From assembly GCA_000415505.1 (NCBI GenBank), contig KE354258.1, positions 1 through 32,104 of the forward strand: DNA of 32,104 nt, written 5' to 3'. How positions within the stretch are numbered: the first letter of the stretch is position 1; each line of letters opens with the position of its first letter. The DNA is from Streptomyces afghaniensis 772 (GTDB lineage Bacteria > Actinomycetota > Actinomycetes > Streptomycetales > Streptomycetaceae). Positions 1 through 32,104 of the stretch are shown here, piece by piece. A program made the translations under genes and the position numbers. The notes under the pieces are model-generated. The model ran no database searches. It was not told the DNA's origin and was given only the letters and a program-made list of their open reading frames with translations.

Positions 1-969
1 CGCGCCGCCGCGGACCGCCACCGTCCAGCCGCGGGCCTGTCTCAGGTCCAGCACGATCCTGGCCGCCCCGCGCACCGCCGGCTCGTCGGCGGCCGACCGC
101 AGCAGCCAGCCCCCGGCCAGCGGCTCCACCGAGCACAGCCCGAGCGCCGGCACCCACCTCGGGCCCGGCGACAGGGACTTGGGCACGGCCACGCGCCGCG
201 TGTACGGCATCCCGCTGACCGCGGCGGTCCAGCCGTCCCGGTCGACGACCAGGGCACGCCCGTCGAGCCGGGCCAGCACCGGCGCCGCGACCGCGCGCAG
301 CCGCTCCAGCGACTCCAGGTGCCGCTCCCGCAGCCGGGCCTCGGCGAGTTTCGCCACCGAGTCGACCCAGGCGAGCGTGGCCGGATGCATCGTCTCCAGC
401 GGACCGCTCACGTCCACCACGCCGAGCAGCCGGCCGTCCCGTGGATCCGTCAGCGGAGCGCCGGCACAGGTCCAGACGGCCTGGGAGCGCACGAAGTGCT
501 CGGAGGCGAAGACCTGTACGGGTCGGCGCACCACCGCCGGGGTGCCCAGACCGTTCGTGCCGACGACGTCCTCACGCCAGTCCGCGCCGAGTTCGAAGCC
601 GAGCCCGTCGGCCTTGCGCAGCACCGGCGCGCTGCCCTCGCGCCACAGCACCCGGCCCTCCTCGTCGGCGACCACCATGATGTGGTGCGCGACGTCCGCG
701 AACCCCAGCAGCCCCTCCCGCAGCACCGGCAGCACATGGCGCAGCACCGACGTCTCGCGCCGCCGCTGCACCTCCTCGCGGGACAGCAGATCCGCCCGGA
801 AGTCGTGGTCCGGATCGACACCGCTGCGCAGCATCCGCTCCCAGGACTGCTCGATCACCCGGCGCGGCGGCACGGGCGCGGGCTGCCCGGACAGCCGGGC
901 GGAACGGACCTCGCTGAGCACCCGGGCCGCACGCGTGGTGTCCCCGGCGGCGAGCTGCGTGACGTCCAT
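1..969 (-). CDS. GAF-domain transcriptional regulator (AcoR-like), 3' truncated by window edge
   Basis: Reads from an ATG at 969 to the window edge without a stop, giving about 323 residues. The N-terminal part has the VIEQSWERMLRSGVDPD segment typical of AcoR-type sensors. A GAF domain follows at about residues 75-220, with the diagnostic stretches VVGTNGLGTPAV, SEHFV, WTCAGAPLTDPRDG and LGVVDVSGPLETMHP. A linker and the start of a second domain come next; in this family the C-terminus is usually a helix-turn-helix, which would lie outside the window. By family knowledge it senses a small ligand and controls transcription; the ligand cannot be told. It lies downstream of the acyl-CoA dehydrogenase on the same strand but is separated by 246 bp containing a hairpin and tandem promoter repeats, so it is probably transcribed separately. 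Confidence 0.8.
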   Translation of the reverse strand, partial: MDVTQLAAGDTTRAARVLSEVRSARLSGQPAPVPPRRVIEQSWERMLRSGVDPDHDFRADLLSREEVQRRRETSVLRHVLPVLREGLLGFADVAHHIMVVADEEGRVLWREGSAPVLRKADGLGFELGADWREDVVGTNGLGTPAVVRRPVQVFASEHFVRSQAVWTCAGAPLTDPRDGRLLGVVDVSGPLETMHPATLAWVDSVAKLAEARLRERHLESLERLRAVAAPVLARLDGRALVVDRDGWTAAVSGMPYTRRVAVPKSLSPGPRWVPALGLCSVEPLAGGWLLRSAADEPAVRGAARIVLDLRQARGWTVAVRGGA

Positions 970-1034
970 AGGCGTGGGCCCCCCGGAGTCGCTTCTGACT
1001 GTCCGTCTCATAGTGCCGTCTGCCCGCCCAGGGG

Positions 1035-1084
1035 CGCGCACAGTCCGCGCACAGTCAGCAGCAAGTTGCAACCCCTTGCAACCC
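1035..1084 (-). promoter_or_regulatory. Tandem direct repeats upstream of the GAF regulator
   Basis: Two perfect tandem copies of CGCGCACAGTC (1035-1045 and 1046-1056) are followed by two copies of TTGCAACCC (1066-1074 and 1076-1084). The periods of 11 and 10 bp are about one helical turn, as expected for a protein binding repeatedly to one face of the DNA. They lie 66-115 bp upstream of the GAF gene start and are therefore candidate operator or activator sites. The binding protein is unknown; autoregulation is only a guess. Confidence 0.45.
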
Positions 1085-1168
1085 TGGTGGACAGCCCGGC
1101 CGTGTCCGAAACTTGAGCGGCGCCGTCCCGAGCGGCGTTCAGTGGCTCGAACGGGCCAGTGCGGCGGG

Positions 1169-1196
1169 GGTGGTGCCGTGTCGGCGCAGCACCACC
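1169..1196 (-). terminator. Hairpin after the AidB-like gene
   Basis: GGTGGTGC (1169-1176) pairs perfectly with GCACCACC (1189-1196) across a 12-nt loop, starting 20 bp beyond the acyl-CoA dehydrogenase stop codon. There is no U-tract, which is common for Streptomyces terminators. Confidence 0.4.
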
Positions 1197-1215
1197 TCCG
1201 CTTCGGCTGCCCGGA

Positions 1216-2850
1216 TCAGGCCACCGGCCGGGCCCGCTCCACCACCGACGCCAGATCGAGCGTGTGCGGCAGCGTCCCGAACGCCGCGCCCCCGTCGCCG
1301 CCCAGCCGCGCCGCGCAGAACGCGTCGGCGACCTGCGGTGGCGCGAAACGGACCAGCAGCGACCCCTGGAGCACCAGCGCCAGCCGCTCCGCCAGCCGCC
1401 GCGCCCTGCCCTCCACCCCCTCCAGATCGGCGAGTTCGGTCAGCAGGTTCTTGATCGTCCCGTCGAGCCGGTGGTCGGCGCCGCGCGCCTGCCCGACCTC
1501 CCGCAGATACGCGTCGAGCGCCCCCGGCTCCCGCTGCAACGCCCGCAGCACGTCGAGGGCCTGGACGTTGCCCGCACCCTCCCAGATCGAGTTGAGCGGC
1601 GACTCGCGCACCAGCCGGGGCAGCCCGGACTCCTCGACGTAGCCGTTGCCGCCCAGGCACTCGGCCGCCTCCACCGCCACCGGCGGGCACCGCTTGGTCA
1701 CCCAGTACTTTGCCGCCGGCACCGCGATCCGCAGCAGCGCCCGCTCCTGCTCGCCGCCGTCGTCGTAGGCCGCCGCGAGCCGCAGCGCCAGCGTCGTCGC
1801 CGCCTCCGACTCCAGGGCGAGGTCGGCGAGGACGTTGCGCATCAGCGGCTTGTCGGCGAGCTTCCCGCCGAACGCCTCCCGGTACGTGCAGTGGTGCACC
1901 GCCTGCGCCACGGCCTGCCGCATCAGCCCCGCCGAGCCCAGCACACAGTCGAGCCGGGTCGCCGCCACCATCTCGATGATGGTGCGCACCCCGCGGCCCT
2001 CCTCGCCGACCCGGCGCGCCCAGGTCCCGTCGAACTCGACCTCTGCCGAGGCGTTCGACCGGTTGCCGAGCTTGTCCTTGAGCCGCTGGAGCAGGAACAC
2101 GTTGCGCGTGCCGTCCGCCAGCACCCGCGGCACCAGGAAGCAGGTGAGCCCGCCCGGCGCCTGCGCCAGCACCAGGAAACCGTCGGACATCGGCGCCGAG
2201 CAGAACCACTTGTGCCCGGTCAGTTCGTACGTCCCGTCCTCCGCGAGCGGCCGCGCGGACGTCGTGTTGGCCCGTACGTCGCTGCCGCCCTGCTTCTCCG
2301 TCATGCCCATCCCGAACAGCGCCCCGGCCTTGAGGCGCGCGGGCCTGAGCTCACGGTCGTAGACCATGGACGTCAGCCGCGGCTCCCACTCGGCGGCCAG
2401 GTCCGGGTCGGTGCGCAGGGCGGGCACCGCCGCGTGCGTCATCGACAGCGGGCAGCCGTTGCCGGCCTCGACCTGCGTCCACACCAGGAAGGCGGCGGCC
2501 CGCCGCAGATGCCCGGCCGGCCGGTCCCAGGCCGCGGTCAGGCCGGCCGAGACGCCCTTGCCGAGCAGCCGGTGCCAGGACGGGTGGAACTCGACCTCGT
2601 CGATCCGCCGGCCGTACCGGTCGTGGGTGCGCAGCCGGGGCGGGTTCTCGTTGGCCTGCGCCCCCCACTCCTGCACCTGGGCCGAGCCGGCGGACCGCCC
2701 GAGCGCCGAGAGCTCGCCGAGCACCTCGTCGCGCAGGCCGGGATCGAGATGCCGTTCGACCGCCGCCGTGAGAGCCCGGTCGGCCGAGAAGACGTCGTAC
2801 CCGACCAGCGGCGGGACCTGGTTGTTCACGGAGTGGGTGCTGCCAGCCAT
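1216..2850 (-). CDS. AidB-type acyl-CoA dehydrogenase family protein
   Basis: 544 residues, close to the about 541 residues of E. coli AidB. The N-terminus (VNNQVPPLVGYDVFSADRAL) is the AidB-specific pre-domain, with the flavin acyl-CoA dehydrogenase fold after it. FAD-binding stretches are visible at about 180-197 (FGMGMTEKQGGSDVRANTT) and 210-216 (LTGHKWF). SIWEGAGNVQALDVLRAL at about 421-438 contains the conserved glutamate (E424). AidB belongs to the adaptive response to DNA alkylation and binds DNA, but its actual chemistry is unsettled, and Streptomyces homologues may simply be acyl-CoA oxidoreductases. It diverges from the BrkB gene across 109 bp. The ATG at 2850 is chosen because the AidB signature begins directly after it. 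Confidence 0.88.
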   Translation of the reverse strand: MAGSTHSVNNQVPPLVGYDVFSADRALTAAVERHLDPGLRDEVLGELSALGRSAGSAQVQEWGAQANENPPRLRTHDRYGRRIDEVEFHPSWHRLLGKGVSAGLTAAWDRPAGHLRRAAAFLVWTQVEAGNGCPLSMTHAAVPALRTDPDLAAEWEPRLTSMVYDRELRPARLKAGALFGMGMTEKQGGSDVRANTTSARPLAEDGTYELTGHKWFCSAPMSDGFLVLAQAPGGLTCFLVPRVLADGTRNVFLLQRLKDKLGNRSNASAEVEFDGTWARRVGEEGRGVRTIIEMVAATRLDCVLGSAGLMRQAVAQAVHHCTYREAFGGKLADKPLMRNVLADLALESEAATTLALRLAAAYDDGGEQERALLRIAVPAAKYWVTKRCPPVAVEAAECLGGNGYVEESGLPRLVRESPLNSIWEGAGNVQALDVLRALQREPGALDAYLREVGQARGADHRLDGTIKNLLTELADLEGVEGRARRLAERLALVLQGSLLVRFAPPQVADAFCAARLGGDGGAAFGTLPHTLDLASVVERARPVA

Positions 2851-2947
2851 GCTGCGAAAGTACCCCGGGGCGGCACCTTGGTCACCCAGCGGCGGGGGCC
2901 GGGTGCCGCAGACCAGCCTGTGGGTGAGTACGGTCAGGCGCGGCGGA

Positions 2948-2953
2948 TACCGT
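2948..2953 (+). promoter_or_regulatory. -10-like TACCGT placed for a leaderless transcript
   Basis: TACCGT lies 6 nt before the GTG start at 2960, and no Shine-Dalgarno sequence lies between. This is the spacing expected when transcription begins at the start codon. A clear -35 box is not visible. Confidence 0.35.
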
Positions 2954-2959
2954 TAGGGG

Positions 2960-4120
2960 GTGCAGCCAGCAAGTGAAACCCCCGACACACCCTCCGGGCG
3001 CCTCCACCGGGCTCGTGCTCTCTACCGGAACGTCTCCAAGCGCAGGACCGCCTGGCTGTTGCTCAAGGACACCGTCAACTCCTGCATCGAGTACCGCATC
3101 CTGGGCCTGGCGGCGGAGGCCGCGTTCTTCACGCTGCTGTCGGTGCCGCCGCTGCTGCTGAGCATGATCGGACTGCTCGGCTACGTCGACGCCTGGACCG
3201 GTGCCGACACCATCGAGAGCCTCCAGGCCAACCTTCTGGAGGCCGCCCGCACGGTGCTGTCCGACCGGGGCGTGCGGCAGATCGCCGAGCCGATCCTGCA
3301 CGACGTGATGAAGGGCGGCCGGCCCGACGTCATCTCCATCGGCTTCCTGTTCGCCCTGTGGTCCGGCTCCCGCGCCGTGAACGTCTTCATAGACACCATC
3401 ACCGTCATGTACGGCCTCGACGGTGTCCGGGGCATCGTGAAGACCCGCCTGATGGCCTTCGCGCTGTTCATCGTCGCCCTGCTGATCGGCTCGATCGCGC
3501 TGCCGCTGATGGTGGCCGGGCCGGACGCGGTCGTACGGATCGTGCCGTGGTCGACCACGGTCGTACAGGTCCTCTACTGGCCGGTCGTCATCCTCCTGTC
3601 GATCGCCTTCCTGACCACGCTCTACCACGTGTCCGTCCCCGTCCGCTCCCCGTGGATCGAGGACGTGCCCGGCGCGCTCGTCGCCCTCGGCATGTGGGTC
3701 CTCGGCAGCTTCCTGCTGCGGATCTACCTGACCAGCACGGTCGAGGGCCCGACGATCTACGGCTCCCTGGCCGCGCCCGTCGCCGTGCTGCTGTGGATCG
3801 GTGTGTCCGCGTTCGCCGTGCTCGTCGGCGCCGCGGTCAACGCCGCCATCGACCGGGTCTGGCCGGCCGCCGCGACGGCCGCGGCCCGCGAGGCCAACGA
3901 ACGCCTGCGGCAGGCGCAGGTCGCCGAGTACGTCGCCCGCGCCGCCGCCGCGGGCGAGTCCGACCCCGACATGCCCTCCGAGTTCCCCGAACGCTGGTCC
4001 CGCTTCCTCCCTCCGGAGGACGTCACGGCCCGCCTGCGGACACACGTGAAGAGCACCCACACCCACACGAAGGGCCCCGGCCACGCGAACGGGGAGCCAC
4101 CACCGCCCGCCGACAAGTAA
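2960..4120 (+). CDS. YihY/virulence factor BrkB family membrane protein
   Basis: 386 residues from a GTG start. The family core is clear: EYRILGLAAEAAFFTLLSVPP leads into the first membrane helix (about 50-75). Further hydrophobic segments occur at about 112-135, 165-185, 195-218, 235-255 and 265-290, matching the six-helix YihY/BrkB layout. GPTIYGSLAAPVAVLLWIGVSAFAVLVGAAVNA near 255-290 is the family's last conserved block. The tail is charged and His/Lys-rich (STHTHTKGPGHANG). The family was once called ribonuclease BN in error; its members are inner-membrane proteins of unknown transport or envelope role. It has its own promoter region, divergent from the AidB-like gene. Confidence 0.88.
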   Translation: MQPASETPDTPSGRLHRARALYRNVSKRRTAWLLLKDTVNSCIEYRILGLAAEAAFFTLLSVPPLLLSMIGLLGYVDAWTGADTIESLQANLLEAARTVLSDRGVRQIAEPILHDVMKGGRPDVISIGFLFALWSGSRAVNVFIDTITVMYGLDGVRGIVKTRLMAFALFIVALLIGSIALPLMVAGPDAVVRIVPWSTTVVQVLYWPVVILLSIAFLTTLYHVSVPVRSPWIEDVPGALVALGMWVLGSFLLRIYLTSTVEGPTIYGSLAAPVAVLLWIGVSAFAVLVGAAVNAAIDRVWPAAATAAAREANERLRQAQVAEYVARAAAAGESDPDMPSEFPERWSRFLPPEDVTARLRTHVKSTHTHTKGPGHANGEPPPPADK

Positions 4121-4509
4121 CGGGCCTGCGTATCGAGCCGCCGGGGCCACCGGGGCCACCGGGGCCGCAACGGGCACGCGGTCCGGCGGGCCCGCCGGGA
4201 CTGCGGCCGCCGCCGTATCGCTGCCCGGGCGGGCCCGCCGGGACTGCGGCTGCGCCGCATCGCCGCCGGGCGGGTCCGGGCGCGGCCTGCTCGTGATGCG
4301 CGCTGCCTGCCCTGCGGGCGGTTGGCCGTCGTCACGCCTTCCGGGGTCCGGTCTGCCGGCGGCCGGCGCTGGGTGTCGGCGGGCGACGTGCCGTCACTCA
4401 CCCCTGGCCCGGCGGGTCGCCGTCGGCGTGCCTTCGAGGCACCGTGTGCTCGTCGGCAGGCGACGCACCGTCACTCGTCTCCAGGGCCCGGCCCGGCGGC
4501 GGCCCGTCG
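4121..4509. repeat. Non-coding gap with imperfect tandem repeats
   Basis: No credible gene is seen here. GGCCACCGG-type units repeat from 4142. A 23-bp block beginning GGCGGGCCCGCCGGGACTGC occurs perfectly at 4185-4207 and 4228-4250 (period 43). A second looser pair shares GCGACG-GCCGTCACTC-like blocks near 4380 and 4455, each followed by a GGCCCGGC run. The self-complementary GGCGGGCCCGCC core could form hairpins and serve as the end of the BrkB and SDR transcripts, which converge on this gap. Confidence 0.6.
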
Positions 4510-5354
4510 TCACGTCTGCCACGTTCCCGCCGCCGTCTCCTCCCGTACGAAGTCCGCGAAGTCCCTGGGCGCGCGGCCCAGGACCTCCCGTACGCCGTCC
4601 GAGACGTGTGCGTTGCGGCCGTCGAGGAGGGTGTCGAAGATTCCGGTCAGGGCCGTGACCTCCTGCGGCGGGATGCCGAAGCCGAGCAGGATCTCGCCGT
4701 ACTCGTGTGTCGACACCGCCCGGTAGGTGAGTGGGCGGCCCGTCGACTGGGCGATTTCCGCGACCGCCTCGCCGAAGGTGAGCAGGCGCGGCCCGGAGAG
4801 GGTGACCGTCCGGGCCACGTACCGGTCGCCGGACGTCAGCGCGGTCACCGTCACGTCCGCGATGTCCCGCACGTCGAGGAACGGCTCCCGCACCTCGTCG
4901 GCCGGGAACACCAGCTCCCCCCGCTCCCGCAGCTCCGCCACCAGCGGCCCTTCGCTGAAGTTCTGCGCGAACCACGCGGCCCGCAGGACCGTCCAGTCCG
5001 CCCCCGAGCGTGCAGCGCCTCCTCGGTGGGCAGGGCCTGGTCCTCGCCGCGCCCGGACAGCAGCACCAGCCGCCGCACCCCGAGCCCGACCGCTTCCCGC
5101 GCGAGGTCCCCGACCGCCTCGGCGGCGCCCGGCGCGCCGACGTCCGAGGGGTATACGAGGTAGGCCGCATCGGCGCCGCGCAGGGCGTCCGCCCACGTCG
5201 AGCGGTCCCACCAGTCGAAACCGGTCGCCCGCGACGCCGCCCGTACCGTGAGCCCGGCCGCCTTCGCCGCCCGTGCCACCCGGCTGCCCGTACGGCCCGA
5301 GGCGCCCGTCACCACAACCGTCATGTCCTTCGAGTTCCGTGTCGTGTTCGTCAT
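4510..5354 (-). pseudogene. NmrA-like NAD(P)-binding SDR, frameshifted as written
   Basis: The N-terminal half reads from the ATG at 5354 (or 5324) and has the dinucleotide motif TVVVTGASGRTGSRVARAAK at about 11-30 and a Rossmann fold through GVRRLVLLSGRGEDQALPTEEALHA. The C-terminal half continues in another frame from GADWTVLRAAWFAQNFSEGPL to the TGA at 4510. The frames join near 5003-5011 if one base is restored (GCxTCGGGG). Restored length is about 281 residues, normal for the NmrA/quinone-oxidoreductase-type atypical SDRs, which bind NAD(P)H and lack the classical YxxxK site. It diverges from an AraC-type gene across 81 bp, a usual regulator-SDR pairing. The defect may be a sequencing error, since neighbouring genes carry the same kind of lesion. 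Confidence 0.8.
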
Positions 5355-5423
5355 GCCGTCGAGTCAACTGCCGTACACCGCACGGAACCATCGCTGAACG
5401 GCTCATTCCCATACGGCCGCGTC

Positions 5424-5429
5424 TACGCT
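5424..5429 (+). promoter_or_regulatory. -10-like TACGCT, leaderless spacing
   Basis: TACGCT ends 6 nt before the ATG at 5436, with only GACCCC between and no Shine-Dalgarno sequence. The AraC mRNA therefore probably begins at its start codon. Confidence 0.4.
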
Positions 5430-5435
5430 GACCCC

Positions 5436-6368
5436 ATGGACGCACTCTCAGGGTTGCTGGAGGGCCCGCGCGCCAGGGGCGCGTTCATGATCAGGGCGTG
5501 CTTCGACCCGCCGTGGGCGGTACGCGTGGAGGACCGGGCGCCGCTCACCGTGATGCTCGTCGTGCGCGGCGAGGCCTGGGTCCTGCCCGACCGGGGCGAG
5601 CGGACCCTGCTGCGGGCCGGGGACCTCGCCGTCGCCCGCGGCCCGGACCCCTACACCTGCGGGGACGCCCCCGGCACGGCACCGCAGGCGCTGATCCTGC
5701 CCGGCCAGGAGTGCCGCTACCCGGACGGACGCCCCCTCCACGGCTCCATGGACCTGGGCGTACGCACCTGGGGCGACCGGCTCGACGGGTCCACGGTGAT
5801 GCTGATCGGCACGTACCCGATGCAGGGCGGATCAACGGCCGGCTGCTGGACGCGCTGCCGCCGCTGCTCGCCCTCACGTCCGACGTGTGGGACTGCCCGC
5901 TCACGCCGTACGTCGCCGAGGAGATCGTGCGGGACGAGCCCGGCCAGGAGGTGGTCCTGGACCGGCTGCTGGACCTGCTGGTCATCGCCGCGCTGCGCGC
6001 GTGGTTCGCCGCCCCGAGGCGGAGGCCCCCGCCTGGTACCGGGCCCTCGCCGACCCGGTCGTCGGCGGCGTCCTGCGCCTGCTCCAGGACAACCCCGCCC
6101 ACCCGTGGACCGTGGCCGCGCTCGCCGCCAAGGCCGGGGTGTCCCGCGCCGCACTCGCCCGCCGCTTCACCGCCCTGGTCGGCGAGCCCCCGATGGCGTA
6201 CCTCACCGGCTGGCGCCTCGCCCTCGCCGCCGACCGTCTGCGCGACTCCGAGGACACGCTCGACGCGGTGGCCCGGCGGGTGGGGTACGGCAGCGCGTTC
6301 GCCTTGTCGACGGCGTTCAAGCGGGTGTACGGGGTGAGCCCGGTGGAGTACCGGGGGCGGGGGCGTAG
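5436..6368 (+). pseudogene. AraC-family regulator (cupin sensor + AraC HTH), frameshifted as written
   Basis: The N-terminal cupin-type sensor (about residues 1-130) reads from the ATG at 5436: MDALSGLLEGPRARGAF, the VVRGEAWVLPD strand, LLRAGDLAVARG. The frame then shifts near 5823-5830 to continue as RINGRLLDALPPLLAL, and again near 6012-6015 in a C-run to continue as EAEAPAWYRALADP. The DNA-binding domain contains two HTHs (TVAALAAKAGVSRAALARRF and TLDAVARRVGYGSAFALSTAF) ending in GVSPVEYR. Each shift is cured by restoring one base. The last frame has no stop until 6660 and runs into the next gene; one more missing G near 6350-6360 would put the stop at 6368, which I take as the likely end. 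It probably controls the divergent SDR. Real decay and base-calling error are both possible. Confidence 0.75.
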
Positions 6369-6464
6369 CGGCCGGGAGCCACGGTGCCCTGGCCGGACGC
6401 CCTGGTCAGCGGCGGTGGGGCACCCCGGCCCGGGACGCTCGCGGCAGCCTCGCGGCCGGCGGCG

Positions 6465-6470
6465 TAGCCT
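6465..6470 (+). promoter_or_regulatory. -10-like TAGCCT, leaderless spacing
   Basis: TAGCCT ends 7 nt before the GTG at 6478 with no ribosome-binding site between, matching leaderless initiation for the second AraC gene. Confidence 0.35.
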
Positions 6471-6477
6471 GGCTCAC

Positions 6478-7167
6478 GTGTACGTGGAGCGGGCGTCACG
6501 ACTGGCGGGAGCGGTCGTGTGGAGCAATGCCCCGGAGCGGGACGGGGCAGCGCGTGTGCTGCCCGACGGGTGCATGGACCTGCTGTGGCACGAGGGGCGG
6601 CTGCTGGTCGCCGGGCCCGACACGCACGCGTACGTCACGGACGGCGAGACCGGCGCCTGAGCCGGCGTCCGCTTCTACCCGGGCACGGCCCCGGCCCTGC
6701 TCGGCGTACCGGCGCACGAGCTGCGCGACCGCCGCGTCGAGCTCACGGATCTGTGGCCGGCCCCGGAGGTACGGCGACTGGCGGCACGGGTGAACGCCGC
6801 CCCCGACCCGGCGAGCGGACTGGAGGACCTCGCCCTGCGGCAGGCGGCCGGTGCCGATCCGCCGGATCCGCTGCTGCGGCAGGTCGTGGCCGCCCTCGGC
6901 GCGGGCCGGCCCGTCGCCGCGACCGCCGACGAACTCGGCCTCGGGGCACGCCAGTTGCACCGCCGTTCGCTGACCGCGTTCGGCTACGGACCCAAGACCC
7001 TGGCCCGGATCCTGCGGTTGCGCCGCGCCCTCGCGCTGGCCCGGCGCGGTGTGCCCTTCGCGGACACGGCCGCCCGGGCCGGCTACGCCGACCAGGCCCA
7101 TCTCGCCCGGGACGTCAGAGAGTTGACCGGCCTGCCGCTGGGGGAGCTACTCGCCCGACCCGGTTAG
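6478..7167 (+). pseudogene. Second AraC-family regulator, interrupted by an in-frame TGA
   Basis: From GTG 6478 the frame gives a typical N-terminal sensor (RVLPDGCMDLLWHEGRLLVAGPD) and meets TGA at 6658-6660. The same frame then continues without interruption as [23 protein letters not shown] and an AraC HTH (residues about 135-229: [28 protein letters not shown], then [23 protein letters not shown]) to TAG at 7167. The segment around the stop corresponds to a region where relatives, as I recall them, have a tryptophan (GAWAGVRF), so TGG to TGA is the simplest explanation. Full length would be 229 residues. The downstream part could start independently at GTG 6790 and yield a bare DNA-binding domain. 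The 3' end overlaps the convergent VOC gene by 21 bp. Confidence 0.75.
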
Positions 7168-7551
7168 CGGAGCGAACAGGTCCACCCCGTTGCCGTCCGG
7201 GTCGAGCACGACGGCGTACCGCTGACCCCAGAAGGCGTCCCAGGGCTTCAGCTCACCCCGGCACCCGGCGCTCACCAACTCCGCGTACAGCGCGTCCACT
7301 TCCTCCGGCCCGTCACACCGAAGGGCCAGCGAGGTCCGGCCGCCGTCGGTCGGCGGCCGCCACTCGGGCAGGAAGGAGCGGACCGTCTCCTCGGTGTCGA
7401 GCATCAGCCGCAGTCCGCCGGGCAGCCCGGCCTCGGAGTGCGGCTGGTTCTCGGCGCCCTCCGGGAAGGCGAACCCGAGCCGGCGGTAGAAGGCGACGGA
7501 GGCGGCCATGTCGGAGACGACCAGGCCGATGGCATCGAATCGTGCAGTCAT
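7147..7551 (-). CDS. VOC-family (glyoxalase/bleomycin-resistance fold) protein
   Basis: 134 residues, a typical single VOC unit pair: [22 protein letters not shown] begins the first beta-alpha-beta-beta-beta module and [18 protein letters not shown] ends the second. The usual N-terminal metal-ligand histidine of glyoxalase I is absent (IGLVV), and the C-terminal glutamate is an aspartate (GVDLF), so metal-dependent glyoxalase activity is unlikely. Binding, sequestration or an unassigned small-molecule reaction is more plausible. The start is ATG 7551. On this strand a TACGGT -10 box lies 6 nt before it with no Shine-Dalgarno, pointing to a leaderless mRNA controlled from the palindrome shared with the SRPBCC gene. 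Confidence 0.85.
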
Positions 7552-7557
7552 GGGCCC

Positions 7558-7656
7558 ACCGTAGGCAGGCCCGCGACGCTGGGTCTTGAAGGAATCGGAC
7601 ACCGGTCGCGCGGTGTCCGATACGTTCAAGACGGCCCCCGGGCAGGCCCGTAACGT
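7558..7656. promoter_or_regulatory. Divergent VOC/SRPBCC promoter with 50-bp palindromic operator
   Basis: Arms 7583-7604 and 7611-7632 are inverted copies matching at 20 of 22 positions, around a 6-nt centre (GTCGCG). Their inner ends are ATCGGACACCG and CGGTGTCCGAT; their outer ends are GTCTTGAA and TTCAAGAC. TTCAAGAC on the plus strand sits 18 bp before TAACGT (7651-7656), which is 7 nt before the SRPBCC ATG. The mirror TTCAAGAC on the minus strand sits 19 bp before TACGGT (7563-7558), which is 6 nt before the VOC ATG. Each arm thus carries the -35 region of one promoter, so a dimeric protein bound here would silence both genes together. The binding protein is not evident. Confidence 0.7.
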
Positions 7657-7663
7657 CGCCGCC

Positions 7664-8071
7664 ATGACGACCACGACACGGCATTCCAGGCACCTCGGCA
7701 TCTCCATCGACCGACCCGCCCAGGAGGTCTACGACTACGTCTCGGACCCCGCCAACGTCCCCGGCTGGGCCCCCGGACTGGCCCGTTCCCTCGAGCTGGT
7801 GGACGGCCGGTGGGTGGGGGAGTCGCCCATGGGGCGGGTCGTGGTGGACTTCACGCCCAGGAACGACTTCGGCGTGCTCGACCACGACGTCACTCTGCCC
7901 TCGGGGGAGACCGTCCACAACCCGATGCGGGTGCTCACCGACGGCCCCGGCTGCGAGGTGGTCTTCACCCTGCGCCGCCGGCCCTGGATGAGCGACGAGG
8001 ACTTCCACCGCGACGCGGAGGCGGTGACCGCCGACCTCACCGCCCTCAAGCGGCTGATGGAACGCGCCTAG
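7664..8071 (+). CDS. SRPBCC-family (START/polyketide-cyclase fold) protein
   Basis: 135 residues starting at ATG 7664. The HLGISIDRPAQEVYDYVSDPANVPGWAPGL opening is the standard beginning of SRPBCC ligand-binding proteins. It is followed by antiparallel strands (VVVDFTPRNDFGVLDHDVTL, CEVVFTLRRRP) and a long C-terminal helix (FHRDAEAVTADLTALKRLMERA) that closes the pocket. The ligand and reaction are unknown. It diverges from the VOC gene over a shared palindrome, and pairs of such small-molecule proteins often act together in detoxification or modification. The stop codon abuts an IS481-type transposase remnant, so insertion occurred at or just after the gene end; length and final helix look complete. 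Confidence 0.85.
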   Translation: MTTTTRHSRHLGISIDRPAQEVYDYVSDPANVPGWAPGLARSLELVDGRWVGESPMGRVVVDFTPRNDFGVLDHDVTLPSGETVHNPMRVLTDGPGCEVVFTLRRRPWMSDEDFHRDAEAVTADLTALKRLMERA

Positions 8072-8380
8072 GTGGTGCTGATCGCACAGGTTGGTGACGC
8101 GGCTGGCTGGGGTGTGGCCGCCGATGCCGGTCGAGCAGGGTGCGGTGGAAGCGTTCGACCTTGTCGTTGGTCCGGGGCCGCCAGGGTCGGGTCCAGCGGG
8201 GGCTGATGCCCAGGTCGTGGCAGGTCTGGCGCCAGGTGTTCTTGGTGTAGGCCCAGGCGTTGTCGGTCAGGTGGTGGCGCGGGTGAGGAAGCCTGCGCAG
8301 GTCGGGGCGGTCTCGTCGGGCAGGTCTTCGGTGTAGGCCAGGCGGGGGGGCGTCCAGGGCGGTGTGCAGGCAGGAGCTTT
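8072..8380 (-). mobile_element. IS481-type transposase remnant (DDE domain fragment)
   Basis: The minus strand encodes scattered pieces of an integrase-core transposase in several frames: LHTALDA, then RLAYTEDLPDETAPTCAGFLTRATT, then LTDNAWAYTKNTWRQTCHDL, then RPRTNDKVERFHRTLLDR, and finally TPASRVTNLCDQHHL. The order and wording are those of the IS481 family. The catalytic aspartate in LTDN and the glutamate in KVERF are still present. About 30 nt normally between the TRATT and LTDN segments are missing, the frames do not agree, and the N-terminus is lost, so it cannot be active. No terminal inverted repeats were recognised. Confidence 0.72.
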
Positions 8381-8439
8381 CCGCTACCGCCGTGGCCCGA
8401 GGTCCGGGACCAGCCCCCGGGCCACTGGTAGCCGTGGAC

Positions 8440-8628
8440 GAGGCACACCTGACGGGCGTCAGTGGCGGCCCTGACGGCCTCCCGGTCGAAGGAGAGCCCG
8501 AGGCGCCTCGCGTGGTTCGTGATCGTGCCGACGGACCACTCCAACTGAGGGGCGATCTCATTGCGGCTGACGCCGTCAGCGTGGAGACGGAGCCGCTCCT
8601 CGCCCTCGGCGGAGAAGGTTCGGGCCAC
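8440..8628 (-). pseudogene. HTH-domain fragment of mobile-element type
   Basis: A GTG at 8628 opens about 60 residues, FSAEGEERLRLHADGVSRNEI followed by GTITNHARRLGLSFDRE. This is the N-terminal helix-turn-helix found in small actinobacterial phage and integrative-element proteins (terminase-small-subunit-like or element regulators). After AATDARQ the frame enters unrelated sequence and then the IS481 remnant, so it is a truncated gene fused to insertion-sequence debris. Function is presumed lost. Together with the transposase remnant it marks the left edge of the accessory segment. Confidence 0.5.
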
Positions 8629-8725
8629 GGCCGGCTCACCCCCTCACTCGCGTGTGGTGACGGGTGACCGGTCAGTCAGCGAGAACGGCTGACGGTGCCC
8701 CGGTTGCCCTGACAACATCAGCGCC

Positions 8726-9367
8726 ATGCAGATTGTTCAGGTCCTGTTGGCCGCCGTGAGCGCCATGGGTGTTTCCGGCATCTCGTCCTGGCTCGTCGAC
8801 CGTTCGATCAAGAAAGAGGTCGACCAGCTCGATATGGAGCCGGAGACGGACCCTTCGAGCGGAGACTCGCGTACGCGGACGCTCGAAAAGGACTTCACGA
8901 AGATGCTGCGCAAGTACTACGCACATGGACTCTCGCAGGCGCGCATCAACCAAGTGACGAGTGTCAGCTTCTCGGTTCTCGGCGGCCTTGTACTGCTGGG
9001 AGGCGTTGGCCTTGCCATCTGGAAGGCAGAGACGACTGGTGAGTTCTACGCCGCGCTCGTCACCAGCCTGGCGGGTCTGGTGATGTCCGTGGTTGCGACA
9101 CTCTTTCATCGCCGTGCCGACAAAGCGCTTGAGCATCTGACGGACCAGACCAGGAATCTCAGGGCGGATATGGCGACGGAGCGTGATGCTCGGCAGGCCG
9201 TTGCGCTCCTTGACGACGTCCAGAACCCAGCCCTGAAATCCCAGCTGCAGGCTGCGCTGATTCTGAAGTTCGCCCAGGCAGAGATCCCTGTCCTGAACGG
9301 TGTCAGCCTGAATGGCGCGACGACGGCTAACGGATCGGAAGCGACTGTTCCGACGTCACTGAACTAG
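8726..9367 (+). CDS. Membrane protein resembling the TRADD-N-associated membrane domain family
   Basis: 213 residues. There is an N-terminal hydrophobic segment (about 3-20), a charged acidic linker (40-60), and then KYYAHGLSQARINQVTSVSF leading into a pair of membrane helices at about 82-100 and 108-127. A cytosolic helical tail follows (RADKALEHLTDQTRNLRAD, then ALLDDVQNPALKSQLQAALILKF). The YY..GL.QAR.. motif, the helix pair and the DP/NPALKSQL tail are what I recall of the TRADD-N-associated membrane domain, a family described from predicted bacterial conflict and signalling proteins. That placement is from memory and not verified. Codon use is clearly less GC-biased than in the flanking genes, which fits acquisition by transfer. 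It converges on the next gene with a 12-bp overlap. Confidence 0.6.
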   Translation: MQIVQVLLAAVSAMGVSGISSWLVDRSIKKEVDQLDMEPETDPSSGDSRTRTLEKDFTKMLRKYYAHGLSQARINQVTSVSFSVLGGLVLLGGVGLAIWKAETTGEFYAALVTSLAGLVMSVVATLFHRRADKALEHLTDQTRNLRADMATERDARQAVALLDDVQNPALKSQLQAALILKFAQAEIPVLNGVSLNGATTANGSEATVPTSLN

Positions 9368-9672
9368 GGGCTGCGAGGGCCTGAGGGCCTGCTGTTCCAG
9401 GGAGCGGTTCAGCTCCGCGAGGCGGGAAGCCCAGGCCCAATACCTGCTATTGCAGGGGTCCACCTCTACGTCCTCGGCGAAGTGGTCTTGAAGTTCCTGG
9501 CTCGGTCGGATGACCTCGTTGCCCGCTGCCTCGGCCAGGCCCAGCAGATGCGTCCGCTCGGCCTCATGAGCGGTCTTCCGCTGCTGCCAGATCAAGGCTG
9601 CCGTGGAGACCCCCCCGCACCGACCACGGCACCCGCGAGACCTATCAGCCCCGCCAACGTCTCTGCTTGCAT
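9356..9672 (-). CDS. Small membrane-anchored coiled-coil protein, frameshifted in a G7 run
   Basis: ATG 9672 gives MQAETLAGLIGLAGAVVGAG, a glycine-rich membrane anchor; the frame then shifts at a run of seven C's on the plus strand (9610-9616). With one more base the reading continues as VSTAALIWQQRKTAHEAERTHLLGLAE to the TGA at 9356, about 106 residues. The anchor closely matches the start of the adjacent gene (MQPEVLSGLIGFGGAVLGA), so the two are related by duplication, and this one appears shorter. Function is unknown. Such a homopolymer could be a phase-variable switch, but other one-base losses in this window make a base-calling error equally likely. Confidence 0.55.
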
Positions 9673-9727
9673 GGTGATCAGCTTGCGGCGATGTGAGCGT
9701 TGATGGCGTTGATCTAGCCGAGGCCAC

Positions 9728-10345
9728 TCAGGTCCCTTCGCCGGAGGTGGGCCTCTGAACGCCGCGCAGGCGATCCTGCTCTTGCCACTCGCGAAACTGT
9801 TGCTCCCGCCGTTGCGTCCACGCCGCGAATCGCTCTTGCGCTGAGAGGACGAAGTCTGACAGCGGAGGCGGCTCTTCGTTACGGAGGTGGGCGAACGTTG
9901 CATTCAGGGCATCCTGAGTCATCTCATCGAACCACTCCACCCAGGCCGCAAGGACCTGTGCCACGCGCACTTCGGCAGCCCGATACTCCAGAGCAAGATC
10001 GAGTGGGACACTCAGTCTCTCCCGGACGGCCTCATCAGGAATGCGAGCCATTGCCAGGCGGACCCGCCTTACGTGAGCGGCAGCTCCTGGAATCCAGTGG
10101 TTGATTTCTTGTCCAGATTGGGGATCCCACGTCACTGTACGGAGGTACTGGCTGAGTTCAATCAGCTCGGATGCAGTGGACTCCGTGGCTGAATGCCGTA
10201 GGTCGGCGAGCCGAGTTTCTCGCAGCTGTTCCCTCTGGTGAACCAAGGTCAGTCTGGTCGCCATCAAGGACGTGCCGCCACCGATGACCGCGCCGAGGAC
10301 TGCCCCGCCAAAACCGATCAGGCCCGAGAGGACTTCTGGTTGCAT
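9728..10345 (-). CDS. Hypothetical membrane-anchored coiled-coil protein
   Basis: 205 residues from ATG 10345, chosen because it aligns with the start of the paralogue at 9672; an in-frame ATG also exists at 10357. A Gly-rich N-terminal membrane segment (GLIGFGGAVLGAVIGGGTSLMAT) is followed by a long charged, predominantly helical region (LVHQREQLRETRLADLRHSA, later AAWTQRREQQFREWQEQDRL), probably cytoplasmic. No enzymatic motif is visible. Proteins of this build are common and unannotated in Streptomyces; a third example lies at 21870. Third-position G+C is lower than in the core genes, in keeping with the accessory nature of the segment. Confidence 0.7.
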   Translation of the reverse strand: MQPEVLSGLIGFGGAVLGAVIGGGTSLMATRLTLVHQREQLRETRLADLRHSATESTASELIELSQYLRTVTWDPQSGQEINHWIPGAAAHVRRVRLAMARIPDEAVRERLSVPLDLALEYRAAEVRVAQVLAAWVEWFDEMTQDALNATFAHLRNEEPPPLSDFVLSAQERFAAWTQRREQQFREWQEQDRLRGVQRPTSGEGT

Positions 10346-10607
10346 GCCGATCATCATGCCGACGGGACCGACCCTGGGGGTTGGTTCGTCAGGTCCTGGG
10401 CGGCCGGCTACTCCTCACGGGCTCGACTCCTGTGGGGACGGGTCCGGGCCGTACTCGAGGGTGTCAGGTACTTCGAGAGTCACGCCGACGACGCAACCCG
10501 GGGCGTCAGAGCAGTGCTGACGGCCTTGACGGTAGGAGGCGGAAGCGCAGAGGCCCACTTGAGCGCAGCGGGCCGGATCCGGTCATGTCCGTGTGGGACG
10601 TGAAGTT
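10346..10607. other. Non-coding stretch upstream of the paralogue pair
   Basis: No convincing gene is seen. It should contain the promoter for the 10345 gene, but no clear boxes stand out. A short segment near 10420-10450 resembles a tRNA T-arm (ACGGG-CTCGACT-CCTGT), but no complete tRNA can be folded around it by eye. Confidence 0.4.
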
Positions 10608-10648
10608 CGAGCGGACTCCGTCGACAGTCCCGTGACGGAGTCCGCTCG
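10608..10648 (-). terminator. Strong hairpin terminator of the protease gene
   Basis: CGAGCGGACTCCGTC (10608-10622) and GACGGAGTCCGCTCG (10634-10648) form a perfect 15-bp stem with an 11-nt loop, beginning 17 bp after the protease stop codon. It has no U-tract but is by far the most stable simple hairpin noticed in the window. Confidence 0.8.
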
Positions 10649-10665
10649 GCCGTGCTGATGAGGGA

Positions 10666-11817
10666 TCAGGCCGTGTGCAGTGTCAGCCCGTACCGGTTGA
10701 GGATCTCGTTGACGGGCTGGTGCCAGGTCTGGCCGCCGCCGCTGCAGTTGCCCCAGCCGCCGGAGGTGACGCCTTGGGCCTGGTCGCCGCTGATGAAGGA
10801 GCCTCCTGAGTCGCCGGGTTCGGCGCAGACGCTCGTCTTCGTCATCTGGTGGACGGCGCCCTGGCTGTAGTTCACCGTCTCGTTCTTCGCCAGCACGGTG
10901 CCGCAATGCCAGTGAGTGGTGGAGCCGGAACGGCAGACGGAGGCACCCACCGGGGCCTCGGCGGAGCCGCGGACGAGCTGGTCGGGAACCGTGCCCCAGC
11001 CCAGCACCACCGGTACGGTCCACCAGCCGCTGCCCACGTTCACCCAGGCGTAGTCGTTACCCGGGAACGATGACCCCTGGAAATTGCCGATGTAGGACCG
11101 GTCCCAGCCGTACACGGCCGCACTCGGCGCGCCGCAGTGCCCGGCGGTGACGAAGCCGCCGTGCACGGAGAAGCCGATGGAGCAGCGGACGTTGCCGGTG
11201 TAGTAGGGGTCACCGCCCACGGTGCCGGCGGCAAAGGTACGCGGTGCGGTGGGGGTCTGGCGCACCGTCACGGGGCCCGCTTCGCGGGCTCGGGCGAGAA
11301 AGGCCCGGACATCGTTGTCGTCCCGGTGAGCGGCGACGATGTTCACGACGACCTTGTTGGCTTTCGGATCCACGTGCCAACTGGCGACTCCGGCGGGCGC
11401 GGACAGCGAGTCGATGCTCTTCTTCGCCGCGTCGAGCTGCCGCGCGCCGTAGCGCACGAGGCGTACGGCCGCTCCGGTCGCGCGTACGGCGTCGGCACGC
11501 GCGGCACGGGTGACGGCGACGGTGAGTCGGCCACTGCCGGCGTCGAACCAGGAGCCGCCGTAGGCCGAACCGGCCGCGCTGCGCGCCTTGCGTTCGACGG
11601 CCGTCGCGGTCTTCTCCGCGGCCAGGCGTGCCACGGCCTCGTTCCGCGTCAGCGCCAGGTCGCGCTGCATCGCGGACAGGAGCTCGGGGGAGGCCGGTGC
11701 TCCGGCGGAGCGCGCGGGAGCATCCGCGGCGGAGGCAGGCAGGACGCTCGCGGTCGCCCAGGTGCCGAGCAGGAGGAGTGCGGACAGTGCGGTGCGCAGT
11801 GTTGTGGTGCGTCTCAA
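10666..11817 (-). CDS. Secreted S1 (streptogrisin/alpha-lytic type) serine protease precursor
   Basis: 383 residues, a usual streptogrisin precursor length. Residues 1-31 form a Sec signal (RRTTTLRTALSALLLLGTWA to SASA). A propeptide follows to about 198 (including SAYGGSWFDAGSGRLTVAVT, an alpha-lytic-type pro-domain), then the mature protease from about TVGGDPYY. The triad is His227 (TAGHC), Asp255 (GNDYAWV) and Ser337 (GDSGGS). Six cysteines at about 212, 228, 295, 305, 331 and 358 are spaced for three disulfides. It would be secreted, self-cleave its propeptide and act as an extracellular endopeptidase. It is monocistronic, with a strong hairpin behind it and a DasR-like element about 100 bp upstream. 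Confidence 0.93.
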   Translation of the reverse strand: MRRTTTLRTALSALLLLGTWATASVLPASAADAPARSAGAPASPELLSAMQRDLALTRNEAVARLAAEKTATAVERKARSAAGSAYGGSWFDAGSGRLTVAVTRAARADAVRATGAAVRLVRYGARQLDAAKKSIDSLSAPAGVASWHVDPKANKVVVNIVAAHRDDNDVRAFLARAREAGPVTVRQTPTAPRTFAAGTVGGDPYYTGNVRCSIGFSVHGGFVTAGHCGAPSAAVYGWDRSYIGNFQGSSFPGNDYAWVNVGSGWWTVPVVLGWGTVPDQLVRGSAEAPVGASVCRSGSTTHWHCGTVLAKNETVNYSQGAVHQMTKTSVCAEPGDSGGSFISGDQAQGVTSGGWGNCSGGGQTWHQPVNEILNRYGLTLHTA

Positions 11818-11920
11818 GGGAATGACCCTTCGTTGTTCCAGCAGGGTGAGGGTGGAACAGCAGTGCTTGAGAGCGCTCTCGTGATGTGCGCGGCAGAGCC
11901 TAGCCCGTGATCACAGAAAA

Positions 11921-11931
11921 GGTCTATGCCA
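11921..11931 (-). promoter_or_regulatory. DasR-like imperfect palindrome upstream of the protease
   Basis: On the minus strand TGGCATAGACC matches 9 of 11 positions of the TGGTCTAGACC core of DasR sites known from Streptomyces chitin and aminosugar genes. It lies about 105 bp before the protease start. TAGACC could also be part of a promoter, so the assignment is tentative. The remainder of 11818-12248 shows no gene. Confidence 0.3.
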
Positions 11932-12248
11932 ATTTCGGCCGGTTGTCACAGCATGACGGAAGGGTGAGCGGCCCCCATCCGTCCAACTCGGGAGTCACGA
12001 AGCAGTGCTGGGCCTCGTTCTGCCGCATCGACCTCCTGGACCCGTCCCGCCCCGGCCCATGCGGGTTCCGTGCGTCCCACCCTCCGCCGGGACGCCGCCG
12101 CCCCGCTCGTGAACCGTCCCTGGGCGGTCCGCGTACGGCGGGAAAGCTCGCTCCGGCCGCCCCCGGCCCGTGAGGCTGTGCCGTGCCGGATGAGACGAGC
12201 CGCCCCGGGGGAACCCACGGGTGACGGCGGTTCGGAAAGGAAGACCGC

Positions 12249-12788
12249 ATGAGCATGCGCAATCGGGCCATGGCGATGGTGACGGCCGTACTGCTGGGGG
12301 CCGGGGGCACCGGAATCGCCCTGGCGCCGGCCGCAGGTGCCGCACCCGCTTACTTCGGAATCGACGGCGGTGGCGCCGTCGGCAACGACTGGGAGGACGA
12401 GGAGAACCTCGGCGTCGAGGCCTACGCCAGGGGCAACGCCATCGCCCTGTGGGAGACCGTCCTGTGGGCGGACGGTGCCCTGTGGGAGGACGACGAGGGG
12501 GAGTGGCGGCCCTTCAAGAAGAGCCAGATCGACGGCTCGTTCGGGCCGGAGACCGAGTCGGCCACGCAGTGGTGGCAGAGCCGGCACAACCTGCCGGAGA
12601 CCGACGGTGTCGTCGTCAGCGAGAGCTGGGACTTCGCCCAGACCCGGCTGCAGAGCCACCCGGGGAACATCGTCCAGTACAAGGGCGACGCGCGGAACGT
12701 CAACTTCAAGCGCGTGAGCGGCAAGTACCAGGTGAAGCTGAAGAACGTCGGCCCCTGGAAGAACGCCTACTACCGCAGCCTCGGCTGA
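12249..12788 (+). CDS. Secreted peptidoglycan-binding-like protein
   Basis: 179 residues with a clear Sec signal (about 1-32: MSMRNRAMAMVTAVLLGAGG to AAGAAPA). The mature part holds one repeat like PG_binding_1: GNAIALWETVLWADG, IDGSFGPETESATQWWQSRHNL, ETDGVVVSESWDFAQTRL at about 60-135. The IDG.FGP.T..A...WQ..... pattern is the hallmark. A basic C-terminal segment follows (FKRVSGKYQVKLKNVGPWKN). No catalytic domain is present, so it may bind cell wall or act as an inhibitor or accessory. GGAAAGGAAG lies just before the ATG as a ribosome-binding site. It converges with the HTH gene with only 8 bp between stops. Confidence 0.75.
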   Translation: MSMRNRAMAMVTAVLLGAGGTGIALAPAAGAAPAYFGIDGGGAVGNDWEDEENLGVEAYARGNAIALWETVLWADGALWEDDEGEWRPFKKSQIDGSFGPETESATQWWQSRHNLPETDGVVVSESWDFAQTRLQSHPGNIVQYKGDARNVNFKRVSGKYQVKLKNVGPWKNAYYRSLG

Positions 12789-12796
12789 CCTGCCCC

Positions 12797-13228
12797 TCAC
12801 CCGCTCCTCGTCGGCAGCACCCACAGCAGCCCGGCCAGCAGCACCACGATGACGGCGAAGGAGACCAACGCCGCCGCCCGCCACCGCCGGTACTCGGCGC
12901 CGGGCGGCGGCATCGCCGTGTCCACCGCCTGCCCGGCCGGCGCCACCGGCACCGCCGCGCCGTGCGGCCACGTCTGGTCCGCCAGGTCCCACAGCGCCAG
13001 CAGCCGCGCCTGGTCCGCCCCCGCCACCCGGCACAGTGCCTGCACCGCCCCCCTCGGCGGCTGCTTGGCCCCGCTGAGATACCGCTGCCACGACGACTTG
13101 CTGTACGCCGTCCGCCGCGCCAGCTCGGCCAGGCTCAGACCCGTGCGGTCCTTCAGGGCCCGCAGTTGCGCGACCAGGTGCCGTGCCTCCCTCGGCAGTG
13201 CGTCCGGAAGCGGCCGCCAGCGTGTCAT
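12797..13228 (-). CDS. XRE-type HTH protein with C-terminal membrane helix
   Basis: 143 residues from ATG 13228; the frame stays open further upstream but that part is low-complexity and unlike protein. Residues 18-75 form an XRE helix-turn-helix (LRALKDRTGLSLAELARRTA, SKSSWQRYLSGAKQPPRGAV). A Pro/Ala linker follows, then one membrane helix at about 118-138 (AALVSFAVIVVLLAGLLWVL). A cytoplasmic DNA-binding domain tethered to the membrane is a recurrent Streptomyces arrangement; target genes are unknown. It lies 149 bp after the Rid gene on the same strand and may not be cotranscribed with it. Confidence 0.82.
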   Translation of the reverse strand: MTRWRPLPDALPREARHLVAQLRALKDRTGLSLAELARRTAYSKSSWQRYLSGAKQPPRGAVQALCRVAGADQARLLALWDLADQTWPHGAAVPVAPAGQAVDTAMPPPGAEYRRWRAAALVSFAVIVVLLAGLLWVLPTRSG

Positions 13229-13377
13229 GGTCGTCCCCCAACTGCCCGCCGCCGCTCCGCCCGGGGCAACGGCCCCTCCCCACCGCATCGTTCGACGCCG
13301 ACCGGTTCCGGCCAGTTCCCCATCACGACGGGCGCGCGGCGCGCGTAAGGGGTGTGCGGCTGCCGACCGGGCGACCG

Positions 13378-13788
13378 TCACACGCCGGGACGCACCGCCA
13401 CCGCGTCGACCTCGAACAGCATCCCCGGCAGCGCCAGCGACGCGACACCGCTCAGGGTCTGCGCCGGGAGCCGCCCGCCGAAGCGCGCGTGCAGCGCCTT
13501 GCCGAGGATCTCCAGCTTGCCGGGGTCGTGGTCCACGATGAACGTGCCGAGCCGTACGACGTGTTCATAGCCGAGCCCGACCCCTTCCAGCGCCGACCGC
13601 AGCCGGTCGAAGGCCAGTTCCACCTGCGCGGCGAAGTCGCCGGGCACCGGGGCGCCGGTGGCGTCGGAGGCGTACTGGCCTCCGATGAATACGGTTTCAC
13701 CGGGTGCCGAGACGGCGTGGCTGTAGCCGAACGGCGTGGGGTCGTGGAGGGTGGCCGGGTTGGTGATCGTGCGCGAGTCGCGCGTCAT
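13378..13788 (-). CDS. Rid-family protein (YjgF/YER057c/UK114), catalytic Arg replaced
   Basis: 136 residues covering the full Rid fold: YSHAVSAPGETVFIGGQYASDATG at the N-terminus, then VELAFDRLRSALEGVGLGYEHVVRLGTFIVD, and a C-terminal LALPGMLFEVDAVAV. Canonical RidA uses an arginine in the P-A-R-S context to hydrolyse reactive enamines and imines; here the equivalent stretch is LPAQTLSGV with Gln110, so RidA-type deaminase activity is doubtful. This places it among the other Rid subfamilies, whose roles are less defined. The start is ATG 13788. It lies 177 bp downstream of LacI-1 on the same strand. Confidence 0.88.
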   Translation of the reverse strand: MTRDSRTITNPATLHDPTPFGYSHAVSAPGETVFIGGQYASDATGAPVPGDFAAQVELAFDRLRSALEGVGLGYEHVVRLGTFIVDHDPGKLEILGKALHARFGGRLPAQTLSGVASLALPGMLFEVDAVAVRPGV

Positions 13789-13965
13789 GACCGGGCTGTC
13801 CTTTCTCGGAGTACGGCCTCCGCACACCGACGGCGACCCTGGCACTCCTCCCCAACTCCTCGCGCCTGTACGGCATTCCGTCCGCCGCACACCTTCCTCG
13901 CACGCGCGTGGCGAACGCCTGCGGCTCGCTGGATCCGCGCTCGTCCGGCCCGCTGTGCACCGCCG

Positions 13966-15008
13966 CTACCTTCGTGGCGGCGCCGTGCTCGCCCGTTCCA
14001 CCAGCCGCGTCGACAGCTCCGTCCGCGTGCTCTCCGGGTGGTGGCCGTCCATCAGGCGCAGCAACGACCGCAGGGCCGTCGCGGCCATCTCCGACAGCGG
14101 CTGGCGGACCGTGGTCAGCGCGGGGGAGGCCCAGCGCGCCTCGGGCAGGTCGTCGAAGCCGACCACGCTGACGTCGTCCGGGACCCTCAACCCCCGCTCG
14201 GCCAGAGCCTCGTACACCCCCAGCGCCATCCGGTCCGAGCAGACGAAGACGGCCGTCGGCGGCTCGGGCAGGTCGAGCAGTTCCAGCATGCGGCGGCGGG
14301 CCAGGCTCTCGTCGAACCCGGCGTGCCGGACGTACTCGGCACGGTGCCGGAGCCCGGCCGACGCGAGCGCCGAGCGGTAACCGGCGACCCGGGCGCTGCT
14401 GCACATCGTGCGCCGGTGACCGGCGATGACGGCGACGCGCTCGTGGCCCAGGGACAGCAGATGCTCCGTGGCCGTCAGACCGCCCTGCCAGTTCGCCGCG
14501 CCCACCGACGCGACACCCTCCGGCGGTTCCTGGACCGGGTCGATCATCACGAACGGGATGCGGTGCTGCTCCAGCCAGGCGTACTGGGAATCGCTCAGCT
14601 CGGCGAGGTTGAACAGGACCCCGGAGGAGCCCCGGGCGACCAGTTTGTCCAGCCAGCCGCGCTCCGGGCGGCCGGCCCGGGTGCGGGTCAGGGCCGCCGA
14701 CACCACGACCTCCAGGCCCGCGTCGTGCGCCGCCTCCTCCGCCCCGTGCAGCACCGCGCCCGACCAGGAGCTCTCCAGTGAGTGCACGACCAGGTCGACC
14801 AGCCGGGGCGCCTTCGACGCGTCGAACCGGGGTCTGCGCACATAGCCGAGCCGGTCGAGCGCCTCGGTGACGCGGCGGCGCGTCTCGGGCGCCACGTCCT
14901 CCCGGCCGTTGACCACCTTGGACGCGGTCGGCACCGATACCCCCGCTCGCGGGCCACGACCGCCAGCGTCGGACCGGCCGCCACGCTCGCACTCGCCGTA
15001 CGGACCAT
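13966..15008 (-). pseudogene. LacI-family sugar regulator (LacI-1), one-base frameshift in the HTH as written
   Basis: The ATG at 15008 starts MVRTASASVAAGPTLAVVARE; after a missing base near 14944-14948 the frame continues AGVSVPTASKVVNGREDVAPE, completing the LacI helix-turn-helix and hinge. The periplasmic-binding-like effector domain follows to the TAG at 13966 (RLVDLVVHSLESSWSGAVL, WQGGLTATEHLLSLGHERVAVI, PPTAVFVCSDRMALGVYEAL, DDVSVVGFDDLPEARWASPALTTV). Restored length is about 347 residues, normal for LacI. Restoring one G (GAG-GCG-GGG) gives a perfect family match, so a sequencing error is likely; if real, the repressor is dead. It lies just downstream of the GH43 operon, and its upstream region carries LacI-type palindromes, suggesting autoregulation. 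Confidence 0.85.
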
Positions 15009-15043
15009 CGGGAACCCACCTCTCCGGCCCGCCCGAGGGCCGT

Positions 15044-15057
15044 GGAAAGTTTCGACC
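15044..15057. promoter_or_regulatory. GAAAGTTTC palindrome upstream of LacI-1
   Basis: GAAAGTTTC (15045-15053) is a perfect palindrome within GGAAAGTTTCGACC. A related inverted copy (AAAACTTTCGAAAC) lies at 15166-15179. GAAA-N-TTTC boxes have been associated with Streptomyces xylan-utilisation promoters, which would suit a GH43 operon; this is recalled, not checked. Confidence 0.45.
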
Positions 15058-15091
15058 AGCGCTGCTCACCGCAATCCGGAGTCCGACCGGG

Positions 15092-15115
15092 CAGAAAGCG
15101 CTTCCTACTGTAGGT
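15092..15115 (-). promoter_or_regulatory. LacI-1 promoter -10 and LacI-type operator
   Basis: GAAAGCGCTTCC (15094-15105) contains the LacI-class AAnCGnTT core (AAGCGCTT). On the minus strand TACAGT (15112-15107) directly upstream is a good -10 box, so the operator would cover the transcription start. The 24-bp block is 20/24 identical to 23628-23651 upstream of the D-2-hydroxyacid dehydrogenase. Confidence 0.6.
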
Positions 15116-15165
15116 GCGGCGCAGGACGGCGGGAAGACAAGTGAAATCACCGGTTCTCGTCGGTC

Positions 15166-15179
15166 AAAACTTTCGAAAC
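15166..15179. promoter_or_regulatory. TTTCGAAA-centred palindrome downstream of the GH43 gene
   Basis: AAAACTTTCGAAAC contains TTTCGAAA (15171-15178), a perfect 8-bp palindrome, and an inverted relative of the GGAAAGTTTCGACC element at 15044. A similar TTTTCGAAAA occurs upstream of the second transporter operon at 24090. Confidence 0.4.
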
Positions 15180-15208
15180 CCCGAACAACGCGATCAGTCG
15201 GGTGTGAA

Positions 15209-15236
15209 GGTCAGCCGGAACAGGTCAGCCGGAACC
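15209..15236. repeat. 14-bp tandem duplication spanning the GH43 stop codon
   Basis: GGTCAGCCGGAACA (15209-15222) and GGTCAGCCGGAACC (15223-15236) are adjacent copies. Without one copy the GH43 frame would run on to end in FRLTFTPD with its stop at 15194-15196. With the duplication it ends FRLTCSG at 15211. Confidence 0.85.
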
Positions 15237-16809
15237 CCGTGAAGTCCGCCGTGAACGCCGCGTCGACGAGGTCCCGGGCGTGGATGCCCGCCATCGCACC
15301 GGTGAAGCGCAGCCGGGAACCGTGGTCGTCGGAGAGTCGGCTGAAGTCCAGGGCCGGGCCGATCGCCGTCCGCACCCCGTCCCGGACGTGCCAGAAGCGT
15401 GCCTCGGCCCCCTCGATCGTCACCCCCAGCGTCACGGCCGCCGCCACCGGCACCTCCACGACGGCGACCTGGCGGATGGTCTCCTCGTCGCGTTCCACGA
15501 GGCTGAGTACCGTACGGCCCCCAGCGCCGGGCGTTCCCCGCCACTGCTGTCCGCGCTGCGGCTCGCCCTCGGGCTCCGCCCAGGTCAGGTCCAGGCTGAG
15601 ATACGCCTCTGGGTTGTACCAGAGCACAAGACCGGCGGCCTGGGTGAAGGTGACCGGCCGCGCCTCCACGGTGACCTCGGCCTCCGCATGGGGCTCGGTG
15701 ACGCGCTGGACCAGCAGGCTGCTCGCCCAGCGGGACTCCGGCCCGTGCCGGCCGCGCAGCCGGATCCAGCCGGGCCGGGACGCCGTGTCGGCCCAGGACG
15801 GGTCCGGCGGCTCACGCAGGGAGCTCCACGGCCAGGACAGGCCCCCGGGTGGGGCAGCAGGGGGCAGCGGGTGCGGCCGCGTCGGTACGTCGACCTCCAC
15901 CGCCGGGTGCCAACCGCCCTGCCGCAGCCGCGGCCAGCCCTCAGCGTCCCAGGTCACCGCCTGGATCGCGGTCTCCCGGCCGAGCGGGCAGCGGCGGCCC
16001 CGGGGTGTGTGCAGCGGACGGGCCGTCAGATGGCCGAGCAGCCACTGCCCGTCCGGCGTCTCGACCAGCTCGCCGTGCCCGGCCTTCTGCAACGGCACGT
16101 CCGGGTCGTCCCGGGTGGTCAGCAGCGGCCGCTCGTCGAGTTCGTACGGACCGGTCAGCTCCCGGCTGCGGGCCACCCGCACCCCGTGCTCCCAGCCCGT
16201 GCCGCCCTCCGCGAGCATGAGGTAGTACCAGCCGGCCCGCCGCAGCAGCTTCGGCCCCTCGATCAGCCGGTCGTGCTGGAGCAGCAGACGCGTCGGCCCG
16301 ACGGGCGCCAGGGTGTCCCGGTCCAGCTCCGTGACGACGATCCCGGCGAACCTCCGGCCGCCCGGCCGGTGGTCGTTCTGGAGGTTCAGCAGCCACAGCC
16401 TGCCGTCCTCGTGGAACAGCGCCGGGTCGAAGCCGTGGCTCGCGACCCGGCGCGGCGCGCTCCACTCGCCGCTCACCTCGGTGGCCGTCGAAACGTACGT
16501 GTCCAGGTCGAAGTACGGCGTGCCGACCGAGCGCACCACGGTGTACGTCACCCAGAACCGTTCCCCGTCCCAGCTCAGCGACGGCGCCCAGATGCCTCCG
16601 GAGTCAGGTACCCCGGCCAGCGAACCGCCGGGGGCCGCGCCCCGGACGTGCCCCGCGTACTCCCAGTGGGCCAGGTCGCGGGAGCGGTGGACCGGGATCG
16701 TCGGGAACCACTCGAAGGAACTGGTCGCCACGTAGTACCAGTCGCCGACCCGGATCAGGGACGGGTCGGGGGCGAAGCCGCGGAGGACGGGGTTGTGCAG
16801 GACGGTCAC
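15211..16809 (-). CDS. Glycoside hydrolase family 43 (beta-xylosidase/arabinofuranosidase type)
   Basis: 532 residues, the size of two-domain GH43 beta-xylosidases. The five-bladed propeller begins PVLRGFAPDPSLIRVGDWYYVATSS, with the general-base Asp at about residue 15 and the typical SSFEWFPTIPVHRSRDLAHW. GGIWAPSLSWDGERFWVTYT carries the pKa-modulator region, and LIEGPKLLRRAGWYYLMLAEGGT contains the general-acid Glu. The C-terminal half (about 325-532) is a beta-sandwich accessory domain. There is no signal peptide, so it is probably intracellular, cleaving imported oligosaccharides. GTG 16809 with GGAG upstream is the start. It is the last gene of the minus-strand transporter operon, 123 bp after the second permease. 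Its last residues are altered by a tandem duplication. The exact substrate cannot be fixed. Confidence 0.88.
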   Translation of the reverse strand: MTVLHNPVLRGFAPDPSLIRVGDWYYVATSSFEWFPTIPVHRSRDLAHWEYAGHVRGAAPGGSLAGVPDSGGIWAPSLSWDGERFWVTYTVVRSVGTPYFDLDTYVSTATEVSGEWSAPRRVASHGFDPALFHEDGRLWLLNLQNDHRPGGRRFAGIVVTELDRDTLAPVGPTRLLLQHDRLIEGPKLLRRAGWYYLMLAEGGTGWEHGVRVARSRELTGPYELDERPLLTTRDDPDVPLQKAGHGELVETPDGQWLLGHLTARPLHTPRGRRCPLGRETAIQAVTWDAEGWPRLRQGGWHPAVEVDVPTRPHPLPPAAPPGGLSWPWSSLREPPDPSWADTASRPGWIRLRGRHGPESRWASSLLVQRVTEPHAEAEVTVEARPVTFTQAAGLVLWYNPEAYLSLDLTWAEPEGEPQRGQQWRGTPGAGGRTVLSLVERDEETIRQVAVVEVPVAAAVTLGVTIEGAEARFWHVRDGVRTAIGPALDFSRLSDDHGSRLRFTGAMAGIHARDLVDAAFTADFTGFRLTCSG

Positions 16810-16897
16810 GCGAGGGCTCCGGGAGGGTCGGGCACCCGGGGACCGCAGGGAGTCAGGGTCACCTGCGGCCCCCGGGAGTCAGGAAGAGGCGAGGGGC

Positions 16898-16948
16898 ATC
16901 ACTTGAGGGCGCCGGTCACTCGAGGGCGACCATCACTTGAGGGCGCCG
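16898..16948. repeat. Three tandem 17-bp repeats at the permease 3' end
   Basis: Units start at 16898, 16915 and 16932: ATCACTTGAGGGCGCCG, GTCACTCGAGGGCGACC and ATCACTTGAGGGCGCCG. The first and third are identical. The unit at 16932 contains the final codons and stop (ALK-TGA, minus strand) of the permease gene; the others repeat that sequence beyond the stop. Confidence 0.85.
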
Positions 16949-17847
16949 AGCGTCACGCCCGACCGCCAGTAGCGGCGCATCGCGACCATCATGATCGCCA
17001 TCGGCACGATGGACAGCAGCGCGCCGGTCAGCACCAGGCCCGTCAGGTCGATGCCGGACTCCAGGCGCGTGCCGGTCCAGTTGTAGAGGCCGAGGTTGAG
17101 GGTCCAGTTCTCCTTGCCGCGCAGCACGGTCAGCGGGAGGAAGAAGGCGTTCCAGGTGTTGACGAAGGCCAGCAGGAACACCGTCGCGCCGCCCGTCGTC
17201 ATCATCCGCAGCACGATGCTGAAGAAGATCCGCAGCTCGCCGGCGCCGTCGATCCGAGCAGCCTCCAGCAGCTCGTAGGGGACCGTGGCCTCGGTGTACA
17301 CCTTGGCCAGATACACGCTGAACGGGTTGATCAGGCAGGGGATCAGCATCGCCCACGGGGTGTCCACCATGCCGAGCGCCGAGAACAGCAGATACAGCGG
17401 GAGCGTGAGCAGGGCGATCGGGATCAGGAACGAGCCCACGACACACGCGAAGATCGCGTTGCGGCCGGGGAAGTCGAAGCGGGCAAGGCCGTAACCGGTT
17501 GCGAGCGCGATCAGCGTGCCGCCGAGCGAGCCGACCCCGGCGTACAGGAACGAGTTGGCCGTCCACCGCAGGAAGATGCCGTCCTGGTAGGTGAACACCT
17601 GCTGCAGGTTGTCCCACAGATGCCAGCCGGAGAACCACAGGCCGTTGCTCTGGTACAGCGCCGTGCGGTCCTTGGTCGCGGCGACGATCAGCCACCACAC
17701 CGGGAACAGGCTGTAGACGCTGGCCAGGATCAGCCCGACGAGGAGGAAGCGCTGACCGCCCCGCCCGCGGGAGGCCGCGTCAGGGCGGGGGAGGCGCCGG
17801 ACGCTGCGGACGGGGGGCCGCTTCGTGGTGTGCTCGGTCAGCACCAT
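16933..17847 (-). CDS. Carbohydrate ABC permease (MalG type)
   Basis: 304 residues with six predicted membrane helices; the first is at about 37-57 (FLLVGLILASVYSLFPVWWLI). The cytoplasmic coupling motif is EAARIDGAGELRIFFSIVLRM (about 203-223), the EAA signature of the CUT1 family. The N-terminus is an extended basic cytoplasmic stretch. The ATG at 17847 shares its A with the TGA stop of the preceding permease (TGATG), so translation is probably coupled. No ATPase is encoded in the operon; in Streptomyces the shared MsiK ATPase usually serves such systems. Its last codons are part of a 17-bp tandem repeat. Confidence 0.92.
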   Translation of the reverse strand: MVLTEHTTKRPPVRSVRRLPRPDAASRGRGGQRFLLVGLILASVYSLFPVWWLIVAATKDRTALYQSNGLWFSGWHLWDNLQQVFTYQDGIFLRWTANSFLYAGVGSLGGTLIALATGYGLARFDFPGRNAIFACVVGSFLIPIALLTLPLYLLFSALGMVDTPWAMLIPCLINPFSVYLAKVYTEATVPYELLEAARIDGAGELRIFFSIVLRMMTTGGATVFLLAFVNTWNAFFLPLTVLRGKENWTLNLGLYNWTGTRLESGIDLTGLVLTGALLSIVPMAIMMVAMRRYWRSGVTLGALK

Positions 17848-18731
17848 CAGTCGGCCTCCTTCGAGGTGAGCCGGTAGAAGAGGAAGGAGGCCACGCCCAG
17901 GATCAGGGCGAGCAGCACGGACAGCGCCGCCGCGTAGTTGTAGTTGCCCGCGTTGAACGCCTGGTTGTAGATGATCATGATCGGGGTGAAGCTGTCGCTG
18001 ACCGTCTGCGGAGTGATGTTCCGGAACAGCGCCGGCTCGTTGAAGATCTGGAGCATCTGGATGATCGACAGCAGACCCGTCAGCACCAGCGCCCCGCGCA
18101 CGTACGGGATCTTGATGCTGCGCGCGATCCGCAGCTCGGAGGCGCCGTCCAGCCGGGCCGCCTCGAACAGCTCGCGGGGCACGCCCTGCAGCGCCGAGTA
18201 GATGATCACCATGTTGTAGCCGATGCCGTGCCAGGTCAGCAGGTTGCCGATGGACGGCCACACCATCGACGGCGCGAAGAAGTTCCAGTCGAAGCCGAGG
18301 GCCTTGCCGATCGGGGTGAGCGGGCCGACGTCCGGGCTGTAGAGGTTGACCCACACGATCGCCGCGACCACGCCCGGGATCATGTACGGCACCAGCAGCA
18401 GGATCCGGAACCGGCTCGCCACCCTTGAGGTGACAGCGTCCAGGAACAGCGCCAGCAGCAGGCTGATCAGCAGCATGAACGGGATCTGCACACAGGCGAA
18501 GAGCACCACCCGCAGGATCGAGTTCATGAACGCCGAGTCCGTCAGCCCCTGGGTGTAGTTGTCGAGCCCGACGAACTCCGTCGTGGCGCCACCGAGGCCG
18601 AGCCCGGACTGCTTCTCCGTGAACAGCGACTCGTAGACGGCGTAGCCGATCGGGAGGAGATACAGGAAGACGAAGCCGAGCTGGAAGGGCACCGTGAACG
18701 CGGCACCCTTCCAGCGCAGGGAGCGAATCAT
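17847..18731 (-). CDS. Sugar ABC permease (MalF type)
   Basis: 294 residues from ATG 18731. Six membrane helices are apparent, beginning FTVPFQLGFVFLYLLPIGYAVYESLF, the classic MalF-like entry helix. The EAA loop is FEAARLDGASELRIARSIKIP (about 190-210). It partners the MalG-type permease directly downstream and follows the binding-protein gene by only 8 bp. The SLFTEKQSG segment after helix 1 and GLDNYTQGLTD match the CUT1 permease layout. An upstream in-frame extension lies inside the binding-protein gene and was not used as the start. Confidence 0.92.
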   Translation of the reverse strand: MIRSLRWKGAAFTVPFQLGFVFLYLLPIGYAVYESLFTEKQSGLGLGGATTEFVGLDNYTQGLTDSAFMNSILRVVLFACVQIPFMLLISLLLALFLDAVTSRVASRFRILLLVPYMIPGVVAAIVWVNLYSPDVGPLTPIGKALGFDWNFFAPSMVWPSIGNLLTWHGIGYNMVIIYSALQGVPRELFEAARLDGASELRIARSIKIPYVRGALVLTGLLSIIQMLQIFNEPALFRNITPQTVSDSFTPIMIIYNQAFNAGNYNYAAALSVLLALILGVASFLFYRLTSKEAD

Positions 18732-18739
18732 CGAATGCC

Positions 18740-20077
18740 TCAGCCCTTGACGCTGATACCGCGGGACTTCAGGTCCTTGACCGTCCACTGCTGCATGTGC
18801 GCGAGCAGGTCGGTGACCGTCTGCTCCTTGCTGACGACCTTGGCCCAGCCCGCCTGGAGCTCGGTGAACATCGCGGTCCAGTTGGGTCCGAAGGTCCAGT
18901 CGGTGGTGACGGTGCCCAGGCTGTCCGTCACGACCTTCTGCGCCGGCTCGTAGTTCTTGCCGAGCAGCTTCTGCGAGATCGACTCACCGACGTAGGACTT
19001 GCTGTCGGCCAGCGCCGGCATCACGCCGTTGCCGGTCTCCGGGCTGGCCATCGTCTTGACCGCGTCCTGGTTCGTCGACATCCACAGCGCGGCCTGCGCC
19101 GCCTGCTCCTGGTTCTTGCACTGCTCGGTCACCAGGGTGACGCTGCCGGTCAGGTTGGTGCCGGCCGGCGTCTTGGGCGCCTCGCCCTTGTACGTCGGCC
19201 ACGGGGCCAGGGCCCAGTCGCCGAAGGACTTGGTGAAGTTCTGCACCATGCCGGCCATCTGCCAGGTGGAGATCTGCCGGGTGGCGGTGGCGCCGGTGTC
19301 GTAGCTGCGCTGCACGGCCGCGTAGTCGGCGAAGGACAGCTTGGCGTTGAGGTCGTTGTCGATGATCTCCTGGATCACCTTCGCGGCCTTGAGGGTGCCC
19401 TCGTCCTGGAAGTTCACCTTCCAGGCGTTGCCGTCGATCGAGTACCAGTGCGCACCGGCCTGCATGGCGAGCACCTCCAGGGTGCTCGGGTCCTCGCCGG
19501 CGTAGTTGGTGATCTTGATGTTGTGCTTCTTCAGCTCCTTGCCCGCGGCGATGAAGTCGTCCCAGGTCGTCGGGGGCTTCAGTCCGTACTTCTTGAAGAT
19601 GTCCGTACGGTAGATCGTGAACTGGGGCGCCGAGCTGGTCGGCACGCCGTAGAGCTTGCCCTGCACCTGCGCGCTCGCCCAGGCGCCGGTGTTGAACTTG
19701 TCCTTCTCGCTCTCCACGTACTGCGAGATGTCGGCGAGCGCGCCCTGCGAGACCCAGCTGGTCACGTACTCGGCGGTGTTCTGCACCAGGCAGGGGGCGT
19801 TGCCGGCCTTCACCGCGTTGGTCAGCTGCTTCTGCATGGTCAGCTGGTCGGTGACCTTGGTGTACTTCAGCTGGATGTCCTTGTGCGAGGCGTTGAACGC
19901 CTTGACGACCGCCTCCTGGCCGTTGGCCCAGCCCCAGAAGGGGAGGGTGACCGGGCCGGACTTCGACGCGGCGTCGTCACCCGAGCCGGATCCGCCGCAG
20001 GCGGAGAGCAGACCTGTCAGCGCGATACCCGCGACAGCGGCGGAGGCGAACCTTCTCCGGGGGCTGGTGAAGTTCAT
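18740..20077 (-). CDS. Extracellular sugar-binding lipoprotein (ABC transporter)
   Basis: 445 residues. The lipoprotein signal ends LTGLLSAC-GG, with the lipid-carrying Cys at about 27. The mature protein has the family-1 solute-binding layout: TLPFWGWANGQEAVVKAFNA near the N-terminus, then GKLYGVPTSSAPQFTIYRTDIFKKYGLKPP followed by TWDDFIAAGKELKK, the hinge signature, and an ENGxG-like MASPETGNGVMPAL near the end. AAGGATCAC before ATG 20077 is the ribosome-binding site. It delivers a sugar or oligosaccharide to the two permeases that follow; with GH43 as last gene, a xylo- or arabino-oligosaccharide is a reasonable guess. A 367-bp regulatory gap separates it from LacI-2. Confidence 0.93.
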   Translation of the reverse strand: MNFTSPRRRFASAAVAGIALTGLLSACGGSGSGDDAASKSGPVTLPFWGWANGQEAVVKAFNASHKDIQLKYTKVTDQLTMQKQLTNAVKAGNAPCLVQNTAEYVTSWVSQGALADISQYVESEKDKFNTGAWASAQVQGKLYGVPTSSAPQFTIYRTDIFKKYGLKPPTTWDDFIAAGKELKKHNIKITNYAGEDPSTLEVLAMQAGAHWYSIDGNAWKVNFQDEGTLKAAKVIQEIIDNDLNAKLSFADYAAVQRSYDTGATATRQISTWQMAGMVQNFTKSFGDWALAPWPTYKGEAPKTPAGTNLTGSVTLVTEQCKNQEQAAQAALWMSTNQDAVKTMASPETGNGVMPALADSKSYVGESISQKLLGKNYEPAQKVVTDSLGTVTTDWTFGPNWTAMFTELQAGWAKVVSKEQTVTDLLAHMQQWTVKDLKSRGISVKG

Positions 20078-20101
20078 CTGACCGTGATCCTTCGGAATAG
20101 G

Positions 20102-20114
20102 CGTTCTCAGAACG
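20102..20114. promoter_or_regulatory. CGTTCT-C-AGAACG palindrome in the binding-protein leader
   Basis: A perfect 13-bp palindrome lies 25 bp upstream of the binding-protein start codon. It could be an operator within the 5' leader. Confidence 0.35.
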
Positions 20115-20214
20115 AGAGGACGGCAGCGGCTCGGTTGTGCTGGCCAGGAACGGCGGCCGGAAACCGTCGGCTCGCGGTTGCGGGGGGTTCGGCCAAGCGG
20201 AAGCAGAAGCTGTA

Positions 20215-20226
20215 GTAAGCGGTTGC
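20215..20226. promoter_or_regulatory. LacI-type operator candidate upstream of operon 1
   Basis: GTAAGCGGTTGC carries the AAnCGnTT core (AAGCGGTT) about 140 bp upstream of the sugar-binding lipoprotein. CTCTT-AGC-AAGAG at 20251-20263 is a second small inverted repeat. The gap 20078-20460 otherwise shows no gene. Confidence 0.45.
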
Positions 20227-20444
20227 TGGGACGGTAGGCGGCTGGCTCGGCTCTTAGCAAGAGGTGCGCGGAAATTTGTTACGGCGGATTGTCCGCCCGG
20301 TTATCTCCGGACACGCGGCAGGCGCTCGCCCGCGGGCGCTTATCCGCGCAGGTCAATGCGGTGTCGGACCGGTCGGCCCCAGGCCTCGGCGGGCACGCCG
20401 ACGAAACCTCGAACCGGCCGCAAAGGCTCTGGAAAACGGTTACG

Positions 20445-20463
20445 TAACGACCTCCGGTCGTTA
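20445..20463 (-). terminator. Hairpin at the LacI-2 stop codon
   Basis: TAACGACC-TCC-GGTCGTTA is a perfect 8-bp stem with a 3-nt loop, overlapping the LacI-2 stop codon. The adjacent palindrome GTTACGTAAC (20439-20448) overlaps its distal arm, so the segment could equally be a protein-binding site of operon 1. Confidence 0.5.
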
Positions 20464-21549
20464 TCCGTGCTGACCCGGCGGCTGCACCGAGTTGCGGACC
20501 ACGACATGCGTACCCAGCACCAGATGGTCGCCGTCGGCGCTCTTGCGGCGCCCCGCGCCGCCCTCGCGCCGGTCCGCCACCGCGCGCAGCGCGACACGGC
20601 CCATCTCCTCGTACGGCACGTGCACGGTGGTCAGTTGGGGAGTGAGCTGGGACGCGAGCGGGATGTCGTCGTAGCCGACGATCGAGACGTCCTCGGGCAC
20701 CCGCAGGCCCGCCGCGCGCAGCGCCTGCATGGCGCCCGCCGCGACCACGTCCGTCCCCGCGAGCACGGCGGTGAAGTCAGGCGTGTCGTGCAGGGCCGCC
20801 TCGACGGCCTCGTACCCGTGCTCGTAGTCGTACGGGCCGTGCCGGACCATACCCGGGTCGAACGGCACGCCGTACGCCTCGAAGGCCCGCTGCGCTCCCC
20901 TCAACCGCCCCTGCGCGGTGGTGAGTTCGGCATGTCCCGGCAGGACCAGGACGCGCCGGTGACCGGCCGACAGCAGGTGGCTGGCCATCGCGTAGGCGCC
21001 GCCCTCGTTGTCGTAGTCGACGGTCGTCGCCGGGACGTCGCCCTCCAGCGGGGGCCGGCCCACCAGGACCAGGTGCGAGCCTGCCGCGTCCAGGGAACGG
21101 GCGAAGCGGGCCATGCGCAGCTGGTACTCGTCGTAGTCGTACGCGCCGCCGAGCAGGATCACGGCAGCCACGCCCTGCTGGCGCATCAGGTTCACCAGGG
21201 CCAGCTCCCGCTCCGGGTCGTCGCCGGTGGTGCCGACCAGGGAGAGCCAGCCGCGCAGCGTGGCGGCGCCCTCGACGCCCTTCGCGACATGCGCGAACGC
21301 GGCGCCGGTGATGTTGTTGATGAGGATCGCCACCGTCGGTGTGCCGCCGCCGGCGAGCGAACGGGCGTGGGCGTTGGTGACGTAGTCCAGGTCCCGGACC
21401 ACCTTCATCACCCTGCGGCGCAGCTCCTCCGACACCGGGTAGTTGCCCGACAGCACCCGCGAGACGCTGGCCACGGAGACGCCGGCCCGCTCCGCGACGT
21501 CGCGAATGGTCGCCCGTCCGGCGTCGCTCGTCGCCTTGCGCTGACTCAC
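20461..21549 (-). CDS. LacI-family transcriptional regulator (LacI-2)
   Basis: 362 residues from GTG 21549, preceded by GAAGGAG. The N-terminal HTH is complete (TIRDVAERAGVSVASVSRVL) with the hinge VTNAHARSLAGGG. The effector domain shows TPTVAILINNITGAAFAHVA, VAAVILLGGAYDYDEYQL, YAMASHLLSAGHRRVLVLPG, FTAVLAGTDVVAAGAMQALR and VSIVGYDDIPLASQLTPQLTT. It is a sugar- or sugar-derivative-responsive regulator, normally a repressor. Its position immediately upstream of the binding-protein/permease/GH43 operon on the same strand, together with an AAnCGnTT site in between, makes it the likely regulator of that operon. Confidence 0.93.
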   Translation of the reverse strand: MSQRKATSDAGRATIRDVAERAGVSVASVSRVLSGNYPVSEELRRRVMKVVRDLDYVTNAHARSLAGGGTPTVAILINNITGAAFAHVAKGVEGAATLRGWLSLVGTTGDDPERELALVNLMRQQGVAAVILLGGAYDYDEYQLRMARFARSLDAAGSHLVLVGRPPLEGDVPATTVDYDNEGGAYAMASHLLSAGHRRVLVLPGHAELTTAQGRLRGAQRAFEAYGVPFDPGMVRHGPYDYEHGYEAVEAALHDTPDFTAVLAGTDVVAAGAMQALRAAGLRVPEDVSIVGYDDIPLASQLTPQLTTVHVPYEEMGRVALRAVADRREGGAGRRKSADGDHLVLGTHVVVRNSVQPPGQHG

Positions 21550-21807
21550 CCTTGCGGCTCCTTCACGGTAGTGGCCCGGCCTGTTGTCGTCCGGTCGGTG
21601 GCGGGCCGCGCCGCGCCTGCTGCCGGGGTCGTGCCCGCGCCGTGCGGAAACCGTATCCCATCGTTACTCCAGGGCTGGAGGGCCTGTGGACAGGGGCTGG
21701 AGGCGCCCGCCCGGCATGACGTGTGCAGGAATCGCCTGCCCTGCCGTGACCGGCCGCGGAGCATCCCCCGGCCGCTGGTCACCGAGCCGTAACGCGTTCT
21801 GTGGCGG

Positions 21808-21849
21808 AGCGCCTCCGGCAGGCACACTGAGTGGCGGTACGGAGGCGCT
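21808..21849. repeat. Inverted repeat upstream of the hypothetical at 21870
   Basis: AGCGCCTCCG (21808-21817) and CGGAGGCGCT (21840-21849) are perfect inverted copies with a 22-nt loop, ending 20 bp before the ATG. If transcribed it would form an mRNA leader hairpin close to the ribosome-binding site. The rest of 21550-21869 shows no gene. Confidence 0.45.
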
Positions 21850-21869
21850 GGTGGCACGGGGGAGGCGCG

Positions 21870-22427
21870 ATGGACTCGACTGTGGCAGGCCTGCTGGCGG
21901 CGGTGGTGGGCGTGGGCGGCACGCTGGGTTCGGCGTGGTTGACCCAGCGCCGCGGAGACGTCTCCCGCCGCGAGGAGTGGGAACGACTCGAAGGAACACG
22001 CCGCGCCGAGACGGCCGCCCGGCGAGCGGAGTCGGGCCGTGAGGCCCGCAGAGCGGCGTACACGGAGTTCAACGCCGCCGCCCGCCACTATCTGGCGACC
22101 CTCAACGACCACTCCCACGTACTGCGCATCGGGCACGACCCGCAGGAGTCGCTGGCCACGGTGGAGGCGGCCCGCGTGGACTACCGTCGCCGCTACGCCG
22201 AGGCCCAGATGATCGTGCCGGACATCGTGCTGACGGAGGTGAGACGGGTCGACAGCGACCTGAACTCCGTCTACGGCGTCCTGGCCCGACTCACCCGCGG
22301 CACCACACGCGACGGCGACGACATCGAGGACGTGCGGGATGCGATCAAGCAGGGCTGGCAAGACCTGTCCAGGATGCGCACCACGATGCGCGAGGACCTC
22401 GGAGTGACGAGGCCGTCCCCCGAGTGA
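21870..22427 (+). CDS. Hypothetical membrane-anchored coiled-coil protein
   Basis: 185 residues from ATG 21870, with GGAGG 5 nt upstream. A single N-terminal membrane helix (VAGLLAAVVGVGGTLGSAWL) is followed by a strongly charged helical region (RRGDVSRREEWERLEGTRRA, AARRAESGREARRAAYTEF), likely a coiled coil. The soluble part ends in SDLNSVYGVLARLTRG and WQDLSRMRTTMREDLG. The architecture matches the proteins at 9672 and 10345, although sequence similarity is confined to the anchor. No motif suggests activity. It is isolated between divergent LacI-2 and convergent dehydrogenase genes and has ordinary Streptomyces codon use, so it is probably core rather than recently acquired. Confidence 0.78.
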   Translation: MDSTVAGLLAAVVGVGGTLGSAWLTQRRGDVSRREEWERLEGTRRAETAARRAESGREARRAAYTEFNAAARHYLATLNDHSHVLRIGHDPQESLATVEAARVDYRRRYAEAQMIVPDIVLTEVRRVDSDLNSVYGVLARLTRGTTRDGDDIEDVRDAIKQGWQDLSRMRTTMREDLGVTRPSPE

Positions 22428-22581
22428 GGGCCCGTCGGCCGACTTCGCGCTCCTTCCTTGCCGTCCGGTCGCGGGGCCGCGTCGTCCGGTCGCAGCGCCA
22501 CCTGTCATGGCGTGTCCACCGGGGAAGGGTGCCGGTCCTGCTCGATCCGCCCTGAGCCCGGACCGTCCGACCGCCACGGCG

Positions 22582-23595
22582 TCACGCCACCCGCGCCAGA
22601 TCCGCCCGCAGCACCTCGTGGGCCGGCGGCGCGCCCGCCACCAGGCGTTCCAGTTCCTCGACGACGATGCGGCCGAGCCGCTCCAGTTCGTTGCCCAGGG
22701 AGCCGGCGATGTGCGGGGTCAGGAACACGTTGGGCAGGTTGTACAGCGGGGAACCGGCCGGCAGCGGCTCCGGGTCCGTGACGTCGAGGACCGCGCTGAG
22801 CCGGCCGGAGACCAGTTCGTCGGCGAGCGCGTCATGGTCGACCAGCGCGCCGCGGGCCGTGTTGATGAGCACGCCGCCGTCCCGCACCAGGGCGAGCCGG
22901 CCGCGGTCGAGCATGTGGTGGGTCTCGGGGATGTCGGGGGCGTGCAGACTCACGATGTCGCTGTGTCCGAGCAGGTCCTCCAGCGACAGCGACTCCGCAC
23001 CGAGGGCGGCGGCTTCGGCCGGGCTCACATACGGGTCGTGCAGCAGGACCGTGAGGTCGAACGGCCGCAGCAGCTCCAGCAGCCGGCGGCCCACCCGGGA
23101 CGCGCCGATGACACCGACCCGGCGGCCGAGGTTGCCGGTCGCCGCGGTCTCCGCCGGGCCCGGGTAGGTGTGCGTGCGGCGGAAACGCTCGCGGTGGTCG
23201 AAGGCGTCCTTGCCCACGAGCAGGATCATCGCGAGCGTGTACTCCGCGACGGGCAGGGCATTGCCCGTCACCGCGCTGGACACCTTCACGCCGCGCTCCC
23301 ACAGGGCGTCGCCGACCAGGGAGCGCACGGAGCCGGCCGCGTGCAGGACGGCGCCCAGCTTCGGGGCCGCCGCGAGGGCACCGGCGTCCAGATGCGGGCA
23401 GCCCCAGCCGGTGATCAGCACCTCGGCGCAGGCCAGGGCGCCGGCCGCGGCCGGATCGGTGAAGTCCCGCACGACCAACCCGGGGTCGATGTCGGCCGTG
23501 CGCCTCAGCCGCTCCATCAGCGGCGGAGGAAAGAGCAGCGGGAGGTGTACCGGATCCATCGCGAACACGGCCCGCGGCAGCTGATGGCTGGGCAT
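22582..23595 (-). CDS. D-2-hydroxyacid dehydrogenase (NAD-dependent)
   Basis: 337 residues. The NAD-binding Rossmann motif is VGVIGASRVGRRLLELL at about 160-176, with the coenzyme-selecting acidic residue near HDPYV (Asp187). The catalytic set is Arg248 (INTARGALVD), Glu276 (DPEPL) and His295 (LTPHIAGS), as in glycerate, lactate and phosphoglycerate dehydrogenases of this family. It interconverts a 2-oxoacid and a D-2-hydroxyacid; a sugar-acid catabolite is plausible given its location between two sugar operons. The ribosome-binding site is AGGAGAG just before ATG 23595. Its promoter has a LacI-type operator placed at the transcription start. Confidence 0.9.
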   Translation of the reverse strand: MPSHQLPRAVFAMDPVHLPLLFPPPLMERLRRTADIDPGLVVRDFTDPAAAGALACAEVLITGWGCPHLDAGALAAAPKLGAVLHAAGSVRSLVGDALWERGVKVSSAVTGNALPVAEYTLAMILLVGKDAFDHRERFRRTHTYPGPAETAATGNLGRRVGVIGASRVGRRLLELLRPFDLTVLLHDPYVSPAEAAALGAESLSLEDLLGHSDIVSLHAPDIPETHHMLDRGRLALVRDGGVLINTARGALVDHDALADELVSGRLSAVLDVTDPEPLPAGSPLYNLPNVFLTPHIAGSLGNELERLGRIVVEELERLVAGAPPAHEVLRADLARVA

Positions 23596-23616
23596 GACTC
23601 TCCTGGAGCAGAGGAC

Positions 23617-23672
23617 GGAAACAGTTTCAGAAAGCGCCTTCTACCGTAGATCTGCCGGGAAGCGGCGGTCAA
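23617..23672 (-). promoter_or_regulatory. Dehydrogenase promoter with LacI-type operators
   Basis: On the minus strand TTGACC (23672-23667) and TACGGT (23648-23643) are separated by 18 bp, a good vegetative promoter. Directly after the -10 box is GAAAGCGCCTTC (23630-23641, plus-strand reading), a near-palindrome, and then GAAACAGTTTC (23618-23628), a perfect palindrome. A repressor here would block initiation. The 23628-23651 block is 20/24 identical to the LacI-1 promoter. Confidence 0.65.
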
Positions 23673-23840
23673 TCGGCAGGGCCGGGGTGATGGTCGGCGA
23701 CGCCGGTTTGCCGGGCAACGGCCTTGGTTTTCCCACGTCGTCCCATGAGGGCGACAGGCGGAGGGGAGCGAAGCGGGGGTGCAGGGGTGCGTGTGGCTTG
23801 AGGGTGCAGCCCGAGCCGCCACCCCCTCGGGGGCGGCTCG

Positions 23841-23881
23841 ATGAAAGCGCATCATGGAAATCGATTACCACTGTTTCAGTG
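23841..23881. promoter_or_regulatory. LacI-type operator cluster between dehydrogenase and operon 2
   Basis: TGGAAATCGATTACCA (23855-23870) is a near-perfect palindrome with the AAnCGnTT core. It is preceded by a third GAAAGCGC (23843-23850) and followed by CACTG-TTT-CAGTG (23869-23881), an exact inverted repeat. The sites lie about 325 bp upstream of the binding-protein gene and 250 bp from the dehydrogenase. Confidence 0.55.
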
Positions 23882-23943
23882 CGTGACCGTGGGGACCGAC
23901 TGCGCCGCCGTCGCCCCCCGACGTGCCCGGACGACCGCTTCAG

Positions 23944-24166
23944 CAACCGGTTCCCCATTCCGTTGCCGAGACGAGATCCGGCGCGCCCCCTGGTCAGGGG
24001 TGGTCCGGTCGCCCGTAGACGGCTGGTGTGCGGCGCCCGGAAACAGGTCTCACCGGCACTCTGGCTGATGAAGCCGAGGTTACACAGTCTTTTCGAAAAT
24101 TCGTCAAGGCTCTTGACGCGCCATCCCGACCGCAAGAAGCTCTGCCCCACGCACAACAACCGGTTG
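23944..24166. promoter_or_regulatory. Upstream region of operon 2 with AACCGGTT and TTTTCGAAAA palindromes
   Basis: CAACCGGTT at 23944-23952 and the perfect palindrome CAACCGGTTG at 24157-24166 share the AAnCGnTT core. TTTTCGAAAA (24090-24099) is a perfect palindrome like the TTTCGAAA near LacI-1. TTGACG at 24113 could be a -35 box, but no convincing -10 follows. The entire 608-bp gap 23596-24203 contains no credible gene and appears regulatory. Confidence 0.5.
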
Positions 24167-24203
24167 CCACAGCGAGCCGGAAAAGCAAGGAGGTGGTGCG
24201 TTC

Positions 24204-25553
24204 ATGCACCCACATGCTGGTGCTTCCCTGAGCCGCCGCCGTTTCCTCGCCCTGTCCGCGGCCGGTGCCGCGACCGGCGCGGCGGCGCTGAGCGGCTGCG
24301 CGATGCAGGTCTCCGGCGGTGTCAGCGGCGGCGGCGAGACGGTCACGCTGATGGTCAAGCCCGACGACATCTCCCCGGAGCTGGTCAGACAGGCCCAGAA
24401 GGACATCGGCGTCAAGATCGTCACGGTGCGCTACGACATCACCAAGCTCATCGGCATGATGACCAACGGCGCTCCACCCGACCTGGTCCGCGGGGTCGGT
24501 GCCACCGACGCGCCCTACTTCGCGGCGCGGGACGTGATGGAGGACCTGGACCCCTACTTCGCCCGGAGCAACATCCTCAGGGTCGACGACCTGGACCCGG
24601 TCAACGACCTGTGGCGCTTCGACGGCCGCACCCAGGGCATGGGCCCCCGCTACGGCATGGCGAAGGACTTCTCCCAGGACTCCATGTTCTGGTACAACAC
24701 CGCCCTCTTCGACAAGGCGGGCGTCGACTACCCGCCCGAGACGGAGCCGGTCACCTTCGAGGAGTGGCTGGAGAACGCCAAGCGGCTCACCCGGCGCAAG
24801 AGCGGCCAGACGACCGTCTTCGGCGGCAGCTACAACGGCGTGCTGACACCCAACCTCCTGGCGAGCCTGACGGCGGCGGCGGGAGGGAGCCTGTTCAGCG
24901 ACGACTTCTCCCGGGTCGACTTCACCACCCCCGAGGCCCGCAAGGCGCTGAACTGGTACATCGAGTACGGCCGGGCCAGGGTCGGCCCCAGCATCATCCA
25001 GCCGGACCCCAACACCTGGGACGGCCCCACGTTCCAGGCGAACCGCATGGCCATGTCCAACTCCGGCTACTGGCTCGGCGGGCTGATCAACGCCGACAAG
25101 AAGCTGGCGCCACTCGCCCGCCTCGCCCCGGCTCCGATCTTCGAGGGCGGTCAGCGGGTCAGCCCCTGCCAGGCCGGCACCGGACTGTGGATGCCGAAGA
25201 AGGCCAAGAACAAGGACGCCGCCTGGCGGGTCTTCGAGTGGTTCTTCGGCGAGGGACCGGCCAAGGCCCGCGCCTCCAGCGGCTGGGGCATCCCCACGCT
25301 GAAGTCCCTGCGCCCGCTGATGCCGGCCCAGGAGGACTACCAGAAGCGCGTGCTGAAGGTGCAGAACGCCGAGCTGAAGCACTTCTCGGTGATCGCCTAC
25401 ACCCCCTACGCCACGGCGGACTCGCTCTACGCCCTCTTCAACCAGGAGGCCCCGGCCGCGATGAACGGCCGGATGTCCGTCGACACCCTCGCGGGCCGCC
25501 TGAACTCGGCCATGAACGAGCAGCTCAAGCGCGGTAAGGAGCAGGTGGGATGA
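24204..25553 (+). CDS. Sugar-binding protein with Tat lipoprotein signal (ABC transporter)
   Basis: 449 residues. The N-terminus has a twin-arginine motif (SRRRFLAL) followed by a lipobox (ALSGC, Cys about 32), so it is probably exported folded and lipid-anchored. The mature protein is a family-1 solute-binding protein: VTLMVKPDDISPELVRQAQK, GMAKDFSQDSMFWYNTALFDKAG, TFEEWLENAKRLT, a motif run GPTFQANRMAMSNSGYWLGG, and WRVFEWFFGEGPAKA. AAGGAGG lies 10 nt before the ATG. It opens an operon with two permeases and two secreted polysaccharide-acting proteins; the ligand is presumably an oligosaccharide released by them. Confidence 0.9.
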   Translation: MHPHAGASLSRRRFLALSAAGAATGAAALSGCAMQVSGGVSGGGETVTLMVKPDDISPELVRQAQKDIGVKIVTVRYDITKLIGMMTNGAPPDLVRGVGATDAPYFAARDVMEDLDPYFARSNILRVDDLDPVNDLWRFDGRTQGMGPRYGMAKDFSQDSMFWYNTALFDKAGVDYPPETEPVTFEEWLENAKRLTRRKSGQTTVFGGSYNGVLTPNLLASLTAAAGGSLFSDDFSRVDFTTPEARKALNWYIEYGRARVGPSIIQPDPNTWDGPTFQANRMAMSNSGYWLGGLINADKKLAPLARLAPAPIFEGGQRVSPCQAGTGLWMPKKAKNKDAAWRVFEWFFGEGPAKARASSGWGIPTLKSLRPLMPAQEDYQKRVLKVQNAELKHFSVIAYTPYATADSLYALFNQEAPAAMNGRMSVDTLAGRLNSAMNEQLKRGKEQVG

Positions 25554-26548
25554 CGGTCGACCAGATACCCGCCACGGGGCGGACCGACCCGGCCGCGCGT
25601 GCCGGCCGCGCCACACCGGCCGCCCGGCGGCCCCGGATCTCCATGACCGCGCGCAGGCATCGCGCTTTCTACCTGTTCACCGCGCCCTGGATCATCGGTT
25701 TCCTGCTCCTGACGATCGTGCCGATGGCGTACGCGCTGTGGCTGAGCTTCACCACGTACGACGGCATCTCGCCGCACTGGCGCTACGTCGGTCTCGGCAA
25801 CTACTCGGAGCTGTTCTCCGACCCGCAGACCTGGAACTCCCTGGGCCGCACCGGCCTGTTCGCGCTCACGTCGGTGCCGCTGTCGATCATCGCCGGACTC
25901 GCGCTCGCCGTCCTGGTCAACCGGCCGGTCAAGGCGCGCGGGCTGTTCCGCACCCTGCTCTATCTGCCGGCCGTGGTGCCCCCGGTCGGTGTGGGCCTCA
26001 CCTTCAAGGCGCTCTTCGACCAGAACTCCGGTGCCGCCAACGGCGTCATCACCCTGTTCGGCTTCGACGCGCTCGGCTGGCTCGCCGACCCCTACGCCCG
26101 CTACGTGCTGCTGATGAGTGTGCTGTGGGCCGCCGGAAACGTCATGATCATCTCGCTGGCGGGCCTCCAGGACGTGCCCAGGGAACTCCACGAGGCCGCC
26201 CGGATCGACGGGGCGAGTGCCTGGCGGACCTTCCGCAGCATCACCGTGCCGCTGCTGTCGCCGGTGCTGCTCTTCCAGACCGTGACCGGCGTGATCGCCT
26301 CCGTGCAGACCATCATGCCGCTGCTGCTGTCACCCGACGGCACCACGGCCGGCGTCACCGCCCTGCCGCAGTCCAACTACCTCTACATGATGCACGTCTT
26401 CTCGCAGTACTTCGCGCTCGGCCGCTACGGCTACGCCTCCGCACTGCTGTGGGTGCTCTTCGTCCTGATCCTCATCGTGACCGGACTCATCTTCAAGTTC
26501 ACGTCCGGCGTGGTGTTCTACAACGTCGACCCGGAGGCGAAGAAGTGA
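25550..26548 (+). CDS. Sugar ABC permease (MalF type)
   Basis: 332 residues; the start overlaps the binding-protein stop (ATGA), implying translational coupling. After a basic, Pro/Ala-rich N-terminus come six predicted helices, the first at about 40-62 (FYLFTAPWIIGFLLLTIVPMAYALWL). The EAA loop is HEAARIDGASAWRTFRSITVP at about 218-238. The YVGLGNYSELFSDPQTWNSL stretch after helix 1 is the standard periplasmic loop of CUT1 MalF-like proteins. Confidence 0.93.
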   Translation: MTVDQIPATGRTDPAARAGRATPAARRPRISMTARRHRAFYLFTAPWIIGFLLLTIVPMAYALWLSFTTYDGISPHWRYVGLGNYSELFSDPQTWNSLGRTGLFALTSVPLSIIAGLALAVLVNRPVKARGLFRTLLYLPAVVPPVGVGLTFKALFDQNSGAANGVITLFGFDALGWLADPYARYVLLMSVLWAAGNVMIISLAGLQDVPRELHEAARIDGASAWRTFRSITVPLLSPVLLFQTVTGVIASVQTIMPLLLSPDGTTAGVTALPQSNYLYMMHVFSQYFALGRYGYASALLWVLFVLILIVTGLIFKFTSGVVFYNVDPEAKK

Positions 26549-27408
26549 CCGCCACCAGCCTGCCCCCGAACTCCGCGCCCCGGGTGCGGGTGCGCGCCAA
26601 CCGCCTCGTCCTCTACACGGTCCTCGTCGCCCTCACCGGGCTGTTCATCGGCCCCTTCGGCTGGCTGATCCTCTCCGGCCTGAAGACCCCGGCGGAACTG
26701 GCCGCCTCGCCCGTGCACTGGCTGCCCACCACCTTCCAATGGCAGAACTTCGCCGACGCCTTCAACCTGATCGACTTCCTCGGCTACGCCCGCAACTCCC
26801 TGATCATCGCCCTGATCTACGCCGTGCTCGTCACGCTCAGCTCGGCCTGGGTCGGCTTCGGTTTCGCCCGGCTGGAAGCCCCCGGCAAGAAGACGCTGTT
26901 CGGCATTCTCATCGGCTCGATGATGCTGCCCCAGATGATCACCCTGCTGCCGACGTACCTGATCTTCGCCAAGCTCGGCATGGTCGACACGTACTGGCCA
27001 TGGGTGTTCTGGGGACTGGCCGCCGCTCCCTATCTGGTCTTCCTCTTCCGGCAGTTCTTCGCCGGGCTGCCCCGTGAGCTGGAGGAGGCCGCGATCGTCG
27101 ACGGCTGCGGCTACGGCATGATCTTCTGGCGGATCTTCCTGCCGCAGTCCTGGCCGGTGCTGTCCGCGAGCTTCGTGATCGCCTTCACCTGGAGCTGGGG
27201 CGACTACATCGCGCCCCAACTCCTCCTGTCCACCGACAAGTCGACGCTCGCCGTCGCCGTCATGACGACGTACGTCACCTCGGCCGGCACCCCGGTCGCC
27301 AACCTCCAGGCCGCGGCCTCCGTGATGTACGTCGTGCCGATCCTGCTGATCTTCCTAGTCGCCCAGCGCGGCTTCGTCGCCGGCATGTCCACGACCGGAC
27401 TGAAGTAG
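26545..27408 (+). CDS. Carbohydrate ABC permease (MalG type)
   Basis: 287 residues from GTG 26545, which overlaps the previous stop (GTGA). The frame is open far upstream but that part lies inside the first permease and is not used. Six helices are apparent, starting LVLYTVLVALTGLFIGPFGWLI. The EAA loop is EEAAIVDGCGYGMIFWRIFLP (about 177-197). The protein ends QRGFVAGMSTTGLK, a typical MalG C-terminus. No ATPase gene follows. Confidence 0.92.
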   Translation: MTATSLPPNSAPRVRVRANRLVLYTVLVALTGLFIGPFGWLILSGLKTPAELAASPVHWLPTTFQWQNFADAFNLIDFLGYARNSLIIALIYAVLVTLSSAWVGFGFARLEAPGKKTLFGILIGSMMLPQMITLLPTYLIFAKLGMVDTYWPWVFWGLAAAPYLVFLFRQFFAGLPRELEEAAIVDGCGYGMIFWRIFLPQSWPVLSASFVIAFTWSWGDYIAPQLLLSTDKSTLAVAVMTTYVTSAGTPVANLQAAASVMYVVPILLIFLVAQRGFVAGMSTTGLK

Positions 27409-27441
27409 CCCCTCTACCGAACCTTTTGCAAGGAGTCACGC

Positions 27442-28974
27442 ATGAACACGCCCCTGTCACGCCGGACCACCCTCCAGGCCGCCGGTGTCATCGCTGCCGC
27501 CGGCCTGGCCGGCAGCATCGCGGGCACCGCGCAGGCCGCCGCGGCGGATGAGACCGGCACCACCGGCGACAGTGTGGTCATCCACCCGACGCTTCCGAAG
27601 GTGCCTGTCAACAACTCCTTCACGGTCAAGGTCCGGCCGCTCGGCGGCACCTGGCAGAAGCTCGGCGTCTACCTCGCCAAGCTCGCACTGATCGACGCGA
27701 GCACCGGCAGCAACAGAGCCCAGAGCTCCTCCTGGGCCGCCTTCGACTTCTCCGGCACGGTCGAGGTCGAGGTCACGTACAACCCGGGCGGCGGCGAGAA
27801 GGTCCGCATCCGCCCGGACTCGTACGGCATCCAGCCCGAGGTGCTCGGCAGCACCGCGCGCTTCACCCTGGACCGGCCCCGCAACCTGGTCGTCCAGATC
27901 GACGACAAGATCTTCGACTGCCTGCACCTGTTCGCGAACCCGATCGAGCGGGACGTGCCCACCGAGGGCGACAAGAAGGTCATGTACTTCGGGCCCGGTC
28001 TGCACACCCACCCCGACCGAACCCTCAAGGTGCCCAGCGGCACCACCGTCTACCTGGCCCCGGGCGCCGTCCTCACCTCCAGCGTGATCTTCGAGGGCGT
28101 GGAGAACTCCCGGCTGATCGGTCGCGGCGTGGTCTACGACACGACCGGCGGCGCGGTCTTCGTCCGCAAGTGCGAGAACGTCACGATCGACGGCGTCACG
28201 ATCCTCAACCCCCGGTACGAGAACATCAGGGTCGCCGAGTCCAAGAACCTCACCATCAAGAATCTGCGTGCCTTCAGTCACCAGGGCTGGGGTGACGGCA
28301 TCCAGCTCTACTGCTCCGAGAACGTCACGATCGACGGCTGCTTCCTGCGCACCTCCGACGACTCCGTCGCTCTCTACACCCACCGCTGGGACTTCTACGG
28401 CGACACCCGCAACATCACCGTCAGGAACTGCTCCCTCTGGGCCGATGTCGCCCACCCGATCAACATCGGCGTGCACGGCAATTCCGACACCCCGGAGGTG
28501 CTGGAGAACCTGCGCTACGAGAACATCGACATCCTCGACCACCGCGAGCCGCAGGTGACCTACCAGGGCGCCATCGCCTTCATGGTCGGTGACAGCAACA
28601 TCGTCCGGGACGTCAGGTTCGACGACATCCGCGTGGAGGACTTCCGCTGGGGCCAGCTCATCCACATGCGGGTCGAGTACAACCCGAAGTACAACACGTC
28701 GGCAGGCCGCGGCATCGAGTCCGTCTACATCAAGGACCTCAGCTACAACGGCAAGAACGCCGACCTCTCGATCATCGCCGGCCTCGACGCGGAGCACGCG
28801 ATCAAGGACGTCACCTTCGAGAACCTCCGCGTCAACGGCAGGGTGATCGCCGACAGCACTGGCAAGCCGAAGTGGTATCTGGCCTCGGACGGCGTGCCCA
28901 TGTTCGTCAACGAGCACGTGACGAACCTCAAGTTCCTCACCACCGCCGAGGCCGCGGCGGCCGCCGCGTCATGA
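27442..28974 (+). CDS. Tat-exported right-handed beta-helix glycosidase (GH28/GH49-like)
   Basis: 510 residues with AAGGAG 8 nt upstream of the ATG. A twin-arginine signal (LSRRTTLQAAGVIAAAGLAG, cleaved after AQA about residue 32) is followed by a beta-sandwich-like N-terminal part (50-150). A parallel beta-helix then begins near MYFGPGLHTH and VYLAPGAVL, with repeated short strands such as CENVTIDGVTI, SKNLTIKNL, SENVTIDGC and NITVRNC. Asp285 (WGDGIQLY) and Asp306-Asp307 (TSDDSVALY) are arranged as the three carboxylates of GH28 polygalacturonases and GH49 dextranases/isopullulanases. I cannot decide between those families; NTD and GHG motifs of classical GH28 are absent. It is the operon's secreted depolymerase candidate. 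Confidence 0.78.
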   Translation: MNTPLSRRTTLQAAGVIAAAGLAGSIAGTAQAAAADETGTTGDSVVIHPTLPKVPVNNSFTVKVRPLGGTWQKLGVYLAKLALIDASTGSNRAQSSSWAAFDFSGTVEVEVTYNPGGGEKVRIRPDSYGIQPEVLGSTARFTLDRPRNLVVQIDDKIFDCLHLFANPIERDVPTEGDKKVMYFGPGLHTHPDRTLKVPSGTTVYLAPGAVLTSSVIFEGVENSRLIGRGVVYDTTGGAVFVRKCENVTIDGVTILNPRYENIRVAESKNLTIKNLRAFSHQGWGDGIQLYCSENVTIDGCFLRTSDDSVALYTHRWDFYGDTRNITVRNCSLWADVAHPINIGVHGNSDTPEVLENLRYENIDILDHREPQVTYQGAIAFMVGDSNIVRDVRFDDIRVEDFRWGQLIHMRVEYNPKYNTSAGRGIESVYIKDLSYNGKNADLSIIAGLDAEHAIKDVTFENLRVNGRVIADSTGKPKWYLASDGVPMFVNEHVTNLKFLTTAEAAAAAAS

Positions 28975-29000
28975 CCACCGTCCCTGTGAGAAGCACTCCC

Positions 29001-32000
29001 ATGAGCACCCCCGCACCGAGCCGCCGTGGCTTCCTCGGCGGCGCGGCCGCCCTGTTGCTGGTGTCGGGAGCGAGCGGCCTGCTCGCGTCCGGCACCGCCC
29101 GGGCCGCCACGACCACGCCCCGGGCCTTCACCCACCCCGGCCTGCTGCACAGCGCCGACGACCTGACCCGCATGAAGGCCGCCGTCGCCGCCCAGCAATC
29201 CCCGATCTACGACGGCTTCCTCGCCTTCGCCGCCCACGCGCGCTCCAAGGCGACCTACGCCGTCCAGAACACCGGCCAGATCACCTCCTGGGGCCGCGGC
29301 CCGACCAACTTCCAGAACCAGGCCGTCGCCGACTCGGCCGCCGCCTACCAGACCGCGCTGATGTGGTGCATCACCGGCGAACGGGCCTACGCGGACAAGT
29401 CCCGGGACATCCTCAACGCCTGGTCGGCGTCGCTCACCGCCATCACTGGCGCGGACGGGCCACTCGGCGCCGGACTTCAGGCCTTCAAGTTCGTCAACGC
29501 GGCCGAGTTGCTCCAGTACACCGGGTACGACGGCTGGGCCGAGGACGACATCGCCCGCTGCAAGGAGTCCTTCCTGCGCGTCTGGTATCCGGCGATCTCC
29601 GGCTACATGCTCTACGCCAACGGCAACTGGGACCTGACGTCCATCCAGTCCATCCTGGCCATCGGCGTGTTCTGCGAGGAGCCCGCCCTCTTCGAGGACG
29701 CGCTGCGCTTCGCCGCCGCCGGCGCGGGCAACGGCAGCGTCCCGCACCGCATCGTCACCGACGCGGGACAGGGCCAGGAGTCCGGCCGCGACCAGGGCCA
29801 CGAGCAGCTCGCCGTCGGCCTGCTCGCGGACGCCGCGCAGGTCGCCTGGAACCAGGGCGTCGACCTGTACGCCTTCGACGGCAACCGGCTGCTGAAGAAC
29901 GTCGAGTACGCCGCCCGCTACAACCTCGGCGGCGACGTGCCCTTCGTCCCCGACCTGGACCGCACCGGCAAGTACGTCAAGAAGTCCGTCTCCGCCGTCG
30001 GACGCGGAAACCTGCCCCCGATCTACGAGATGGCCTACGCGCACTACGCCGGCGTCCGGGGCCTCGACACCCCCTACACCAAGGCGGCCGTCTTCCGCGG
30101 CACGGGCGGCGCCCGGGTCGTCGAGGGCAGCAACGACGACCTGCCGAGCTGGGGCACCCTCACCTTCGCGGGCACGAAGACCCCGGCCGCGGCCGCGCCC
30201 ACGGCTCCGGCCGGTGTCACGGCGGTGGGCGGCGACAAGTCCGTCACCGTGGCCTGGCTGCCGTCGGCGTGGGCCGAGTCGTACACGGTCCTGCGGGCGA
30301 CCGGAGCCGACGGGCCCTACGAGACGATCGCGACCGGCCTCGGCACGCCGCAGTACACCGACCGTGGCGCCCGCCCGGGCAGGCCCTCCTACTACACGGT
30401 CACGGCCACCAACTCCCGGGGCACCAGCGCCCGTTCCGCCTGGGCGGCGGCGGTCCCCGGGCTGCCCGACCCCTGGGCGACGCGGGACGTCGGAGACGTG
30501 CGGATCCCCGGCTCGGCCGTGTTCGACGGCGAGCGGTTCGTGCTGGAGGCGTCCGGCACCGCCGACACCCACCGCCTGGCGTACTTGCCGCTGCGCGGCG
30601 ACGGCACGATCACCGCGCGGATCGTGTATCCGCTCAGCTCCCAGTACTCCAAGATCGGCGTCACGATACGAGCGGGCCTGGACGCGGACGTCGCGCACGC
30701 CGCCATGCTGATCCAGGGCCTGCCGCTGCACACCTGGAGCGGCGTGTGGTCCGTACGGGCCAAGGCGGGAGCCGCCGTCAAGGGCACCGGCAGCACACCC
30801 GTGCCGCCGTCCCAGCAGCAGACGATCACGACGAGCGCCGCCTTCCCGATCTCGTCCCTCGGCACCCTGCCCGAGTCGGCGACTCCGCTTCGGGCCCCGT
30901 ACGTCGAGGGCGCGGGCGACGGCTACCGGCTGCGCATGCCGTACTGGGTCCGCGTGACCCGCCGGGGCGACCGCTGCACCGGAGCCATCTCCCCGGACGG
31001 CATCCGCTGGACCGAGGTCGGCTCCACCGACGTCGACCTCGGCAGCACGGCGTACGTCGGTCTCACCCTCACCTCCTGCCTCGGCGTCGACGAGGACTAC
31101 GCCGAGACCGGCACCGGCGCCTTCGACAACGTCAGCGTCGTCTCCCGGACCGCCGGCGAGGTCTGGTCCGTGCCCCGCCCGGCCACCGCCGCCGGCGACC
31201 TGCGGGCAGTCGCGGGCGCCGACGCGGTCGAGCTCGCCTGGACCGACCCGGACCTCTCCGCCCGCTACAAGGTGCTGCGCGCCACCACGGCCGACGGCCC
31301 CTACGAGACGATCGCCACCGGCATCGGCGCGGTCGGCTTCGGCACCCGCGTCCGGTACGCCGACGCCACCGGCACACCCGGCACGACGTACCACTACGCC
31401 GTCGCCAAGACCAACTGCGCCGGACGCGGCCCCCTGTCGGAGTCCGCCACGTCGACGATGCCGACACCGTCCAAGCCGCAACTCACTTCCGCCACCACGG
31501 TGTTCGCCAACAAGGGCGTGCCCTTCAAGCACCTCCTGCGCGCGTCTCACGAACCCATACGGTTCGCCGCGGACGGGCTGCCCGACGGCCTGCGCGTCGA
31601 CAAGCGCACCGGCCTGATCTCCGGAACACCCACGCAGACGGGCGAGTTCAAGGTCACCACCAGCGCGGGCAACGCCGCCGGAGACGACGGCGGCACCCTC
31701 ACCCTCACGGTGGGCACCCCGCCGCCGGCGCCCTGGACCTACGGCGACCTCGGGGACGTAGTCCTCGACGACCGCGCCTACGGCACCCTCGGCGTGGTCG
31801 CCGTCCGCACCCCCGGCAGCACCGCCCACGAGGACGGGACCTTCGTGGTGCGCGGCGCCGGAACCGACCTCACCGTCAACAACCAGGGCATGACCGGCCA
31901 GTTCGTACGACGGCCCGTCACCGGTGACTGCGAGGTCACCGCCCGTCTGGTCTCCCGCGCCGGAGCCACCGGCGACCGGGTCGGCCTGCTCATGGCCAAG

Positions 32001-32104
32001 TCCCTGTCGCCGTTCGACCAGGCGGCCGGGACGATCGTCACCGGCGGCACGAGCGCCCAGCTGATGCTGCCGCCGACCGTCGCCGGCAACGTCCACGTTC
32101 ACGG
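29001..32104 (+). CDS. Very large Tat-exported alginate-lyase-like multidomain protein, 3' truncated
   Basis: At least 1,034 residues, running off the window. Twin-arginine signal PSRRGFLGGAAALLLVSGAS. Residues about 40-390 form an alpha/alpha-toroid lyase-like domain (YANGNWDLTSIQSILAIGVF, ESGRDQGHEQLAVGLLADAA, WNQGVDLYAFDGNRLLKNVE). Then come an Fn3-type module (about 395-480), a lectin-like module opening DPWATRDVGDV, a second Fn3 module (about 730-820; both contain VLRAT..DGPYETIATG), a putative Ig-like module (GLPDGLRVDKRTGLISGTP) and another lectin-like module opening APWTYGDLGDV. It should degrade an extracellular acidic or related polysaccharide. ATG 29001 has GAGAAG upstream. An in-frame ATG at 28971 overlaps the previous stop (ATGA) and is a real alternative. 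Confidence 0.82.
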   Translation, partial: MSTPAPSRRGFLGGAAALLLVSGASGLLASGTARAATTTPRAFTHPGLLHSADDLTRMKAAVAAQQSPIYDGFLAFAAHARSKATYAVQNTGQITSWGRGPTNFQNQAVADSAAAYQTALMWCITGERAYADKSRDILNAWSASLTAITGADGPLGAGLQAFKFVNAAELLQYTGYDGWAEDDIARCKESFLRVWYPAISGYMLYANGNWDLTSIQSILAIGVFCEEPALFEDALRFAAAGAGNGSVPHRIVTDAGQGQESGRDQGHEQLAVGLLADAAQVAWNQGVDLYAFDGNRLLKNVEYAARYNLGGDVPFVPDLDRTGKYVKKSVSAVGRGNLPPIYEMAYAHYAGVRGLDTPYTKAAVFRGTGGARVVEGSNDDLPSWGTLTFAGTKTPAAAAPTAPAGVTAVGGDKSVTVAWLPSAWAESYTVLRATGADGPYETIATGLGTPQYTDRGARPGRPSYYTVTATNSRGTSARSAWAAAVPGLPDPWATRDVGDVRIPGSAVFDGERFVLEASGTADTHRLAYLPLRGDGTITARIVYPLSSQYSKIGVTIRAGLDADVAHAAMLIQGLPLHTWSGVWSVRAKAGAAVKGTGSTPVPPSQQQTITTSAAFPISSLGTLPESATPLRAPYVEGAGDGYRLRMPYWVRVTRRGDRCTGAISPDGIRWTEVGSTDVDLGSTAYVGLTLTSCLGVDEDYAETGTGAFDNVSVVSRTAGEVWSVPRPATAAGDLRAVAGADAVELAWTDPDLSARYKVLRATTADGPYETIATGIGAVGFGTRVRYADATGTPGTTYHYAVAKTNCAGRGPLSESATSTMPTPSKPQLTSATTVFANKGVPFKHLLRASHEPIRFAADGLPDGLRVDKRTGLISGTPTQTGEFKVTTSAGNAAGDDGGTLTLTVGTPPPAPWTYGDLGDVVLDDRAYGTLGVVAVRTPGSTAHEDGTFVVRGAGTDLTVNNQGMTGQFVRRPVTGDCEVTARLVSRAGATGDRVGLLMAKSLSPFDQAAGTIVTGGTSAQLMLPPTVAGNVHVH

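Follow-up and report, generated by a model that had tools for sequence, protein, structure and literature searches.

A palindrome between divergent VOC and SRPBCC genes of Streptomyces afghaniensis 772 as two probable, outward-facing copies of an AraC-type operator

We analysed 32,104 nucleotides of the draft genome of Streptomyces afghaniensis 772 (assembly GCA_000415505.1, contig KE354258.1, positions 1 to 32,104), and we refer to this whole stretch as the window. Within it, a VOC gene and an SRPBCC (Polyketide_cyc2) gene diverge from a short region that contains a 50-bp inverted repeat, and a gene for an AraC-type regulator converges with the VOC gene (Table 1). A search of NCBIfam returned no family for the VOC or the SRPBCC protein, and its matches to the AraC protein are weak and far below the cut-off. 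On the 3' side of the SRPBCC gene, positions 8068-8640 hold a fragmentary frame that resembles a transposase remnant by eye and has no Pfam match; the similarity of the window to the related genome G009 stops at 8065.

Table 1. Coordinates of the features discussed, in window numbering
Feature	Position	Strand	Basis
AraC regulator gene (DUF6597-HTH_18), convergent with VOC, one in-frame TGA	6478..7167	+	PF20240, PF12833; open homologue in L032/L318
VOC gene	7147..7551	-	Pfam PF00903 1.3e-19; PDB 2a4w, 1kmz, 1kll E about 1e-43, residues 1-129
-10 element TACGGT, VOC gene	7558..7563	-	TAnnnT conserved in VOC promoters with the site
AraC-type site 1, VOC side, TGTCCGAT-TCC-TTCAAGAC	7583..7601	-	exact match; conserved before VOC
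50-bp inverted repeat made by sites 1 and 2	7583..7632		repeat search; simulations
AraC-type site 2, SRPBCC side, TGTCCGAT-ACG-TTCAAGAC	7614..7632	+	exact match; similar site before SRPBCC homologues elsewhere
-10 element TAACGT, SRPBCC gene	7651..7656	+	fits full layout pattern
SRPBCC (Polyketide_cyc2) gene	7664..8071	+	PF10604 4.4e-10; PDB 2qpv Atu1531 9.2e-37

The repeat agrees with a preliminary description of this DNA, which had reported a palindrome of two 22-bp arms between the two genes. The arms (7583-7604 and 7611-7632, 22 nt each) are paired at 20 of 22 positions (91%) around a 6-nt centre. A window-wide search for repeats with 22-nt arms, at least 20 of 22 pairs and a loop of at most 20 nt found only this one, and none of 60 simulated sequences with the window's dinucleotide frequencies contained a comparable inverted repeat. 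Because the repeat is unique in the window and absent from the simulations, we conclude that it did not arise by chance. Each arm, read toward its own gene, is a complete 19-nt site of the form TGTCCGAT-N3-TTCAAGAC. We also considered that the palindrome might be a hairpin, a terminator or a mobile element, and we ruled this out, since both arms are complete, promoter-placed sites that occur singly elsewhere.

The promoter layout described earlier, with its divergent promoters, -10 boxes, spacings, leaderless geometry and sites over both -35 regions, was likewise borne out by inspection of the sequence. The VOC gene starts at an ATG at 7551-7549 (minus strand), 6 nt from its TACGGT, and the SRPBCC gene starts at an ATG 7 nt from its TAACGT. 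In both genes, then, the -10 box lies 6-7 nt before the start codon, as is characteristic of leaderless promoters. The distance from TTCAAGAC to the -10 element is 19 nt on the VOC side and 18 nt on the SRPBCC side; the site overlaps the -35 region at a fixed distance from the -10 element, which is the arrangement of class II AraC promoters. VOC and SRPBCC are likely to be under shared control at this locus.

The 19-nt site is conserved in both sequence and position. In the 9.85-Mb draft genome, its only two exact matches are the two arms; four other places come closest, with two mismatches each, and by eye none of them has the promoter layout. Exact matches occur in 47 of 150 Streptomyces genomes (0 for a backward-pattern control). 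Across the class, 22 of 394 genomes (Streptomyces included) contain one, and these belong to 11 of 137 genera. We opened 29 exact-match loci from the Streptomyces set, 20 from the class set (7 from Streptomyces and 13 from other genera) and 3 paired loci. The site is followed by VOC in these loci, except that the second site of the paired loci precedes SRPBCC. The genes were recognised through similarity or by eye; at L077, VOC is recognisable from its first codons only. The start codon lies 30-32 nt from the site in nearly all of these loci, and L081 has a VOC-like ATG farther away.

When the analysis starts from the gene instead, VOC matches at 1e-30 are found in 131 of the 150 Streptomyces genomes. 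Among 124 scored upstream regions, 120 reach at least 12 of the 16 informative positions, and the maximum for a letter-shuffled control is 11. The distance from site to ATG in these 120 promoters is 30 nt (13 promoters), 31 nt (99) or 32 nt (8), and 118 of them have TAnnnT 5-8 nt ahead of the ATG, the exceptions being G077 and G043. With 7 VOC genomes that lack a score counted via a match to the full layout pattern, a site precedes the VOC start in 127 of the 131 VOC-bearing genomes. The four siteless genomes are G082, G127, G133 and G060. The full layout pattern itself has 100 matches in 93 of the 150 genomes (control 0), which by their coordinates belong to VOC in 90 cases, to SRPBCC in 9 and to another gene in 1. 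One match to the full pattern, on contig 741 of G017 (3782-3832; L314), stands before a gene that does not look like VOC or SRPBCC by eye, and this gene is a possible third target. Literature searches on the motif TTCAAGAC with Streptomyces or GTCCGATTC, and on AraC operators beside glyoxalase genes in Streptomyces or Actinobacteria, gave no relevant title among the matches listed.

This conserved block might be an extended -35 element of an alternative sigma factor and not an activator site, and the fixed distance to the -10 element and the ATG is what such an element would show. However, the distribution of the AraC gene follows that of the site. AraC matches at 1e-15 are present in 135 of the 150 genomes (a few of these are fragments or distant paralogues) and in all 127 of the genomes that have the site, and they are absent from three of the four siteless VOC genomes, namely G082, G127 and G133. 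The chance that all three AraC-less genomes would be found within the siteless four is about 1e-5, calculated by hand under the assumption that genomes are independent, which they are not. The fourth siteless genome, G060, has both AraC and VOC matches yet reaches only 8/16; its VOC protein is 55% identical and is encoded on a different contig from AraC. In addition, a two-block element of 19 nt would be long for a -35, and TAnnnT is an ordinary -10 element. We therefore regard the sigma-factor explanation as highly improbable.

The AraC gene is also physically close to the site. Of the 3-kb loci opened, 26 of the 29 from the Streptomyces set and 19 of the 20 from the class set contain a homologue, which lies at most 1.5 kb from the site. 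The three Streptomyces genomes in which it is missing from the 3-kb locus have an AraC homologue 1-2 kb from VOC, and at L084, which has the site and VOC, AraC was not found within 3 kb. The preliminary description had stated that no intact regulator lies next to the palindrome and that the AraC gene carries a stop codon. The stop codon is indeed there, as one internal TGA in frame. It does not follow that the locus lacks a regulator; the interrupted gene is itself the candidate, as its frame is open in the relative G009 and it co-occurs with the site. In a search that read through the stop, its product contains a separate N-terminal DUF6597 domain (PF20240, 7.4e-14, over the cut-off), and the C-terminal double helix-turn-helix HTH_18 is found at 6790-7167 of the window (PF12833, 7.1e-15). 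The downstream part of the gene is an open frame of 125 aa that covers nearly the whole HTH_18 profile.

The stop codon raises the possibility that the pair of sites is a relic in this strain, in which AraC no longer works and VOC and SRPBCC are either without regulation or permanently on or off; this would be compatible with regulation by AraC in the relatives. The genome encodes two further DUF6597 proteins, which could be readers of the site. These are more distant, and a second close homologue of this AraC is not listed for the genome, which favours a relic. Against it, both sites are exact, and a read error is plausible, given that the genome is a draft of 1724 contigs and that two upstream genes carry single-base deletions. 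These genes, at 4510-6370 of the window, are a divergent SDR-like gene (weak Pfam matches) and an AraC-type gene (by eye), and both are out of frame relative to G009 and G124. Because neighbouring genes also carry such deletions, decay and draft error are not distinguishable from the sequence, and the region around the AraC gene is either decaying or poorly read. On balance, we find a relic rather doubtful.

SRPBCC matches at 1e-20 occur in 19 of the 150 genomes, and we scored 17 loci outside the window and G009 (L076, whose contig ends at the gene, was left out). A site with at least 13/16 is found in 14 of the 17, always 31-32 nt before an in-frame start, and is missing in G023, G051 and G059; the last of these has AraC and reaches 10/16. 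One explanation is that a different AraC-family regulator, whose motif is similar, acts on SRPBCC, that the neighbouring AraC serves only VOC, and that their pairing is a chance juxtaposition. In a search with a profile of this AraC, which could miss remote AraC types, a homologue was absent from 18 SRPBCC loci of 1.9-3.4 kb and from 8 larger regions that were fetched. Moreover, SRPBCC sites are present in two of the four scored genomes without an AraC match (G010, 14/16; G133, 13/16), and the two sites of G052 differ, with TTCAAGAC before SRPBCC and TACAAGAC before VOC. In view of these two last observations, another regulator may read SRPBCC sites. However, the site is found in 12 of 13 scored loci whose genome has an AraC match versus 2 of 4 without one, although these numbers are small. 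We consider a separate SRPBCC regulator with chance pairing to be somewhat unlikely.

The DUF6597 paralogues in the same genome offer a point of comparison. The neighbour divergent from one of them (L054, 1885-1937) has TTCAAGAG, TACGGT and an ATG at 31 nt, so that the layout is as at VOC with a different outer block; its score is only 11/16, and this is one case, found after the fact. At the third DUF6597 gene (L056) the best score is 10/16, and the layout was not seen within the 60 bases examined. The L054 arrangement fits a regulator family that would keep the block on the -35 side, and paralogues of the DUF6597-AraC type may have the layout and the TTCAAGA block in common but differ in the outer block. 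We also considered covariation between regulator and operator. In 78 genomes, the second T of TTCAAGAC was compared to AraC residue 203 (G009 numbering, L032): T occurs with Y or F in 54 of 55 cases, and A with C in 20 of 23. This covariation is strong by count, but it lies mostly within one clade, with one independent pair on supported branches, so it is not phylogenetically independent and we treat it as a hint only.

Given a conserved single site, we can ask what the pairing of two sites means. The preliminary description had proposed that the palindrome is a functional unit, in which one bound regulator dimer covers the whole 50 bp and both -35 regions and switches the two genes together. 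The near-perfect symmetry and the position over both -35 regions agree with this proposal, as does the fact that both sites are exact in five of six paired loci. Nonetheless, the single site is the rule among genomes, as the VOC counts above demonstrate, and VOC and SRPBCC each keep their own site when standing alone. Scored on the opposite strand, the 124 VOC promoters give 16 for the window and G009, 14/16 for G124, 12 for G085 and at most 11 for the rest; only two of the promoters are thus faced by a perfect partner site. In a scan of 84,980 species, each represented by a single genome, the paired pattern appeared in three records (this set may leave out close relatives of the window), from Streptomyces coeruleorubidus, S. 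olindensis and S. africanus.

The spacing of the paired sites varies as well. The gap is 12 nt in the window, 24 nt in G009, 25, 11 and 13 nt in the three named species, and 13 nt in G124, where the second site is decayed (L029 1533-1551, 14/16). G124 resembles the window only as far as 7651, a position within the SRPBCC promoter, and SRPBCC was not found in G124 in the 1e-20 search. Within the SRPBCC-side site, a block of approximately 12 nt is tandemly duplicated in G009 (L032 ~1530-1556, imperfect) and in S. coeruleorubidus (L077 ~78-101), and this duplication lengthens the gap. We thus did not find the fixed half-site spacing, with both halves conserved together, that distinguishes the operator of a single dimer. 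Gaps of 11-13 or 24-25 nt vary too much to suit one rigid dimer, and we judge the single-dimer explanation to be improbable. The expectation that the palindrome is conserved before VOC/SRPBCC pairs fared better, in that the five face-to-face loci have both sites; this evidence is partly circular, since three of these loci were found via the paired pattern.

Our preferred reading, to which we assign a probability of roughly 0.7, is that the palindrome consists of two copies of an asymmetric 19-nt operator, that these point away from each other and are independent, and that the neighbouring DUF6597-type AraC regulator reads them. The two blocks, TGTCCGAT and TTCAAGAC, are about one helical turn apart, a spacing that would suit the two helix-turn-helix units of a single AraC DNA-binding domain. 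The block nearer the gene lies at the -35 position, 18-19 nt before the TAnnnT -10 element, and class II activation is therefore the likely mode. In this mechanism, the neighbouring AraC is the predicted reader and would bind the site, activating (rather than repressing) a leaderless transcript that presumably starts at the ATG; the inducer is perhaps a flat aromatic compound of the kind bound by MRD. There would usually be one site per gene, and in a small Streptomyces group, where SRPBCC came to stand beside VOC, the sites would meet and the mirror image would arise. On this reading, the mirror-image pairing is rare and local, and it does not make the two sites a single switch.

A more general hypothesis, for which we see about even odds, is that DUF6597-AraC and the convergent MRD-like VOC form a module in several genera with one strictly placed leaderless operator, and that the same operator stands before SRPBCC, which is controlled in trans when alone and shares the face-to-face operator in one Streptomyces group. 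What appears to be new is the putative operator assignment for a DUF6597-AraC regulator, together with the same predicted site before an unlinked SRPBCC gene; a literature search under the name DUF6597 found no paper. This type of regulator thus gains a specific predicted operator and target that can be put to the test, and a reporter carrying the 19-nt site would be a cheap way to identify the inducer of the MRD-like module. The locus also illustrates that a striking palindrome can be the meeting of two ordinary sites.

Class II activator sites of the AraC/XylS family, such as the mar box of MarA and araI, are asymmetric, span approximately 20 bp and have two blocks one turn apart that overlap the -35 region. 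Such a site, with its two blocks spanning one turn across the -35, is what a single AraC DNA-binding domain would occupy in class II activation. The palindrome is real, its sites are conserved, and it is explained by these known principles as two ordinary AraC-type sites placed back to back. The 19-nt site resembles the mar box and araI in its asymmetry, its two blocks one turn apart and its overlap with the -35. The present system differs from them in that its regulator has a DUF6597 N-terminal half, its promoter is of the leaderless type and its target is the convergent neighbour. The VOC protein has near full-length similarity to MRD, the mitomycin-binding protein of Streptomyces lavendulae (PDB 1kmz, 1kll, 2a4w), to which it is homologous over residues 1-129 (E about 1e-43). 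According to PMC3175449, MRD and its relative EhpR bind flat aromatic compounds, which are stacked against aromatic side chains. For Streptomyces coelicolor, PMC4895711 gives the share of leaderless mRNAs as about 21%, and in their sequence layout, with a -10 box 6-7 nt before the ATG and no Shine-Dalgarno seen, the VOC and SRPBCC promoters resemble the leaderless promoters described there.
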